Source: Bacteroides fragilis | GTDB taxonomy: Bacteria > Bacteroidota > Bacteroidia > Bacteroidales > DTGW01 | Direction of reading: 5' to 3' | NCBI GenBank assembly: GCA_945889005.1 | Contig: CAMDBI010000006.1 | Coordinates: 1-64,000, forward strand | Length of the DNA stretch: 64,000 nt | In this document: in pieces, positions 1-64,000 of the stretch | Layout: each line of letters starts with the position of its first letter | How positions within the stretch are numbered: position 1 is the stretch's first letter | Position numbers and translations under genes: made by a program | The notes under the pieces: generated by a model | Told to the model about the DNA's origin: nothing | What the model saw: the letters and a program-made list of their open reading frames with translations, nothing else | The model's database searches: none

Positions 1-152
1 TTCTGTGCGTCAGAACGCTAACTTTGTTAATGGCTTCTTTCAGATTCCAGATTACTCTAAACACCCTTGCCATTCACTAACACTTCCTTTCAACTCGGCG
101 TGTACGAAGACTTGCACTTCGCAAGAAAAGAACCATGCCCGACATACAACTA

Positions 153-185
153 AAAAAGCCGCTCAAAATCTTGAGCGGCTTTTAT
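153..185. terminator. Bidirectional intrinsic terminator after eno
   Basis: A GC-rich stem (AAGCCGCTCAA pairing with TTGAGCGGCTT around a 3-nt loop) is flanked by an A-run on the left and a T-run on the right, so it can act in both directions. It lies about 30 bp beyond the stop codon of the reverse-strand enolase gene and would end that transcript. Seen directly in the sequence. Confidence 0.85.
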
Positions 186-212
186 TCATTTTCACATTTG
201 CAAATTTTTACA

Positions 213-1499
<1,287 letters not shown>

Positions 1500-1536
1500 T
1501 TAAAAATTAAATGGTTTGGTTATTTAATATAATAAA

Positions 1537-1569
1537 AAAAGGGATACAACTTTCGTCTTTATCCCTTTT
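1537..1569 (-). terminator. Terminator of the ribosomal protein supercluster
   Basis: Read on the reverse strand, a 10-bp stem AAAAGGGATA / TATCCCTTTT with a 13-nt loop is followed by a run of T. It starts about 10 bp after the rplQ stop and separates the ribosomal operon from eno. Confidence 0.8.
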
Positions 1570-1579
1570 AAATTTCTCT

Positions 1580-2098
1580 TTATTGTTTGTCAGAGGATTC
1601 GGTTTCCGACGAAGTTTCCGTTTTTGCTTTTGTCTCGACAACAACAGCCTCGGTTATTCCATCTTCTTTCTTTTTACCTCCAGCACGACGACTTCTTCGA
1701 GTAGTTTTTGCTTTGGCATCTTTTGCAGCCAACATATTTTCGTTGTAGTCGACCAATTCGATAATGCACATATCGGCATTGTCGCCCAATCGGCTTCCAG
1801 TTTTCAATATACGAGTATAACCTCCTGGTCGGCTTGCAATCTTAACCGATATATTCCTGAATAATTCAGTTACAGCATCTTTGTTTTGAAGGTAACTAAA
1901 CACAACACGACGTGAATGAGTAGAGTCTTCTTTCGATTTGCTGATTAGCGGTTCTACATAAGTACGAAGCGACTTGGCTTTTGCAATAGTGGTAGCTACC
2001 TTTTTATGAAGAATAAGCGATGCTGCCATATTTGACAATAAAGCCTTACGGTGCGAACTTGTTCTTCCTAAATGATTGATTGATTTATTGTGTCTCAT
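1580..2098 (-). CDS. rplQ: 50S ribosomal protein L17 (bL17), extended
   Basis: bL17 is a large-subunit protein near the exit tunnel. The N-terminal half has the family block [18 protein letters not shown]. At 172 residues it is roughly 45 residues longer than a typical bL17. The extra C-terminal tail is low in complexity, first rich in Lys/Ala/Arg ([16 protein letters not shown]) and then acidic and Ser/Thr-rich; such tails are common in Bacteroidota. It is the last gene of the alpha operon, 9 bp after rpoA. Confidence 0.97.
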
Positions 2099-2107
2099 TT
2101 CCTGATA

Positions 2108-3100
2108 TTAATCCTTGTCAAGTTTATATTTGATGACATCCATACCAAAGTTTAGATTCATAGCTTCGAGCAACTCGTCGAGCTCGGTAAGCGATTTCTT
2201 TCCAAAGTTACGGAATTTCAACAAGTCATTTTTATTAAATTTAACCAAATCGCCCAAAGTTTCAACTTCGGCTGCTTTCAAGCAGTTGAGTGCACGAACC
2301 GAAAGATCCATATCTACAAGCTTGGTTTTGAGCAACTGACGCATGTGAAGAACTTCTTCATCGAATTCTTCGTTTTCAGCTTTTTCGTCTGTATCAATTG
2401 TGATTTTCTCGTCGGAGAAAAGCATAAAGTGATATATCAGAATCTTAGCAGCTTCTTTTAAAGCATCTTTTGGGTGAATAGAACCATCGGTTTGAATTTC
2501 GATCAACAATTTTTCGTAGTCGGTCTTTTGTTCAACACGGTAGTTTTCTATTTGATATTTAACGTTTTTGATTGGAGTGTAGATAGAGTCAATAGGAATT
2601 ACGCCTATTTCAGCATTTACAGCTCTATTCTCTTCCGAAGGAACATAACCACGTCCTTTGCCAATAGTAAGTTCAATTTGAATCTTAACATTTGGTTCCA
2701 TGTGGCAAATAACTAAGTCGGTATTTAAAACAGTGAATCCAGATAAAAATTTATTTAGATCTCCAGCTTTAAAAGTATCGTTACCGCTAATGGTTACTTG
2801 AATTTTTTCGTTATCAACTCCTTCTACTACTTTTTTAAATCTTATTTGTTTAAGGTTGAGGATGATTTCAGTCATATCCTCGATAACACCTTTTATAGTA
2901 GAAAATTCGTGCTCAACGCCTTGAATCTTGACTGTTGTAATTGCATAACCCTCGAGCGAAGAAAGAAGTATCCTCCTCAGCGAGTTACCAATAGTAATGC
3001 CGTAACCTGGCTCCAATGGACGAAATTCGAATTGTCCTAGAGTTTCGGTAGCGCTTACCATAATAACTTTGTCGGGCTTTTGAAATGCTAATATTGCCAT
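2108..3100 (-). CDS. rpoA: RNA polymerase alpha subunit
   Basis: The alpha subunit dimerises to start core RNA polymerase assembly and contacts regulators and promoter DNA. The 330-residue protein has the N-terminal assembly domain ([19 protein letters not shown]-like region, here read as [19 protein letters not shown]) and a C-terminal helix-hairpin-helix domain from about residue 255 ([19 protein letters not shown] and [14 protein letters not shown]). It sits between rpsD and rplQ, the standard alpha-operon position. Confidence 0.99.
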
Positions 3101-3117
3101 AGTGAAAGTATAAGGTA

Positions 3118-3726
3118 TTATTTAGAATACAATTCTACAATAAGCTGTTCTTTAATATTTTCAGGAATATCGGCACGTTCAGGAACGTTTAAGAATTTTC
3201 CTTCCATTTTGTGATTGTCCCATTCTAACCATGAAGAACGGTTTGAACGGTTTGCTTTTAATGCTTCGGTAATAACGATCATTGATTTAGAACGTTCTCT
3301 AACTCCAACGATATCACCTGGTCTAACATGAAATGATGGTATGTTTACAACATCGCCATTTACAGTAATATGGCAGTGTGTAACCAATTGACGTGCGCCA
3401 TTTCTTTTAGGAGAAATACCCATACGAAATACTACATTATCTAAGCGAGATTCAAGTAATTGAAGTAAAACCTCACCTGTAACACCTTTATTTCTTTGAG
3501 CTTTGTCAAACAAATTTTCAAATTGGCGTTCTAAAACACCATACGTGTATTTTGCTTTTTGTTTTTCGCGCAATTGAGTACCGTACTCAGAGGTTTTCTT
3601 GCGTTTGCGAGCTAAACCATGTTGTCCGGGAGGAAAATTGCGTTTTTCCAATGCTTTGTCAGGTCCAAAAATTGGTTCACCAAAAACCCTTGCTTTTTTA
3701 GTCTTAGGTCCTGTATATCTTGCCAT
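3118..3726 (-). CDS. rpsD: 30S ribosomal protein S4 (uS4)
   Basis: uS4 is a primary 16S rRNA-binding protein that nucleates 30S body assembly. The product is 202 residues with the S4 RNA-binding domain around residues 90-155 ([13 protein letters not shown] and [13 protein letters not shown]). The N-terminus lacks the Cys cluster of zinc-binding S4 variants. It lies between rpsK and rpoA, which is the usual order. Confidence 0.99.
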
Positions 3727-3765
3727 TTTATAAAATTATTAAAATTCTTTTTAAAAAACAATAAA

Positions 3766-4155
3766 CTAAACTCTTCTTCTTCCTGGAGGACGACATCCGT
3801 TGTGAGGCATTGGAGTGATATCGACAATTTCCATAACCTCAATTCCAGCAGTATTAATAGCTCTAATAGCCGACTCGCGTCCAGCACCTGGGCCTTTTAC
3901 AAATACTTTTACTTTACGTAAGCCTAAATCGTATGCAGCTCTCGAGCACTCTTCTGAAGCTGTTTGAGCAGCATAAGGAGTGTTTTTCTTCGATCCGCGG
4001 AAACCTTTCTTACCAGCCGATGACCAAGTAATAACTTGTCCGTCGTTGTTGGTAAGCGATATAATGATATTATTGAATGAAGCATGTATGTGTGCTTGTC
4101 CAATAGCTTCAATTTTTACAACTTTCTTTTTTGCTGTTCCGGTCTTTTTTGCCAT
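3766..4155 (-). CDS. rpsK: 30S ribosomal protein S11 (uS11)
   Basis: uS11 forms part of the 30S platform and the mRNA exit site. The 129-residue protein carries the [16 protein letters not shown] and [13 protein letters not shown] blocks and ends in the family tail [12 protein letters not shown]. In Bacteroidota the S11-S18-S21 neighbourhood is known to sequester the anti-Shine-Dalgarno, which fits the scarcity of SD sites in this window. Confidence 0.99.
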
Positions 4156-4163
4156 ATCAATTA

Positions 4164-4541
4164 TTATTTAACTGCTTTCTTTTTGTTAGCAATTGTTTTC
4201 TTTTTACCCTTACGTGTGCGAGCATTGTTTTTTGTACGTTGCCCCCTAACAGGTAAACCTGCACGGTGACGCATGCCACGATAACAACCAATATCCATCA
4301 ATCGCTTGATGTGAAGCTGAGTTTGCGAACGGAGTTCACCTTCAACTTTTAGTTCTTCGTTGATTATTGTACGAATTTTAGCCAACTGGTCGTCGTTCCA
4401 GTCTTTTACTTTGACGTTTTCATCTATACCGGCCTTGCTCAAAATCATTTTTGAGGCTTGGTTTCCGATACCATAGATGTAGGTCAGGCCAATAATTCCC
4501 CTTTTATTTTTTGGTAAATCGACACCTGCGATCCTTGCCAT
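4164..4541 (-). CDS. rpsM: 30S ribosomal protein S13 (uS13)
   Basis: uS13 sits in the 30S head and makes intersubunit bridges. The 125-residue product begins [15 protein letters not shown] and carries the C-terminal block [19 protein letters not shown] followed by a Lys-rich tail that contacts the P-site tRNA. It lies between rpmJ and rpsK. Confidence 0.99.
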
Positions 4542-4571
4542 ATTCTATATGATATTATAAAATTATTACTA

Positions 4572-4688
4572 TTAACCCTGACGTTGTTTGTACTTAGGAT
4601 TCTTTTTGTTAATCACGTACAAGCGACCTTTGCGTCTCACTATGATGCATTCTTCGCTTCGTTTTTTTATTGATGCTCTAACTTTCAT
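4572..4688 (-). CDS. rpmJ: 50S ribosomal protein L36 (bL36)
   Basis: A 38-codon reading frame too short for most ORF lists, between infA and rpsM. The peptide begins [19 protein letters not shown] and ends NPKYKQRQG, the bL36 pattern. Only one Cys remains and the C-x2-C...C-x4-H zinc ligands are absent, so this is the zinc-free (C-) form. Start ATG at 4688, stop at 4572-4574. Confidence 0.96.
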
Positions 4689-4700
4689 CGTTCAATTTCT

Positions 4701-4919
4701 TTATTTATATCTGAATGAAATTCTTCCTTTTGTTAAATCGTATGGCGACATTTCGACTCGAACCCTATCGCCAGGCAATAATTTTATATAGTGCATTCTC
4801 ATTTTGCCAGAGATATGAGCTGTGATAATGTGACCATTTTCGAGCTCAACCCTGAACATTGCGTTCGAGAGTGCTTCTGTTATTGTTCCGTCTTGTTCGA
4901 TCGATGCCTGTTTCGACAT
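4701..4919 (-). CDS. infA: Translation initiation factor IF-1
   Basis: IF-1 binds the 30S A site during initiation. The 72-residue single OB-fold protein contains [33 protein letters not shown] and the end motif [12 protein letters not shown]. It directly follows map (stop-to-start distance of 1 bp), and precedes rpmJ in the classic spc-alpha junction. Confidence 0.98.
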
Positions 4920-4920
4920 A

Positions 4921-5700
4921 TTATTTTTTTTCTAATACTTCTTCTATCAAATCAAATGTGGTCAGCAATTGTGCTTTCCCTTTATCTATTGCCACAGCTA
5001 GTTCGAAATGAGCCGATGGTTGATTGTCTTTTGTTTTAACTGTCCAACCATCTTTTTCGGTATAAATGTTTCGTTTACCCATGTTTATCATTGGTTCGAT
5101 GCATATTACCATTCCTTTTCGTAGCATTGGTCCTGTTCCTCGTTTTCCGTAATTTGGTACTTCAGGTTCTTCATGCAATTTCTTGCCTAAACCGTGCCCT
5201 ACCATTTCGCGAACTACTGTATAACCTGAAGCTTCGCAATAGCTTTGTACTGCAAAACCAATATCTCCAATTCGTTTGCCTTCGACCGACATTTCGATAC
5301 CTTTATAAAGGCTCTCCTTAGTAACTTTCAACAATTTTTTTATTGGTTCGCTAACTTCTCCAATTGTGAAAGTATAAGCCGAATCGCCATAAAAACCTTT
5401 GTAAATTGCGCCACAATCAACAGATACGATGTCTCCATCTTTCAATTGATATTCGGAAGGAATTCCATGAACCACACCACTATTTATTGATGTGCATAGA
5501 GTTTTAGGGTATTTATTATATCCTAAAAAACCGGGTATTCCATTGTTGTCTCTAATAAACTCTTCAGCTCTTTTGTCGAGAGCGTTGGTTGTTACACCTG
5601 GTTTAATCAATTTTGCAATTTCAGCTAAGGCTTTCGAAACCAAAGCATTGCTCTGCTTCATGATTTCTATTTCTTCCTCAGTCTTTATTTGTATCATCAA
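4921..5700 (-). CDS. map: Type I methionine aminopeptidase
   Basis: Removes the initiator methionine from nascent proteins. The 259-residue product has the pita-bread metal ligands: [20 protein letters not shown] (two Asp), the His in [14 protein letters not shown], and Glu in [11 protein letters not shown], plus a late Glu in [10 protein letters not shown]. No N-terminal zinc finger, so type Ia. It lies between secY and infA, its usual place in Bacteroidota. Confidence 0.98.
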
Positions 5701-5720
5701 AGAACGTTCAAATATATATA

Positions 5721-7046
5721 TTAATTTCCGCTGCGACCTTTAATACGTCCAGTCTTCATTAATCCATCGTAATGTCTCATTAAAAGGTGGCTTTCTATTT
5801 GCTGTAAAGAATCGAGTATTACCCCAACCATAATAAGCAAACTAGTACCTCCAAAGAACTGAGCAAATTGAGAGCTAACACCTGCCAATCGAGCAAATGC
5901 TGGCATAATTGCTACAAAAGCTAAAAATATAGAACCCGGTAGTACAATACGCGACATAACTTCGTCGATAAATTCAACTGTTTTCTTTCCTGGTTTAACA
6001 CCTGGTATAAAACCTCCGTTACGTTTCATATCTTCTGCCATTTGAGTTGGATTCATAATAATAGCAGTGTAAAAATATGTAAAAATGATAATTAGCAAAG
6101 CAAAAGTGAAATTGTACCAAAATCCTGTATAATCGGCAAAAGCAGCTACAAATCCACTAACACTTTCCGATTCAGTAAAACCCGCAATTGTTAAAGGAAT
6201 AAACATTAATGCTTGAGCAAAAATGATTGGCATTACTCCAGCAGCATTAACTTTTAAAGGAATGTACTGACGTACACCTCCATATTGCTTATTTCCGACT
6301 ATACGTTTAGCGTATTGTACAGGAATTTTTCGTGTTCCTTGAATAAGTAATATATTTATCATATATACAACAAAAAGTAACACAATTTCCAGTAAGAACA
6401 TTACCATTCCACCATTTTTTTCTTCAAGTCTGCTGGTAAATTCGCCTGCAAGTGCAAAAGGGAATCGAGCAATAATACCTACCATAATGATAAGAGAAAT
6501 ACCATTTCCTAAGCCTCGTTCGGTAATTCTTTCGCCTAACCACATTACAAACATGGTTCCTGCAGTAAGAAAAATAATTGAGGAAATATTGAACCAACCA
6601 GAGTTTGTAAATGCTTCTGCCGGTATTTGTGCATGTAAATTGGCAATGTAACTTGGACCTTGTAATACAAGAATAGCGACTGTTAATAGACGCGTAATTT
6701 GATTCATTTTGCGTCTGCCACTTTCGCCTTCTTTTTGAAGTCGTTGAAAATATGGAACTGCCATACCCAACAACTGCACAACGATAGAAGCAGAAATATA
6801 AGGCATAATACCTAGTGCGAAAATAGAAGCATTAGAGAATGCACCTCCTGAAAACATGTCTAACAAACCAAGAACACCTTCTGATGTTTGATTTTTTAAA
6901 CCTTCTAATGCCAAAGGATCAATACCTGGAAGCACTATAAAAGAACCTAAACGATAAATCAGTAACAACCCAAGTGTATAGAGTATTCGGTTACGAAGTT
7001 CTTCGATTTTATATATATTCTTTATGGTATTGATTAAAGTCTTCAT
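5721..7046 (-). CDS. secY: Protein translocase subunit SecY
   Basis: Central channel of the SecYEG translocon in the inner membrane. The 441-residue protein has about ten hydrophobic segments. Recognisable blocks include GIMPYISASIVVQLL, RTRKIPVQYAKR-like GTRKIPVQYAKRIVG, the NAAGVMPIIFA segment and NGGFIPGVKPGKKT. Its start overlaps the rplO stop by one base (TAATG), indicating translational coupling. Confidence 0.99.
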   Translation of the reverse strand: MKTLINTIKNIYKIEELRNRILYTLGLLLIYRLGSFIVLPGIDPLALEGLKNQTSEGVLGLLDMFSGGAFSNASIFALGIMPYISASIVVQLLGMAVPYFQRLQKEGESGRRKMNQITRLLTVAILVLQGPSYIANLHAQIPAEAFTNSGWFNISSIIFLTAGTMFVMWLGERITERGLGNGISLIIMVGIIARFPFALAGEFTSRLEEKNGGMVMFLLEIVLLFVVYMINILLIQGTRKIPVQYAKRIVGNKQYGGVRQYIPLKVNAAGVMPIIFAQALMFIPLTIAGFTESESVSGFVAAFADYTGFWYNFTFALLIIIFTYFYTAIIMNPTQMAEDMKRNGGFIPGVKPGKKTVEFIDEVMSRIVLPGSIFLAFVAIMPAFARLAGVSSQFAQFFGGTSLLIMVGVILDSLQQIESHLLMRHYDGLMKTGRIKGRSGN

Positions 7047-7495
7047 TAAGCTTCAATTTTAAGAATAGTTCCACCTTGAGCTTCAATAGCAGTTTGTGCA
7101 GCTTTAGAAAAAGCATTAGCCTTAACTTCTATTTTTGCTTTTAATTCGCCATTACCAAGTATTTTGATAAGATCATTTTTCGAAGCGTATCCATGTTTGA
7201 TAAGAATTTCATTACTTATCGACGTTTCTCCACCTTCTACTAATTTTTGAAGAATATCTAAATTGATACCTTTATATTCAGTACGGAATATGTTGGTAAA
7301 ACCAAATTTAGGTAAGCGACGTTGAAGTGGCATTTGACCTCCTTCAAAACCTTTTTTCATTTTGTAGCCCGAACGAGCTTTGTTACCTTTGTGCCCACGA
7401 GTAGCTGTACCGCCACCTCCTGAACCTTGACCACGTCCAAGGCGTTTGTTGGTTTTAACCGAACCACTTGCCGGTGTTATAGAACTTAAATTCAT
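7046..7495 (-). CDS. rplO: 50S ribosomal protein L15 (uL15)
   Basis: Large-subunit assembly protein, 149 residues. The Gly-rich N-terminal block RLGRGQGSGGGGTATRGHKG and the following SGYKMKKGFEGGQMPLQRRL are diagnostic. Overlaps secY by one base and follows rpmD. Confidence 0.98.
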   Translation of the reverse strand: MNLSSITPASGSVKTNKRLGRGQGSGGGGTATRGHKGNKARSGYKMKKGFEGGQMPLQRRLPKFGFTNIFRTEYKGINLDILQKLVEGGETSISNEILIKHGYASKNDLIKILGNGELKAKIEVKANAFSKAAQTAIEAQGGTILKIEA

Positions 7496-7518
7496 AATCG
7501 TGTGAATGATGAATGTTA

Positions 7519-7698
7519 TTAAATATTTTCAATGCTTACCACATGCTGAACTCTTCTAATAATACCTTTGATTTGAGGTGTAAGAGTATGTTCGGCAGAA
7601 CTGTTGATTTTGTTTAATCCCAGTGCTTGTAAGTTTAATCTAAGACGACTTGTACGTCCGCTTTGGCCTTTAACCAATGTAACTTTAACTTTTTCCAT
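7519..7698 (-). CDS. rpmD: 50S ribosomal protein L30 (uL30)
   Basis: A 59-codon frame between rpsE and rplO. The peptide reads MEKVKVTLVKGQSGRTSRLR at the start, then QALGLNKINSSAEH and IKGIIRRVQHVVSIENI, the uL30 pattern. Start ATG at 7698, stop at 7519-7521. Fits the standard rpsE-rpmD-rplO order. Confidence 0.95.
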   Translation of the reverse strand: MEKVKVTLVKGQSGRTSRLRLNLQALGLNKINSSAEHTLTPQIKGIIRRVQHVVSIENI

Positions 7699-7706
7699 AT
7701 CGGGTA

Positions 7707-8228
7707 TTATCCTTTAAATACTTTTTCTACTGTAATACCACGCGATTTAGCTACAGCCATAGGGTCGCGCAATTCTAACAATGCATTGAATGTTGCTTTT
7801 ACAAGGTTGTGCGGGTTCGACGATCCTTTAGATTTTGCTAATACATCGTGTACACCAACACTTTCTAACACAGCACGCATTGCACCACCAGCTTTAACAC
7901 CGGTACCACTCGAAGCTGGTTTGATAAATACATTTGCACCACCAAACTTAGCGTATTGCTCGTGAGGAATTGTTCCTTTAAAAATAGGAACTTTTATAAG
8001 GTTTTTCTTAGCATCCTCGATACCTTTTGCAATAGCAGTAGTAACTTCGTTTGATTTACCTAGTCCGTAACCTACAATTCCTGCTTCGTCGCCAACAACT
8101 ACGATGGCCGAAAAACTAAATGCACGTCCCCCTTTGGTAACTTTTGTTACACGTTGTATGCTCACCAAACGATCTTTTAATTCAAGATCGGTTGTTTTTA
8201 CTCTTCTTATTACAGTACTTTCTGACAT
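7707..8228 (-). CDS. rpsE: 30S ribosomal protein S5 (uS5)
   Basis: uS5 lines the mRNA entry channel and affects fidelity. The 173-residue protein has the double-stranded RNA-binding N-terminal domain ([40 protein letters not shown]) and the C-terminal fold with [20 protein letters not shown]. Located between rplR and rpmD. Confidence 0.99.
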
Positions 8229-8233
8229 ATATG

Positions 8234-8590
8234 TTAGAATTTAAGGCCACCTTCGCGGGCAGCATCTGCTAATGATTTTACACGACCATGATATAAATAA
8301 CCGCCACGGTCGAAGCGTACTTCAGTTATTCCTGCTTTAATCGATTTTTCGGCTACGCTTTTTCCAACAAGTTTTGCTTGTTCGATTTTAGTAACTTTTT
8401 GAGCAGCAATTTCTTTTTCTAAAGATGAAGCTGACACCAATGTTTTGCCTGCAATATCGTCGATTAACTGAACGTATATCTGTGAATTGCTACGATAAAC
8501 CGCCAAACGTGGTTTTTGAGCTTCTCCACTAATTTTTTTTCGAATCCTAAATTTGATTCTCTGTCTTCTGCCTTCTTTTGAAAGTGCCAT
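8234..8590 (-). CDS. rplR: 50S ribosomal protein L18 (uL18)
   Basis: 5S rRNA-binding protein, 118 residues. Blocks [18 protein letters not shown] and [20 protein letters not shown] and the end AAREGGLKF are typical. Five bases separate it from rpsE. Confidence 0.98.
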
Positions 8591-8609
8591 GATTCCTTTT
8601 TAATTAAAA

Positions 8610-9167
8610 TTATTTTGCACCTGCAGATTTACCTGCTTTACGTCGAACATTTTCGCCAACAAAACGAATACCTTTCCCTTTATATGGTTCAGGTGAACGA
8701 AGCGAACGTATTTTTGCAGCCACTTGGCCAATAAGTTGTTTGTCGTTCGATTCGAGAGTAATAATTGGATTTGCACGTTTTTCTTGACGTGTTGCTACCT
8801 TTATTTCATTAGGAAGTACGAACAAAATTTCGTGCGAATATCCTAAACTCATTTCAAGATTTTGACCTTTAGCTTCAGCGCGGTATCCAACACCAACAAG
8901 TTCTTGTTCAAACTTAAATCCTTCAGAAACACCTTTTACCATGTTGAACACAAGTGATCTATAAAGACCATGTAATGAACGGTGACGTTTTTGATCGGTT
9001 GGACGTACTACTGTTAAAGTCGATCCTTCGATCTCTACTTTAATTTCGGGGTCAATTTTTTGTTTCAATTCTCCTTTAGGGCCTTTAACTGCAACCGTGT
9101 TATCGGTACTTACAGTTACTGTAACGCCTTTTGGAAGTTCAATGGGTAATTTACCTATACGTGACAT
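8610..9167 (-). CDS. rplF: 50S ribosomal protein L6 (uL6)
   Basis: uL6 lies near the factor-binding site of the 50S subunit. The 185-residue product has two homologous domains and the diagnostic end block PEPYKGKGIRFVGENVRRK followed by KAGK. It follows rpsH. Unlike its neighbours, it is preceded by a perfect AGGAGG seven bases before the ATG. Confidence 0.99.
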   Translation of the reverse strand: MSRIGKLPIELPKGVTVTVSTDNTVAVKGPKGELKQKIDPEIKVEIEGSTLTVVRPTDQKRHRSLHGLYRSLVFNMVKGVSEGFKFEQELVGVGYRAEAKGQNLEMSLGYSHEILFVLPNEIKVATRQEKRANPIITLESNDKQLIGQVAAKIRSLRSPEPYKGKGIRFVGENVRRKAGKSAGAK

Positions 9168-9174
9168 TTCTTTT

Positions 9175-9180
9175 CCTCCT
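9175..9180 (-). promoter_or_regulatory. Strong Shine-Dalgarno (AGGAGG) before rplF
   Basis: CCTCCT on the plus strand reads AGGAGG on the coding strand, ending 7 bases upstream of the rplF ATG. It fixes the start. Such sites are rare in Bacteroidota, whose ribosomes sequester the anti-SD, and none of the neighbouring ribosomal protein genes shows one. Confidence 0.6.
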
Positions 9181-9182
9181 GT

Positions 9183-9578
9183 TTAATAAACGTAGCACAA
9201 TACTTCGCCACCAACATTTTTATTACGTGCTTCTTTATCTGTCATTACTCCCTGCGACGTTGAAATGATAGATATTCCTAAGCCATTTAGGATACGTGGC
9301 ATTTCGTTGTGTCCTGCATACTTACGCAAACTCGGACGACTGGCTCTTTCTAATGAATGAATAGCCGAACGGCGTGTTTCAGGATTATACTTCAATGCAA
9401 TTTTGATAATACCTTGTGGACCAACATCCTCAAATTTATAATTGAGAATGTATCCTTTATCAAATAATATTTTAGTGATTTCCTTTTTAATATTTGATGC
9501 CGGTATTTCGACAATACGATGATTGGCTTTTATGGCATTTCTTACTCTGGTAAGAAAATCTGCAATTGGATCGGTCAT
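9183..9578 (-). CDS. rpsH: 30S ribosomal protein S8 (uS8)
   Basis: 16S rRNA-binding protein and, in other bacteria, the translational repressor of the spc operon. The 131-residue protein begins MTDPIADFLTRVRNA and ends with the family block GISIISTSQGVMTDKEARN then GGEVLCYVY. Confidence 0.99.
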   Translation of the reverse strand: MTDPIADFLTRVRNAIKANHRIVEIPASNIKKEITKILFDKGYILNYKFEDVGPQGIIKIALKYNPETRRSAIHSLERASRPSLRKYAGHNEMPRILNGLGISIISTSQGVMTDKEARNKNVGGEVLCYVY

Positions 9579-9597
9579 TGTTTTCTTTTTTTATTTA

Positions 9598-9867
9598 TTA
9601 CCAACTTGCTTTTTTAACTCCTGGTATCAAACCGTTTGATGCCATTTCGCGAAATTGAATACGACTAACACCAAACTGGCGCATAAAACCGCGAGGTCTA
9701 CCAGTAAGCATACAACGGTTACGTTTGCGAATAGGATTCGAGTTACGAGGCAATTCATACAAACCGGCAGCATCTCCGGCAGCTTTCAATGCTTCTCTTT
9801 TTTTCGCGAACTTATCGGTTAATGCAGCACGTTTAACGTCGCGTGCTATCATTGATTCCTTAGCCAT
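9598..9867 (-). CDS. rpsN: 30S ribosomal protein S14 (uS14), zinc-free form
   Basis: The 89-residue protein belongs to the longer, zinc-independent S14 class: the signature [20 protein letters not shown] lacks the paired CxxC ligands of the short form. It ends [10 protein letters not shown] as expected. Located between rplE and rpsH. Confidence 0.98.
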
Positions 9868-9870
9868 AAC

Positions 9871-10428
9871 TTATTTCTTTTTAACGTTTTTAAATGGTAT
9901 ACCAAATTCTTTGAGAAGAGCGAAAGCTTCTTCATCGGTCTTGGCAGTTGTTACAAAGCTTATTTCCATTCCCATCATTTTAGTAATCTTGTCGATATCT
10001 ATTTCAGGGAATATTATTTGCTCGGTTATACCAAGTGTATAATTGCCTCGTCCGTCAAATTTGTTGTTAACGCCTTTGAAATCGCGAATACGAGGTAATG
10101 ATATATTGACTAATCTTTCCAAGAATTCGTACATTTTGTCTTGACGAAGGGTAACTTTAGTCCCTATCGCAGCTTTTGCACGAAGTTTGAAATTTGATAT
10201 ATCTTTCTTTGCGTGTGTTGTGACAGCTTTTTGACCTGTAATGGTTGTAAGCTCGTTAACTGCTATTTCAATCAGTTTCTTGTCACCTACGGCCTGGCCC
10301 ACTCCTTGATTAATTACAATCTTCTCGAGACGGGGAGCCTGCATAGTAGAAGTATATGAAAATTCCTTCATTAATGCAGGAACTATACTTTCTCTATACT
10401 TTGATTTTAATGTTGGTACGTAACTCAT
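9871..10428 (-). CDS. rplE: 50S ribosomal protein L5 (uL5)
   Basis: 5S rRNA-binding protein that contacts the P-site tRNA. The 185-residue protein contains [35 protein letters not shown] and the end block [16 protein letters not shown]. Its start overlaps the rplX stop by one base. Confidence 0.99.
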
Positions 10429-10751
10429 TATTTTATAACTTCCTTAGTTTTTTTGGAGTATCTTACTGATTTTCCATTCTCATCTAATTTGCGTCCTATG
10501 CGAGTTGGCTTACCTGTTCCGGGTTCGACCAACATTAGGTTCGAAATATGAACAGCGCCTTCCATTTTTACTATTCCTCCTTGTGGGCTTTTAGCATTAG
10601 GTTTGGTTGCTTTCGAAACCATATTTACGCCTTCTACGATTGCTCTGCTTTTGTCGCGGATAACTTCGAGTACACGTCCTTGTGTACCTTTGCTTTCGCC
10701 CGTCAAAACCTGAACAGTATCGCCTTTTTTAATATGTAACTTGGCTTGCAT
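10428..10751 (-). CDS. rplX: 50S ribosomal protein L24 (uL24)
   Basis: Assembly initiator protein with a KOW motif. The 107-residue product has [20 protein letters not shown] and the following [14 protein letters not shown]. Overlaps rplE by one base and follows rplN. Confidence 0.98.
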
Positions 10752-10770
10752 TCTACTAATTATTTATATA

Positions 10771-11136
10771 TTATAGTACTTCAGGTGCTAATGAAACAAT
10801 TTTCATGTATTTATCGCGCAACTCACGAGCTACGGGTCCAAATATACGTGTTCCTCTAATTTCATCGGCATTGTTGAGCAACACCACTGCATTGTCGTCG
10901 AAGCGAATGTAAGAACCATCTGCACGTCGTATTTCTTTTGAAGTACGAACTACAACTGCCTTACTAACAGCTCCTTTCTTAACATCACCTGAAGGCAATG
11001 CACTCTTTACTGCTACGACTATTTTGTCGCCAACAGAAGCATAACGCTTTCCAGTACCTCCGAGCACTCTTATACAGAGTACTTCTTTAGCACCGCTATT
11101 GTCGGCAACTGATAATCTCGATTCTTGCTGTACCAT
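10771..11136 (-). CDS. rplN: 50S ribosomal protein L14 (uL14)
   Basis: Intersubunit-bridge protein, 121 residues. Contains [40 protein letters not shown] and [23 protein letters not shown] (first 20 residues diagnostic). Two bases separate it from rpsQ. Confidence 0.99.
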
Positions 11137-11138
11137 GA

Positions 11139-11396
11139 CTATTTAACCTTTTCAATAATTTCAACTAATCTCCATCTCTTCAATTTCGATAAAGGACGAG
11201 TTTCCGATATCTTAACTGTGTCTCCAACACTACATGTGTTGCTTTCGTCGTGTGCGTAAAATTTAGATGTCTTATTTACAAATTTATGGTAAATAGGATG
11301 CATCATCTTACGTTTAACTGAAACAACAATACTTTTATCCATTTTGTTGCTTACAACTATACCTACACGTTCTTTACGTAAGTTTCTGTCTTCCAT
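11139..11396 (-). CDS. rpsQ: 30S ribosomal protein S17 (uS17)
   Basis: Primary 16S rRNA-binding protein with an OB fold. The 85-residue product has [20 protein letters not shown], the KYHKF-like [19 protein letters not shown] block and [20 protein letters not shown]. Confidence 0.98.
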
Positions 11397-11405
11397 TGTA
11401 TAATG

Positions 11406-11603
11406 TTACTTTACTTCGTTTTCTCTTTGTTTGAGTATTGTAATCATACGGGCGATATTACGCCTTGTATGTTTAATTTTATTGGGATTTTCGAGAGGTG
11501 AAACTGTATGATTCATTTTCATACGTACCATTGTTGCTTTGTCGGCATCGATACGTTCTCTCAATTCCTTAATTGCCATTTCTTTTATTTCAGCAGTCTT
11601 CAT
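11406..11603 (-). CDS. rpmC: 50S ribosomal protein L29 (uL29)
   Basis: Small helical protein at the tunnel exit, where it helps dock the signal recognition particle and trigger factor. The 65-residue product has the two-helix pattern, with RMKMNHTVSPLENPNKIKHT and the conserved RRNIARMITIL. Confidence 0.97.
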   Translation of the reverse strand: MKTAEIKEMAIKELRERIDADKATMVRMKMNHTVSPLENPNKIKHTRRNIARMITILKQRENEVK

Positions 11604-11612
11604 CTTTATATT

Positions 11613-12041
11613 TTATATTGCAGCTTCTTCAAAATCGCGACGAACAACAAACTTAGTAGCTACCGGAAGTTTCTGAGCAGCCAAACGAAGAGCTTCTTTT
11701 GCAACTTCAAAAGTAACACCTTCTAGTTCCATTATCATACGTCCTGGAGTTACGGGAGCAACGAAGCCTTCTGGAGCTCCTTTACCTTTACCCATACGCA
11801 CTTCGGCAGGTTTTTTAGTGATTGGCTTGTCGGGGAATACACGAATCCATAATTGTCCTTCACGTTTCATGTGACGACTGGCTGCCTGACGCGCAGCTTC
11901 GAGCTGACGACCGGTTAACCACATGTTTTCAAGTGTTTTAATCCCGAACGATCCGAATGCTAGCTCAGAACCACGATAGGCTATGCCTTTCATTCGTCCT
12001 TTCTGCTGCCTTCTATATTTTGTCTTTTTAGGCTGTAACAT
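11613..12041 (-). CDS. rplP: 50S ribosomal protein L16 (uL16)
   Basis: Organises the A-site tRNA binding region. The 142-residue protein begins [19 protein letters not shown] and has [39 protein letters not shown] and the [12 protein letters not shown] loop. Confidence 0.99.
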
Positions 12042-12070
12042 TGCTATTACTTGTTATTTTGTATTTTCTA

Positions 12071-12832
12071 CTATTTTCTTTTATTTCTTTTATTGAAGTC
12101 GCCGCTACCGCCGCCTCCTTTTCTTTCGCCACGTGGAGAGTGCGAATCACCGCCAACTTGACCTGGTTTTGCTGGTTTGGCTCCAATATTTGGAGAAAGA
12201 TCTCTTTTCCCGTATACTTCACCGTTGCAAATCCAAACTTTTACACCTAAGCGACCAACTTTAGTATGTGCTTCGGCCAATGCATAGTCGATATCGGTAC
12301 GGATAGTATGTAAAGGAGTACGACCTTCTTTAATCATTTCTGTACGAGCCATTTCGGCTCCACCCAAACGGCCTGCTATTTGAATTTTAATACCCTCAGC
12401 ACCCATACGCATAGCAGAAGCTATTGACATTTTAATGGCTCGACGATACGAAATATGTCCTTCAATTTGACGAGCAACATTGTTTGCAACGATGTTGGCA
12501 TCGAGTTCCGGACGTTTTACTTCAAATATATTTATTTGAACTTCTTTGCTTGTAATTTTCTTTAATTCTTCTTTCAGTTTATCGACTTCCTGACCACCTT
12601 TTCCGATAATAATACCGGGACGTGCAGTATTAACGGTAATAGTAATAAGTTTAAGAGTGCGTTCGATAATTATCTTAGAAATACTTGCTTTTGCTAAACG
12701 TGCGTTAAGATATTCGCGAATTTTGGTATCTTCAACCAATTTTGCTGCATATAAACGACCACCATACCAATTTGAATCCCATCCTTTGATGATACCTAAA
12801 CGGTGTGATATTGGATTTACTTTCTGTCCCAT
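12071..12832 (-). CDS. rpsC: 30S ribosomal protein S3 (uS3)
   Basis: mRNA entry-channel protein with helicase role. The 253-residue product has the KH domain ([20 protein letters not shown]) and the C-terminal S3 domain ([20 protein letters not shown]). It carries a Bacteroidota-type C-terminal extension rich in Gly, Ser and Lys ([19 protein letters not shown]). Two bases after rplV. Confidence 0.99.
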
Positions 12833-12834
12833 TA

Positions 12835-13251
12835 TTATGAATTTGTTTGGCTTTCGTTAGTAACTTCGTCTAATATAAGGGTAACGTGGTTTGAGCGTTT
12901 GCGAACTCTGTAACCGCGACCTTGTGGTGCAGGTCTCATTCTCTTCAGCATACGAGCTGCATCAACAAATGCTTCTTTAACTACAAGAGTTTTATCTTCG
13001 AGACGTTGACCTTCATTTTTCAATTGCCAGTTAGCAATGGCCGATTTTAATAGTTTTTCGACACGAGCTGAGGCTTCTTTATTAGAGAATTTTAATATAT
13101 CGAGTGCTTTATTTACTTCAATACCTCTGATCATATCTACTACATAACGCATTTTGCGGGGTGAAGTAGGGCAATTGTTTAATTTTGCAAATGCCGTTTG
13201 CTTCGCTTCCTCTTTGCGTTGGTTTGCTGCTAATCTTTTGCGTGCTCCCAT
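12835..13251 (-). CDS. rplV: 50S ribosomal protein L22 (uL22)
   Basis: uL22 contributes a hairpin to the peptide exit tunnel constriction. The 138-residue protein has the N-terminal extension [18 protein letters not shown] seen in Bacteroidota, the block [19 protein letters not shown], and the tunnel loop [20 protein letters not shown]. Confidence 0.98.
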
Positions 13252-13274
13252 TTTATATTTGGAAATAGATTAAA

Positions 13275-13550
13275 TTATTTAACATCTTTTCTGTTGCCGC
13301 TATGTCCGCGGAAGGTACGTGTAGGAGCAAATTCGCCTAACTTGTGGCCTACCATATTTTCTGTAACATACACAGGGATAAATTTATTACCATTATGTAC
13401 TGCCATTGTATGTCCAACAAAATCGGGAGAAATAACTGAGGCGCGAGCCCATGTTTTAATTACAGTCTTTTTACCCGATTGGTTCATTGCAAGAACCTTT
13501 TTTTCTAAGTTGAAATCAATAAAAGGGCCTTTTTTTAGTGAGCGGCTCAT
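13275..13550 (-). CDS. rpsS: 30S ribosomal protein S19 (uS19)
   Basis: 30S head protein contacting A- and P-site tRNAs. The 91-residue product begins [19 protein letters not shown] and carries [20 protein letters not shown] and [15 protein letters not shown]. Confidence 0.99.
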
Positions 13551-13561
13551 ATCTTATTTTT

Positions 13562-14386
13562 TTATTTTTTTCTTCTTTCAATAATTAATTTCGATGAATC
13601 TTTTTTGGGACCACGTGTCTTCAAACCTTTGGCTATTTGACCTGAACGTGAACGTGGGTGACCTCCCGAAGCACGACCTTCGCCTCCACCCATTGGGTGA
13701 TCGACCGGGTTCATTGCTACACCTCGGTTACGAGGGCGACGACCTAACCAGCGTGAACGTCCTGCTTTGCCTGAACTTTCGTTTGCATGATCTGAGTTTG
13801 ATACTGTACCAACTGTTGCACGGCAAGTTACAAGTACCATACGTGTTTCGCCAGAAGGTAATTTTATTACTGCATATTTTCCTTCACGTGAAGTTAATTG
13901 TGCGTATGAACCAGCGCTACGAGCCATAATTGCTCCTTGACCTGGACGTAATTCGATATTGTGAATTACTGTTCCGATTGGCATATCGCTCAAAGGAAGC
14001 GTGTTACCTACTTCTGGAGCTATTCCTGATCCTGAAAGTATTTGCTGACCTTCTTTTATTCCATTAGGAGCTATAATGTATCTTTTTTCGCCATCTGCAT
14101 ATTCGACTAATGCTATATGTGATGTACGGTTTGGATCGTATTCGATAGTCTTAATTGTAGCTACTATTCCATCTTTTTCTCTAAGAAAATCGATTACACG
14201 ATACATTCTTTTATGTCCACCGCCAATATAGCGCATGGTCATTTTACCTGTATTGTTACGACCGCCCGATCTTTTAATGGGTTCCAAAAGCGACCTTTGT
14301 GGCGTTGCTTTCGAAAAGTCTTCTACTACATTAAGTATTTTATGTCTTTGGCCCGGAGTTACCGGCCTAAATTTCTTTAAAGCCAT
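13562..14386 (-). CDS. rplB: 50S ribosomal protein L2 (uL2)
   Basis: uL2 supports peptidyl-transferase function and subunit association. The 274-residue protein shows the SH3-like core and the C-terminal block [20 protein letters not shown] containing the functionally important His, followed by [13 protein letters not shown]. Confidence 0.99.
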
Positions 14387-14395
14387 TGTATACTA

Positions 14396-14686
14396 TTATA
14401 TATTGCTGTAAAAATCTATTTTATCTCCTTCTTTAACTGAAACTATCGCTTTTTTGTAATTGCCAGAGTTTCCAGAAATAACGCCTGTTTTTGTAAAACG
14501 GCTTTTATTTTTTCCCGCGTAACGTATCGTGTTTACAGACGAAACAGATACTCCGTACATTTCCTCAACAGCTTGTTTGATCTCTATCTTGTTTGCTGTT
14601 TTACTTACCTCGAAGCCATAGCAATTGAGCTTTTCGCCTTGCTTTGTTAACTTTTCGGTTACTAATGGTCGTATTAAAACGCTCAT
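14396..14686 (-). CDS. rplW: 50S ribosomal protein L23 (uL23)
   Basis: Tunnel-exit protein that docks trigger factor and SRP. The 96-residue product has IRPLVTEKLTKQGEKLNCY, ANKIEIKQAVEEMYGVSVSS and VNTIRYAGKNKSR. Located between rplD and rplB. Confidence 0.98.
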   Translation of the reverse strand: MSVLIRPLVTEKLTKQGEKLNCYGFEVSKTANKIEIKQAVEEMYGVSVSSVNTIRYAGKNKSRFTKTGVISGNSGNYKKAIVSVKEGDKIDFYSNI

Positions 14687-14710
14687 ATTGTTATTTTTAC
14701 TACAGGTTAC

Positions 14711-15331
14711 TTATGCTTTTTGTTGTAATAACGTCAAAGATTGCTCAGAAATAAGAATAGTTGACGCGTTCATTATGTCGTAAGTGTTTAAATCTGAAAC
14801 AGTTACAACCTTGTTGCCCTCCAAATTCCGGGACGACAAATATACATTTTTATTTTGTTCTGGTAAAACTAACAACAATTTTTTGTTAATTTTTAAATCA
14901 TTTCTCAATTGAGCGAATTGCTTTGTTTTGGGAGAATCAAAAATAAAGTCTTCAACTACAACTATACTGTTGTCTTTAGCTTTGTATGAAAGTGCCGAAA
15001 CACGAGCCAATGATTTAACCTTCTTATTGAGTTTGAAATCGTATTCGTGCGGACGAGGACCAAATACACGTCCTCCACCTACAAATACTGGTGACTTGAT
15101 GCTACCTGCACGAGCTCCACCTGTACCTTTTTGTTTTTTAATCTTTCTTGTACTGTGTGCATTTTCCGCTCTTTCTTTTGCTTTATGTGTACCTTGACGT
15201 TGATTGGCAAGAAATTGCTTAACATCTAAGTAAATAGCATGATCGTTTGGTTCTATTCCGAATATTTCAGGGCTCAAATCTACCGATTTGCCTGTTTCAG
15301 AACCTTTTATATTTAAAACTGAAAGTTTCAT
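14711..15331 (-). CDS. rplD: 50S ribosomal protein L4 (uL4)
   Basis: uL4 extends a loop into the exit tunnel and, in enterobacteria, represses the S10 operon. The 206-residue product has the loop [20 protein letters not shown] and [20 protein letters not shown], and a nucleotide-fold C-terminal half. Confidence 0.98.
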
Positions 15332-15366
15332 CTCTATTCTATTATATATAGGTAACGACTACCTTT

Positions 15367-15981
15367 TTATTTTTCAATTAATACATAAGTACCTCTACTT
15401 CCGGGTACCGATCCTTTAACAATCATAAGATTGTTTTCGGGAATTAACTTCATAACGAGAAGGTTGTCAACTTTAACTGTTTCGTTACCCATGTGACCAC
15501 CCATACGTTTGCCGGGCCATACTCGTGAAGGAAACGAAGAAGCTCCATTTGAACCGGGAGCTCTTAAACGATCGTGCTGACCGTGAGTTTGACCTCCAAC
15601 ACCTGAAAATCCGTGACGTTTAACAACACCTTGAAAACCTTTTCCTTTTGAAGTTCCAGATACTTCTACTAAATCGTTGATTTGAAAAGTATCTAATGTG
15701 ATAACATCTCCAGCTTTTACACCTTCAATAGACTGAAATTCAACTAACTTACGTTTTGGTGCAGTTCCAGCTTTTTTGAAGTGGCCTTGCATAGCTTTTG
15801 GTGTTTGTTTTTCCTTTTTGTCGTCGTAAGCAATCTGTACTGCTTCATAACCATCGGTTTCGACAGTTTTGATTTGAGTAACAACACATGGACCTGCTTC
15901 GAGCACTGTACAAGGAACAATTTTACCTTCTTCGGTAAAGAACGATGTCATTCCTACCTTTTTACCAATAATACCTGGCAT
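15367..15981 (-). CDS. rplC: 50S ribosomal protein L3 (uL3)
   Basis: Early assembly protein reaching to the peptidyl-transferase centre. The 204-residue product has [20 protein letters not shown], then [20 protein letters not shown] and the extended loop [20 protein letters not shown], whose central Gln-equivalent region is a target of PrmB in other bacteria. Confidence 0.98.
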
Positions 15982-16005
15982 TTTATTGTTTTTTTTAAGT
16001 AATTA

Positions 16006-16311
16006 TCAAACTTTGATTTCAACTTCTACACCACTAGGCAACTCAAGTTTCATGAGCGCATCTATTGTTTTAGGTGTTGAACTATAAATATCCAACAGCC
16101 TTTTGAATGAGCAGAGTTGAAATTGCTCACGCGATTTTTTGTTAACAAAGGTAGAACGGTTTACTGTGAAGATTCTCTTATGTGTTGGAAGAGGAATCGG
16201 ACCACTTACTACTGCTCCTGTCGATTTTACTGTTTTTACAATCTTATCGGCCGACTTATCAACCAAATTGTGATCGTAACTTTTTAATTTAATTCTAATT
16301 TTCTGACTCAT
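16006..16311 (-). CDS. rpsJ: 30S ribosomal protein S10 (uS10)
   Basis: 30S head protein that also serves as NusE in antitermination. The 101-residue product has [20 protein letters not shown] and [20 protein letters not shown]. Only 7 bases separate it from fusA, so the str and S10 parts probably form one transcript. Confidence 0.99.
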
Positions 16312-16318
16312 TACACTA

Positions 16319-18427
16319 TTAATTTACAGCAGATTTACCTTTTGCTTTTTCTAGTATTTCTTTTGCAAGGTTAGCAGGTACTTCAGAGTAGTGAGAAAAC
16401 TCCATACTTGAAGTAGCGCGACCCGACGATATAGTACGCAATACGGTTACATATCCAAATTGTTCTGAAAGAGGTACTTTAGCTTTTACAACTCTAGCAC
16501 CGGCTTTACTTTCCATACCTTCGATTTGTCCTCGGCGCTTGTTTAAGTCACCGATAACATCACCCATATAATCTTCTGGTGTTACCACTTCGAGTTTCAT
16601 AATAGGTTCGAGAATAATTGGACGTGCTTTAGGACATGCTTCACGAAATGCTTGTTTAGCACAAATTTCGAATGAAAGCGAATCAGAGTCAACTGCGTGG
16701 TATGAACCATCGAGCAATTCAACTTTCATACTATCTAATTGGAAACCGGCAAGAACACCGTTTCTCATAGCTTCTTTAAAGCCTTTTTCGACCGAAGGAA
16801 CATATTCGCGAGGAATATTTCCACCTTTTACAAGGTCAACAAACTGAAGACCTGTAACACCCGGATCGGCAGGTGATATTCTAAATTGAATATCGGCAAA
16901 TTTTCCACGACCACCCGATTGTTTTTTGAATACTTCACGGTGGGCACATTCGCCTGTAATGGCTTCTTTATATGCAACTTGAGGTGCTCCTTGGTTACAT
17001 TCGACCTTGAATTCGCGACGTAAACGGTCTACGATAATCTCGAGGTGAAGCTCACCCATACCACGAATAATGGTTTGACCAGTTTCTTGATCGGTAAATA
17101 CATGGAATGTTGGATCTTCTTCTGATAATTTGCCAAGGGCTATACCTAATTTGTCGATATCGGCTTGAGTTTTTGGCTCAACAGCCACACCAATAACAGG
17201 TTCAGGGAAACTCATTGATTCTAATACGATTGGCTTGTTCTCATCACAAAGAGTGTCGCCTGTACGAATATCTTTAAAACCAACACAGGCACAGATATCG
17301 CCTGCTTCAATAACATCTTTAGGATTTTGTTTGTTGGCATGCATTTGAAATAAACGTGAGATACGTTCTTTCTTTCCTGTACGTGTGTTTAATACATACG
17401 AACCTGCATTTAATGTGCCTGAGTAAACGCGAACAAAACATAAACGACCAACAAATGGATCAGTAGCAATTTTGAATGCCAATGCTGCGAAAGGTTCCTT
17501 ATCGTCTGGCTTACGTAGTTCTTCTTTTTCAGTATCGGGGTTTGTTCCTATAATACCTTCTACATCTAGAGGGCTAGGTAGGTACGAGCAAATTGCATCT
17601 AGCAATTGTTGTACACCTTTATTTTTGAATGCTGAACCACACATCATAGGCACAATTTTCATTTGCCCTGTAGCTACGCGGGTTGCATGCTTAAGTTCTT
17701 CTACAGTAAGTGATTCTTTATCTTCGAAGAATTTTTCTAATAACCTGTCGTCGGTTTCGCAGATCGATTCAAGAAGCTGGTCACGCCATTCCTCAGTCAA
17801 ATCTTTAAGTTCTGCTGGTATGTCGACTATATCAAATTTTTCTCCTTTTGGATCGTCTTCGCGATAAATGTGCGCTTTACGTTCAAAAAGGTCGATAATA
17901 CCTTTAAATTTTTCTTCAGCTCCAATTGGAATTTGAATTGGCATTGCGTTACTTCCAAGCATTTTGCGAATTTGCAAAACAACTTCGAAGAAATCGGCAC
18001 CTGCACGATCCATTTTATTTACAAAAGCAATACGAGGAACGTTGTATTTATTAGCTTGACGCCAAACAGTTTCTGACTGTGGTTCGACCCCACCAACAGC
18101 ACAAAATAAACCAACTGCACCATCGAGAACACGAAGTGAACGTTCTACTTCAACAGTAAAGTCAACGTGTCCCGGAGTATCTATAATGTTAATCTTATGT
18201 TCAATATCTTTGTATGTCCAGTGGCAAGTAGTTGCAGCCGAAGTAATTGTTATACCTCTTTCCTGCTCTTGAACCATCCAGTCCATAGTTGCTGCCCCAT
18301 CGTGAACCTCACCAATCTTATAATTGACACCGGTATAGTAAAGAATACGCTCAGAAGTCGTAGTCTTACCAGCATCAATGTGAGCCATGATACCTATATT
18401 CCTCGTATAATTTAAATCTTTGCCCAT
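16319..18427 (-). CDS. fusA: Elongation factor G
   Basis: GTPase that drives ribosomal translocation and, with RRF, recycling. The 702-residue protein has the five-domain layout: G1 [19 protein letters not shown]3 [20 protein letters not shown]4 [12 protein letters not shown], then domains II-V with [19 protein letters not shown]. Length is normal for the canonical EF-G. It lies between rpsG and rpsJ; no tuf gene follows, as the next gene is rpsJ. Confidence 0.99.
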
Positions 18428-18462
18428 TGTTCTATGTCAAAAGCAGTTTATATTTTATTTTC

Positions 18463-18939
18463 TTAAAACCTGAAATGTGCGAAAGCTTTGTTAGCTTCAG
18501 CCATTTTGTGCATATCTTCTTTTTTCTTAAAAGCTCCGCCTTCTTCATTGAATGCGGCTACAATTTCGGCCGAAAGTTTTTCGCTCATCGAACGACCACT
18601 TCTTTTGCGTGAATATAAAATCATATGTTTCATACTCAAAGAAACTTTACGTTCGGCACGAACTTCCATAGGTACTTGAAAAGTAGCTCCACCTACACGA
18701 CGGCTTTTTACTTCTACCTGTGGAGTAATATTTTCAAGTGCTTTCTTGAAAATCTCAACTGGTGTTTTTTCAGTTTCTTTCAATTTGTTTGCAACAACTT
18801 CCATTGCATCGTAAAACACGTTGTAAGCAACTTGCTTTTTGCCATGTTCCATTAAGTTGTTTACAAATTGTGTTACTAATTTGTCACCAAATTTTGGATC
18901 GGGTAACAGAATTCTTTTTTTTGGTTTTGCTTTTCTCAT
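18463..18939 (-). CDS. rpsG: 30S ribosomal protein S7 (uS7)
   Basis: Nucleates 30S head assembly. The 158-residue product has [40 protein letters not shown] and the end [14 protein letters not shown]. Confidence 0.99.
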
Positions 18940-18971
18940 AATTGAGCAATACTATACAATATTATATACTA

Positions 18972-19391
18972 TTATTTTTTCTTTTTAGCTGGAGCGCCTT
19001 TTGTAGCGGCTGCCTGACCTGGTTTTGGTCTCTTAGCACCATAAAGTGAACGGCTGCGACGGCGACCATCTACTCCTGCTGCATCGAGAGTACCACGAAT
19101 TAAGTGGTAACGAACACCGGGCAGATCTTTTACACGACCACCGCGAACCAGTACGATCGAGTGCTCTTGCAAATTGTGACCTTCTCCTGGTATGTAAGCT
19201 GTTACTTCAATACTATTTGTTAACCTTACACGAGCTACTTTTCGCATAGCCGAGTTTGGTTTTTTTGGTGTTGTTGTATATACACGTGTACAGACTCCAC
19301 GACGTTGTGGGCATCCGGTAAGTGCCGGAGCCTTACTCTTGTCTTCGAGAGCGACTCTTCCTTTTCTTACTAACTGTTGTATCGTTGGCAT
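18972..19391 (-). CDS. rpsL: 30S ribosomal protein S12 (uS12)
   Basis: Decoding-centre protein. The 139-residue product has [20 protein letters not shown] and [20 protein letters not shown]. The Lys residues corresponding to E. coli K43 and K88 are both present, which predicts the streptomycin-sensitive form. A short Lys/Ala-rich tail (KGAPAKKKK) ends the protein. First gene of the supercluster. Confidence 0.99.
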
Positions 19392-19433
19392 ATATGCTAA
19401 ATTTTCTAATCTTGTTTGTTAAAAAATGGGTTG

Positions 19434-19441
19434 CAAAGGTA
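19434..19441 (-). promoter_or_regulatory. Promoter -7 box, rpsL operon (proximal)
   Basis: CAAAGGTA on the plus strand reads TACCTTTG on the coding strand, an exact match to the Bacteroidota -7 element TAnnTTTG, about 45 bases upstream of the rpsL ATG. Confidence 0.6.
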
Positions 19442-19563
19442 AATGTTTTTATTTTAAAAACAACACCTTGTAAAAAAAAAATGAAGATTTCAAGTAATTT
19501 ATATTTATTCGACATAAAAGCACTTAAAACCAATTGATTGCTCTCTTTTTTTTAAAGAGCGTG

Positions 19564-19571
19564 CAAAGTTA
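19564..19571 (-). promoter_or_regulatory. Promoter -7 box, rpsL operon (distal)
   Basis: CAAAGTTA reads TAACTTTG on the coding strand, a second match to TAnnTTTG, about 175 bases upstream of rpsL. It could give a longer leader containing the small GCTCT hairpin. Confidence 0.45.
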
Positions 19572-19865
19572 CACTAAGCATTCGAAAGTTGAAAACTTTT
19601 TGATAAAAAAATGATAATATTTTTTTTAAAAATTCGAAAAAACAGTATTCTTATTATATTCAGTCTGGCTAAAAAATCAATATTAATAGTGTATTTAGCG
19701 GTTTTGAACTTGAACATTAATATTTAGAATTTTCATGCTGGTGCTAAATCTGTGTAATTTACCATTCGTCCGATAAAGTATTGGCAAAAGCCTATTATTA
19801 GCACTTTGTGGGCTTTAGCCCATATATTTTAGTAAGTATTGATTTATTATAAATAGGTAAATGCT

Positions 19866-22800
19866 CTATAGTACTCTGAATCCTAAAACCAAAATGTCGT
19901 CGTTTTGATTATTGCCTCTTTTCCAGTCTTTCATGGTTTCGTGCAATATTTGACGTTGTTCTCTTACAGGTATGGTTGCAATTTTGAGTAATAAATTTTG
20001 AAATGCTTTATTCTTAAATTTTGTGTCTTTAGGTCCGCCAAACTGATCGACATAGCCATCGGAAAAGAGATAAACCATATCGTTAACTTCGAATCGTCCA
20101 TTTTGATTTCTAAATGGATTTTCCTCGATAAAAATTCCAATTGGCATTTTGTCGGGTTTAATGATATTCAACTCTCCATTGCGCACAATATATAATGGAT
20201 TATTGGCACCAGCAAATTCGAATTGGTAGCTTTTAAAATCGACAATTAAAAGTGCTATATCCATTCCGTCTTGATTTTCGCCCGATTTACCTGTTTGTCG
20301 CAAAGCATACTTTACTTTATCTCTTAAACTATTTAATATTTGTGCGGCCGAAAGTTCATCGGCAATATTGACAATCTGTTCGAGAAACGACATTCCCAGA
20401 ATACTCATAAATGCGCCAGGAACGCCATGGCCAGTGCAGTCGGCTACAGTTAAGTATAGTTTATTGTTTTTACTATCGAGCCAATAGAAATCGCCACTCA
20501 CTATATCCATTGGGCTATTGAGAATAAAGAAATCGCGAAGCTTTAGTTCGAAAATCTCTTCGGGGGTAAGCAATGCTTGTTGAATACGGCTGGCGTACTC
20601 GATACTCGATTTTATATGGTCGTTTTGCAGCACTATTTGGTCGCGCTGGTTGGTTACAAAATCGCGTTGTGCCTCAATTTCGTTTCGCTGTGCCTCAATT
20701 TCTTCTATTTGATGCAAGATAGTTGCCGTGCGCTTTTGAACTTCAAGTTCGAGTAGTTCTTTGTCGCGAATAAGTTTTGAAGTACGTGCTTTAATATAAT
20801 ATAAAACAGAAAAAGCTATAAATAACACACAAATAGTAATAAACCACCATGTTTGATAGAACGGAGGCCTTATCTCAAATTTGTAAACGGCTTCGTTGCT
20901 GCTAATCCATTTGCCGGGCTTGTGTGACACCTCAAGCTTAAAGGTGTATTCTCCGGGAGGAAGGTTTGAATATGTTACTGAGCGCGATTGAGTATTGCGC
21001 CCCCAGTCGAAATCGTAGTTCTCGAGTTTGAAACGGTATTGTATATTTTCGCCTGCCTGATACCAAAACCCTGAATATTCGAATGTAATGTGGTTTTCGT
21101 TGTGTTTGAAAAGATGTATGTTGTTGTTGATTGGCTCGAAAAACAAAAGCGTTTTTGTAATCCCAATTTTGGGAGTAAGGCTTGAAAAACTTGTTGACTG
21201 TGAACTGTACATTACGACTCCTTGACTGGTCGATATCCAAATATTGCCTTCACGATCCAATGAAATGCCATTGAGATTTGGTTCAAGAAAAGCAACTCCT
21301 CGCTCGGCACCGAAGGTTTCAAATGCATCTTCTTTATATAAATATAATTGTATGCCCTCGTTTTCGACTATTAGCAAATTGCCCGTACTGTCGGCACAAA
21401 TACTTCTTATATTGTTCGATAATAGTCCGTTGTCGGTAGTGTAAAACTTATACCTATTATTATTAAAGCGAAGTAGACCTTTGTCGGAGGTTAGAAACCA
21501 AATACTTCCATCGCGACTTTCCATTACAGAATAAACAGTTGTAATATCCAAACTATCGGGCAAAGCAGAAGTAACCTCTTTACCTTTTTTCAATACAGAA
21601 ACATTTCTTCCATCTGTTGCAAACCACACATTTCCTTTCGAATCGGGATAAATCGAATACAAGTAATTGCTTTCTAAACCGTTTTGTGAATTGTAATTGA
21701 TAAAAGTTTTTTTCGAAACATTATATAAAATAGCTCCTCCGCCTGCGGTAGCCATCCAAACGTCTTGCCCTTTACCGGTTATATAAAGAATATTGTCGTC
21801 CGACAAGCCATTTCTTGTTGTATATTTGTGGTAACTGTGATTGCTAGGATCGATACGGTAAACACCAAAACCATAAGTTCCAGCCCATATAAAACCTTCT
21901 GTGTCTTGGTATAGACTAATAAATGAACTTTGCAACTGGGGCAAATTTGAAAACATTTTATTCAAGCTAAATTTCCCATTGTTGTCCTTTGTAAGGTGAA
22001 TTAAGCCTTTTTCGGATGCCGACCAATATTGTCCTTGTGAATCTTCAATAAAGCTGTAAACAATACCCAAATCGATCCCTTCGCTTTTTAAATCAATAAA
22101 TTCGAAGGCGCTTGTAGCCGACATAAACAAACCTTGAGGAGAGCCTCCCCAAATATTACTTTCTCGATCGGTATAAATTGTTGTTGTTTCATCAGATGGC
22201 AAGCCATTTTGCTCGGTGTATTGTTTCTGAGCAAAAAGCGTGTTGTTTCTCAATACCAATTTTACAATTCCATTGGATTTGGTACTTGCCCATGCTTCAT
22301 CTTTATTTCGAAGGGTAAAATTTGACAAGGTACCAAATTTCCAATTTTGTGCTAATGAAAAAGATTTGTCCTGCAAATTGTATATGCAAACTCCTTTTTC
22401 GTCCATTCCGATCCAAAGTTTGTTTTCGTCTACTATCAAATGCTTTACAATATTATCGGGCAGACCATTTTTCATCGAAATTAAACCTGAAACTTTATAG
22501 CTTTTTGAGTCAATGATACAAATACCATTGTCGCTTCCAAGGAATATATTGCCATTGGCTGATTGAGCCATCGTATATACGTAGTTGTCGCTGAGACCAT
22601 CGTCGCTATTAATATTGTACAAACGCTTTCGATTTTCACCCATAAAATAATAAACCCCCTCGCCCATTGTGCCAAACCAAAGAGTGCCATTACTATCGGC
22701 CGAAATAAAAGTTATTTCTGAAGTTCCTAATCCTTCCTCGGGTACAAACTTTTGAAAAATATCATTTTGAAAATATTCGATAGCTCCGTTTTTATGTCCA

Positions 22801-23075
22801 AACCATAAAATTTGATTATTATCTTCGAATATTGCGGTAACAATAGATGCATCGAGACTGTCTTTTGACCCATACACTATAGTTTCAATACCATCGTATA
22901 GTATAAGCCCTTCGGAAGAAGAAAGCCACAAGTAACCTTTCGAATCTTGAACAATCAAAGAAACACTCGAAGGTCGACCCGACTTTTTTATTGAAACAGT
23001 TTTGAAAAATGGACTTTGTGCAAAAAGCAAAATGTTTGACAATAAAAGGCTTGCTATGACAATGTGTTTAAACAT
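19866..23075 (-). CDS. Two-component-propeller sensor with SpoIIE-type phosphatase domain
   Basis: A 1069-residue membrane signalling protein. After a signal peptide come many repeats of the two-component regulator propeller type (motifs such as LWLSSSEGL, LWFGTMGEGVYYF, IWISTSQGVV) to about residue 660, forming periplasmic sensor propellers. A Y_Y_Y immunoglobulin-like domain follows (about 670-735), one transmembrane helix (about 743-763), a coiled coil (about 770-825, with repeated EAQRNEIEAQRD) and a SpoIIE/PP2C serine phosphatase domain (VADCTGHGVPGAFMSILGM near residue 880). The output is therefore protein dephosphorylation, not a histidine kinase. Targets are probably anti-sigma-factor antagonists by family analogy; none lies nearby. 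It is 1 bp after the YceI-family gene and may be co-transcribed with it. Confidence 0.9.
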   Translation of the reverse strand: MFKHIVIASLLLSNILLFAQSPFFKTVSIKKSGRPSSVSLIVQDSKGYLWLSSSEGLILYDGIETIVYGSKDSLDASIVTAIFEDNNQILWFGHKNGAIEYFQNDIFQKFVPEEGLGTSEITFISADSNGTLWFGTMGEGVYYFMGENRKRLYNINSDDGLSDNYVYTMAQSANGNIFLGSDNGICIIDSKSYKVSGLISMKNGLPDNIVKHLIVDENKLWIGMDEKGVCIYNLQDKSFSLAQNWKFGTLSNFTLRNKDEAWASTKSNGIVKLVLRNNTLFAQKQYTEQNGLPSDETTTIYTDRESNIWGGSPQGLFMSATSAFEFIDLKSEGIDLGIVYSFIEDSQGQYWSASEKGLIHLTKDNNGKFSLNKMFSNLPQLQSSFISLYQDTEGFIWAGTYGFGVYRIDPSNHSYHKYTTRNGLSDDNILYITGKGQDVWMATAGGGAILYNVSKKTFINYNSQNGLESNYLYSIYPDSKGNVWFATDGRNVSVLKKGKEVTSALPDSLDITTVYSVMESRDGSIWFLTSDKGLLRFNNNRYKFYTTDNGLLSNNIRSICADSTGNLLIVENEGIQLYLYKEDAFETFGAERGVAFLEPNLNGISLDREGNIWISTSQGVVMYSSQSTSFSSLTPKIGITKTLLFFEPINNNIHLFKHNENHITFEYSGFWYQAGENIQYRFKLENYDFDWGRNTQSRSVTYSNLPPGEYTFKLEVSHKPGKWISSNEAVYKFEIRPPFYQTWWFITICVLFIAFSVLYYIKARTSKLIRDKELLELEVQKRTATILHQIEEIEAQRNEIEAQRDFVTNQRDQIVLQNDHIKSSIEYASRIQQALLTPEEIFELKLRDFFILNSPMDIVSGDFYWLDSKNNKLYLTVADCTGHGVPGAFMSILGMSFLEQIVNIADELSAAQILNSLRDKVKYALRQTGKSGENQDGMDIALLIVDFKSYQFEFAGANNPLYIVRNGELNIIKPDKMPIGIFIEENPFRNQNGRFEVNDMVYLFSDGYVDQFGGPKDTKFKNKAFQNLLLKIATIPVREQRQILHETMKDWKRGNNQNDDILVLGFRVL

Positions 23076-23076
23076 G

Positions 23077-23622
23077 TTATTTTTTGGGTGTTAATGTTGT
23101 ACTAAGCTCCACTACAACCTCTTCAGTAATTTTTTGTTTAACAACACTCGGTATTTTTATTTTATGATCGGCCAATAATACAGTGAATTTTGAAGTGATA
23201 TTGAATTTACTATCTTGAACTTGCATCTGACATTTAATAATACGCACTTGCTCAACGCCATGAATGGTAAACTTTCCTTTTGCTCTAATATCGTACTTTC
23301 CGGGTGTATTGAAATCAATATCTTCAATTATTTTACCTTCGAATGTCGCATTTGGGTATTTGGCAGATTCAATATAGTTTTCGTTAAAGTGGGTGCGCTG
23401 AATGGCGCTGTTAAACCCTTCGAATGTCGACATGGGTATGGTAAATGCAAATGACCTGTCAGCTATTTTGAGTAAGCCCAATAGCTTGTCGGATTTTGCT
23501 TGTATAAGTTCTAGCGGGGCATCGGATATAAATTTTACTTGACCGGTAGATGTTTTATATGTTTGAGAAAAAAGTGAAAAACTGATGAAAAAAGCAATAT
23601 ATAACAAACTATTTTTAAACAT
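23077..23622 (-). CDS. YceI-family periplasmic lipid-binding protein
   Basis: The 181-residue product has a signal peptide ending near SLFSQ and a lipocalin-like YceI fold, suggested by the alternating pattern and by TFEGKIIEDIDFNTPGKYD and AKGKFTIHGVEQ. YceI proteins bind isoprenoid lipids in the periplasm. In other Bacteroidota, YceI genes sit beside DUF5777 and cytochrome genes, as here, suggesting a link to a respiratory or quinone-related process; this is inference. Confidence 0.85.
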   Translation of the reverse strand: MFKNSLLYIAFFISFSLFSQTYKTSTGQVKFISDAPLELIQAKSDKLLGLLKIADRSFAFTIPMSTFEGFNSAIQRTHFNENYIESAKYPNATFEGKIIEDIDFNTPGKYDIRAKGKFTIHGVEQVRIIKCQMQVQDSKFNITSKFTVLLADHKIKIPSVVKQKITEEVVVELSTTLTPKK

Positions 23623-23657
23623 ACTGGCAGTTTTTTTAACTCTATTTAAAACATGAT

Positions 23658-24536
23658 TTAATTATTTAACCCAAAATGCCTTATTATATTAAACCCAAAT
23701 CCAAAATCGCCTTTCAGCCAATCGTTGGTATTTTCGGGAATCAATATTTTTTCGTGCATGGCTCTCGAATTTGAGAAATGCAATTGAAATACATGCCCTC
23801 CTGTTTCGATATCGAAACCTATCGACAAAGGATTTACATAATTATCGGCTATGTATTTCGACAGATTGTAATAATATTCGGCATTTAATGTGATCCTCGA
23901 TGATAGCTTCAATCGGCCTCCAACACCCACAAAAGGAACAATATTGGGCGATTTCTTAATGGCTGTAAGGTTTCGATGAACAATGCCAGGCATAAGCTGT
24001 AGCGAAAAGCTGTTCGAAAATTTTCGGGCGATCAGCAATTCATGCACATAGTTCAAACGGTTCGCAACAGTGTAATGTCGCCCAACCACAAGGCCTTTGT
24101 CGGTTCTAATAGCTGCCGCGCTATAATAGGAAACTGTTACAGGCATGATATAGGCTCCCGAAGCTTGCCTCAGTATCTTATATTTTATATACCCATCGAC
24201 CAACTGCTGCTCGCGGCTTCGGCCCAAACCAATATCGAACCTATCGAATAAGCCATATTCCAAACCAAGTCTGATGTGGCTTTCGTCTAATCCGTAAAAA
24301 TTGCTGTAACCTTTGTTTAGATTCCCAAAACGATGCGAAATAATGAAATTAAGTCCGTTTTTGCCAACTGTTTCGATACTTTGACCATTGATAAGGCGAG
24401 TGGCTTTAAAGGTTGCTTCTGCAAAAATCGTATCTGCATTAGATAAAAATTCGCTGTTTAGTTCGTCGAGCAATGATTGGCTCCACGAATATTGAAAAAA
24501 AACAAGAAGCTGAAATAACAGAAAAACCTTTTTCAT
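23658..24536 (-). CDS. DUF5777-family outer membrane beta-barrel protein
   Basis: The 292-residue protein has a signal peptide (to about residue 19) and alternating aromatic/hydrophobic strands typical of a beta-barrel. The pattern ATFKATRLINGQSIETVGKN followed by NFIISHRFG matches the DUF5777 family as I know it. The gene is 3 bp from the upstream small cytochrome gene and 35 bp from the YceI gene. Its function is unknown. Confidence 0.75.
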   Translation of the reverse strand: MKKVFLLFQLLVFFQYSWSQSLLDELNSEFLSNADTIFAEATFKATRLINGQSIETVGKNGLNFIISHRFGNLNKGYSNFYGLDESHIRLGLEYGLFDRFDIGLGRSREQQLVDGYIKYKILRQASGAYIMPVTVSYYSAAAIRTDKGLVVGRHYTVANRLNYVHELLIARKFSNSFSLQLMPGIVHRNLTAIKKSPNIVPFVGVGGRLKLSSRITLNAEYYYNLSKYIADNYVNPLSIGFDIETGGHVFQLHFSNSRAMHEKILIPENTNDWLKGDFGFGFNIIRHFGLNN

Positions 24537-24539
24537 ACT

Positions 24540-24905
24540 TTATTCGGGGTATCCGTGATCGATCCATATCGTAATCTTTGAGACCAAACAAGGGTCTAAT
24601 TTAGGAAGACCATTGGGCATTGGTAGGGCTCCGGGCAAATGATTGACTGCATTTCTTAGCTTCCCGTTTTGGGCAGCTACTTTTACTCCCTCGTAATTGA
24701 AAAGATATACCCCATAAGGATTTCCTTCGTAATGGCAGGCAATACAATTGGCATCAAATATTGGTTTGACTTTTGTATAGCTAAGACTCAAGGTATCGCA
24801 AGTATTGCTTGCAAACAATTCTTCTTCGTTTTTAAACTCGCAGCCCAAAACAAAAAACCATACAAATATAATATATAACAAAACTCTTATCATGTTAATG
24901 AGCAT
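24540..24905 (-). CDS. Small c-type cytochrome lipoprotein
   Basis: The 121-residue product has a lipoprotein signal (VWFFVLGC) and one heme c site CIACH. A downstream Met in GALPMPNG could be the distal ligand. It is probably anchored in the periplasm or outer membrane. An internal ATG at 24893 lies one base after the stop of the upstream gene and gives a more compact signal peptide; it is an equally good start. It belongs to the cytochrome/DUF5777/YceI set. Confidence 0.8.
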   Translation of the reverse strand: MLINMIRVLLYIIFVWFFVLGCEFKNEEELFASNTCDTLSLSYTKVKPIFDANCIACHYEGNPYGVYLFNYEGVKVAAQNGKLRNAVNHLPGALPMPNGLPKLDPCLVSKITIWIDHGYPE

Positions 24906-25407
24906 CGAATAGTTTTAGATTGTCTCTTGAAGGCGACTCTGCGTGACAAAAAACACAACCCGCACCTTTGTTGCTAATTGAATAAGCTGCAGAACCATCG
25001 GGATTATACTCTGCCCATATCCAGCCATTTTTTGAGTTAACATGAGTCGAATCTTTTAGCATTATAGCATAGAGAGATAATACACCCCCTTTTTTATTAT
25101 AAATTTCTTTTACAACCATTGAGCCTTGAGGCAAAGCTTTGTTGATGGGTAATATCATACTGTCATTTAACGATGCAGAGGCAATTTTGTTAAACTTGAC
25201 CAAAATATAACCGCTATGTGGACCCATTGCTGGCAAGGTATCGCCAGAGTGTCCCACTGTTGTATATCCTGTTTCTTTCAATTTCTGAAATATCGATTGG
25301 TCGGTCAATGCTAAACCATCATTGTCGGCATCGTCGTCCGAACAGCCAATAAAAAAGCCTATTGTCAAAAACACCCATATTGCAATTTTTGTAGTTTTCA
25401 TATTCAT
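24895..25407 (-). CDS. Cytochrome P460-like lipoprotein
   Basis: The 170-residue product has a lipobox (GFFIGC) followed by an acidic stretch. Its body fits the cytochrome P460 family: GYILVKFNK, QGSMVVKEIYNKKGG, and NGWIWAEYNPDGS, ending with the heme c motif CVFCH near residue 155. Family members bind a modified c-type heme and some oxidise hydroxylamine; that activity is not implied here. Probably the first gene of the five-gene set running to 19866. Confidence 0.75.
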   Translation of the reverse strand: MNMKTTKIAIWVFLTIGFFIGCSDDDADNDGLALTDQSIFQKLKETGYTTVGHSGDTLPAMGPHSGYILVKFNKIASASLNDSMILPINKALPQGSMVVKEIYNKKGGVLSLYAIMLKDSTHVNSKNGWIWAEYNPDGSAAYSISNKGAGCVFCHAESPSRDNLKLFDAH

Positions 25408-25586
25408 TAGGTATTATTTAAGTATGTAAATATAAAATATTCAATTAGATAATAAAATATAAATATTAAAATACATCAACAAAATAATTGTTTCAAAAAT
25501 ATCTTATATCGGTTAATAAACATAGTATAAATGCAGTTTTAACAATTTCTTATAAATTTCTTAATATTCAGGAAATACACTAAACT

Positions 25587-25594
25587 TACATTTG
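25587..25594 (+). promoter_or_regulatory. Promoter -7 box of the DUF3108 gene
   Basis: TACATTTG matches TAnnTTTG and ends only 10 bases before the ATG, which implies an almost leaderless transcript. Confidence 0.5.
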
Positions 25595-25604
25595 TCTCAA
25601 AAAC

Positions 25605-26411
25605 ATGAAGAATGTCTGTAGTATTATTTTTATTGTACTTATACAGTCTTTCACATATGTGTTTTCGCAAGAGAAAGATGCTCTCTCTGCCGAAAAACTT
25701 AGCATGAACCTTAATTACCATTTGGGGTTTATCACGATTCCAACAGGTGAGATCGAATTTAAGGCTTACAATACTTTTTACAAAAACAAACCCGGTTATT
25801 GTCTCGAAGCACAAGGTGGCAGCCTAAAAAAATACGAATCGTTTTACAAATACACGAGTTCAAACCGGGCATATATTGATCCGTCAAACAATCAGCTTAC
25901 TTATTTCGAACGAAAAGTCAATCAGAACGATGAGCTGTTCGAAGAGTATTACACTTTTGATGGCGTCCAAAAAAAAATAAACTCAAAAATTGCAACTTCA
26001 AAAAAAGCAATTAAGCACGACACGCTTAGCTTACAAAGCAATTTGTTCGATTTTCTATCGGCTGGTCATCATTTGAGGTTTATCGATTACGACAATATGA
26101 AAATAGGAGAAAAAGTACCCATCAATGTGCTGCTCGAGAATACACTTTATCCACTTTATATTAAGTATATGGGCATGGAAAAAATTGTTTTGCCCATGGA
26201 GAAGTCCTATTTTTGTTACAAAATTGCTGTTCAAACCATTGAAGGATCTGTTTTTAAAGGGGGCGAATCGATGCTTGCATGGGTTTCGGCAGACAACCAA
26301 AGATTGCCCATACAATTCGAAGCTAAAATTTTGGTAGGCTCAGTAAAAGCGTATTTATGCAAGGCTGAGCGAAGTGAGAAATTTAAAGATCTTTCGGAGC
26401 TAAAAAAATAG
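25605..26411 (+). CDS. DUF3108 domain-containing exported protein
   Basis: The 268-residue product has a signal peptide ending near YVFSQ and a single DUF3108 domain. Recognisable blocks are LNYHLGFITIPTGEIEFKA, then YTFDGVQKKIN and LQSNLFDFLSAGHHLRFIDY. Such proteins are periplasmic or outer-membrane beta proteins of unknown role. It is transcribed alone from its own promoter, divergent from the cytochrome set. Confidence 0.85.
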   Translation: MKNVCSIIFIVLIQSFTYVFSQEKDALSAEKLSMNLNYHLGFITIPTGEIEFKAYNTFYKNKPGYCLEAQGGSLKKYESFYKYTSSNRAYIDPSNNQLTYFERKVNQNDELFEEYYTFDGVQKKINSKIATSKKAIKHDTLSLQSNLFDFLSAGHHLRFIDYDNMKIGEKVPINVLLENTLYPLYIKYMGMEKIVLPMEKSYFCYKIAVQTIEGSVFKGGESMLAWVSADNQRLPIQFEAKILVGSVKAYLCKAERSEKFKDLSELKK

Positions 26412-26471
26412 CTTCGAACCTCGTTTTTATATAATAAAAACTAATAACCACAAATTAGTATAATGTCTTAT

Positions 26472-26642
26472 GGGCATCTCTAAAAACTGCTTTTTAGCTA
26501 CGCTGAGCCCTTCGGGGTTCTTTGTTGGACTTCATTTCTAAACTCCTCACTTCGGCTGTCGCTCAGTGCAACACATTTACAGTAGTAAACTCCGGGTTTA
26601 AAAATTCGTCCGCCTCAAAAAATCGAGTTTTTAGAGACGCCC
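26472..26642. mobile_element. MITE-like element, copy 1
   Basis: A 171-bp non-coding element bounded by terminal inverted repeats GGGCATCTCTAAAAAC and GTTTTTAGAGACGCCC (one mismatch). It is flanked on both sides by TTAT, a plausible 4-bp target duplication; the right-hand TTA is the stop codon of the next gene. A second copy lies at 63103-63249. Compared with that copy it carries about 24 extra bases after position 26490. No transposase reading frame is present, so mobilisation would be in trans. Confidence 0.75.
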
Positions 26643-26864
26643 TTATCTCAGCCAAATACCTTTTTTGGGCGGGTTGCCATAAGAAGCAAAAGTATCAGCA
26701 TTTTCTTTTAAAACCTGATTTAATTCGTCTACTGTAAAATCGAAACCATCGGCATTAGCCATTTCTACAAATTTCTCAATAATAAAAATATTATCGTATT
26801 TTACACGAAATTGCTTGTCGCTACCTCCTTTTGAGAGAAAATCAATTACACCTTGTTTTGACAT
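26643..26864 (-). CDS. Nif11-like small protein
   Basis: The 73-residue product resembles the Nif11 domain: an N-terminal helix (QGVIDFLSKGGSDKQF) and the hallmark MANADGFDFTVDELNQVLKE. Nif11 proteins occur in nitrogen-fixation clusters and as leader regions of some RiPP precursors. Here there is no Gly-Gly cleavage site before a Cys/Ser-rich core; the tail NPPKKGIWLR is short, so a RiPP precursor is unlikely. The stop codon coincides with the target duplication of the adjacent MITE-like element. The next gene upstream is also of a nif-associated family. Confidence 0.65.
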   Translation of the reverse strand: MSKQGVIDFLSKGGSDKQFRVKYDNIFIIEKFVEMANADGFDFTVDELNQVLKENADTFASYGNPPKKGIWLR

Positions 26865-26977
26865 TTTTTCTGTTTTTTATTATTCGAAAACTTCTTTATT
26901 TACAAGTTACTACTGCACGTATTGTCGATACAACTGGGCTTTTCGTTAAAAAAATCCCGCGGTTTTTATTTATTGGA

Positions 26978-27190
26978 CTACAGTAGTTTTTGGGCCTCAG
27001 TCAATTGTTTATTAAGAATATCCCATTGTTTGCAAGCCTGGTATGTTTCATCGGCCAAAATGGGAATTTCTTCGAACGAATTGGGCAAACGGTCTTCAAC
27101 CAAATCGTGCAATTGTCCGGCTTTCTGCGACAAAGCAAAACGTGCTTTACTTACTTCTTTCTCCAGGTACTTTATTTCTTCAGCATCCAT
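26978..27190 (-). CDS. CCE_0567/DUF683-like (Rop-like) small protein
   Basis: The 70-residue, two-helix protein resembles the Rop-like DUF683 family whose cyanobacterial member CCE_0567 is a metalloprotein encoded in nif clusters. The shared core is LHDLVEDRLPNSFEEIPILA then ETYQA, matching the family pattern LHDLAEDLP...IP.(A)..TY. It lies 113 bp upstream of the Nif11-like gene on the same strand. No nitrogenase genes are in the window. Confidence 0.65.
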   Translation of the reverse strand: MDAEEIKYLEKEVSKARFALSQKAGQLHDLVEDRLPNSFEEIPILADETYQACKQWDILNKQLTEAQKLL

Positions 27191-27498
27191 TTTTCATTTT
27201 ATTTTCGATATATTCAAACGATATGCCAATAGGGGATTCTTTTTGCTAAAACAACTATGGAAACATCCAATAGTCTAATCAACAATTTCATAAAATTGAA
27301 TTGGAAACATTTGGGAATATGAATTTCCTACATTTTTGTAAAAAATAGAGTCGGAAAATACAAATTCGAATATTTATTGAATGTAATAAAAAGACGTTTT
27401 CTCTTAGCTCTTATTTTTGTTTATTTTCTGCCACTCTAAACATCACTATTTGAGCTATCAAATCGAGTGGCAAAGGTTTGTCGCGCGGAAATTGTTAA
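27191..27498. other. Intergenic region between dxs and the DUF683-like gene
   Basis: A 308-bp AT-rich stretch without a supportable gene, RNA or strong terminator. It would contain the end of the dxs transcript and the promoter of the DUF683-like gene, but no clear TAnnTTTG box was found. Confidence 0.4.
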
Positions 27499-29436
27499 TC
27501 AAACTCCAACTTTACTTTTGAGCTTCGCCATACTCGCAATTTGCAACTTTATAGCTTCGGCATCGAACCCACATTCGTGCTGCAATTCGGCGGGGGTACC
27601 ATGTTCAATAAAACGGTCAGGAACGCCCATACGCTTTACTCGAGCGTTATAGCCATTGTCGGCCATAAATTCTAAAATGGCAGAACCAAGCCCCCCACTT
27701 ATGGCTCCGTCTTCGATGGTAATAATGTTTTCGAAGTTTTTGAACACCTCGTGAAGTAGTTCTTCGTCCAATGGTTTCACAAAACGAATATCGTAATGAG
27801 CAGGTAGTTCGTAAAAATCTTTTGTTTCTTCTATTACTCTTTGAACAGTATTGCCAATTGGTCCTAATGATAATATAGCCAAACCTTTTCCATCGCTAAT
27901 TTTCCGACCTTTTCCAATTGGTATTTCTGTAAATGGGTTTTTCCAATCGGCATTTTCGCCATGACCACGAGGATATCTGATGGTAAAAGGGCCACAATTC
28001 TTGAGTTGCGCGGTGTACATAAGGTTTCTAAGTTCCTTTTCGTCCATGGGCGATGCAATAATCATATTTGGGATACAGCGCATATAGGCAATATCAAACA
28101 CTCCATGGTGTGTAGCTCCATCTTCGCCAACCAATCCCCCACGATCGAGACAAAAAATAACAGGAAGGTTTTGAATGGCAACATCGTGTATTACCTGGTC
28201 GTATGCCCTTTGCATAAACGAAGAGTAAATATTGCAAAAAGAAACCAGACCTTGTATAGCAAGTCCAGCCGAAAATGTTACGGCATGTTGCTCGGCTATG
28301 CCCACGTCGAAAGCGCGATCGGGCATTTCTTTCATCATAAAAGTCATTGAACAACCCGATGGCATGGCGGGAGTAATACCCACAATCTTCTCGTTCATTC
28401 GCGCAAGTTCAACCAAAGTATGTCCAAACACATCCTGGTATTTGGGTGGTTTGGGTTGGTCGCTTTCTTCCTTAAATATTTCGCCGGTATCGCGGTTAAA
28501 CTTTCCAGGAGCATGCCACTTTGTTTGGTTTTCCTCGGCAAGTTTAAAGCCCTTTCCTTTCTTGGTAATACAGTGCAATAATTTTGGTCCCGGTATATCT
28601 TTCAGGTCGTTGAGTACTTGCACCAAATGATTAATGTCGTGCCCATCTATTGGCCCAAAATATCTAAACTTAAGTGCTTGAAAAAGGTTGCTATTGTTGA
28701 GAAGCGAGGATTTAATGGCTCTCTCAATTTTCTGAATCGAGCGTCGTGCCTTTGGACCAACCGATCCCATTTTCCCAAATAGGTTCCATACGTCTGCTTT
28801 TATTTTATTGTATGTTTTAGACGTAGTCATGTCGACCAGGTAATCCTGCAGAGCCCCTACATTGGGGTCTATTGCCATATTGTTATCATTCAAAATAACC
28901 AATATGTTGTTCATCGAATTGCCGGCATTGTTTAGTGCCTCAAAAGCCATTCCGCCAGTCATAGAGCCATCGCCAATTACAGCAATTACCTGTCGGTCTT
29001 TTTCTCCGAGCATTTTAGAGGCAACCGACATGCCATAGGCTGCCGAAATTGAAGTTGACGAATGACCAACCCCAAAAGCATCGTATTCGCTTTCGGCTAC
29101 ACGAGGAAATCCGCTGAGTCCTTTATATTGTCTGTTTGTATGGAATTGTTCGCGTCGACCGGTTAATATTTTATGACCATAGGCCTGATGACCTACATCC
29201 CATATAAGCTTATCGTAAGGTGTGTTAAATACATAATGCAATGCAACTGTCATTTCGACTACACCAAGACTGGCTCCAAAATGACCAGGATTGCACGATA
29301 CCGAATCGATAATGAAATCGCGAAGTTCATCGCAAACCTGCTTCAAATCGGCTGGAGATAACTTTCTTAAATCGGCTGGGATATTGATGCTTTCCAGTAT
29401 ATTTCTTTTGCCTTGTGGCTCCTGCTTTTCGACCAT
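27499..29436 (-). CDS. dxs: 1-deoxy-D-xylulose-5-phosphate synthase
   Basis: Thiamine-diphosphate enzyme joining pyruvate and glyceraldehyde 3-phosphate, the first step of the MEP isoprenoid pathway. The 645-residue product has the expected three domains: ThDP-binding [18 protein letters not shown] with NDNNMAID, the transketolase pyrimidine domain with [17 protein letters not shown] and [15 protein letters not shown], and the C-terminal domain with [13 protein letters not shown]. The catalytic His in [13 protein letters not shown] is present. Monocistronic with its own promoter. Confidence 0.98.
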
Positions 29437-29457
29437 GGAAGTATTAAAATTCAGACA

Positions 29458-29465
29458 AATATATT
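29458..29465 (-). promoter_or_regulatory. Promoter -7 box of dxs
   Basis: CAAATATA on the plus strand reads TATATTTG (TAnnTTTG) on the coding strand, 21 bases upstream of the dxs ATG. Confidence 0.5.
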
Positions 29466-29586
29466 AATATTTCATTCACATTTGTAAATATTTTTTTTCA
29501 AACATGTATTTTGATTAAAAATTAAATGTCGTACTTTGTTAAAATTATTATAATTACAAAAAACATTTTCTTATATAAATAACATT

Positions 29587-30567
29587 ATGCGTACATTAAC
29601 ACTTATATTATTAGTTTGTTTATTAGCATTTTCATGTGTACCTGCTACGAAATTTAAAGCACTGGAAGAACAACAGAAACTTACCTCGCGCGAACGAGAC
29701 GAAATACGTAAACAAAAAGAAAAATTGAATGTCGACTTTACAGAGTTAAAAGCAAAACTCGAAAAATCCAGTATGGCTAACGAACAGTTGATTTCAGATA
29801 GTAGCCGACTATACAATAGCCTTATTGCAACCCGCGACGAGGTCAAACACTATCAAACATTAAATGCAGAACTTCAGGAAAATCAATTGAAACTCCTCAA
29901 AGGCAAAGACTTAGAAGCGGCAAAATTGCTCAATCAATTGGAAGAAACACGCAAAGAACTGAATGCCAAAGAAAATGCTTTGGTCGAACGCGAAAAAAAC
30001 ATTAATAAACTCAGTTTAGAAATCGATAGAAAAGATGTAAAAGTTAAAGACTTGGAAAACCGTGTTCGTAAAAACGATTCGATAGTCGATGCGCTTAAAA
30101 CAAAGATTAACAACGCTTTACTCGGGTTTATGAACAATGGTTTATCGGTTAAAGTTCTCAATGGCAAGGTTTACTTATCGTTGGACGAGGAGCTCATGTT
30201 CCAGTCGGGTAGTATAGCTGTTGATAAAAAAGGGGTTGAAGCATTGAAAGGATTGGCAAAGGTTCTGGAACAAAACACCGACATAAATATTACCATAGAA
30301 GGTCATACCGACAATGTTCCCTACAAAAGCACCGTAGACAAGGGCATAAAAGACAATTGGGATCTTAGTGTGTTACGCGCCACTTCCATAGTTCGTATTT
30401 TGCTCGACAATTCCTCGATAGACCCCACTAGACTTATTTCGAGCGGCAGGGGCGAGTTCATGCCTGTTGCATCAAATAGCAATGCACAAACACGCCAAAA
30501 AAACCGCCGTACAGAAATTATTCTTACACCAAAAATTGATGAGGTATTGAAAATACTTGGAAATTAG
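29587..30567 (+). CDS. OmpA-family lipoprotein with coiled coil
   Basis: The 326-residue product has a lipoprotein signal (LLAFSC at about residue 17), a long charged coiled coil (about residues 22-175, heptad-rich in Glu/Lys/Leu) and a C-terminal OmpA peptidoglycan-binding domain (about 200-320). Key motifs are ITIEGHTDNVPY, NWDLSVLRATSIVRILLD and the end RRTEIILTP. It probably tethers the outer membrane to peptidoglycan. It converges with the RelE/ParE toxin gene, 2 bp away. Confidence 0.92.
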   Translation: MRTLTLILLVCLLAFSCVPATKFKALEEQQKLTSRERDEIRKQKEKLNVDFTELKAKLEKSSMANEQLISDSSRLYNSLIATRDEVKHYQTLNAELQENQLKLLKGKDLEAAKLLNQLEETRKELNAKENALVEREKNINKLSLEIDRKDVKVKDLENRVRKNDSIVDALKTKINNALLGFMNNGLSVKVLNGKVYLSLDEELMFQSGSIAVDKKGVEALKGLAKVLEQNTDINITIEGHTDNVPYKSTVDKGIKDNWDLSVLRATSIVRILLDNSSIDPTRLISSGRGEFMPVASNSNAQTRQKNRRTEIILTPKIDEVLKILGN

Positions 30568-30569
30568 GT

Positions 30570-30881
30570 TTATGATTTTATCAAACTACCGAAAATAATT
30601 CTTCTTATTACAACATAATTTTCGGTAGTTTCAAATAGAATTATCCATTTTTTTCTAAAGACAGCTTTTTGAAGATTGGCACTACCAAACATCATTAATT
30701 GTTTTGACCTGTTTTTAGGGTAAATTTCGGGATATTGATTTATCGATTCTATAAAACTAATAAAGGAATTCTTAAATTTTGTAGCAGTCTGGGGTGCTTT
30801 GTAATTTTGTTCAATAAAATCTACTATTTGATAAATGTCATCAAATACATTTTTTTCAACAATTAATTGGCGAGTTCTCAT
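30570..30881 (-). CDS. RelE/ParE-family toxin
   Basis: The 103-residue basic protein has the RelE/ParE pattern: two N-terminal helices (FDDIYQIVDFIEQNYKAP), a middle region YPEIYPKNRSKQ, and C-terminal strands RKKWIILFETTENYVVIRRI. Members inhibit either mRNA translation or gyrase. It lies 2 bp downstream of a small gene that is the likely antitoxin. Its last codons form one arm of a 14-bp perfect inverted repeat. Confidence 0.85.
   Translation of the reverse strand: MRTRQLIVEKNVFDDIYQIVDFIEQNYKAPQTATKFKNSFISFIESINQYPEIYPKNRSKQLMMFGSANLQKAVFRKKWIILFETTENYVVIRRIIFGSLIKS
30583..30631. terminator. Hairpin inside the 3-prime end of the toxin gene
   Basis: A 14-bp perfect inverted repeat (AAACTACCGAAAAT and ATTTTCGGTAGTTT) with a 21-nt loop. 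It lies within the last coding part of the toxin, directly after the convergent OmpA-family gene. It probably terminates the OmpA transcript; it lacks a long U-run. Confidence 0.5.
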
Positions 30882-30883
30882 TT

Positions 30884-31123
30884 TTACATTTTTGAGAATC
30901 GCTTTTCAAGCTCAAAATCTAAAGAATGTTTAAACTCGTCGAAGCTTTTGAAATTATTGGGATTCGCTTGAATAGAAATGTCTGTTAAGGGCTCTAATTG
31001 GAGAATATTCTTTACCTGTTTTTGTTTTTTAACAATTGCTACTGCAGATTTGTTACGTAGAACCTTTTTTAATAACGACTTGCCGGTTATTGTAGAATCA
31101 TCTATTTGAATCGTATGAATCAT
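30884..31123 (-). CDS. Putative antitoxin of the RelE/ParE pair
   Basis: The 79-residue protein is encoded directly before the toxin. It starts with a short beta-like stretch (MIHTIQIDDSTITGKSLL), has a basic middle part and ends with an acidic/amphipathic helix (NFKSFDEFKHSLDFELEKRF) of the kind that wraps a RelE/ParE toxin. I do not recognise the DNA-binding fold. The assignment rests on gene order and size. Confidence 0.7.
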   Translation of the reverse strand: MIHTIQIDDSTITGKSLLKKVLRNKSAVAIVKKQKQVKNILQLEPLTDISIQANPNNFKSFDEFKHSLDFELEKRFSKM

Positions 31124-31140
31124 AAATTAAAAGCTTTATG

Positions 31141-31148
31141 CAAAAGTA
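31141..31148 (-). promoter_or_regulatory. Promoter -7 box of the TA pair
   Basis: CAAAAGTA reads TACTTTTG (TAnnTTTG) on the coding strand, 17 bases upstream of the antitoxin start. Confidence 0.5.
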
Positions 31149-31236
31149 TAGAATTTTATCTAAAAAATCATTGTTGTATGTCAATTTTGAATTTTCATTT
31201 CCACATTTACCAATTTGTCATTTCCACATTAATTGC

Positions 31237-31244
31237 TAAATTTG
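31237..31244 (+). promoter_or_regulatory. Promoter -7 box of ileS
   Basis: TAAATTTG matches TAnnTTTG, with a TTTG at 31214 about 20 bases upstream as a candidate -33 element. The ileS ATG follows 44 bases later. Confidence 0.5.
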
Positions 31245-31288
31245 CATTCTTTTTTTGTAAGCAAAACTTTTGATATTAACTGTTTAAC

Positions 31289-34200
31289 ATGAATTCGAAA
31301 TTTCCAGAGTACAAGCAATTCGATTTGTCGCAAATAAACAAGAATATACTGCAATACTGGCAGGAAAATAAGGTATTTCAGCAAAGTTTGTCGGCTCGTA
31401 CCGATAAGCCTCAATTTGTTTTCTACGAAGGACCTCCTTCTGCCAATGGCGTTCCGGGTATTCATCATGTAATGGCGCGTTCGATCAAAGATATTTTTTG
31501 CCGTTACAAAACTCAAAAAGGGTATTTGGTTCAACGTAAAGCAGGCTGGGATACTCATGGTTTGCCCGTAGAACTTGGGGTCGAAAAAGCAATGGGTATT
31601 ACAAAAGAAGACATCGGCAAAAAAATTACGGTTCAGGAATACAACAATGCCTGCCGAAAAGATGTAATGAAGTACACCAATCTTTGGGAAGAACTTACCT
31701 CCAAAATGGGCTACTGGATCGACATGAACGACCCATACATCACATACGACAATAGATATATCGAAACCCTGTGGTACCTGCTCAAAGAGTTATATAAAAA
31801 GGGACTTCTATACAAAGGATATACCATTCAGCCCTATTCGCCTGCAGCTGGAACTGGACTCAGCACACACGAGCTCAACCAACCAGGTTGCTACAAAGAT
31901 GTGAAAGATACTACAGCAGTGGCAATGTTTAAGGTAATTTGCAACGACAAATCTGAAATTCTCTTTAAGAACAATGATTCTGATGTACGAATAATGGCTT
32001 GGACTACTACCCCATGGACATTGCCATCGAACACGGCATTGGCTGTTGGCGCAAATATTATTTATGTTAAGGTTCAAACATTCAACCCATATACCGCAGC
32101 ACCGGCTACTTTAGTTTTGGCAAAAGAATTATTTTCAAAATATTTCAACGAGAAAAATGCCGAATTGCCTCTTGAATTCAAACAAGGCGACAAGAATCTT
32201 CCATACAAAGTGCTTGCCGAATTTACTGGCAAACAACTCGAAGGTATACGCTACGAACAACTATTGCCTTACCAACAACCAACCGATGGCGATGCTTTCC
32301 GTGTAGTAGTGGGCGATTTTGTTACTACCGAAGATGGTACAGGTATTGTACATATTGCACCATCGTTTGGTGCCGACGACTTCCGTGTTGCCAAACAAAA
32401 TGGCATTGGATCATTGACTTTGGTCGACAAGCAAGGAAAATTTATCGATGGCTGTGGCGATCTATCGGGTCGATTCGTAAAAAATGCCTACGATCCTAAG
32501 CTTACCGACGACGACGAAACAGTCGATATATACATAGCCGTAAAACTCAAAAACGAAGGTAAGGCCTTCAAGGTCGAAAAATATACCCACACCTATCCTC
32601 ATTGTTGGCGTACCGACAAGCCGGTACTTTACTATCCGCTCGATTCGTGGTTTGTAAAAACTACCGCAGCTCGTGAACGCATGATAGCGCTCAACAATAC
32701 CATTAATTGGAAACCCGAAACGACCGGTTCGGGGCGCTTTGGAAAATGGCTCGAAAACTTACAAGATTGGAATTTATCGCGCTCACGATACTGGGGAACT
32801 CCGCTCCCAATTTGGCGCACCGAAGATGGCAACGAGGAAACCTGCATTGGTAGTGTTGCCGAACTTAAAGCTGAAATCGAAAAGTCTGTAAAAGCAGGGT
32901 TAATGACTTCAAACCCTCTTGCTTCTTTCGACGAGAAAGACATGAGTGCAGCCAATTACGACAAATTTGATCTACACCGCCCTTTTGTCGACAATATAAT
33001 ATTAGTGTCGCAGTCGGGCAAAAAAATGCAACGCGAACTCGATCTTATCGATGTTTGGTTCGATAGCGGTGCAATGCCTTATGCTCAACTTCACTATCCA
33101 TTCGAAAACAAAGCTCTGATCGACAAAAAGAAATACTACCCCGCCGATTTTATTTCGGAAGGTGTTGATCAAACTCGTGGATGGTTTTTTACGCTCCATG
33201 CACTGTCTACCATGTTGTTCGACTCGGTTTCATTCAAATCGGTAATCTCAACAGGTTTGGTGCTCGACAAAAATGGTAACAAAATGTCGAAACGCCTCGG
33301 AAATGCTGTAGATGCATTTCAAACCATAGAAAAATATGGCTCAGATCCGCTTCGTTGGTACATGATTACAAACGCCTCACCTTGGGACAACCTGAAATTT
33401 GATGTCGAAGGCATTGAAGAAGTAAAACGCAAATTCTTCGGAACACTCTACAATACCTACTCTTTCTTTGCACTATATGCCAATGTCGATAGTTTTACGC
33501 ACAAAGAAGCACTTGTGCCTGTCGAACAACGCCCCGAAATTGACCGTTGGATTATGTCGCTGCTCAATACTTTGATAAAAGAGGTCGACACAGCTTACAA
33601 CGAATATGAACCAACAAAAGCCGGACGTGCAATACAATATTTTGTTTCGGAAAGTCTAAGTAATTGGTATGTACGCCTCAACCGCAAACGCTTTTGGGGA
33701 GGACAGATGGATGCCGACAAACTGGCTGCTTATCAAACACTCTACACTTGCCTCGAAACAGTAACACGCCTGATCGCTCCTATTGCACCTTTCTTTGCCG
33801 ATAAACTGTTTTTAGACCTCAACCAAACATCGGGTATCGATAACAATATATCTGTTCATATAGCCAATTTTCCAACGTTAAATGAGAAGCTAATCGACAA
33901 ATCGCTTGAAGAACGCATGGATATTGCTCAGCAAATATCATCGATGATTCTGGCATTGCGCCGAAAGGTAAGTATCAAAGTACGTCAGCCTCTTCGGAAA
34001 ATTATGGTTCCTGTTGCCTGGAATGGTTTTGTAGAACAATTTGAATTGGTCAAAAACCTTATATTGACCGAGGTGAATGTCAAAGAAGTTGAATACCTGG
34101 AAGATACAAAAGGTTTTTTGGTTAAGAAAATAAAACCCAACTTCAAAACACTGGGTCCCAAATACAGTAAGCTCATGAAACAAATTTCGGCAGAGTTTGC

Positions 34201-34651
34201 TAAATTTGGGCAAGACGAGATTTATAATTTTGAAAAACAAGGGGGGTATATTTTTCAAATTGACGGACAAGAAGTAGCGCTTCTGCCCGAAGATGCAGAA
34301 ATAATGACCGAAGACATTCCCGGTTGGCTGGTTGCTAACGAAGGAAAACTTACCGTTGCTCTAGATATTACAATCACAGACATTTTGAAACAAGAAGGAA
34401 TTGCTCGCGAATTTGTCAACCGAATTCAAAATATCAGAAAGGATAGTGGGTTCGATGTTACCGATAAAATTATTGTCGAAATACTTCGAAACGATGCCAT
34501 CAATAGCGCTCTTGAAATTTATGGCGAATATGTGGCATCACAAACCCTTGCCAATAGTTTACAACTTGTTGATAACTTGTCAAGTGCCAATATTATTGAA
34601 TTAGATATCGATGAAGATATAAAAACCTTGATCAGTATTAAGAAAGCATAA
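31289..34651 (+). CDS. ileS: Isoleucyl-tRNA synthetase, IleS2-like
   Basis: Charges tRNA-Ile and edits valine. At 1120 residues it belongs to the long, eukaryote-like class. The class I motif at residues 57-60 reads GIHH (context PPSANGVPGIHHVMAR) instead of canonical HIGH. KMSKR is intact near residue 665. The editing domain region (AWTTTPWTLPSNTALAVG, THTYPHCWRTDKP) is present, as is the anticodon-binding C-terminal half. The GXHH arrangement is known from IleS2 enzymes that are extremely insensitive to mupirocin. It leads the group ileS, dksA-like, lspA. Confidence 0.98.
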   Translation: MNSKFPEYKQFDLSQINKNILQYWQENKVFQQSLSARTDKPQFVFYEGPPSANGVPGIHHVMARSIKDIFCRYKTQKGYLVQRKAGWDTHGLPVELGVEKAMGITKEDIGKKITVQEYNNACRKDVMKYTNLWEELTSKMGYWIDMNDPYITYDNRYIETLWYLLKELYKKGLLYKGYTIQPYSPAAGTGLSTHELNQPGCYKDVKDTTAVAMFKVICNDKSEILFKNNDSDVRIMAWTTTPWTLPSNTALAVGANIIYVKVQTFNPYTAAPATLVLAKELFSKYFNEKNAELPLEFKQGDKNLPYKVLAEFTGKQLEGIRYEQLLPYQQPTDGDAFRVVVGDFVTTEDGTGIVHIAPSFGADDFRVAKQNGIGSLTLVDKQGKFIDGCGDLSGRFVKNAYDPKLTDDDETVDIYIAVKLKNEGKAFKVEKYTHTYPHCWRTDKPVLYYPLDSWFVKTTAARERMIALNNTINWKPETTGSGRFGKWLENLQDWNLSRSRYWGTPLPIWRTEDGNEETCIGSVAELKAEIEKSVKAGLMTSNPLASFDEKDMSAANYDKFDLHRPFVDNIILVSQSGKKMQRELDLIDVWFDSGAMPYAQLHYPFENKALIDKKKYYPADFISEGVDQTRGWFFTLHALSTMLFDSVSFKSVISTGLVLDKNGNKMSKRLGNAVDAFQTIEKYGSDPLRWYMITNASPWDNLKFDVEGIEEVKRKFFGTLYNTYSFFALYANVDSFTHKEALVPVEQRPEIDRWIMSLLNTLIKEVDTAYNEYEPTKAGRAIQYFVSESLSNWYVRLNRKRFWGGQMDADKLAAYQTLYTCLETVTRLIAPIAPFFADKLFLDLNQTSGIDNNISVHIANFPTLNEKLIDKSLEERMDIAQQISSMILALRRKVSIKVRQPLRKIMVPVAWNGFVEQFELVKNLILTEVNVKEVEYLEDTKGFLVKKIKPNFKTLGPKYSKLMKQISAEFAKFGQDEIYNFEKQGGYIFQIDGQEVALLPEDAEIMTEDIPGWLVANEGKLTVALDITITDILKQEGIAREFVNRIQNIRKDSGFDVTDKIIVEILRNDAINSALEIYGEYVASQTLANSLQLVDNLSSANIIELDIDEDIKTLISIKKA

Positions 34652-34674
34652 TGTTGTTATTGTCAAATTTTTGT

Positions 34675-34682
34675 TAAATTTG
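34675..34682 (+). promoter_or_regulatory. Promoter -7 box of the dksA-like gene
   Basis: TAAATTTG fits TAnnTTTG and lies about 160 bases upstream of the ATG, giving a long leader that contains an unusual AAAGGAGG at 34767-34774. Confidence 0.4.
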
Positions 34683-34841
34683 GTAACGTTTTTTTGAAAC
34701 AAAAATATTAATTATATAGTAAAAAGGCTTTTAATGATAGGCTGTACAGAGTTTTTCCAAAATCTGAAAGGAGGAATTTATAAGAACTCAGTATTCAAAC
34801 TTCAAGAAACCCTTTTATAAATTCGCTAAAAAAAGAAAGTC

Positions 34842-35225
34842 ATGGCAGAAAAAACCAAATATTCAGACGACGAGTTAGAGGAATTTAAACAAATAATCCT
34901 CGAAAAACTCGATGAAGCTAAAAGAGATTACGAACTTCTAAAGAGTGCTATTACCCAAAGCGGAAGCAACGATACACAGGACACCTCTCCTACTTTCAAG
35001 GTATTGGAAGAAGGTGCTGCTACCCTTTCGAAAGAAGAAGCTGGTCGTTTGGCGCAACGTCAAATTAAATTTATTCAGCACTTACAAGCAGCTTTGGTAC
35101 GTGTCGAAAACAAAACTTATGGCGTTTGTCGCGAAACAGGCAAACTTATTGCTAAAGAACGTTTACGTGCCGTGCCACATGCAACCTTGAGCATGGAAGC
35201 AAAAGTAGGAGTAAGAAGATCTTAA
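34842..35225 (+). CDS. TraR/DksA-family protein with degenerate zinc finger
   Basis: The 127-residue protein has the coiled-coil and C-terminal zinc-finger layout of DksA-like RNA polymerase-binding factors (LAQRQIKFIQHLQAALVRVE then YGVCRETGKLIAKERLRAVP). Only one Cys of the usual four survives (in YGVC); the partners CxxCG and the second pair are replaced, so zinc binding is doubtful. Zinc-less DksA paralogues are known. It lies between ileS and lspA, its usual place in Bacteroidota, and is followed by a strong terminator. Confidence 0.9.
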   Translation: MAEKTKYSDDELEEFKQIILEKLDEAKRDYELLKSAITQSGSNDTQDTSPTFKVLEEGAATLSKEEAGRLAQRQIKFIQHLQAALVRVENKTYGVCRETGKLIAKERLRAVPHATLSMEAKVGVRRS

Positions 35226-35241
35226 TTCTCAATATAAATAC

Positions 35242-35275
35242 AAAAAGCCGAATTCACTAAGAATTCGGCTTTTTG
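35242..35275. terminator. Bidirectional terminator between convergent genes
   Basis: A stem AAAAAGCCGAATTC / GAATTCGGCTTTTT with a 6-nt loop, with A- and T-runs on opposite sides. It ends both the dksA-like gene (plus) and the LA_2272-like gene (minus). Confidence 0.9.
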
Positions 35276-35292
35276 TATTTATAGATACTGTT

Positions 35293-36420
35293 TTAAAACC
35301 TATAATATACACCAGCAGTAAAGCCAAGCCATACATTATCGTACTGCTCTTTTGAGGTATTCACATTGTCCCATATTGGGTTTTCAATACAATCGAAACG
35401 AGCTTTATTGTTGGTGTGCATATAACTAATCGATGGACCCGCTGTAATTCCTAACCATCTGACGGGCTGATAATCTAGTATTAGATTGAGTGAGCCCGAA
35501 TTGGTTTCGTGCTTCATAGATTTCTTATCGTGTGCCAATTTATTGTATTCTTCAAGTTCGTTTTGCGAAAAATATACCGTATTAACCGCTTCGATACTTA
35601 ATACAAAACTCTTGCTCAAATGACAGTTGTATCCTAAACCCAAATGAGTGCCGAATTCTAGTTCCTTGAAAAATGGATTGATTCCAATCCCGATAACTCC
35701 ATAAGTCTTACGACCTCCCGATTTGAACGACAGGTTTATGTCTTGTTGCAGGTTGGTCCATGCATGTAATACCATTTTTCCATTTTTAATAATATTGATC
35801 GGTGCTAATGGATAGTCGCACGAATCGGCTATATTGATAAACCCTGCAGCTTGTACACCCTCTACATTTTTGGCAACATTCAAAAAGCCTGCACCTTGAA
35901 AGCCTTGTACATGATTCGCAACATTGACAAAGCCACTACCTTGCATTCCATATACACTATCGGCAACGTTTGCCGTTCCAGCACCTTGTAAACCATGCAT
36001 TTTGCCTTCCGTCATATTGATTACCCCTGCCCCCTGGACTCCATGTACACTATTCGCCATATTAATAATACCCGAACCCTGAACTCCTTGCAAATGTCCT
36101 TCGACAATATTAACAGTTCCTGCCCCCTGTAAACCATTGAGTTTTCCTTCGGCAATGTTGAGTATACCCGATGCTTGAATGCCTTTTACATCGCCTTTTA
36201 CAATACTGGCAAAGCCTGTAACTTCCATTCCATCGACCCCTGCCGAATAAGCCGTAAGGAAATGAATTGAAGTACTGTTTACAAGGTTTGGAGCTTCATG
36301 CCCATTTGTACTCAATGGAAATGCCATGCCAATGTGAAAAGGCACAATGCTATCTTTCTTTTGTCCGTACAACAGACCTGAAATCAAAAAGATGCTAATG
36401 AATAATGCTTTTGTTTTCAT
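35293..36420 (-). CDS. LA_2272-like surface repeat outer membrane protein
   Basis: The 375-residue product has a signal peptide (to about residue 20) and then roughly twelve imperfect repeats of about 14 residues, pattern GxQGAGxxNxAxxxx (for example GVQGAGVINMTEGKMHGLQG), followed by a C-terminal beta-barrel-like part with ITAGPSISYMH and WLGFTAGVYYRF. The repeats look like a parallel beta solenoid. It lies on the opposite strand between the dksA-like gene and lspA. Function unknown. Confidence 0.75.
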   Translation of the reverse strand: MKTKALFISIFLISGLLYGQKKDSIVPFHIGMAFPLSTNGHEAPNLVNSTSIHFLTAYSAGVDGMEVTGFASIVKGDVKGIQASGILNIAEGKLNGLQGAGTVNIVEGHLQGVQGSGIINMANSVHGVQGAGVINMTEGKMHGLQGAGTANVADSVYGMQGSGFVNVANHVQGFQGAGFLNVAKNVEGVQAAGFINIADSCDYPLAPINIIKNGKMVLHAWTNLQQDINLSFKSGGRKTYGVIGIGINPFFKELEFGTHLGLGYNCHLSKSFVLSIEAVNTVYFSQNELEEYNKLAHDKKSMKHETNSGSLNLILDYQPVRWLGITAGPSISYMHTNNKARFDCIENPIWDNVNTSKEQYDNVWLGFTAGVYYRF

Positions 36421-36449
36421 TTTATTTTTGTTTTAAATTATTTTCAATG

Positions 36450-36457
36450 CAAACCTA
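36450..36457 (-). promoter_or_regulatory. Promoter -7 box of the repeat protein gene
   Basis: CAAACCTA reads TAGGTTTG (TAnnTTTG) on the coding strand, 29 bases upstream of the start. Confidence 0.5.
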
Positions 36458-36698
36458 GTTGCATATTGTCTAACCGTCTGTAAAAATGTTGGTGAAAACA
36501 ATGTTTGATATATTCATCGACGAATTTTTATACTTGAATGCTTTATGTATTGATTTCATTTTTAAACGAGAAAACAATTATATTTGCCCTGAATTAGATA
36601 AAAGATTTCAGACAAATGATAAAGAATTTCTATATGTCTTGATTTACTATCTTTTGTCTTTTACTTACTTTTTAACTTTATACTTTTAACTTATTTTT

Positions 36699-37298
36699 AT
36701 GTCACGCGGAAAAATAGCATTACTTACCATCTTTCTAGTTCTTTTGGCCGATCAGGTATTGAAAATCCTTATAAAAACCCACATGATGTTGGGTCAGGAA
36801 ATCAGAATTGCCGACTGGTTTATCATCCACTTTACCGAAAACAACGGTATGGCATTCGGGATGGAGCTTGGAGGTAGTATTGGTAAAATGATACTCAGCC
36901 TTTTCAGAGTTGTTGCAGTTATTGCAATAGGCATATATGTGGTATATCTTATCAAACAAAAGTCTTCTACTGGACTCATCGTTTCAATGTCATTAATTTT
37001 AGCGGGTGCACTGGGCAATATTGTCGATAGTTTGTTTTATGGTATGATTTTTACCGATAGTTATTATCAGGTTGCTCAGGCTTTTCCATCGTCGGGTGGT
37101 TACTCTAGTTTTTTACATGGTAAAGTGGTCGATATGTTCTATTTCCCATTATTTAGCGGACATTTTCCAAGTTGGCTACCAATTTGGGGTGGCGAAGAAT
37201 TTGAATTTTTCCGCCCGGTATTCAATATCGCCGATTCGGCCATTACCGTTGGGGTTGCCATTATCTTGATTTTTCAAAAAAAATACTTTAAAGACTAA
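36699..37298 (+). CDS. lspA: Lipoprotein signal peptidase (signal peptidase II)
   Basis: Inner-membrane aspartyl protease that cleaves prolipoproteins after lipidation. The 199-residue protein has four transmembrane segments and the catalytic motifs FTENNGMAFGM, LAGALGNIVDSLFYGM (first Asp) and PVFNIADSAITVG (second Asp). It carries the extra loop typical of Bacteroidota LspA. Overlaps the next gene by one base (TAATG). Confidence 0.97.
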   Translation: MSRGKIALLTIFLVLLADQVLKILIKTHMMLGQEIRIADWFIIHFTENNGMAFGMELGGSIGKMILSLFRVVAVIAIGIYVVYLIKQKSSTGLIVSMSLILAGALGNIVDSLFYGMIFTDSYYQVAQAFPSSGGYSSFLHGKVVDMFYFPLFSGHFPSWLPIWGGEEFEFFRPVFNIADSAITVGVAIILIFQKKYFKD

Positions 37299-38659
37299 TG
37301 CGGGCACACTTCATAGCTATTGGCGGTAGTGCCATGCACAATCTTGCCATAGCCTTACACCATAAAGGCTACAAAGTTACTGGATCTGACGACGAAATAT
37401 TCGAACCTTCGCGAAGCCGCCTCGATGCTTGTGGTATATTGCCGAAGTCTATTGGGTGGGACGACTCACGCGTTACTCCCGAAATCGAAGCCGTAGTACT
37501 CGGTATGCATGCCCGAGAGGATAATCCCGAGCTTCGAAAAGCCCGTGAATTAGGGTTAAAAATATATTCGTATCCCGAATTTCTTTACGAAGCCACGAAA
37601 GACAAAATTCGAATCGTGATAGGTGGTAGTCATGGCAAAACAAGCATAACCTCAATGATCATGCATGTATTCAAAACATGCGGCATGGAGTTTGACTATA
37701 TGGTTGGTGCACAACTCGAAGGTTTCGATACCATGGTTAACCTTTCAAACGCCTCAAAATACGCTGTATTTGAGGGCGACGAATATTTGGCTTCGACCCT
37801 CGATCCACGTCCCAAATTTCACCTGTATCGACCCAATATAGCTCTTATAAGCGGGATTGCCTGGGATCACATCAATGTTTTTCCTACTTTCGAAATATAT
37901 ATTGATCAATTCCGCATATTTACCAAAAAAATTGAGAAGGACGGATCGCTGATCTATTGTGCCAACGACAACGAGGTGGTAAAAGTAGCCAATGAGGTAA
38001 GCAGCTTTGTCAACACCATTCCATACTCAGAACATCCGCACAAATACATAGACGGAAAGGTTTACCTAACCAAAGACCATGAAAACATAGAAGTTGAAAT
38101 ATTTGGAAGCCACAATATGCAGAATCTGAGCGGCGCTCAGGCTGTTTGTAAGCAAGCGGGTATATCGGATCAAGATTTCTACAAAGCAATTGCTACATTT
38201 AAGGGTGCTGCAAAACGTCTACAACTATTGGGACAAAACGATCAGACCAATGTTTATCTCGACTTTGCCCATTCGCCTTCAAAATTACAGGCAACATTGA
38301 ATGCTGTAATCGAAAAATTTCTCGACAGAAAGCTTACTGCCTGCATGGAGCTGCATACCTTTAGTAGTTTAACCGAAGAATTTCTTTTGCAATATAACGG
38401 AACAATGGAAAGGGCCGATGTGGCTTATGTGTATTTCAATCCTCATACCATTGAACACAAGAAACTTAAGGCTCTATCTATTGAACAAGTAGCAAAGAGT
38501 TTCGGTAGCTCGAATGTGAAAATATTTACCGATTCTCAGAAATTGCGCAACGAACTTTTGCAAAGCAATTGGAACAAGCGAAATCTGTTATTGATGACTT
38601 CGGGCAATTTCGATGGAATTAATTTTGCCGAATTTTCAAAAGAAATAGTTGACCGTTAA
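37298..38659 (+). CDS. mpl: UDP-N-acetylmuramate:L-alanyl-gamma-D-glutamyl-meso-diaminopimelate ligase-like (Mpl)
   Basis: Mur ligase family enzyme; Mpl attaches recycled cell-wall tripeptide to UDP-MurNAc. The 453-residue product begins with the Rossmann block HFIAIGGSAMHNLAIALHH rather than the MurC GIGGIGMS pattern, then the ATP loop GGSHGKTSITSM, the catalytic EGDEYLAS, and SGIAWDHINVFPTFE. The His-Asn-x-x-Asn-like motif is FGSHNMQNLSGA. Coupled to lspA. Confidence 0.9.
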   Translation: MRAHFIAIGGSAMHNLAIALHHKGYKVTGSDDEIFEPSRSRLDACGILPKSIGWDDSRVTPEIEAVVLGMHAREDNPELRKARELGLKIYSYPEFLYEATKDKIRIVIGGSHGKTSITSMIMHVFKTCGMEFDYMVGAQLEGFDTMVNLSNASKYAVFEGDEYLASTLDPRPKFHLYRPNIALISGIAWDHINVFPTFEIYIDQFRIFTKKIEKDGSLIYCANDNEVVKVANEVSSFVNTIPYSEHPHKYIDGKVYLTKDHENIEVEIFGSHNMQNLSGAQAVCKQAGISDQDFYKAIATFKGAAKRLQLLGQNDQTNVYLDFAHSPSKLQATLNAVIEKFLDRKLTACMELHTFSSLTEEFLLQYNGTMERADVAYVYFNPHTIEHKKLKALSIEQVAKSFGSSNVKIFTDSQKLRNELLQSNWNKRNLLLMTSGNFDGINFAEFSKEIVDR

Positions 38660-38723
38660 CAGTGAGTAGTTTACAGTAATTTTTATCTAATATCTGTAAA
38701 CTATACACTATCCACTAATTTAA

Positions 38724-39638
38724 ATGGAAAAGCAAAAACTCAATCACTACTTAGCTTTATTTATAGGTATCATGTGCATATCATGGTCGGCACCATTTAT
38801 AAAACTAGCCAATGTAGAGGGTATTGCTTCTGCTTTTTACCGTATGTTGTTTGCTTCCTTAGCTTGCATTCCAATATATTTCTTGTATAAAAATAAAAAA
38901 CCAATTTCAAAAGAAGCAATTTTGTGGGGAGCTCTAGGAGGTTTGTTCTTCGGATGCGATATAGCACTATGGAATACAGCTTTGGTTATTTCAAAAGCCT
39001 CAGTTTCGACATTGTTAGCAAACCTTGCTCCAGTATGGGTAGGGTTTGGAGCTATGTTTATATTTAGAGAACGTCCAAAGATCTTATTTTGGATAGGAAC
39101 AACTATTGCGATTCTTGGAGTAACCATAATTGTTGGTTTCGACAAATTAAAACTCGATAAATTCGAGATTGGATATATACTGTCGATTGCTGCCAGTTTC
39201 TTTTACGCCTCGTATCTGCTTTCGACACAGAAAATACGCACCATGCTCGATACCATAAGCTTTACAACCATATCGATGATCAGCAGCACAATCGTACTTT
39301 TTATTTTTGCACTTTTGTTTAATACAAAACTAACAGGGTTTTCGGCTGGTTCGTGGTGGGCATTGATTGGTGTTGGACTAATATCACAGCTTACAGGTTG
39401 GTTGGCGATCAACTATGCCCTTGGTTACATCAAATCGTCAATAGCATCGGTTAGCTTGCTTAGCCAATCGGTATTTACAGCCATTATTGCTTACCCGGTA
39501 CTCAACGAGAAACTAACATTATATGAAGCTATTGGAGGAGTTGTCGTTTTGCTTGGAATTTATTTAGTAAACAAAAAAAATGCACAACAAAAAACTACAG
39601 CTATCGAGGCGACTGAGTTGCTAACAGTTAAAAACTAG
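38724..39638 (+). CDS. EamA/DMT-superfamily transporter
   Basis: The 304-residue protein has ten hydrophobic segments in two homologous halves (EamA repeats; first near WSAPFIKLANVEGIASAFYR, second near LAINYALGYIKSSIASVSLL). Members export metabolites or drugs; the substrate cannot be read from sequence. It ends in a convergent overlap of 4 bp with the next gene on the other strand. Confidence 0.9.
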   Translation: MEKQKLNHYLALFIGIMCISWSAPFIKLANVEGIASAFYRMLFASLACIPIYFLYKNKKPISKEAILWGALGGLFFGCDIALWNTALVISKASVSTLLANLAPVWVGFGAMFIFRERPKILFWIGTTIAILGVTIIVGFDKLKLDKFEIGYILSIAASFFYASYLLSTQKIRTMLDTISFTTISMISSTIVLFIFALLFNTKLTGFSAGSWWALIGVGLISQLTGWLAINYALGYIKSSIASVSLLSQSVFTAIIAYPVLNEKLTLYEAIGGVVVLLGIYLVNKKNAQQKTTAIEATELLTVKN

Positions 39639-40528
39639 TCTTCGAACTTAAATTTCTGTTGTTCGTTTCGTATAATATGTCTAATAATTCTGTTGATTTG
39701 GTATGATTTATTCACAAACGTATTTACAGATTCATCCCATTTTTGATTGATTTGTAATTCAACTTCTAAAATGTCTCCTTTTGCAAATGATTCACCTTTG
39801 TTAATTAATTCATAAAAATTTGGGTCTTTTATTTTTGCAGATACTTTGTTCCCTTTATAATAAAATTCCCATTTTAAAGATTCTTCAAATGATAGTCTAA
39901 CAATATTCAGTGTAGCTGCTTCTTTAATTATTCTTTCATCGTTTAATATTTCTTCTGATTTTAGAGATAGGTCTGTGAATTCTTCTCTTTCAATTCTAAT
40001 TATTGGCTTTTCTGCTTTATCTGTAATTTCAAATCCGGTTATTGATGGGTCATTATTGATTGCATCAAAATTTTGTGATAAAGCATCTTTAATGATAGGA
40101 CTATTTTCGTAAATATTAAATGTTGCATTTTCAATGATTAATACATCTCCTTTTTCATTGATTATTGTTGTTTTCTCATCTTTTGATTCAATGGATTTTG
40201 GTTTTCGACCTTTTAAAAATCTTTTGACTTCAATAAGACCAACCAATATTGTAACAATTGCAGCTGCTAATTCTGCATTCTCTTTTGTAAATAATGATTT
40301 AATTGAGTCGAATGTAGTTTCAAGTAGTTCTAAATGAATTAGAAAACTACCTTTTTCTAATGCTTTAATTTTAATCTCGATTTTTTTTCCAGTATCAAGA
40401 TATCGATTAACTTCTTGAATTATAGATGTTGTATGTATTAAGCTATTAATTAAAACATTAGCATCGATTTGATGTAGTTGACCATCAAACTTTAATTTGA
40501 AGTTGTTATCTTTGATCAAATTTTCCAT
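39635..40528 (-). CDS. Hypothetical membrane-associated protein
   Basis: I do not recognise this family with certainty. The 297-residue protein has an N-terminal mixed domain (FDGQLHQIDANVLINSLIHT), one predicted transmembrane or amphipathic segment at about residues 88-105 (AELAAAIVTILVGLIEVKRF), and a C-terminal beta-rich part (WEFYYKGNKVSAKIKDPNFY). Codon use is more AT-rich than in flanking genes (few GTC/CGA codons), which suggests acquisition. Convergent with the EamA transporter. Confidence 0.7.
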   Translation of the reverse strand: MENLIKDNNFKLKFDGQLHQIDANVLINSLIHTTSIIQEVNRYLDTGKKIEIKIKALEKGSFLIHLELLETTFDSIKSLFTKENAELAAAIVTILVGLIEVKRFLKGRKPKSIESKDEKTTIINEKGDVLIIENATFNIYENSPIIKDALSQNFDAINNDPSITGFEITDKAEKPIIRIEREEFTDLSLKSEEILNDERIIKEAATLNIVRLSFEESLKWEFYYKGNKVSAKIKDPNFYELINKGESFAKGDILEVELQINQKWDESVNTFVNKSYQINRIIRHIIRNEQQKFKFED

Positions 40529-40637
40529 GATGTAAATATAAATAGTTTGAGTTAAAATTTATAAATATTTACATTACTAACTGCGGATATTAGTTAAGCA
40601 ACTGCTATTGAACTTACTCACAAACTTATGAATAAGT

Positions 40638-42401
40638 TTATTCCATTGTAACATCGATAGGCATCAACATTTGAATACCATTGTACCTGATGGCTCGTTT
40701 GTATTGCTCGTAGTACTTATAATGCGTACCAAGCTCATTCTTTATCGACCATACCTTTGCTTCGTTTGTCAATCCATCGATTAACTCTTCAAAACCATCT
40801 TTTTGTTCGGGCAGCTCAACAACTCTAAAACTCTTTAGTTTAGCCATTTTTGAAGCAATATTTAAGGCAGTATCCATGCCTCCTAGTAGGTCGACCAATC
40901 CAATTTCCTTTGCTTTTGTAGCATTCCAAACTCGTCCTTGAGCAATATTGTCGACCTGCTTACGTGTAAGCCCACGACCTTCGGCAACTTTACTTACAAA
41001 ATCGTCGTAAATAAAATCGATTTCTTTTTGCATATAGTCCTTTTCGAAAGCAGTCAAAGGTCTGTTGAACGATGGGAAACCACTATGTTCATTGGTTTTA
41101 ACCAGATCGAATGTAACTCCCAATTTGTTTTTCAAGAACTTTTCGCCATTGACAACCACTCCAAAAACACCAATAGATCCGGTAATGGTAGTAGGGTCGG
41201 CAACAATTGTGTCGGCCGGGCAAGCAATATAGTAGCCACCCGATGCCGCAACATCGCCCATCGATACCACTGTTGGTTTTGTTTGAGCAGCCAATTTCAT
41301 TTCGCGCCATATAATATCTGATGCCAATGCACTTCCCCCAGGTGAATTTACTCTTAATACTATGGCTCTAATCGTGCTGTCCTGACGAGCTTTTCTAATT
41401 TCTTTCGAAATCAATTCCGAACTCAGATTGTCGGGATCTTTGCCCGAAACTATATCGCCTGTGGCATAAATGAGTGCTATTTTGGGTTTCGAAAATTTTT
41501 CGCTGAAATTCTTTGGAGGAACTCGTTTATATTTAGCCAAACTAATCATTTCGGGATCTTTTTTTCCCGAACCTGACAATTTTTTCAATATTTCAATTAC
41601 CTGATCTTTGTACAATAGACTGTCGACTATACCATTTTGGTAACACACTTCAGGTCGGGTTAAACTTACATTGTCGGCATAGTTGTTGAGTTTCGTTTTC
41701 GAAATACCTCTTGAATCTGAAATAGCATCGAGCATCAAATTCCAATTGGCATCGATTAGTTCTTGTATTTGAAGGCGATTCTCGTCGCTCAGTTTTTCCT
41801 TTACAAACATTTCGCCTGCTCCTTTGAATTTGCCATGGCGAATCAACTGTGGTTCAATCTCGAGCTTATCGAATGTGCCTTTGAGAAACATTACATCGCT
41901 TCGAATACCTACAAAATAAAAATTGCCGGTCGGGTTGAGCCATACATAATTGGCAACCGAAGCCAAATAATAACTTGTATGATAGTATACTTCGCCATAA
42001 ACAGCTACAAACTTTCCCGACTGTTTAAAATCGGCCAAGGCGTTGCGAATCTCCTCCAAACTTGCCATACGTGCCTGAATCATAAAAGGCAATTCAATAT
42101 ATATACCTTTTATATTAGCATCGTCTTTTGCTTTTTTGATATTGGTAATAATATCGTTTAGCCCTATTTGCTGGTAACGATCAAAGCCGTCCATGGGGAA
42201 TCCTTCGAATGGGTTGCTTATTGCTCGGTCTACAATAGGTTTATCGAGACTAATGGTGAGTATACTGTTACTTTTAACCTCAACCTCTTGGTCGACACTC
42301 GAAAACATAGCACTTACAACAATTACCACTATAAGAACAAACAAAAAGATTGCCAATGTAAAGCCAAGCATGCTGGCCAGCATATTTCTGAGAAATTTCA
42401 T
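40638..42401 (-). CDS. sppA: Signal peptide peptidase SppA, 67K type
   Basis: Membrane serine protease that degrades cleaved signal peptides. The 587-residue product has one N-terminal transmembrane helix and two tandem S49 domains. The catalytic Ser is in VVSMGDVAASGGYYIACPAD in the second half; the Lys of the dyad is expected in the first half near FKQSGKFVAVYGEVYYHTS. Length fits the long (E. coli-like) form. Divergent from folK. Confidence 0.95.
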   Translation of the reverse strand: MKFLRNMLASMLGFTLAIFLFVLIVVIVVSAMFSSVDQEVEVKSNSILTISLDKPIVDRAISNPFEGFPMDGFDRYQQIGLNDIITNIKKAKDDANIKGIYIELPFMIQARMASLEEIRNALADFKQSGKFVAVYGEVYYHTSYYLASVANYVWLNPTGNFYFVGIRSDVMFLKGTFDKLEIEPQLIRHGKFKGAGEMFVKEKLSDENRLQIQELIDANWNLMLDAISDSRGISKTKLNNYADNVSLTRPEVCYQNGIVDSLLYKDQVIEILKKLSGSGKKDPEMISLAKYKRVPPKNFSEKFSKPKIALIYATGDIVSGKDPDNLSSELISKEIRKARQDSTIRAIVLRVNSPGGSALASDIIWREMKLAAQTKPTVVSMGDVAASGGYYIACPADTIVADPTTITGSIGVFGVVVNGEKFLKNKLGVTFDLVKTNEHSGFPSFNRPLTAFEKDYMQKEIDFIYDDFVSKVAEGRGLTRKQVDNIAQGRVWNATKAKEIGLVDLLGGMDTALNIASKMAKLKSFRVVELPEQKDGFEELIDGLTNEAKVWSIKNELGTHYKYYEQYKRAIRYNGIQMLMPIDVTME

Positions 42402-42432
42402 GGAAGTATTTTTTTAATTGTAACGATTGTAA

Positions 42433-42440
42433 CAAATTTA
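42433..42440 (-). promoter_or_regulatory. Promoter -7 box of sppA
   Basis: CAAATTTA reads TAAATTTG (TAnnTTTG) on the coding strand, 31 bases upstream of the sppA start, in the short divergent spacer with folK. Confidence 0.5.
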
Positions 42441-42464
42441 CAGTTTATTTTCATTTCAAAACAA

Positions 42465-42956
42465 ATGACGCAGGTTTTTTTAAGTTTAGGCAGCAATTTG
42501 GGAGACCGAATACAACACTTGCAAACAGCAATGCGTTTGATAGAGCTTTATGCTGGCAACTTGTTGAAATGTTCGTCGTTTTATGAGTCTGAACCTTGGG
42601 GCTTCGAAACCGATCAATGGTTTATCAATTGTGCAATTGAGATAGAAACTGAACTCGAACCAATGGAATTGCTCGATGAACTGCAAAAAATTGAAAAACA
42701 GCTTGGACGAACCCGCGAAGAAGGAAAAATGAACTCTCGTACCATCGATATCGATATACTTTTTTTCAATTGTCAACTTTCAACTTTCAACTTTCAACTT
42801 GAAATACCTCATCCACGCATGCACCTGCGAAAGTTTGTACTAGTACCTTTAATGGAGATTACAAAAGATGCTATTTTATTAGGATTTAATAAAACTGCAG
42901 AACAATTGCTGTCTGAATGCCTCGATATATCTTCAATTAAACGATTCGATGTTTAA
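42465..42956 (+). CDS. folK: 2-amino-4-hydroxy-6-hydroxymethyldihydropteridine diphosphokinase
   Basis: Pyrophosphorylates the pterin precursor in folate synthesis. The ATG at 42465 starts the family N-terminus MTQVFLSLGSNLGDRIQHL; in-frame codons further upstream run antisense through sppA and are not family-like. The 163-residue protein has FYESEPWGFETDQWFINCAI, LGRTREEGKMNSRTIDIDIL and EIPHPRMHLRKFVLVPL. The loop between LFF and EIPHPRMH is encoded by four perfect TCAACTT repeats. Confidence 0.96.
   Translation: MTQVFLSLGSNLGDRIQHLQTAMRLIELYAGNLLKCSSFYESEPWGFETDQWFINCAIEIETELEPMELLDELQKIEKQLGRTREEGKMNSRTIDIDILFFNCQLSTFNFQLEIPHPRMHLRKFVLVPLMEITKDAILLGFNKTAEQLLSECLDISSIKRFDV
42773..42800 (+). 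repeat. Four tandem TCAACTT heptamers inside folK
   Basis: Four perfect copies of TCAACTT encode most of the variable loop just before the IPHPRMH motif. Seven is not a multiple of three, so a gain or loss of one unit would shift the frame. Confidence 0.9.
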
Positions 42957-42962
42957 TATTAA

Positions 42963-43760
42963 TTACTTTTTCAACTTTTCTTTAAACTTAGCCCAAGTTT
43001 CTTTAGTAATGATTGACTTATAATCGGACTTTTTATCTTTACTATATTCAATAATATACGCTGCTCTTTCCTTCGATTCGGGATGTGTGCTTATCCAAGC
43101 TAGATATTTTGTAGCTTCGTTTTCGTTATCCGACAATTTGTAAAGAAAATCGGCAAAAGGTACGGGGTTAACTTTAGCATTTGTCAGATATTCAATAGCC
43201 TTAATATCTGCTTCTTTTTCTAAGCTTCTGTCAAAAGCAGATGAAGAAATTACTTTTGCAGCCTCATGTATTATCTCTGTTCCACTATTGCCGGTGGTCA
43301 TCGATATTAAAACTGAAAGTCCAATTTCTTTGACCAACTTTTTCATTACGTGATTCAATTCAATATGAGCTATTTCGTGACAAATTACTCCGGTCAATTC
43401 TTCTTGATTGTCCGATTTGTCGATTAATCCGCTGTAAATAATTAAATAACCATTGGGCAATGCAAAAGCATTTATTTCATCTTTATTTATAACATGAACT
43501 TTAATGCTGTGTTTGTCTATATTGTTTTTCTTACATATATAATTTACAATACTATCGACCGTATTAACAACAAACGTATTGTCATTTATCTTCTCAGATT
43601 TTTTAAATACATCCCAAAAAATATCGCCCAATTTTTGTTCGGTTGTTTCGGTTGCTTTTTGGACTTTAAAAAGTTGCATCCAATCGACTTGCGACAAGGC
43701 AAACCACACCCCCAAAATTATTAGAAATATTACAGCTCCTTGAATTATAATCTTCTTCAT
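42963..43760 (-). CDS. M48-family zinc metalloprotease
   Basis: The 265-residue protein (ATG at 43760, forming an ATGA overlap with the upstream stop) has one N-terminal membrane segment and an M48 peptidase domain: LTGVICHEIAHIELNHVMKK carries HExxH (about residue 125) and DRSLEKEADIKAIEYL gives the third zinc ligand Glu. Such proteins are periplasmic or membrane quality-control proteases (BepA/YcaL-like or HtpX-like). Last gene of a four-gene membrane-protein set. Confidence 0.93.
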   Translation of the reverse strand: MKKIIIQGAVIFLIILGVWFALSQVDWMQLFKVQKATETTEQKLGDIFWDVFKKSEKINDNTFVVNTVDSIVNYICKKNNIDKHSIKVHVINKDEINAFALPNGYLIIYSGLIDKSDNQEELTGVICHEIAHIELNHVMKKLVKEIGLSVLISMTTGNSGTEIIHEAAKVISSSAFDRSLEKEADIKAIEYLTNAKVNPVPFADFLYKLSDNENEATKYLAWISTHPESKERAAYIIEYSKDKKSDYKSIITKETWAKFKEKLKK

Positions 43761-44194
43761 GATTTTGATTTGCAAATTTTATTTGTTAATGGACCATAGA
43801 ACCACCATTCGACATGAATTCCTTTTCTGGTCTGAATAGCAGCATAAATAGTTGCAATAAATTCAATGAGATTGAAAATGAATGCCATAATGATATACGC
43901 TATATATTGGTTGGAAATTGTTTCATCGGTAAAAATGATAGATATTGTCCACCAAAATCCGATTGTATTTATAGCAAAAACCGACAATTGTGACAATAAA
44001 GCCTGTGTGCAATGCCAACGAACAAAAAAAGCAGATTTCCGATTGCCTAAAAAAAAGATTAGTGTGGCAATAAGGTTTATGATGGGCAAAGGAAGTCCGG
44101 CAATGATGGCTATTACAGACATCAAATAGCTATTTGAAGCTTTCTCGGCCTCATGATCGTCTGGAGTGTAACTAAATTGTTTCGTGTTTGTCAT
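43757..44194 (-). CDS. DUF4870-like four-helix membrane protein
   Basis: The 145-residue product has four hydrophobic helices and the pattern ATLIFFLGNRKSAFFVRWHC followed by TQALLSQ, which is like the DUF4870/Tic20-type family. The ATG at 44194 is chosen because it makes an ATGA overlap with the preceding gene and an ATGA overlap follows at its own end. Function unknown. Confidence 0.8.
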   Translation of the reverse strand: MTNTKQFSYTPDDHEAEKASNSYLMSVIAIIAGLPLPIINLIATLIFFLGNRKSAFFVRWHCTQALLSQLSVFAINTIGFWWTISIIFTDETISNQYIAYIIMAFIFNLIEFIATIYAAIQTRKGIHVEWWFYGPLTNKICKSKS

Positions 44195-44607
44195 AGTCCT
44201 TTGGTAATATTCCAAATCCAATTTATGATTACGAGCAATATCAATGATATTGCATACTTTGGTTTTCTAATATAATTTTCTATTTTTTGATAAAAAACAT
44301 AGAACGTTTTTTTTCGTGTTGCAATGTCAAAAATAATCCAAATTGGAGCAATGAGCATAATTGTTGCAACAACAATGCCAAAAGGATTAATTTTGAATGC
44401 ATCGAAAAAATCGCCCCTAGTCAATGAAACAATCGAACGAGTAGAACCACAGGAAGGACAAGGAACATTTGTAACATGCTTAATAAGGCATACTTCAACC
44501 GATTTTTTCTCAACTATCTTATTTGAAATACTATAGTAAAGCCAAATATACCCTGCGAAACAAGCTATTAGTATAATTGCATAAAGCTTCTTCCTGTCGA
44601 GAGTCAT
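44191..44607 (-). CDS. DUF2752 membrane protein
   Basis: The 138-residue protein has three or four transmembrane helices and the DUF2752 signature CLIKHVTNVPCPSCGSTRSI, followed by LTRGDFFDAFKINPFG. The two or three Cys may bind a metal or form a disulfide. It overlaps the TM2 gene by one base and the following gene by four. Confidence 0.88.
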   Translation of the reverse strand: MTLDRKKLYAIILIACFAGYIWLYYSISNKIVEKKSVEVCLIKHVTNVPCPSCGSTRSIVSLTRGDFFDAFKINPFGIVVATIMLIAPIWIIFDIATRKKTFYVFYQKIENYIRKPKYAISLILLVIINWIWNITKGL

Positions 44608-44945
44608 TAATACAAAAATTGCTGTATTTTTTGCATATTCTTTTCTCTGGTAGCATTTTGAATCAGGAACAAATCAACAATAGCCCAAATTCCAAAACCT
44701 CCACAAGTTAAAAGTTTACCAATGCCAAGTCCTATATCGCCTATTATAAAACGATCTATTCCTAAATAGCCCGCTAAAATTGAAACTATGAGCGAAATGG
44801 TTGGGTCTTTGAATTGTATGGTCGTTAACATTGCCCATTTCGAATCGTCCATCGCGAGCATTCTTTCTCTGACAGCGTTGAGTTGAAAACTCTCGAAGAA
44901 TTTTCCGTTTGACAAAATAAACATGTCGACCTTTTGTGAATCCAT
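44607..44945 (-). CDS. TM2-domain membrane protein
   Basis: The 112-residue product has a soluble N-terminal part and a TM2 domain: LAGYLGIDRFIIGDIGLGIG with the DRF motif between two helices, and GGFGIWAIVDLFLI. TM2 proteins are widespread, of uncertain function. First gene of the set TM2, DUF2752, DUF4870-like, M48. Confidence 0.92.
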   Translation of the reverse strand: MDSQKVDMFILSNGKFFESFQLNAVRERMLAMDDSKWAMLTTIQFKDPTISLIVSILAGYLGIDRFIIGDIGLGIGKLLTCGGFGIWAIVDLFLIQNATREKNMQKIQQFLY

Positions 44946-45153
44946 TTTCTGTGATATTGATTGATTAGTAGTTTTATTTATTAAAGTTAAAATTCATTTT
45001 CTTAAAATGATATTTTTCTTCACTCAATAATACAATAAATTTTACAAAAAAATATTATTTGATGTGAGAAAATTAAAATTTTGAATGTCAATTCAGTATT
45101 TTTATATCATCTGATATCTTTTTTTCTTTATACTAATATCTATTAACTTTTCG

Positions 45154-45161
45154 TACCTTTG
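45154..45161 (+). promoter_or_regulatory. Promoter -7 box of ssrA
   Basis: TACCTTTG is an exact TAnnTTTG match, ending 11 bases before the 5-prime end of the mature tmRNA. Confidence 0.7.
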
Positions 45162-45172
45162 CAAATCTATTT

Positions 45173-45563
45173 GGGGCTGCTTGGTTTTGACAGCAGGGCA
45201 AATGGGGTATGTAAGCATGTCGTGCCACGTAACAACGCACGTAAATCAGGGTTTCAAACAATCAAATGGCGAAACAACTTACGCTCTTGCAGCTTAATCG
45301 AATCACAGTAGATTAGCTTTAACCCTCGTCAAGGTACTTGGGTCAAGACGTTTCCCACCGAGCCCTCCCTACGCTTGGTGACCCGGAAGCGCAGTGAGCA
45401 TGGGATAGTCAACAGGAAGCTGTGGCCTGTGGCGAAATAAAGCAGATAAGTGTAAGGTAGACTGCCGGTTGCCGGCCTTGCATCGAAAAACAATAAGCGG
45501 ATAAGCATGTAGAAAGCAGCTTTGTTTCTTGTTTGGACGAGGGTTCGACTCCCTCCAGCTCCA
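45173..45563 (+). ncRNA. ssrA: Transfer-messenger RNA (tmRNA)
   Basis: tmRNA rescues stalled ribosomes and tags the nascent chain for proteolysis. The 5-prime end GGGGCTG pairs with CAGCTCC at 45556-45562 to form the acceptor stem, with discriminator A at 45563 and CCA not encoded. The T-arm GGGTTCGACTCCC precedes it. The tag frame at 45268-45297 reads GETTYALAA then a stop, close to the tags of other Bacteroidota. The 391-nt length is usual. A strong promoter precedes it and a terminator follows. Confidence 0.96.
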
Positions 45564-45582
45564 CGAAGCGCAATTCAATAAC

Positions 45583-45621
45583 AAAAAATCCCTCAAAACA
45601 TCTGATTTTGAGGGATTTTTT
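45583..45621 (+). terminator. Terminator of ssrA
   Basis: A 16-bp stem AAAAAATCCCTCAAAA / TTTTGAGGGATTTTTT with a 7-nt loop, 20 bases after the tmRNA end, followed by more T. Confidence 0.88.
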
Positions 45622-45710
45622 GTTTTTGGGAATTAGTGTATCATTTTCAATTTTAAACTATTTTATATCAAATTTTATTAACATCGAATATAAATAGGTT
45701 TTATTTTAAC

Positions 45711-45718
45711 TATTTTTG
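45711..45718 (+). promoter_or_regulatory. Promoter -7 box of the restriction-modification gene
   Basis: TATTTTTG fits TAnnTTTG and lies 22 bases before the ATG. Confidence 0.45.
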
Positions 45719-45740
45719 ATTCATCGGAACAACTTGAAAG

Positions 45741-48700
45741 ATGCAATTAAGAACTCAAAGCCTAACTAAATCGATTAATAAAGCCTATTACAAGCAAAGT
45801 ATTGGGCGAAGCGATATTGATACACTCAAAAATAGTTTAAACAAACTTTACCAAAGAATTGACGAAAAAGAATCTGAGGAGCACCTTAAAAACATTCTAT
45901 CCGACTTCCTAAAAGAAGCTCTTTACAAAGGGAATTTTGAGATAAATACCAAAGACCGCATTGACCTTGCTATTCACAATGGCAAGGCTTCGAAAGATAC
46001 TGTCGGGGTTATTATCGAGGTCAAAAGACCGCAAAGCCCCGAACGGATGACTTTGGAAAATATCAATTGTAAAGCATTACACGAACTCATTCTCTATTAT
46101 TTTGAGGAACGCAACGAAAACAGTAATGTTGAAGTCAAACATTTGGCAACTACCAATGTTTTCGATTGGTTTATATTTGACGAAAACGAATTTGATAAGT
46201 TTTTTTACCGCAATACAAAACTTCAAAAACTTTACAAAGCCAAGTTAGAACAATCGAAAGACAATCCGTTTTTCTATTCCGAAACTCAAAAAATAATTGC
46301 TGAGCTCGACGATGAATTAACTTGCACCCATTTCAACCTCAAAGAATTTGAAAAAGTTGCCATCAATAACGATTCAGCAGACGATAAGCTTTTAATAGAG
46401 CTTTATAAAATACTGTCGCCCGAACACTTGCTAAAATTGCCATTTAGCAACGACAGCAATTCGCTGAACAAAGAATTTTACAATGAATTGCTCCATATTA
46501 TTGGACTTGAAGAGATAAAAGAAGGAAGCAAAAAACTCATTAGCCGCAAAAAGCCCGAGAACAGGGTCGATGGTAGTTTGCTCGAAAATACGACTAATAT
46601 TTTGCGTTCCGAAGGTTGCCTCGACAATATGGGCAATCTCGACCAATATGGCGAAACGCAAGAGGAACGAATATTTAGTATTGGACTTGAATTGTGTATC
46701 AATTGGCTCAATCGAATATTGTTCTTAAAACTGCTAGAAGGTCAGTTAATTGGCTACCATAGGGGTAATAAAGATTTTACTTTCCTCAATTCGAAGAATA
46801 TAGCCGATTTTGATGAACTCAACGAACTGTTTTTCGAAGTTTTGGCAGTTAAAACCAACGAAAGAAGCAAATCGGTAAACGTTAAATTTGGCAATATTCC
46901 ATATTTGAACAGTTCACTATTCGAACGCAGCGAGTTGGAAAACAAAACCATACGAATCAATTCGCTAAAAGACCGATTAACAATACCGCTCTACAAAAAT
47001 ACTGTTATTAAAGAAGCTGACGGCAAACGAACACTAGGCGAAAAAGCCACATTGAACTATCTTTTCGACTTTTTGGAAGCATACGACTTTGCATCGGAAA
47101 GCACTGCACGAATTCAAGAACAAAACAAATCGATGATAAATGCCTCTGTGTTGGGGCTTATCTTTGAGAAAATAAACGGTTACAAAGATGGTTCGTTCTT
47201 TACACCTGGCTTCATTACCATGTATATGTGTCGTGAAACCCTTCGCAGGGCTACGCTACAAAAGTTTAACGACCGATACAACTGGCAAATAGAAGAATTC
47301 GAGGGTCTAAAAGAAAAAATCGAATTTACCGACAAAACCGCCCGGCAAGAAGCCAATGAACTTATAAATTCTCTGAAGATTTGCGACCCTGCCGTTGGTT
47401 CGGGGCATTTTTTGGTTTCGGCACTTAACGAACTTATAAGCATCAAAAGCGATTTGGGCGTGTTGCAACAACGTGATGGTGCTCGTTTACGAGGTTTTAA
47501 AATTGGTATCGAAAACGACGAACTAATTGTTATTGACGAAGAAACCGACCGCATATTCGAATACACGCTAAACCAAAACAGCAAGCCCATAAGCGAATTG
47601 CAAGCCATACAGGAAACCATTTTTCACGAAAAGCAGACCATAATAGAAAACTGCCTGTTTGGTGTCGATATAAACCCCAAATCGGTGATGATTTGCCGCC
47701 TTAGGTTATGGATTGAATTGCTTAAAAATGCTTATTATACCAAAGAAAGCAATTTTGCCGAACTCGAAACTCTGCCCAATATCGACATTAACATTAAATG
47801 CGGGAATTCGCTTATTAGCCGTTTTCCGCTCGATGCCGACCTGAGCAAAGCCCTGAAAAGCATTAAATACGATATAAAAGCCTATCGTGGATTTGTAAAC
47901 GACTACAAAAACGCCCACGACAAGCAACTCAAACGAGGGTTGGAGCAAATAATCAACAGCATTAAAAGCGACTTTCGTTCCGAGATTTACAAAAACGACC
48001 CCAAAGTATTGCGGCTCAATAAACTTGGAGGGGAACTGTACGGTATACTCAACCAACAGCAAATGTTCGAACCGTCGGCCAAAGAAAAGACCGACCGCAA
48101 GCAACAAGCCGAGAAACTACAAACCGAAATAAACAAACTCTCGACAGATATCGAAGACATAAAAAGCAATGCCATATTCCGAAATGCTTTCGAGTGGCGT
48201 TTTGAGTTTCCCGAAGTATTGGACGAAAAAGGGGATTTTGTGGGATTTGACGTGGTGATTGGGAATCCACCTTATATAAGGCATGAGGAAATTTCAGAGC
48301 AAAAACCTTTTTTACAACAACGATTTGAAGTTTATAATTCAATATCTGATTTGTTAACATATTTCGTTGAACAAGGTTTCAATATACTAAAGGGAAAAGG
48401 GTTATTTCAATTTATTATTTCTAATAAATTTACAAGAGCCAATTATGGTCAGACACTCCGTATATTTTTAAAAACCAAAACGAATATAACGCATTTTCTT
48501 GATTTAAGTGGGATACCAGTTTTTGATGAAGCTACTGTCGATGCTGCAATTGTTGGTTTTGAAAAATGTATATCAAATGGGAATTGTTTAATTTATGCCA
48601 ATATCACAAAAAATAAGATAGAATTAAATGATTTTATTAATTACGTACATACTATAAAAAAGAATTTTTTACAAAGTGACTTGACCGATATTTCTTGGGC

Positions 48701-49523
48701 ATTTGAATCATCTATTGTGTTACAAATCAAGCATAAAGTTGAAATACAAGGATTGCCATTGAAGGATTGGGATATCTCAATAAATTATGGAATTAAAACA
48801 GGTTTAAATGATGCATTTGTAGTCGATAGAAATAAGAGAGATGAATTTATTAAACAAGATCCCAAAAGTTCAGAAATTCTTAAGCCTCTTTTGCGTGGAC
48901 GTGATTTACAAAAATGGAATCCAGAATTTCAAGATTTATGGTTGATTGCTACATTTCCAAGCAAGAAATACAATATTGATGATTATCCTGTTATTAAAGA
49001 ATATTTACAATCATTTGGTAAAAGTATTGAACAGTCAGGAGAAAAAGGTGCGAGAAAGAAGTCTACAAACAAATGGTTTGAAACACAAGATAATATTGGT
49101 TATTGGCAAGACTTTGAAAAGGCAAAAATTATATATCCAAATATGACAAAGTATTTGCCCTTTGTTTTAGATATTGAAGCTCATTTTTATCATAACGACA
49201 AATCATTTCATTTAATAAGTGATCGAATTTATTGGTTAGGTTCATTTTTTAATTCCAAGTTATTTGAATACTGTTTTAGAGACAATTTTCCTGAATTATT
49301 AGGGGGTACAAGAGAATTAAGAAAGGTTTTTTTCGATAAAATTCCTGTAAAATATATTTCTGAGGATGAAGAACTTCCATTTAAAGAGAAAATTTTAGAA
49401 ATTTTCTCTTTAAAAAAAGATAATAAAGAAACAAGTGCAATAGAAACTGAAATTGACCAATTGGTTTATCAGCTCTATGGCTTAACTGATGAAGAGATAA
49501 AGATAGTGGAGGGTGGTGTATGA
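45741..49523 (+). CDS. Type IIG restriction-modification enzyme (nuclease-methyltransferase fusion)
   Basis: A 1260-residue single-chain enzyme that probably cuts unmodified DNA and adenine-methylates its own site. The N-terminal part has a PD-(D/E)xK-like pattern (RIDLAIHNG, then IIEVKRP at about residue 92). The central Eco57I-type N6-adenine methyltransferase has motif I DPAVGSGHFLVSALNEL (about 549) and motif IV GNPPYIRHEE (about 841). The C-terminal part from about residue 845 should hold the target-recognition domain and has a TaqI-like LKDWDISINYGIKTGLNDAF block. Base composition changes abruptly at the NPPY motif: upstream codons resemble the host, downstream codons are strongly AT-rich. 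Its stop overlaps the next ATG (ATGA). Confidence 0.92.
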   Translation: MQLRTQSLTKSINKAYYKQSIGRSDIDTLKNSLNKLYQRIDEKESEEHLKNILSDFLKEALYKGNFEINTKDRIDLAIHNGKASKDTVGVIIEVKRPQSPERMTLENINCKALHELILYYFEERNENSNVEVKHLATTNVFDWFIFDENEFDKFFYRNTKLQKLYKAKLEQSKDNPFFYSETQKIIAELDDELTCTHFNLKEFEKVAINNDSADDKLLIELYKILSPEHLLKLPFSNDSNSLNKEFYNELLHIIGLEEIKEGSKKLISRKKPENRVDGSLLENTTNILRSEGCLDNMGNLDQYGETQEERIFSIGLELCINWLNRILFLKLLEGQLIGYHRGNKDFTFLNSKNIADFDELNELFFEVLAVKTNERSKSVNVKFGNIPYLNSSLFERSELENKTIRINSLKDRLTIPLYKNTVIKEADGKRTLGEKATLNYLFDFLEAYDFASESTARIQEQNKSMINASVLGLIFEKINGYKDGSFFTPGFITMYMCRETLRRATLQKFNDRYNWQIEEFEGLKEKIEFTDKTARQEANELINSLKICDPAVGSGHFLVSALNELISIKSDLGVLQQRDGARLRGFKIGIENDELIVIDEETDRIFEYTLNQNSKPISELQAIQETIFHEKQTIIENCLFGVDINPKSVMICRLRLWIELLKNAYYTKESNFAELETLPNIDINIKCGNSLISRFPLDADLSKALKSIKYDIKAYRGFVNDYKNAHDKQLKRGLEQIINSIKSDFRSEIYKNDPKVLRLNKLGGELYGILNQQQMFEPSAKEKTDRKQQAEKLQTEINKLSTDIEDIKSNAIFRNAFEWRFEFPEVLDEKGDFVGFDVVIGNPPYIRHEEISEQKPFLQQRFEVYNSISDLLTYFVEQGFNILKGKGLFQFIISNKFTRANYGQTLRIFLKTKTNITHFLDLSGIPVFDEATVDAAIVGFEKCISNGNCLIYANITKNKIELNDFINYVHTIKKNFLQSDLTDISWAFESSIVLQIKHKVEIQGLPLKDWDISINYGIKTGLNDAFVVDRNKRDEFIKQDPKSSEILKPLLRGRDLQKWNPEFQDLWLIATFPSKKYNIDDYPVIKEYLQSFGKSIEQSGEKGARKKSTNKWFETQDNIGYWQDFEKAKIIYPNMTKYLPFVLDIEAHFYHNDKSFHLISDRIYWLGSFFNSKLFEYCFRDNFPELLGGTRELRKVFFDKIPVKYISEDEELPFKEKILEIFSLKKDNKETSAIETEIDQLVYQLYGLTDEEIKIVEGGV

Positions 49524-49645
49524 AAAATATAACATATTTATTTGGAGCTGGTGCGAGTTATTTTGCTTGTCCTATTTGGAAAGAGCAAGGGGAGAAGATG
49601 ATTGCAATTTCTTCAAACTTTGAAATATATAAATTATTAGCTTGA
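49520..49645 (+). pseudogene. N-terminal fragment of a GAGAS-type (SIR2-like) protein
   Basis: A 41-codon frame starting in an ATGA overlap with the restriction-modification gene. It reads MKNITYLFGAGASYFACPIW and then WKEQGEKM before losing similarity and stopping. The FGAGAS loop with a following A-x-P-I-W is the N-terminal nucleotide-loop pattern of SIR2-like and related proteins of several hundred residues. The rest is missing, so it looks like a truncated gene; a real small peptide cannot be excluded. Confidence 0.55.
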
Positions 49646-49660
49646 TATCGACTGCTACAA

Positions 49661-50353
49661 ATGGATAATGATTATTTTTATTTCATTCTCAAAAAACCAT
49701 ATAATTCTGCTTTAGGAGTTTGTAGTGATTTGCCTTTGATTCAAAAAATTGAAAAAACAAAATGGCCTAAATTGTATATATTAGATGATAAGAATGAGGG
49801 AGAAGGTCCATTTAATTCATTATATGATTTAAAAAGAAAATCATTGATTTTATCGGTTGTAAAGCTGCAAAAACATAGACAACGTATTCTAAAATCCAAC
49901 AATATAATTGAAATCAAAAGTTTAATATATTCAGAAGTAGATAAGACATATTCAAAAAGTTTTATGGATGGGTTTTCGCATATTACAGTTGGGAAGATTT
50001 CTGATAAAGAACTAAAGGGGGTTCATTTTTTTAATCCAATAACTACAAGAATTGTTGAAAGAATAGATTTTGACATAAATACTCAGGTTTATTCGGCTAA
50101 GATTGAGCAATTTAATAGACAATCAAAAGAATGGATACCTAAGAATGAAATTACGACATTTTTTCCTGATAATTGGTCGTTAAATGAGTTATTTCATGAA
50201 TGTGAGTTTGCTTATAAAAATAAAATTAAAAAAGATGAGCGGACTTTTTATTCTAGAACTAGTAATGGAATTCTTGTTAAATTTATTATTGATAATAACG
50301 AAAAGATTATTACATTTTATCCAATTCTTGAAAAAAGCAATGCACGTTCATAA
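49661..50353 (+). CDS. EndoU-like nuclease domain protein
   Basis: The 230-residue, AT-rich product has a C-terminal half that resembles the bacterial EndoU RNase fold: FSHITVGKISDKELKGVHFF (two His), VYSAKIEQFNRQSKEWIPK, and the hallmark TTFFPDNWSLNELFHECEFA, ending with GILVKFIIDNNEKIITFYPI. The usual GGHH is replaced by KGVHFF, so activity is uncertain. EndoU domains are best known as toxin tips of contact-dependent inhibition proteins. Here there is no signal peptide or delivery domain and no obvious immunity gene. It shares the low GC of the preceding methyltransferase C-terminus. Confidence 0.65.
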   Translation: MDNDYFYFILKKPYNSALGVCSDLPLIQKIEKTKWPKLYILDDKNEGEGPFNSLYDLKRKSLILSVVKLQKHRQRILKSNNIIEIKSLIYSEVDKTYSKSFMDGFSHITVGKISDKELKGVHFFNPITTRIVERIDFDINTQVYSAKIEQFNRQSKEWIPKNEITTFFPDNWSLNELFHECEFAYKNKIKKDERTFYSRTSNGILVKFIIDNNEKIITFYPILEKSNARS

Positions 50354-50517
50354 GCGACATATAATTGGCAGGATGGTTGAGGTTGACAAAATTTATCAAG
50401 CACAATTAATATTTAGTTAACTACCGACCTCTAAAATTTCATTATCAATTATAATATTAAATACTCTTTGGGTAAAGAACTTGAAAGTGAAGATGACGAA
50501 TAAATATTTAATAACCA

Positions 50518-52008
50518 ATGGCAAAAAAAGTAGAAAAGTATAATCCGCGAACATACATGGAATTGTCCATTGAGGAAATGCTTAAAAGCAAGAAAGAACC
50601 TCGTCCCGATGGAAAAGTTCCACCTCAGGTAGGGGCAATATTGCTTTTCCCCGATGGTAAAATTGAAAGGGCTCATCGTGGAGAACTTCGCGATGGCGAC
50701 CATGCCGAATTTACCCTGCTCGAACGTAAACTTGGCGATAAAAAACTCGACGATTGTATTTTATTTACTACCCTCGAACCTTGTGTTGAACGGAACTCGC
50801 CCAAAATAGCTTGTTGCAAACGCACATCAAAAGCCCGAATTAAAACAGTTTATGTCGGTATTACCGACCCTGACTATACTGTCGATGGCAAGGGTATTAA
50901 ACACCTCGAAGACCACGGCGTAGAAATTATTATGTTCGACCGCGACCTTCAGAAACGAATCGAAGACGAAAATAAAGATTTCATTAGGCAAGCCAACGAA
51001 CGCAAACAAAAGAAAACAGAAGACGATTTTTCTATTCCTTACGAAAAACCACTTAAAAATGCCGATTTAAGTAAACTCTCTGATGAGGCTTTGCAGAAAT
51101 TTATTTCCGAATCGAAACTAAAATACAATGTGTCCGATGCTGAATTTCATGAATATCTCGAAGATGTCGGCGTTATTCAGTTCGATACTGCCGATAAAAT
51201 ATATAGACCAAACAGCTTTGGTATTTTACTTTTTGGTAAAAATCCGCGGAGCATTTTCAAACAGTCAGCTTTAATGGCTTCGGTCGAATATGGGAATAAT
51301 AAAATTGAGCCGCAGACATTTGACCAACCACTTGTTTTAATTCCCGATTTGGTTGAACAATGGCTTTTTAAGGTATTGCCATTAAACAAAGATACTTCTT
51401 CATTCAAACGTAAAGATATTGCTGAATTTCCCGTAAAGGTACTTCGCGAAGCTATAATTAATGCCATTGTTCATAGAGATTATACCCTCGAAGGGATAAA
51501 ATCGTCAATCGAAATCTATGACAATAAAATAATTGTTAATAGCCCAGGTGCTCTGGCACCTTCAATTTCAATTTCTCAGCTTAATTCGTTCAGGGCTCCT
51601 TCAATAAGTAGAAATCCTATAATCACATACGTTTTTAGTTTAATGAATTATGTCGAAGAAAAAGGCTTTGGTATGAGAATCTTACGTTCGTTACAAGAAG
51701 AATATGGTTTACCATTGCCCGAATACACATACAACGACCCCTATTTGTCTTTAAGTTTCCCGCGAAATATGAATGCTGTTGCTGATGTTTATAATAACGA
51801 AGCTATTAAAGAACTAAATGACGAAGAACTTAGAGGTTTTGAATATGTTAAACTTAAAGTTGAAATTAGTAAAAAAGAATATGCCGCTCATTTTGGGTTT
51901 GATGATAAAAAAGCATTACGCCATTTAGCTAAAATGAAAGAACTAGGTCTTATTAAAGATAATGGTGAAGCTCCTAACTCCCCTAATTATAAATATGTGG
52001 TAGCTTAA
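50518..52008 (+). CDS. Deaminase-RecG-like ATP-binding fusion protein
   Basis: The 496-residue protein joins two modules. Residues about 35-150 form a zinc-dependent nucleoside/RibD-type deaminase domain: HAEFTLLERKLG gives the His and catalytic Glu (about 62-64), and TTLEPCVERNSPKIACCKR gives the Cys ligands. Residues about 220-410 resemble the ATP-binding domain of divergent AAA_4/RecG-related regulators (VLREAIINAIVHRDYTLEG near 306). A winged-helix-like tail follows (KKEYAAHFGFDDKKALRHLA). Codon use is host-like, unlike the AT-rich genes before it. Neither a substrate nor a target can be stated; the neighbourhood suggests defence or regulation. Confidence 0.75.
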   Translation: MAKKVEKYNPRTYMELSIEEMLKSKKEPRPDGKVPPQVGAILLFPDGKIERAHRGELRDGDHAEFTLLERKLGDKKLDDCILFTTLEPCVERNSPKIACCKRTSKARIKTVYVGITDPDYTVDGKGIKHLEDHGVEIIMFDRDLQKRIEDENKDFIRQANERKQKKTEDDFSIPYEKPLKNADLSKLSDEALQKFISESKLKYNVSDAEFHEYLEDVGVIQFDTADKIYRPNSFGILLFGKNPRSIFKQSALMASVEYGNNKIEPQTFDQPLVLIPDLVEQWLFKVLPLNKDTSSFKRKDIAEFPVKVLREAIINAIVHRDYTLEGIKSSIEIYDNKIIVNSPGALAPSISISQLNSFRAPSISRNPIITYVFSLMNYVEEKGFGMRILRSLQEEYGLPLPEYTYNDPYLSLSFPRNMNAVADVYNNEAIKELNDEELRGFEYVKLKVEISKKEYAAHFGFDDKKALRHLAKMKELGLIKDNGEAPNSPNYKYVVA

Positions 52009-52369
52009 ATTATTGAACTTGGACAATAAGTTGGACATAGTGTCCAAGCTAAAGTTCTTTATAGAGGTAAAAAAGATGCACTTGGTCATACACTTGGTCA
52101 ACTTGTCCAAGTAGCAAATAATAAATTAAATCTGATATTTAAGTAATTATAGACATAAAAGTACACTGCATGGACATTCACACGGTCATTTTGTCCATGC
52201 TCATAATATTGATGCTATTAATTGCGATTGACTTGGACATAATAACTCAATTATTTACATTACAATCGATTAGGAAGTTTTTTAGTAGTTGAAAATATTC
52301 TACATAAAAGTGATTAAAATCTAAAATTGTCAATATATAAATGATTACAATAATGTTATCGTGTTAATT
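52009..52369. other. Intergenic region with TGGACA/TGTCCA palindromes
   Basis: A 361-bp stretch after the deaminase fusion gene. It contains at least two inverted repeats, TTGGACA-TAG-TGTCCAA (52031-52047) and GCATGGACA...TGTCCATGC (52168-52200), and further TTGG(A/T)CA copies. Read in the frame of the upstream gene beyond its stop, it gives a Gly-His/Gln-Leu-Val-Gln repeat-like string interrupted by stops, so it may be a decayed C-terminal tail. No other gene is seen. Confidence 0.5.
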
Positions 52370-52546
52370 ATGAAAAAAAGCTATGCAATTCTAACCGATG
52401 AGGAATTAAAGGAACTTACTGAAGTAGAAAAAGCCCATTACAAGGCTTATATTAGGAAAAACGTTCCTGTCGAGGATTTTCTAATTGAAAAGATGAGCGA
52501 ACACGCATTGAAAAAAGCGATTGAAAAGCAATCGGAAAAAAAATGA
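52370..52546 (+). CDS. Small hypothetical protein
   Basis: A 58-residue, charged, helical protein (ATG at 52370). It reads ILTDEELKELTEVEKAHYKA at the start and ends with a Lys/Glu-rich helix. Not recognised. It stands alone in an AT-rich stretch; coding status is uncertain. Confidence 0.4.
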   Translation: MKKSYAILTDEELKELTEVEKAHYKAYIRKNVPVEDFLIEKMSEHALKKAIEKQSEKK

Positions 52547-52686
52547 ATGAAATAAGTAGCAAATCCATTGTTATTGTTATCTTTATAGTTAATTTATCTG
52601 TTATTTATCTATGTTTATTTAACATTATTTTAATAGAAATTATTAACTTTTATGCGTAACTTTCGTTCTATATACATAACTTTTTT

Positions 52687-52694
52687 TAGTTTTG
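52687..52694 (+). promoter_or_regulatory. Promoter -7 box of the HEPN pair
   Basis: TAGTTTTG fits TAnnTTTG and lies 43 bases before the first ATG of the pair. Confidence 0.4.
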
Positions 52695-52737
52695 TCAACT
52701 CAATATCAAATTTATTCATATTTAACTATATAAGAAC

Positions 52738-53211
52738 ATGTCAAAAGTAGTAGCAGAAGAAACAGATATTTTTGCATCCAAAGCTGCCGACTTCTGGTTT
52801 GACCACCTTATTGAAAAAATTAGAGAAGACCAGGTATTGTTAAAAACAGGTATTGCGCCAAAAGAAAAGGAAGTTTTGTATAGTGCTTTTATTCAGGGCA
52901 ATATAGACCAATTGATTTCACGTAATCGTGAAGACACTACACAATATTTTATTTCTAAATTATTGTTCGAATATCTGGCCGAAGTAAAATCTCAAAATAT
53001 TGATTCCTCAAATTTAGCTTTTGACCATTCTAATTCAAAGGTTTTGGTTTGGGCTGTGGTTGATGAAGAATCCATTGAAGATAAATTAATTCTCACTCAA
53101 GCTAAAATCAATGCCAAATACTCTTCACAAGGGTTTTATATATCTACTTCTATTGTTGATAAGGACGACAATTTAATTATGCCTAATCACTATAGAAAAC
53201 TCGTATCGTAG
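52738..53211 (+). CDS. Hypothetical partner of a HEPN-like protein
   Basis: A 157-residue protein not assigned to a family. The N-terminal half is helical (FASKAADFWFDHLIEKIRED); the C-terminal half looks alpha/beta (SKVLVWAVVDEESIEDKLIL, then GFYISTSIVDKDDNLIMPNH). One base separates its stop from the ATG of the HEPN-like gene, so both are translated from one transcript. By position it could be an antitoxin or substrate-recognition partner. Confidence 0.7.
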   Translation: MSKVVAEETDIFASKAADFWFDHLIEKIREDQVLLKTGIAPKEKEVLYSAFIQGNIDQLISRNREDTTQYFISKLLFEYLAEVKSQNIDSSNLAFDHSNSKVLVWAVVDEESIEDKLILTQAKINAKYSSQGFYISTSIVDKDDNLIMPNHYRKLVS

Positions 53212-53212
53212 A

Positions 53213-53695
53213 ATGGCTTCTTATAATTCTCACATTACACAGGCTAATAAAAATTTAACTTTTTTACAGCAAATTTCACATACCGAAAACTATGAATGGC
53301 AAGTAACAGTGTGCTTTTATGTTGCAGTTCACTTAATTAATGCGCATATTGCCCAAAAAGCAAATCTTCACTATCGTACCCATAATCAGGTTGAACATGC
53401 TATCAATCCTCATAACGTTTTATCGGTTTCTAAACTAACAGAACCAGACTTCCTAGCATACAGCAAATTACACAATCTTTCACGCAGAGCAAGGTATCTA
53501 ATCCATGACGATATGGATAATCTTACATCAACTGAATGCTTCACTTACAGTAAACATCTTGCTAAATCATTAAAAAACCTAGATATTCTTCTTTCTTTCT
53601 TTGAAAATTCTTATTCGCTTAGTTTTGATACTACCGAGGTGAAATGCATTGATTTAAAAGGAAAATTTTCTTCAAAATATTTTAAAATAGTCTAA
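53213..53695 (+). CDS. HEPN-like protein
   Basis: A 160-residue helical protein with the layout of a HEPN domain: WQVTVCFYVAVHLINAHIAQ helix, a THNQVEHAINPHN loop and the candidate catalytic motif RARYLIHDD (R-x5-H). HEPN proteins are often metal-independent RNases in toxin-antitoxin and defence systems. The cotranscribed upstream gene is unknown. The motif spacing is within the known Rx4-6H range but the assignment is by pattern only. Confidence 0.6.
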   Translation: MASYNSHITQANKNLTFLQQISHTENYEWQVTVCFYVAVHLINAHIAQKANLHYRTHNQVEHAINPHNVLSVSKLTEPDFLAYSKLHNLSRRARYLIHDDMDNLTSTECFTYSKHLAKSLKNLDILLSFFENSYSLSFDTTEVKCIDLKGKFSSKYFKIV

Positions 53696-53842
53696 ATTTC
53701 TTTACCCTCAAATAAGAAAACACAATTCACGCAAAAGCGTTCTGCCGCAACCCAAACATTTTGTAGCATTAGTAAGTACTTTTTATGAGATCGATAAACT
53801 GTCTTTTTCTTTTCAAAAGCAACATTTATTATTCTTTATAGT

Positions 53843-53948
53843 ATTACTAATGAAACAAATATTTGATATTTGCTTATGAAAAGAAAAAAGAATTGTTACA
53901 TAAGTTTTGTACCTTTGTGTAAAATACAGAATCCATGAAAGCGGTTAA
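53843..53948 (+). repeat. P repeat, copy A: promoter segment of mntA-hepT
   Basis: A 106-bp segment, differing by only four bases from 54801-54906. It contains a strong TACCTTTG promoter box (53910-53917) and ends with ATGAAAGCGGTTAA, the first codons of an antitoxin frame. In this copy that frame stops after 15 codons (53935-53982) and mntA begins inside it at 53966. Confidence 0.9.
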
Positions 53949-53965
53949 TCATCAAAATTATTACA

Positions 53966-54271
53966 ATGCTATACAAGAATGATATTTTGAAATACTTAAC
54001 GGACAACAAAGATTATTTCAAGGATAAATTTTATGTTGATAAAATAGGCTTGGCAGGCTCTTTTGCCCGTGGCGATTTTAACAATGATAGCGACATTGAC
54101 TTAGTTGTTTACTTCTTGCCCGAGGCTGTTAATCATCGTATTTTCAGGCTGTATATTAACTTACAAGAAACAATTTCAAATTATTTTAACAAAAAGGTCG
54201 ACATTATTGCAAATGGAAAAGTATTGCCTGCATTTAAAGAGATAATTGAAAAAGAAACCATTTATGTTTAA
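53966..54271 (+). CDS. mntA: MntA-type minimal nucleotidyltransferase antitoxin
   Basis: The 101-residue protein has the nucleotidyltransferase motif GSFARGDFNNDSDIDLVVYF (GSx10DxD) and a later Asp in KKVDIIANG, as in MntA. MntA antitoxins adenylylate the HepT toxin on a Tyr next to its active site. It overlaps hepT by 8 bp. The gene lies between P copy A and R copy 1. Confidence 0.9.
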   Translation: MLYKNDILKYLTDNKDYFKDKFYVDKIGLAGSFARGDFNNDSDIDLVVYFLPEAVNHRIFRLYINLQETISNYFNKKVDIIANGKVLPAFKEIIEKETIYV

Positions 54272-54614
54272 AAAAGACGATATAGCCAATCTTAACAACA
54301 TTATTTGGGCAATACAAAGGATAGAAAAAAGCATTTCAGGTATAAAATCTGTAGAAGAGTTAGTTGTACTCGAAGAAAAATTTGATTCAATCGTTGTAAT
54401 GCTAATGAATATTGGGGAGTCTGCTTACAACTTAAGTGAGGAACTCAAATACAAAAATAGCGATGTTGATTGGAATGGAATGTACAAAATGAGGAACATT
54501 ATAACACACTCATATCATAGCTTAGATGAAACAATAGTTTGGGATATTATACTAAACGAGCTGCCCGAAGATAAAATAGCTGTTGAAAAATTATTACAAA
54601 AGATGATGAATTAA
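54264..54614 (+). CDS. hepT: HepT-like HEPN toxin (DUF86)
   Basis: The 116-residue helical protein has the RX4HXY motif as RNIITHSY (in KMRNIITHSYHSLDE), the RNase active site with the Tyr that MntA modifies. The ATG at 54264 is preferred over an in-frame TTG at 54246. The pair matches the MntA-HepT (type VII) toxin-antitoxin design in order, size and motifs. Confidence 0.9.
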   Translation: MFKKDDIANLNNIIWAIQRIEKSISGIKSVEELVVLEEKFDSIVVMLMNIGESAYNLSEELKYKNSDVDWNGMYKMRNIITHSYHSLDETIVWDIILNELPEDKIAVEKLLQKMMN

Positions 54615-54642
54615 TAAAGCAATATCATGAAAATTTAAAAAA

Positions 54643-54800
54643 TTGCCCAATTCAGGCCCCAAAAATATAAGTAGCGCTGTATCGATTTGAATATTCCCTT
54701 CCACCCTTTTAAAGGTACAGGTCATATTGTTATATTTTCCCCATTTGCCTGTGGCACATGTCGCTCACTTCACTTCATATCGCTTCGGGGCTTCATTGCA
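54643..54800 (+). repeat. R repeat, copy 1
   Basis: A 158-bp non-coding segment behind hepT that is similar (about 80 percent by eye, with small indels) to 55391-55549. Shared blocks include TTGCCCAATTCAG at the start, AAAGGTACAGGTCATATTGT, and at the end TGTGGCACATGTCGCTCACT followed by GCTTCGGGGCTTCATTGCA. P copy B starts at the very next base. Confidence 0.88.
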
Positions 54801-54906
54801 ATTACTAATGAAACAAATATTTGATATTTGCTTATGAAAAGAAAAAAGAATTGTTATATAAGTTTTGTACCTTTGTGTAAAATATTGAAACCATGAAAGC
54901 GGTTAA
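54801..54906 (+). repeat. P repeat, copy B: promoter segment of the antitoxin-ParE pair
   Basis: A 106-bp segment with 102 of 106 bases identical to 53843-53948. The promoter box TACCTTTG lies at 54868-54875. It includes the ATG and first codons (MKAV) of the downstream antitoxin. Confidence 0.9.
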
Positions 54907-55072
54907 ACATACAACAGAAACAGGCAGACGCAACTGGGCTATACCCAATCAGACAGTTTCGCACGAGGAGTTTATGGCTTCTATTAGAAAAGCCGAAGAA
55001 GGTCCATTTATGACAATTGATGAGTTTAAAGAACGTTTTAATAAATGGAAAAACGAAAAATACCCGTTGTAA
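54893..55072 (+). CDS. Putative antitoxin of a ParE pair
   Basis: A 59-residue protein, too short for most ORF lists. It starts in P copy B (MKAVKHTTETGRRNWAIPNQ) and ends with an acidic helix (EEGPFMTIDEFKERFNKWKN), as do antitoxins that wrap RelE/ParE toxins. It overlaps the toxin gene by 28 bp, a strong sign of coupling. Family not recognised. Confidence 0.75.
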   Translation: MKAVKHTTETGRRNWAIPNQTVSHEEFMASIRKAEEGPFMTIDEFKERFNKWKNEKYPL

Positions 55073-55377
55073 AATCGGAAGTCTATTACTACGATGTTCA
55101 AAATATATTTGATTATGGAGTAGAGGTTTTTGGGTATCATGCTGCAGATGCTTTTGTAGAAGATTTGATATCCAAAGTTGAGAGCTTAGCATTTCAATAT
55201 GAACTTTATCCGGAATGTAGGCATATAACTACCAAAAATCGAATTTACAGAAACATAATTTTAGCTTCATATCTTATTATTTATAGAATTACACCTAATA
55301 AAATAGAAGTATTAAGGGCAATAAGTGGAAGAATGTCCGTTTCAAAAATTAAAGCTGTAAGAAGTATAAAATTGTAG
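55045..55377 (+). CDS. RelE/ParE-family toxin
   Basis: The 110-residue protein has the ParE pattern: YYYDVQNIFDYGVEVFGYHA in the first helix, a middle YELYPECRHITTKNRIYRNI block and strands SYLIIYRITPNKIEVLRAIS. Located between the overlapping antitoxin gene and R copy 2. Confidence 0.85.
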   Translation: MEKRKIPVVKSEVYYYDVQNIFDYGVEVFGYHAADAFVEDLISKVESLAFQYELYPECRHITTKNRIYRNIILASYLIIYRITPNKIEVLRAISGRMSVSKIKAVRSIKL

Positions 55378-55390
55378 ATTTTACAATACT

Positions 55391-55549
55391 TTGCCCAATT
55401 CAGCCCCCAAAAAATATATGTATATCTGTATCGTTTAAATTTTCCCACCCACCCTTTCAAAGGTACAGGTCATATTGTTTAAAAGCTTTCCATTTTCCTG
55501 TGGCACATGTCGCTCACTTCACTTCATATTGCTTCGGGGCTTCATTGCA
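55391..55549 (+). repeat. R repeat, copy 2
   Basis: The second copy of the ~158-bp segment, directly after the ParE toxin gene. It ends with GCTTCGGGGCTTCATTGCA like copy 1, but is not followed by another P segment; instead the hip module begins about 100 bp later. Confidence 0.88.
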
Positions 55550-55651
55550 TTTCAACACCCTTCGCTTTATTCCGTTCATTGACCTCCAAGAGCCTCTGCA
55601 ACACACAGCAAAAGTAACGCTTTCACTTCAAAAACCGTTCAATCGTTTTTA

Positions 55652-55665
55652 CACCCGATAGGGTG
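55652..55665 (+). promoter_or_regulatory. hip operator 1
   Basis: CACCCGATAGGGTG, an imperfect form of the palindrome TACCCGAWAGGGTA. Exactly 40 bp before operator 2. Confidence 0.7.
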
Positions 55666-55691
55666 CAAATTTGAAATTAAAAAATATTTAA

Positions 55692-55705
55692 TACCCGATA
55701 AGGTA
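55692..55705 (+). promoter_or_regulatory. hip operator 2
   Basis: TACCCGATAAGGTA, covering the expected -33 region of the hipB promoter. Exactly 40 bp before operator 3. Confidence 0.7.
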
Positions 55706-55723
55706 TAAATATTAAATATTCAC

Positions 55724-55731
55724 TATATTTG
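55724..55731 (+). promoter_or_regulatory. Promoter -7 box of hipBST
   Basis: TATATTTG fits TAnnTTTG. It abuts operator 3, so a bound repressor should block initiation. The predicted leader before the hipB ATG is only about a dozen bases. Confidence 0.6.
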
Positions 55732-55745
55732 TACCCGAAAGGGTA
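55732..55745 (+). promoter_or_regulatory. hip operator 3
   Basis: TACCCGAAAGGGTA, a near-perfect palindrome lying over the predicted transcription start, 4 bp before the hipB ATG. Confidence 0.75.
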
Positions 55746-55749
55746 TATT

Positions 55750-55971
55750 ATGAAACTTGATGAATTTGTAAAAGACAAAAGACGAAAAGCAAACCTGACA
55801 CAACCAGAACTAGCCGAAAAAGCTGGAGTTGGGTTGCGTTTTATGCGTGAATTGGAGCAAGGAAAGGAAACGTTACGCATGGATAAAGTCAATCAGGTAT
55901 TGAGACTATTTGGCCATGAACTTCAAGCTGTTCAAATAAACCGAGATATAGAATTAAATGAGAAAGGCTGA
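55750..55971 (+). CDS. hipB: HipB-like HTH repressor/antitoxin
   Basis: A 73-residue single-domain XRE-type helix-turn-helix protein (RRKANLTQPELAEKAGVGLR then FMRELEQGKETLRMDKV). The ATG at 55750 is chosen because it follows operator 3; an upstream in-frame start would lie in the operator. It overlaps hipS by 14 bp. It should bind the three upstream palindromes and repress the operon. Confidence 0.88.
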   Translation: MKLDEFVKDKRRKANLTQPELAEKAGVGLRFMRELEQGKETLRMDKVNQVLRLFGHELQAVQINRDIELNEKG

Positions 55972-56290
55972 AATTAAAATACATAATTTTCGAGCTGGTT
56001 GGCTTTTACAAGATGAGAATGGGTATAGCTTTCAATATGAAACAGATTATCTAAAATCAAATTCTCCTGTTCCGGTCAGTTTAACTTTACCATTACAAGA
56101 AAAAGCTTTTGAATCGAAGGTCTTATTCGCTTTTTTTGATGGTCTAATTCCAGAAGGTTGGTTATTAGATATTGCTGAAAATAATTGGAAGTTAAACCCT
56201 CGAGATCGCATGGGTTTGTTATTGGCATGTTGCAAAGATTGTATCGGGGCAGTAAGTGTAATTCCGAATTACGAGGAGGATAATCAATGA
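55958..56290 (+). CDS. hipS: HipS-like protein (HipA N-subdomain)
   Basis: A 110-residue protein equal to the N-terminal subdomain of HipA: FRAGWLLQDENGYSFQYETD, then PVPVSLTLPLQEKAFESKVL and FFDGLIPEGWLLDIAENNW. In tripartite HipBST systems the separate HipS acts as the antitoxin that neutralises HipT. It overlaps hipT by four bases (ATGA). Confidence 0.88.
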   Translation: MRKAEIKIHNFRAGWLLQDENGYSFQYETDYLKSNSPVPVSLTLPLQEKAFESKVLFAFFDGLIPEGWLLDIAENNWKLNPRDRMGLLLACCKDCIGAVSVIPNYEEDNQ

Positions 56291-57228
56291 TAAATTGTTT
56301 ATATTGTTATCAGCCTATTTTAGAGGGCATTGGCGATTTTCATCCAACTTGTAGTCGAAAGATATTTTCACTGCCCAATCCTCCCGAATTGCCATATAGT
56401 GAAAGCGATATGGAACATCTAGCATTGCAAGTTGTAAGAAGTCAAGTTACGGTAACAGGGGTGCAAGCAAAATTATCTTTAAATATAGCAGACGGAGAAA
56501 AAAAGGATGTGCCTAAACGTTTTACAATTGTTGGATTATGGGGAGGATATATTTTAAAACCACCATCTGAAAAATTTCCCCAATTACCAGAAGTTGAAGA
56601 TTTGACAATGCATCTGGCTGATATAGCAAAAATATTTGTTGTTCCTCATAGTTTAATACGTTTGAAGTCGGGCAATTTGGCTTATATCACCAAACGAATC
56701 GACCGAAACAAAGGTAATAAGTTAGCAATGGAAGACATGTGTCAGCTTACGGAAAGGCTTACAGAAGATAAGTACCATGGATCATATGAGCAAATTGCTA
56801 AGGTAATTCTCAAACACTCAGCTAATCCAGTACTAGACGTTGTTAATTTCTATGAACAAGTTTTATTCTCATATTTAACAGGTAATGCAGATATGCATTT
56901 AAAAAATTTTTCTCTGATTGAACAACCAGGCTCGGGAAATGTGCTTTCTCCTGCTTATGATTTGGTTGCCACTGTGCTTGTAAATCCTGCTGATGATGAA
57001 GAATTAGCACTTACACTCAATGGTAAAAAGAAGAAAATAAAAAAAAGTGATTTCGTTGAGGCTTTTTACACAGCAAAACTAGATACTAAACAACAAGAAA
57101 ACATCTTTAATAAAATGCAAAAGGCATTTCCCAAATGGTTGACATTTATTGACAAAAGTTTTCTGAGTGAAAATTTTAAGAATACCTTAAAAGAATTATT
57201 GTACAATCGAATTAAAATAATTGGTTAA
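56287..57228 (+). CDS. hipT: HipT-like serine/threonine kinase toxin
   Basis: A 313-residue HipA-like kinase lacking the N-terminal subdomain, as in HipT. It begins with a Cys4-type knuckle (CLYC...H-x2-C, residues 4-22). The Gly-rich loop is VTVTGVQAKLSLN, with Thr55-Val-Thr57 where characterised HipT has a Ser-x-Ser autophosphorylation motif. The catalytic loop is NADMHLKNFSLI (about residue 200) and the metal-binding Asp is in AYDLVAT (about 224). The E. coli O127 HipT phosphorylates TrpS; the target here is unknown. Confidence 0.88.
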   Translation: MINCLYCYQPILEGIGDFHPTCSRKIFSLPNPPELPYSESDMEHLALQVVRSQVTVTGVQAKLSLNIADGEKKDVPKRFTIVGLWGGYILKPPSEKFPQLPEVEDLTMHLADIAKIFVVPHSLIRLKSGNLAYITKRIDRNKGNKLAMEDMCQLTERLTEDKYHGSYEQIAKVILKHSANPVLDVVNFYEQVLFSYLTGNADMHLKNFSLIEQPGSGNVLSPAYDLVATVLVNPADDEELALTLNGKKKKIKKSDFVEAFYTAKLDTKQQENIFNKMQKAFPKWLTFIDKSFLSENFKNTLKELLYNRIKIIG

Positions 57229-57388
57229 TTTTTTTCCTTATGTTTAAATATTTCATTTCAAGGACTTGTTTTTTTGTGGGGGCAAATGAAAATGATATTT
57301 TAAAAACCTTAAAACAAATTAAATAACGCATTACATCTGACCAATTCACGTTATTGATAAATTGTCAAATAAGTTCTATTTTTCAGGG

Positions 57389-59632
57389 ATGAAAAAAACT
57401 ATTGAACTACTAGCTCCAGGTGGTGATATTGACTCTATTAAAGCGGCAATTGTTGCAGGTGCAGATGCTGTATATTGTGGCCTCGGTAAATTTAACGCTC
57501 GCAATAGAGCTACAAATATAAGCTTCGACGATCTCAATGGCATTTTACGGCTTGCGCATAACAACAATTGTCAGGTATTTCTGACTCTTAATATCATTAT
57601 TGTCGATAGTGAAATCGCTGAACTCATTGGCTTGCTCAACAAACTCGTTAATACAAGTATCGATGCTATTATTATTCAGGATCTCGGACTGTTTTATCTG
57701 TTATCGAACTATTTCAAAAGCCTTCATATTCATGCATCCACACAGCTTACCACACACAACGAAGGACAAATAAGGTTTTTGGGCAAACTAAATGCCAGCC
57801 GGGTCAATTTGTCGAGAGAGTTAAATATTCATGAAATAAAAGCCTTGACAGATGTTGCTCACCATAACAATGTTTTAACAGAAGTATTTGTTCACGGTTC
57901 GAACTGTTTAAGTTTTTCGGGCATTTGCTATATGAGCTCTTTACAGAGTGGAAACTCCGGCAATCGTGGACGATGCAGTCAGCCTTGCCGCGACCAGTAT
58001 GTTCGAACATCTGAAGGCAAAAACTTTCCCCTGAATCTTAAAGACAATTCGGCGTTTCTCAATCTGAATGAATTATCAGATGCCGGAGTCGATTCGCTTA
58101 AAATTGAGGGGCGAATTAAAAAATTCCATTACGTATACACCGTTGTGGATGCCTGGCGAAAACAACTACAGCGTTTTTATAATACGGAAAAGCAAAATGC
58201 CGACAACAACCAACTTTATAGAGTGTTTAACCGCGATTTCTCAAATGGATTTTTAACAGGCGATATTAATGCATCAATGTTTATTGATAATCCCCGCGAT
58301 CACTCGGCCATACATTTTTCTGAAACAAAAGGCCACGATATTGATATAAATTTGAATAATGCCAAAGGAGCTATTTACGAAGAAAGAACAGAAATTATTA
58401 CTGCCGTCGAAAGTCAAATTAAGCAATTAAGCATTGCCAAAGCACCTTTAAAAATAAGTGTTTCGGGGTGTTGTGGCACTCCTTTTAAAGTATCGGTAGC
58501 CACACCCAACGCTTCGTTTGATGTACAATCTGACTGCAATCTGTCAAACGAAGGAGCAGAGCTTTTAAGTTACGAAATGATTTTTAAAAGGCTGAAATCG
58601 CTAAACGATACCGAATTTCAGATTGAGCAGCTGGACTTAACAGATCTTTCTCCTAATGTTTATTTGCCTTTTAAAGAGCTCACGTCTATTAAAAACAGAC
58701 TGTTGTTTGTCTTGAATGGTTCGAGAGAAACGATAGCTCCTGTTGCTCTTCCCATATTGAAAAAACATAACAGACAAAACGGCAAAGCATCTCTTTCTAT
58801 ACTATTATCGTCGCCACAGGATTTGCACCTTAGTATAGAGACCGCTGCCACTATCTATTTTCAATTGCCCAATCATTTGAAAAATGATTTTTTTGAGTTT
58901 GTAACTATTTTTAAACATAACAAAGAGTTAATTCCCTGGTTTCCCTCCATTTTAATTGGCGAGAACTACAGTGCTGCTATTGAGTTTCTCCAACTGGTAC
59001 AACCTTCGTCCATTGTAACAAACAATTTAGGAATAGCTTACGAAGCCTGGCAAAAAAGTATTCCGTGGATAGCAGGGCCCAACTTAAACATTGTCAATTC
59101 CTTTAGTTTATTGTGTTTAAAAGAAAACTTCAATTGTTGTGGTGCATTTATTTCAAATGAGATTAGTAAAGTGCAGATAAAGGCTATTAAAAAACCTGCA
59201 AATTTCGATCTTTATTATAGTATATATCACCCTATAGAGTTAATGACGAGTCGACAATGCCTGTTTCATCAGGTTACCGGATGCGAAAAAAATCGGATGG
59301 ATGATACATGTATTCAACAATGTGAAAAACTCACAAGTATTACAAATTTTAAAAACAGCACTTTTATTATCGAAAAATCAAAGGGAAACTATCATCGTAT
59401 CTATAATAAAACTAATTTTATAAATACTGAAATTATTACCGATTTTCCAGATTTGTTCTCTGGTTTTACGGTCGATTTGCGTAACATAAAAACCGAAACA
59501 AATATTGAAAAAGATAAATTGAGCGTGATTAAATGTTTTGAAGATTTTCTCAATGTGAATCGCGACTCTCAAAAAGAACTCAATCAAATTATTTTTCCAA
59601 CAACAAATATCCAATACAAAATAGGAATCTAA
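57389..59632 (+). CDS. Peptidase U32-family protein (RlhA/YegQ-like)
   Basis: A 747-residue protein. The ATG at 57389 starts the family N-terminus MKKTIELLAPGGDIDSIKAA; an in-frame TTG at 57362 is less likely. The U32 core has SGICYMSSLQSGNSGNRGRC then SQPCR, the Cys cluster that in RlhA, TrhP and UbiU/V binds 4Fe-4S. A second Cys-containing block near the end (CLFHQVTGCEKNRMDDTC) may add ligands. Members hydroxylate rRNA or tRNA or are annotated as collagenases; the long C-terminal part is closest to the RlhA (YdcP) type. No operon partner. Confidence 0.88.
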   Translation: MKKTIELLAPGGDIDSIKAAIVAGADAVYCGLGKFNARNRATNISFDDLNGILRLAHNNNCQVFLTLNIIIVDSEIAELIGLLNKLVNTSIDAIIIQDLGLFYLLSNYFKSLHIHASTQLTTHNEGQIRFLGKLNASRVNLSRELNIHEIKALTDVAHHNNVLTEVFVHGSNCLSFSGICYMSSLQSGNSGNRGRCSQPCRDQYVRTSEGKNFPLNLKDNSAFLNLNELSDAGVDSLKIEGRIKKFHYVYTVVDAWRKQLQRFYNTEKQNADNNQLYRVFNRDFSNGFLTGDINASMFIDNPRDHSAIHFSETKGHDIDINLNNAKGAIYEERTEIITAVESQIKQLSIAKAPLKISVSGCCGTPFKVSVATPNASFDVQSDCNLSNEGAELLSYEMIFKRLKSLNDTEFQIEQLDLTDLSPNVYLPFKELTSIKNRLLFVLNGSRETIAPVALPILKKHNRQNGKASLSILLSSPQDLHLSIETAATIYFQLPNHLKNDFFEFVTIFKHNKELIPWFPSILIGENYSAAIEFLQLVQPSSIVTNNLGIAYEAWQKSIPWIAGPNLNIVNSFSLLCLKENFNCCGAFISNEISKVQIKAIKKPANFDLYYSIYHPIELMTSRQCLFHQVTGCEKNRMDDTCIQQCEKLTSITNFKNSTFIIEKSKGNYHRIYNKTNFINTEIITDFPDLFSGFTVDLRNIKTETNIEKDKLSVIKCFEDFLNVNRDSQKELNQIIFPTTNIQYKIGI

Positions 59633-59894
59633 TTTTTATTGACGCTCAAAAGCCGCGGGACACAACTAAACGGTTACAAATAATTGAATACTTATTATAA
59701 AATCAAATAAAGTTTAAATCAATGAAACGTTTTGATATTCTTTCAATTTTTCTTCTGATTACAATTAAATGTAACCATTGTTATTCCTGAAGACAATTAA
59801 GAACTTGCATTAACGTTGGTAGGCAAAAAGAAAAATGCTTTAATTTACCAAATAATAATTATCAAAATTGTCAACCATAGCCTTAATAAATAAA

Positions 59895-61013
59895 ATGCAA
59901 ACATTTAAAACTTTCGAAGCTTATTCATGCTTTAAAACGCTTATAATAATAATTTCTGTTTTAAATGGATTTCAAACACATGCTCAAACAAAATTTACAG
60001 ATAATCTAAATGGCATGTTAAATTTTCATTACGGTTATAATTTGCCCGAATATCCTTTTATTACTTCAATTACCGAGAGTCCAATAAAATCTGTAGATTT
60101 TTGTTTATTTAAAGAAACTGCCGGCAATAATTTATGGGAACAACTTTATCATTACCCCGCTTATGGAATATCTTTTTTTTATTCTACTCTGGGAAACGAC
60201 AAGGTATTTGGTCGAGAATTTGGTTTAACATATTTTTATAAGGTCTACTTTATTACTAAAAATCATTTTCGACTGTTCAATCGTGCCGGAATAGGTTTAA
60301 GTTATGTTAATCGCAAATTCGATTTAAAAAACAATTATCTAAATGTCGCGATAGCATCGAATGTCAATATTCACTTTAATTTTGGATTTGGTGCAGACTA
60401 TGAAATATCTGACAAACTACGTCTAACTTCGGGACTTTCTTTCGATCATTTGTCAAATGGAAATACAAGTGAACCAAATCTAGGGCTAAATTATTTAACC
60501 GGATATGGTGGGCTAATTTTCAGTCTGGGTGCCAAAACCGAGAAGAAAACACATCAGATTGAAACTCATGTAAAAGAAAATTCTTTCGTGATTTTTGCTA
60601 GTGTAGGCGGCAAACATAGCAGAGCTCTTGTTGCTAGCTATTACGAAACATCATCTTTTTCGTTTGAATTTAACCGTAGCCTCACCAGAATGCTGCACTT
60701 TGGACTTGGAAGCGACTTGTTTTACGATTCATCTGTCGAGTCGAGCATGAGAAAAAACAAGCAAGAATATCAAAAAAAATATAGCATCAATACAGGCATA
60801 CATCTATCACAATCAATTGCTTATAACAATATTTCATTTGCAATTCAAGAAGGCGTATATTTATTTTTTACTGAACATGTGGGTAATTATCCAATTTATA
60901 ATAGAATTGTTTTACAATACCAAATCAACCATCACATTTTGGTTCGCCTTGCAATGAAAACTCATTTACATATCTTGGATTTTCCTGAAATAGGCGTTGG
61001 ATATAATTTTTAA
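59895..61013 (+). CDS. PagL-like acyloxyacyl hydrolase (outer membrane)
   Basis: The 372-residue product has a signal peptide ending near THAQ and a beta-barrel pattern. The motif FDHLSNGNTSEPNLGLNYL carries the His-x-Ser pair and Pro-Asn-x-Gly block of PagL lipid A 3-O-deacylases. The part after about residue 210 is an extra domain, possibly a second barrel half. ATG at 59895 is chosen because an upstream TTG gives no signal peptide. It is followed 2 bp later by the GIN-domain gene. Confidence 0.8.
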   Translation: MQTFKTFEAYSCFKTLIIIISVLNGFQTHAQTKFTDNLNGMLNFHYGYNLPEYPFITSITESPIKSVDFCLFKETAGNNLWEQLYHYPAYGISFFYSTLGNDKVFGREFGLTYFYKVYFITKNHFRLFNRAGIGLSYVNRKFDLKNNYLNVAIASNVNIHFNFGFGADYEISDKLRLTSGLSFDHLSNGNTSEPNLGLNYLTGYGGLIFSLGAKTEKKTHQIETHVKENSFVIFASVGGKHSRALVASYYETSSFSFEFNRSLTRMLHFGLGSDLFYDSSVESSMRKNKQEYQKKYSINTGIHLSQSIAYNNISFAIQEGVYLFFTEHVGNYPIYNRIVLQYQINHHILVRLAMKTHLHILDFPEIGVGYNF

Positions 61014-61015
61014 AT

Positions 61016-61723
61016 ATGAAATATTCACTTATTACATTAATTATCATAACATTATTAACTTCTTGCGAAAAAGATAAAATAACGAGCCGAAATTTAATAA
61101 TTGAAGCTTTTGACCAAATTGAGCTAAATGATGCTTTCGAAGTGTTTATTAGCGAGGGCAATAGTTATTCAATAGACATTGTTGGATATGAAACTATAAT
61201 TGAATATGTCGATATTAAAGTTGATAGCCAAAAACTTAAAATTGAAAACACCCGAAAATTAGGGTGGATAACACCTTCAAAAAATAAAATTAAGCTATAC
61301 ATAACTTCTCCTCCATTGCAAAAAATTACGGCCGATGAAGGTTGTAATGTTCAAACACTCGGTCCAATAACTTCAACCGAATTTGGATTAGTCTTAGTTG
61401 GCAAATCAAATCAGGCAAATCTTGAATTAAATTGTAACACATTTTATTACTGGAACAATTTCCCATCGGGAGGCAAAATAAGCTTATCGGGACAAACAAA
61501 TATACTAAAAATATGGAATTCGGCAATTATGTCTGTCGATGCAAAAAACCTACGCGCAAAATATGCAATAGTTGAAAATAGTTCTAAAGGCGATTGTGAA
61601 GTGTCTGTTTTAGACAAACTGGAATATAGTATAAAAGGTATAGGGGATATTCATTTATATGGCAATCCGAAAGAAATTATCAAAATTGGGATATCATCAT
61701 CTGGTCGATTTATTCAACATTAA
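61016..61723 (+). CDS. Head GIN domain (DUF2807) lipoprotein
   Basis: The 235-residue product has a lipoprotein signal (ITLLTSC at about residue 17) and the DUF2807 beta-solenoid: FDQIELNDAFEVFISEGNSY, SPPLQKITADEGCNVQT and SIKGIGDIHLYGNPKEI. Such proteins are surface or periplasmic, of unknown role. Coupled to the PagL-like gene by 2 bp. Confidence 0.85.
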   Translation: MKYSLITLIIITLLTSCEKDKITSRNLIIEAFDQIELNDAFEVFISEGNSYSIDIVGYETIIEYVDIKVDSQKLKIENTRKLGWITPSKNKIKLYITSPPLQKITADEGCNVQTLGPITSTEFGLVLVGKSNQANLELNCNTFYYWNNFPSGGKISLSGQTNILKIWNSAIMSVDAKNLRAKYAIVENSSKGDCEVSVLDKLEYSIKGIGDIHLYGNPKEIIKIGISSSGRFIQH

Positions 61724-61729
61724 ATATGA

Positions 61730-62092
61730 CTAATAATACATGTTGGTAGTATTTGAGTCAAAAGGATTACATATACAATCGATATATCCGGCCTTTATAG
61801 CTGCATTTTTGTCGGATTGGTTGGCATAAGCAACTACCTAAACAGTCTCCCAATTGAAAATATCTGGGTTTTCTGGTTTTGTTATATTGGCGGTTGTACA
61901 ATTGTTGTCGTTTTCTATTACTGTTTTGATGGTAAAATAAAAAGTGCTGCCTTTATCAATTTCCGATTGTAAGCATATATTGCCTCCCAATAAAGTAACA
62001 AGGCCTTTAGTTATAGCAATGCCCAAACCATTACCACCCACAAAATTACTTGCGCCCACGTTCAATTGAATATATACATAACGAATTATCAA
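61730..62092 (-). pseudogene. Decayed hybrid histidine kinase (HATPase and receiver remnants)
   Basis: On the reverse strand, 62092-61838 encodes the C-terminal ATP-binding part of a histidine kinase (NGLGIAITKGLVTLLGGNIC then SEIDKGSTFYFTI, the G2 box region), followed in the same frame, across a stop codon, by AYANQSDKNAAIKAGYIDCI then CNPFD, which resembles the last part of a receiver domain (A..D...A..AG..DY..KPFD). The sensor, dimerisation domain and first half of the receiver domain are missing. It therefore appears to be the tail of a hybrid kinase after two deletions. Confidence 0.7.
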
Positions 62093-62101
62093 AGATGTAA
62101 C

Positions 62102-62109
62102 TATCTTTG
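62102..62109 (+). promoter_or_regulatory. Promoter -7 box of ppx
   Basis: TATCTTTG fits TAnnTTTG and lies 22 bases before the ATG. Confidence 0.55.
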
Positions 62110-62131
62110 TTCAAAATAATATTTCATCATT

Positions 62132-63055
62132 ATGCATCGCGCAGCAGTTCTCGATCTTGGCACTAATACATTCAATCTTATTATTGCCCAAAAAAATGGT
62201 CAACAATTTGATTATCTGGTAAACGACAAAATACCTTCAAAACTAGGCAAAGGAGGTATTGGGAAAAATGAAATTGCTCCAGATGCTTACGAACGAGGGC
62301 TCAATGCTATTGCTCAATTTTCGAAAATTATTGATCGACACAATGTCGAAGAAGTAAAAGCATTTGGCACCTCTGCATTGCGAACGGCTCAAAATGCACC
62401 ACAGTTTTGTCAAGATCTTAAAACCCAATTTGGCATTGAGGTCGAGGTAGTTAGTGGCGACCGCGAAGCAGAACTTATTTGCAAAGGTGTGCGAAACTCG
62501 GTAAGTTTTGGGCAAAGGCGTTTTCTTATACTCGATATTGGCGGGGGTAGCAACGAATTTATTATTACCGACCAACATCACATATATTGGAAAGAAAGTT
62601 TTCCGCTGGGAATTGCCCGTCTCAATGAGCAATTGAAACCCCCGTATCCGATAAGCCTTGAAACGATCAACGAGGCAGAAGCATATTTCGATCGGTGCTT
62701 GCCCAATCTTTTCAATGCCATAAAAAAATTCAAACCTGAACTTATGGTTGGCGCTTCTGGGGCATTCGACTCGTTTTGCTCTATGATTTGGGCTTCCAAA
62801 AACCAATTGGAAAGTAAAAAAGTAAGTAATCAAATCGAAATTAGCGATTATTTTTTATTGCATGAGCAACTTATCAATTCGAAATACGAAGACCTAAGTA
62901 ATATTAAAGGTCTTGAAGCTTTTCGTGTCGAATTTATTGTATTAGCTTCTGTTTTTGTCAATTACATTGTCAAAAGTCTCGAGATTAAAGAACTTTGGCA
63001 AACTGTATCTTCTCTCAAAGAAGGCGCAATGGTTGAAATGCTGAAGATTGAATAG
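62132..63055 (+). CDS. ppx: Ppx/GppA exopolyphosphatase-like phosphatase
   Basis: Sugar-kinase-fold phosphatase acting on polyphosphate or pppGpp. The 307-residue protein has VLDLGTNTFNLIIAQKNGQQ (phosphate-1 loop), GTSALRTAQNAP, and the second loop LILDIGGGSNEFIITDQ. Length fits the short form without the HD-like C-terminal domains. Confidence 0.93.
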   Translation: MHRAAVLDLGTNTFNLIIAQKNGQQFDYLVNDKIPSKLGKGGIGKNEIAPDAYERGLNAIAQFSKIIDRHNVEEVKAFGTSALRTAQNAPQFCQDLKTQFGIEVEVVSGDREAELICKGVRNSVSFGQRRFLILDIGGGSNEFIITDQHHIYWKESFPLGIARLNEQLKPPYPISLETINEAEAYFDRCLPNLFNAIKKFKPELMVGASGAFDSFCSMIWASKNQLESKKVSNQIEISDYFLLHEQLINSKYEDLSNIKGLEAFRVEFIVLASVFVNYIVKSLEIKELWQTVSSLKEGAMVEMLKIE

Positions 63056-63102
63056 TCGTTAACCAAAGCAAACGCATTAAAATACGATGTATATTGCTTA
63101 TA

Positions 63103-63249
63103 GGGCATCTCTAAAAACTGCTTTTTCCTTGTTGGACTTCATTTTTAAACTCCTCACTTCAAATTTCGCTCAGTGTAACACATTTACAGTAGTAAACTCC
63201 GGGTTTAAAAATTTGTCCGCCTCAAAAAATCGAGTTTTTAGAGACGCCC
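63103..63249. mobile_element. MITE-like element, copy 2
   Basis: A 147-bp element with the same terminal inverted repeats (GGGCATCTCTAAAAAC and GTTTTTAGAGACGCCC) as 26472-26642, and closely matching inner parts, but lacking about 24 bases near the left end. No clear target duplication. It lies 47 bp behind ppx. Confidence 0.75.
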
Positions 63250-63279
63250 AATATATATACTTATATGTTTTTTTAACCT

Positions 63280-63384
63280 CCCAACCCTCCTTAAAAAGGA
63301 GGGCTAACAATGCCGTGTTTTGAAGAAGTACGACTCTGTTATTGCCCCCGGTTGTTGAGCATAGTCGAAACATAAGGGGTTGGG
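63280..63384. repeat. Hairpin-containing intergenic repeat
   Basis: A segment with outer arms CCCAACCC (63280) and GGGTTGGG (63377), and a strong inner hairpin CCCTCCTT-AAA-AAGGAGGG (63285-63303). It includes GTTGAGCATAGTCGAAAC. The structure suggests a dispersed intergenic element; a second copy is not in the window. Confidence 0.5.
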
Positions 63385-63464
63385 ATTTATTTGTAATTGC
63401 TGAAATTTTAAAGCGTTTGCCCTGAGTCGTTAACTTCATTATTTTCACATTTGCTCATTTTTAT

Positions 63465-63472
63465 TACATTTG
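63465..63472 (+). promoter_or_regulatory. Promoter -7 box of the response regulator gene
   Basis: TACATTTG fits TAnnTTTG and lies 27 bases before the ATG. Confidence 0.5.
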
Positions 63473-63499
63473 TATGAACCAATTATAATTACAATTCCC

Positions 63500-64000
63500 A
63501 TGGCCAACATATTAGTAATCGACGACGAAAAAAGCATCCGCAATACACTTAAAGATATACTTGAGTTTGAAGGTCACACAGTAGATCTGGCTTCCGATGG
63601 CATGGAAGGTTTAGGTTTGTTACCCAAGAAAGACTACGATATTGTACTGAGCGATATTAAAATGCCCAAAATGGATGGGCTTGAACTGCTGCCTAAAATT
63701 TTGGAAATTAAAAACGATGTACAAATAATTATGATTTCGGGGCATGGCAGTATCGACAATGCTGTAGAAGCTATAAAAAAAGGCGCTTACGATTTTATCG
63801 AGAAACCCTTAGACCTCAACCGTCTGCTCATTACCATAAAAAATGCACTCGACAAATCGAATCTCGTTTCCGAAACTCAAACACTGAGAAAAAAAGTAAC
63901 CAAAGGATTTGAAATTATTGGCAATTCGTCTGGTATACAGAAAGTTCTCGAGATGACCGACAAAGTAGCCTCGTCAGATGCACGTGTACTCATAACCGGA
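63500..64000 (+). CDS. NtrC-family sigma-54-dependent response regulator (partial)
   Basis: The gene runs off the window end; 167 codons are visible. It begins MANILVIDDEKSIRNTLKDI and has a receiver domain with phosphorylatable Asp in VLSDIKMPKMDGLELL and the Lys of FIEKPLDLNRLL. After a linker comes FEIIGNSSGIQKVLEMTDKV and VLITG, the first part of an AAA+ sigma-54 activator domain, cut just at the Walker A motif. Confidence 0.92.
   Translation, partial: MANILVIDDEKSIRNTLKDILEFEGHTVDLASDGMEGLGLLPKKDYDIVLSDIKMPKMDGLELLPKILEIKNDVQIIMISGHGSIDNAVEAIKKGAYDFIEKPLDLNRLLITIKNALDKSNLVSETQTLRKKVTKGFEIIGNSSGIQKVLEMTDKVASSDARVLITG

Follow-up and report, generated by a model that had tools for sequence, protein, structure and literature searches.

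Two unrelated toxin-antitoxin (TA) modules lie head to tail between positions 53843 and 55549 of the stretch of DNA analyzed here (64,000 nucleotides, herein the window; part of a 124-kb contig), each enclosed by one copy of a 5′ segment, P, and one copy of a downstream repeat, R. Unit 1 consists of P copy A, mntA-hepT, and R copy 1 (R1); unit 2 consists of P copy B, antitoxin-parE, and R copy 2 (R2). Judged from its sequence, P is by descent the 5′ end of the antitoxin-parE operon, and the arrangement probably arose by tandem duplication of the antitoxin-parE unit, followed by replacement of the genes of the redundant copy by mntA-hepT. On this reading, an unrelated TA module now uses the promoter of a redundant TA copy, and two modules could thereby become tied to a single operator.

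Layout and gene content of the two units

The initial annotation of this DNA described two P-module-R units, the second starting right after the first, with P copies that differ at 4 of 106 bases. Both statements are confirmed: R1 ends at 54800 and P copy B starts at 54801, so the units abut directly with one repeat per unit, and the alignment of P can be extended to 110 nt with five mismatches, four of them within the first 106. The features are as follows (all but the palindromes on the plus strand):

53804-53822 (+): left arm of an inverted repeat, matching 53870-53888 in P copy A at 18 of 19 bases
53843-53952 (+): P copy A; holds the promoter region, an operator-like palindrome, and the opening codons of an antitoxin gene that appears to have been lost
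53856-53865 (no strand): operator candidate in copy A, palindrome CAAATATTTG followed by ATATTTG
53935-53982 (+): 15-codon stub ORF (MKAVNHQNYYNAIQE) from the antitoxin start, overlapping the start of mntA by 17 bases
53966-54271 (+): mntA, adenylyltransferase-type antitoxin; NTP_transf_2, GSX10DXD motif
54267-54614 (+): hepT, HEPN RNase-type toxin; HepT-like, RX4HXY motif
54643-54800 (+): R copy 1, downstream repeat
54801-54910 (+): P copy B; promoter and 5′ end of the antitoxin gene, which is intact here
54814-54823 (no strand): operator candidate in copy B, palindrome CAAATATTTG followed by ATATTTG
54893-55072 (+): 59-aa antitoxin of the parE module; no Pfam match, homologues precede related ParE genes
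55045-55377 (+): parE-family toxin; ParE_toxin
55391-55549 (+): R copy 2, downstream repeat

R had been described as similar throughout. The similarity does extend over the whole repeat (21 of 162 aligned columns differ), but the differences are unevenly distributed: the last 53 columns hold a single one. The first 56 bases of P are identical between the copies. The resulting impression that the outer ends of the units are conserved is striking by eye; we rejected it as nonsignificant, because with the cut fixed at the middle the outer and inner halves carry 9 and 17 differences, respectively, in 136 positions each (p = 0.15). The divergence of P (5/110) and that of R (21/162) are unequal (Fisher p = 0.02). 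R begins 13 nt past the parE stop codon and 28 nt past that of hepT. Across the genome itself (3.26 Mb, 99.42% complete), P and R are each present in two copies at E ≤ 0.001, and no third copy of either was found; the E-values of the second copies (1.4e-44 for P and 2.1e-47 for R) are far past chance.

The enclosed genes are unrelated by their Pfam families, in agreement with the initial annotation. In unit 1 an MNT gene adjoins a HEPN gene; the pair scores above the Pfam cut-offs for PF01909 and PF01934 and carries GSFARGDFNNDSDID and RNIITHSY, instances of GSX10DXD and RX4HXY, the motifs given as defining the HepT/MntA module in PMC7641770. Scores against the NCBIfam equivalog models NF047752 and NF047751 are 38.8 and 34.2 bits, below the cut-off of 60, and we therefore class the pair as HepT/MntA-like on the strength of its domains and motifs. 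It resembles type VII HepT/MntA (HEPN-MNT) systems in gene order, Pfam families, and both motifs, and differs from them in its sub-cut-off NCBIfam scores and in a promoter apparently copied from a parE operon.

The toxin of unit 2 matches PF05016 with 35.7 bits (cut-off 23). Its gene is overlapped by the 59-aa antitoxin ORF, homologues of which turned up at 8 of the 29 ParE loci inspected and also at L048 and L049, on contigs C5 and C15 of the same genome. A ParE_toxin domain and a small, overlapping, upstream antitoxin gene liken unit 2 to ParE-family type II (parDE-like) systems, from which it differs in that neither protein matched an NCBIfam model and the antitoxin matched no Pfam model either. 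Three additional ParE matches lie elsewhere in the genome. Those at C5:121001-121318 and C15:32972-33187 belong to antitoxin-parE loci of the same family, and in both the parE frame is interrupted, which argues that this family multiplies and decays in this genome. The third, on C11, has an open frame and is more distant (37%); no antitoxin homologue was found at that locus.

Descent of P and a candidate operator

The last 18 bases of P, ATGAAAGCGGTTAA(A/T)CAT, form the beginning of the antitoxin gene (MKAVKH...). Its ATG lies at 54893 in copy B and has a counterpart at 53935 in copy A, where it opens the stub ORF, which is unrelated to mntA. The earlier reading of P as a promoter stands insofar as P is a promoter region, but P is not purely noncoding. 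The promoter is of a type that points to Bacteroidota.

An antitoxin-parE pair in a genome of the same family (locus L019 of G004) starts MKSVK and encodes an antitoxin 61% and a toxin 51% identical to those of the window. TTTTGTACCTTT lies 18 nt upstream of ATGAAAGCGGTTAAA in the window and 16 nt upstream of ATGAAGTCGGTGAAA in L019; promoter and “MKxVK” start recur together ahead of antitoxin-parE in this locus. The other antitoxin homologues start differently (L018, MNTKTIK; L020, MRTKAVK; L048, MKSSVK; L049, MKTATTKEKNW), and the promoter of P is not recognizable at this level upstream of any homologue except that of L019, so that the promoter match comes from one genome. Inspection by eye of the 70 bases upstream of 29 MntA homologues revealed no such leader. 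The homology of P to the 5′ end of antitoxin-parE makes copy A, to all appearances, a copied parE promoter with an antitoxin stub. A check of the flanks of 29 ParE and 29 HepT loci returned weak matches at L018 (42 bases, 76%), L038 (21 bases), and L072 (37 bases, 78%), which we put down to chance or general promoter likeness.

Within the window, the perfect palindrome CAAATATTTG occurs only in the two P copies. Going by the protein families, each operon would work as an ordinary TA module, with MntA adenylylating HepT and the small antitoxin binding ParE. As the same palindrome stands in both promoters, the antitoxin-ParE complex might repress mntA-hepT too. If CAAATATTTG is the operator of that complex, mntA-hepT may come under its control as well, a possibility that we raise tentatively and consider rather doubtful. 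Cross-regulation of the two modules is the most useful testable consequence of the arrangement.

Comparison with integron-type cassettes

A homologue of the mntA-hepT pair (L080) in G240, a genome of the same order, is a cassette at positions 6035-6699 of a real array, and the integron-type reading was tested for this reason. The array (L143; G240:C17:1-20000) is of integron type, with an attC-like repeat of ∼125 bp represented by six start copies and eight end copies between 884 and 18996 of its 20 kb; no integrase was found among ten of its ORFs scanned with Pfam. Besides mntA-hepT, the genes of the array include a Gp49/HTH (higBA-like) pair and those for a reverse transcriptase and a DUF3644 protein.

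The first bases of an integron cassette should pair with the beginning of the cassette's own repeat. In L143 this complementarity is perfect over 10 bases in five of six consecutive pairs (the sixth spans 11 kb and other genes), whereas each unit of the window reaches 4 bases, which is also the most frequent length among 3000 random pairs. The L143 repeat has AAC at its start (6/6) and GTT at its end (8/8); R1 and R2 both run CAAT ... ATTG. The strict attC consensus is RYYYAAC ... GTTRRRY; it is absent from both copies of R, and in the control array, too, it is present in only 0/6 starts and 1/8 ends, so that it does not discriminate between the two. The initial annotation suggested looking for a conserved folded site in R; the folding of R is no better than that of shuffled sequences (z from −0.52 to 0.19). 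Five L143 sites, picked by pattern, gave z from −1.5 to −2.9 on the bottom strand and from −0.9 to −3.4 on the top strand, the latter being weak in two of the five (−0.9 and −1.2). The ends of R are weakly self-complementary (CAATTCAGCCCC / GGGGCTTCATTG), with p between 0.007 and 0.077 depending on end length and control; over 20-base ends the two copies score 13.5 and 15.0 against 12.0 to 15.5 in the five control sites, and over 40-base ends R is lower. The best match to the integron integrase model (TIGR02249) in the 99.42%-complete genome reaches 109.3 bits, and none is above the cut-off of 265.

The cassette-like character first ascribed to the units is thus not borne out: the complementarity seen in true integron cassettes is missing from them, and no integrase passes the cut-off. 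By these tests R is not an attC, and a much decayed attC is just conceivable. Among known systems, a CALIN is a cluster of attC sites lacking an integrase (PMC9024848). The two units are like an integron array or CALIN in that they abut directly and in the order of genes followed by a repeat of ∼160 bp. They differ in having no cassette-start complementarity, no AAC/GTT ends, no hairpin signal, and no integrase over the cut-off, as well as in comprising only two copies with a shared 110-bp 5′ segment.

Elsewhere, short inverted motifs like GTTATGCCC...GGGCATAAC, some of them imperfect, stand just outside the genes at four HepT/MntA loci (L057, L075, L078, and L082), which, as in L143, suggests from the sequence that these are cassettes. 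No array was found round three of them: the region of L082 (L144) has no repeats, that of L057 (L145) has minisatellites, and that of L075 (L146) has families of two to three copies.

Searches for further units and origin of the pair

Searches for R in relatives, for the two-unit region in mobile elements, and for short stretches of R and P in viral contigs gave no further unit. Among five genomes of the family (own included), R is found in its own genome only. Among 393 genomes of the order (own included), four others matched; inspected singly, these matches are 26 to 33 nt long and AT-rich or attributable to chance. R1 with P copy B, searched in 395 genomes of the class (own included), matched eight others over 25 to 41 nt, as judged from coordinates. 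R was accordingly not found in the sampled relatives of order or class beyond its own genome. The tail of R2 with the right flank matched three genomes besides its own among 383 of the order, those three only upstream of hipB. The order, class, and R2-tail searches scored the two best first-look candidates per genome, which limits their sensitivity. In nine chosen genomes searched with E up to 1, the matches listed include a weak one in G014 (E = 0.014) within the AT-rich part of R. G080 and G183, both of genus g80, gave at least 114 and at least 172 weak matches, respectively; those listed fall in the AT-rich stretch after R2, are often tens to hundreds of bases apart, and apparently represent a genus-specific repeat unrelated to R.

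A scan of 84,980 genomes for an exact R 20-mer, which would miss divergent copies, returned one match, in an actinomycete, that extends over 22 of 23 bases and no further and is taken as chance. Viral contigs gave no match to a 31-mer of R, a 22-mer of the right flank, or a 25-mer of P, and no ParE or MntA relative in a close-relative search. The whole two-unit region is without a match in plasmids and phages; R2 with the right flank gave four matches of 39 to 59 bases there, and tblastn with the open frame that runs through R2 into the right flank gave none in plasmids. Nothing in 52000-58000 matched Rfam at E ≤ 1. Titles and abstract beginnings in one open-access library yielded no paper on such TA units. 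We regard R as having been duplicated along with the rest of the unit.

The three junctions (left flank to P, R to P, and R to right flank) have the layout of a tandem duplication, from which we infer that an ancestral P-antitoxin-parE-R unit was duplicated. The second copy would have been kept intact, leaving the first redundant; in the first, the antitoxin and parE coding sequences would have been lost and mntA-hepT would have taken their place, behind the first antitoxin codons and ahead of R, thereby coming to lie downstream of a copied parE-operon promoter, the order of these events being our reconstruction. The duplication is favored by the fact that no P or R was found in the genome beyond these two copies and by the multiplication and decay of the antitoxin-parE family there, and the inverted repeat that copy A forms with the left flank (18/19) suggests that copy A may be in its native left context. 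Against it stands the unequal divergence of P and R, the main loose end, which is not expected of a single event unless P is constrained; such constraint could account for it, and so could a separate origin of the copies. Replacement also requires two nonhomologous junctions that must be postulated, which we count against this reading, nor was any trace of parE seen in unit 1. A relative whose locus is empty or holds a single unit was likewise not found, so the duplication is not seen directly. The U32 peptidase gene beside the island, searched in six related genomes, has only partial matches of 35 to 42% in five and none in G003, so synteny is unusable.

The layout could also have been produced by a circle or plasmid carrying P-mntA-hepT-R that integrated into a resident P-antitoxin-parE-R through a single crossover in the homologous P or R, with no need of a dedicated enzyme. 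The product would have the layout observed, and the unequal divergence of P and R would fit copies from different lineages; we nevertheless think such an entry unlikely, as the two-unit region has no match in plasmids or phages, no R lies near 29 HepT/MntA loci, and R was not found in the order and class samples. We give still less credence to a degenerate, integrase-less array of two cassettes in which R1 and R2 would be decayed attC sites. Direct abutment, the position of R 13 and 28 nt past the stop codons, R ends on par with control sites over 20 bases, and the homologous cassette in L143 all fit such an array, but the complementarity of 4 rather than 10 bases, the CAAT ... ATTG ends, folding at shuffle level, and the low integrase score do not, and homology of attC sites would leave the 110-bp P unexplained.

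The least probable proposals invoke a process of their own. The initial annotation named a site-specific enzyme as one of two routes of exchange; on this view a dedicated site-specific system, of a kind not yet known, moves P-X-R units. Exact abutment and the near-identical outer ends (the 56 bases of P and the 53 columns of R) are what such a system would leave; we hold it to be very improbable, given that outer and inner halves do not differ significantly, that the three junctions have by eye no common core longer than 2 to 3 bases, and that no further units were found in the own genome, the order and class samples, or the 84,980-genome scan. A related and equally remote conjecture takes P-X-R as a rare nonintegron cassette, in which the head of P and the tail of R would be substrates of an unknown recombination process that swaps TA modules while the promoter and operator ahead of them stay constant, with captured modules controlled by the resident antitoxin. 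If P-X-R units did move, they would form a cassette system whose units bring their own promoter; at the sensitivity available, the evidence speaks against such movement. Of the exchange of modules first proposed, one instance stands, an unrelated TA module lying between homologous ends. A recurrent cassette system is unsupported, in view of the failure to find further P in the genome or further R there and in the sampled relatives, the parE descent of P, the absence of cassette-type complementarity, and the lack of an integrase. Other modules flanked by P and R had been anticipated, whereas neither segment was found anywhere else in the genome and R was not found in the sampled relatives; one local duplication followed by gene replacement, the contrary outcome named in the initial annotation, accounts for the matches seen.

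The stretch around the units may be an island of defense and TA genes. Upstream, an ORF at 50518-52008 has a RibD-like deaminase N terminus and a C terminus that we take, by eye, to resemble AlbA/Schlafen-type ATP-binding proteins; two further upstream ORFs gave no family matches. Downstream of the units, at 55750-57228, hipB precedes a hipA homologue that is divided between an N-terminal ORF of 110 aa and a C-terminal kinase ORF of 313 aa, an arrangement like that of HipBST.
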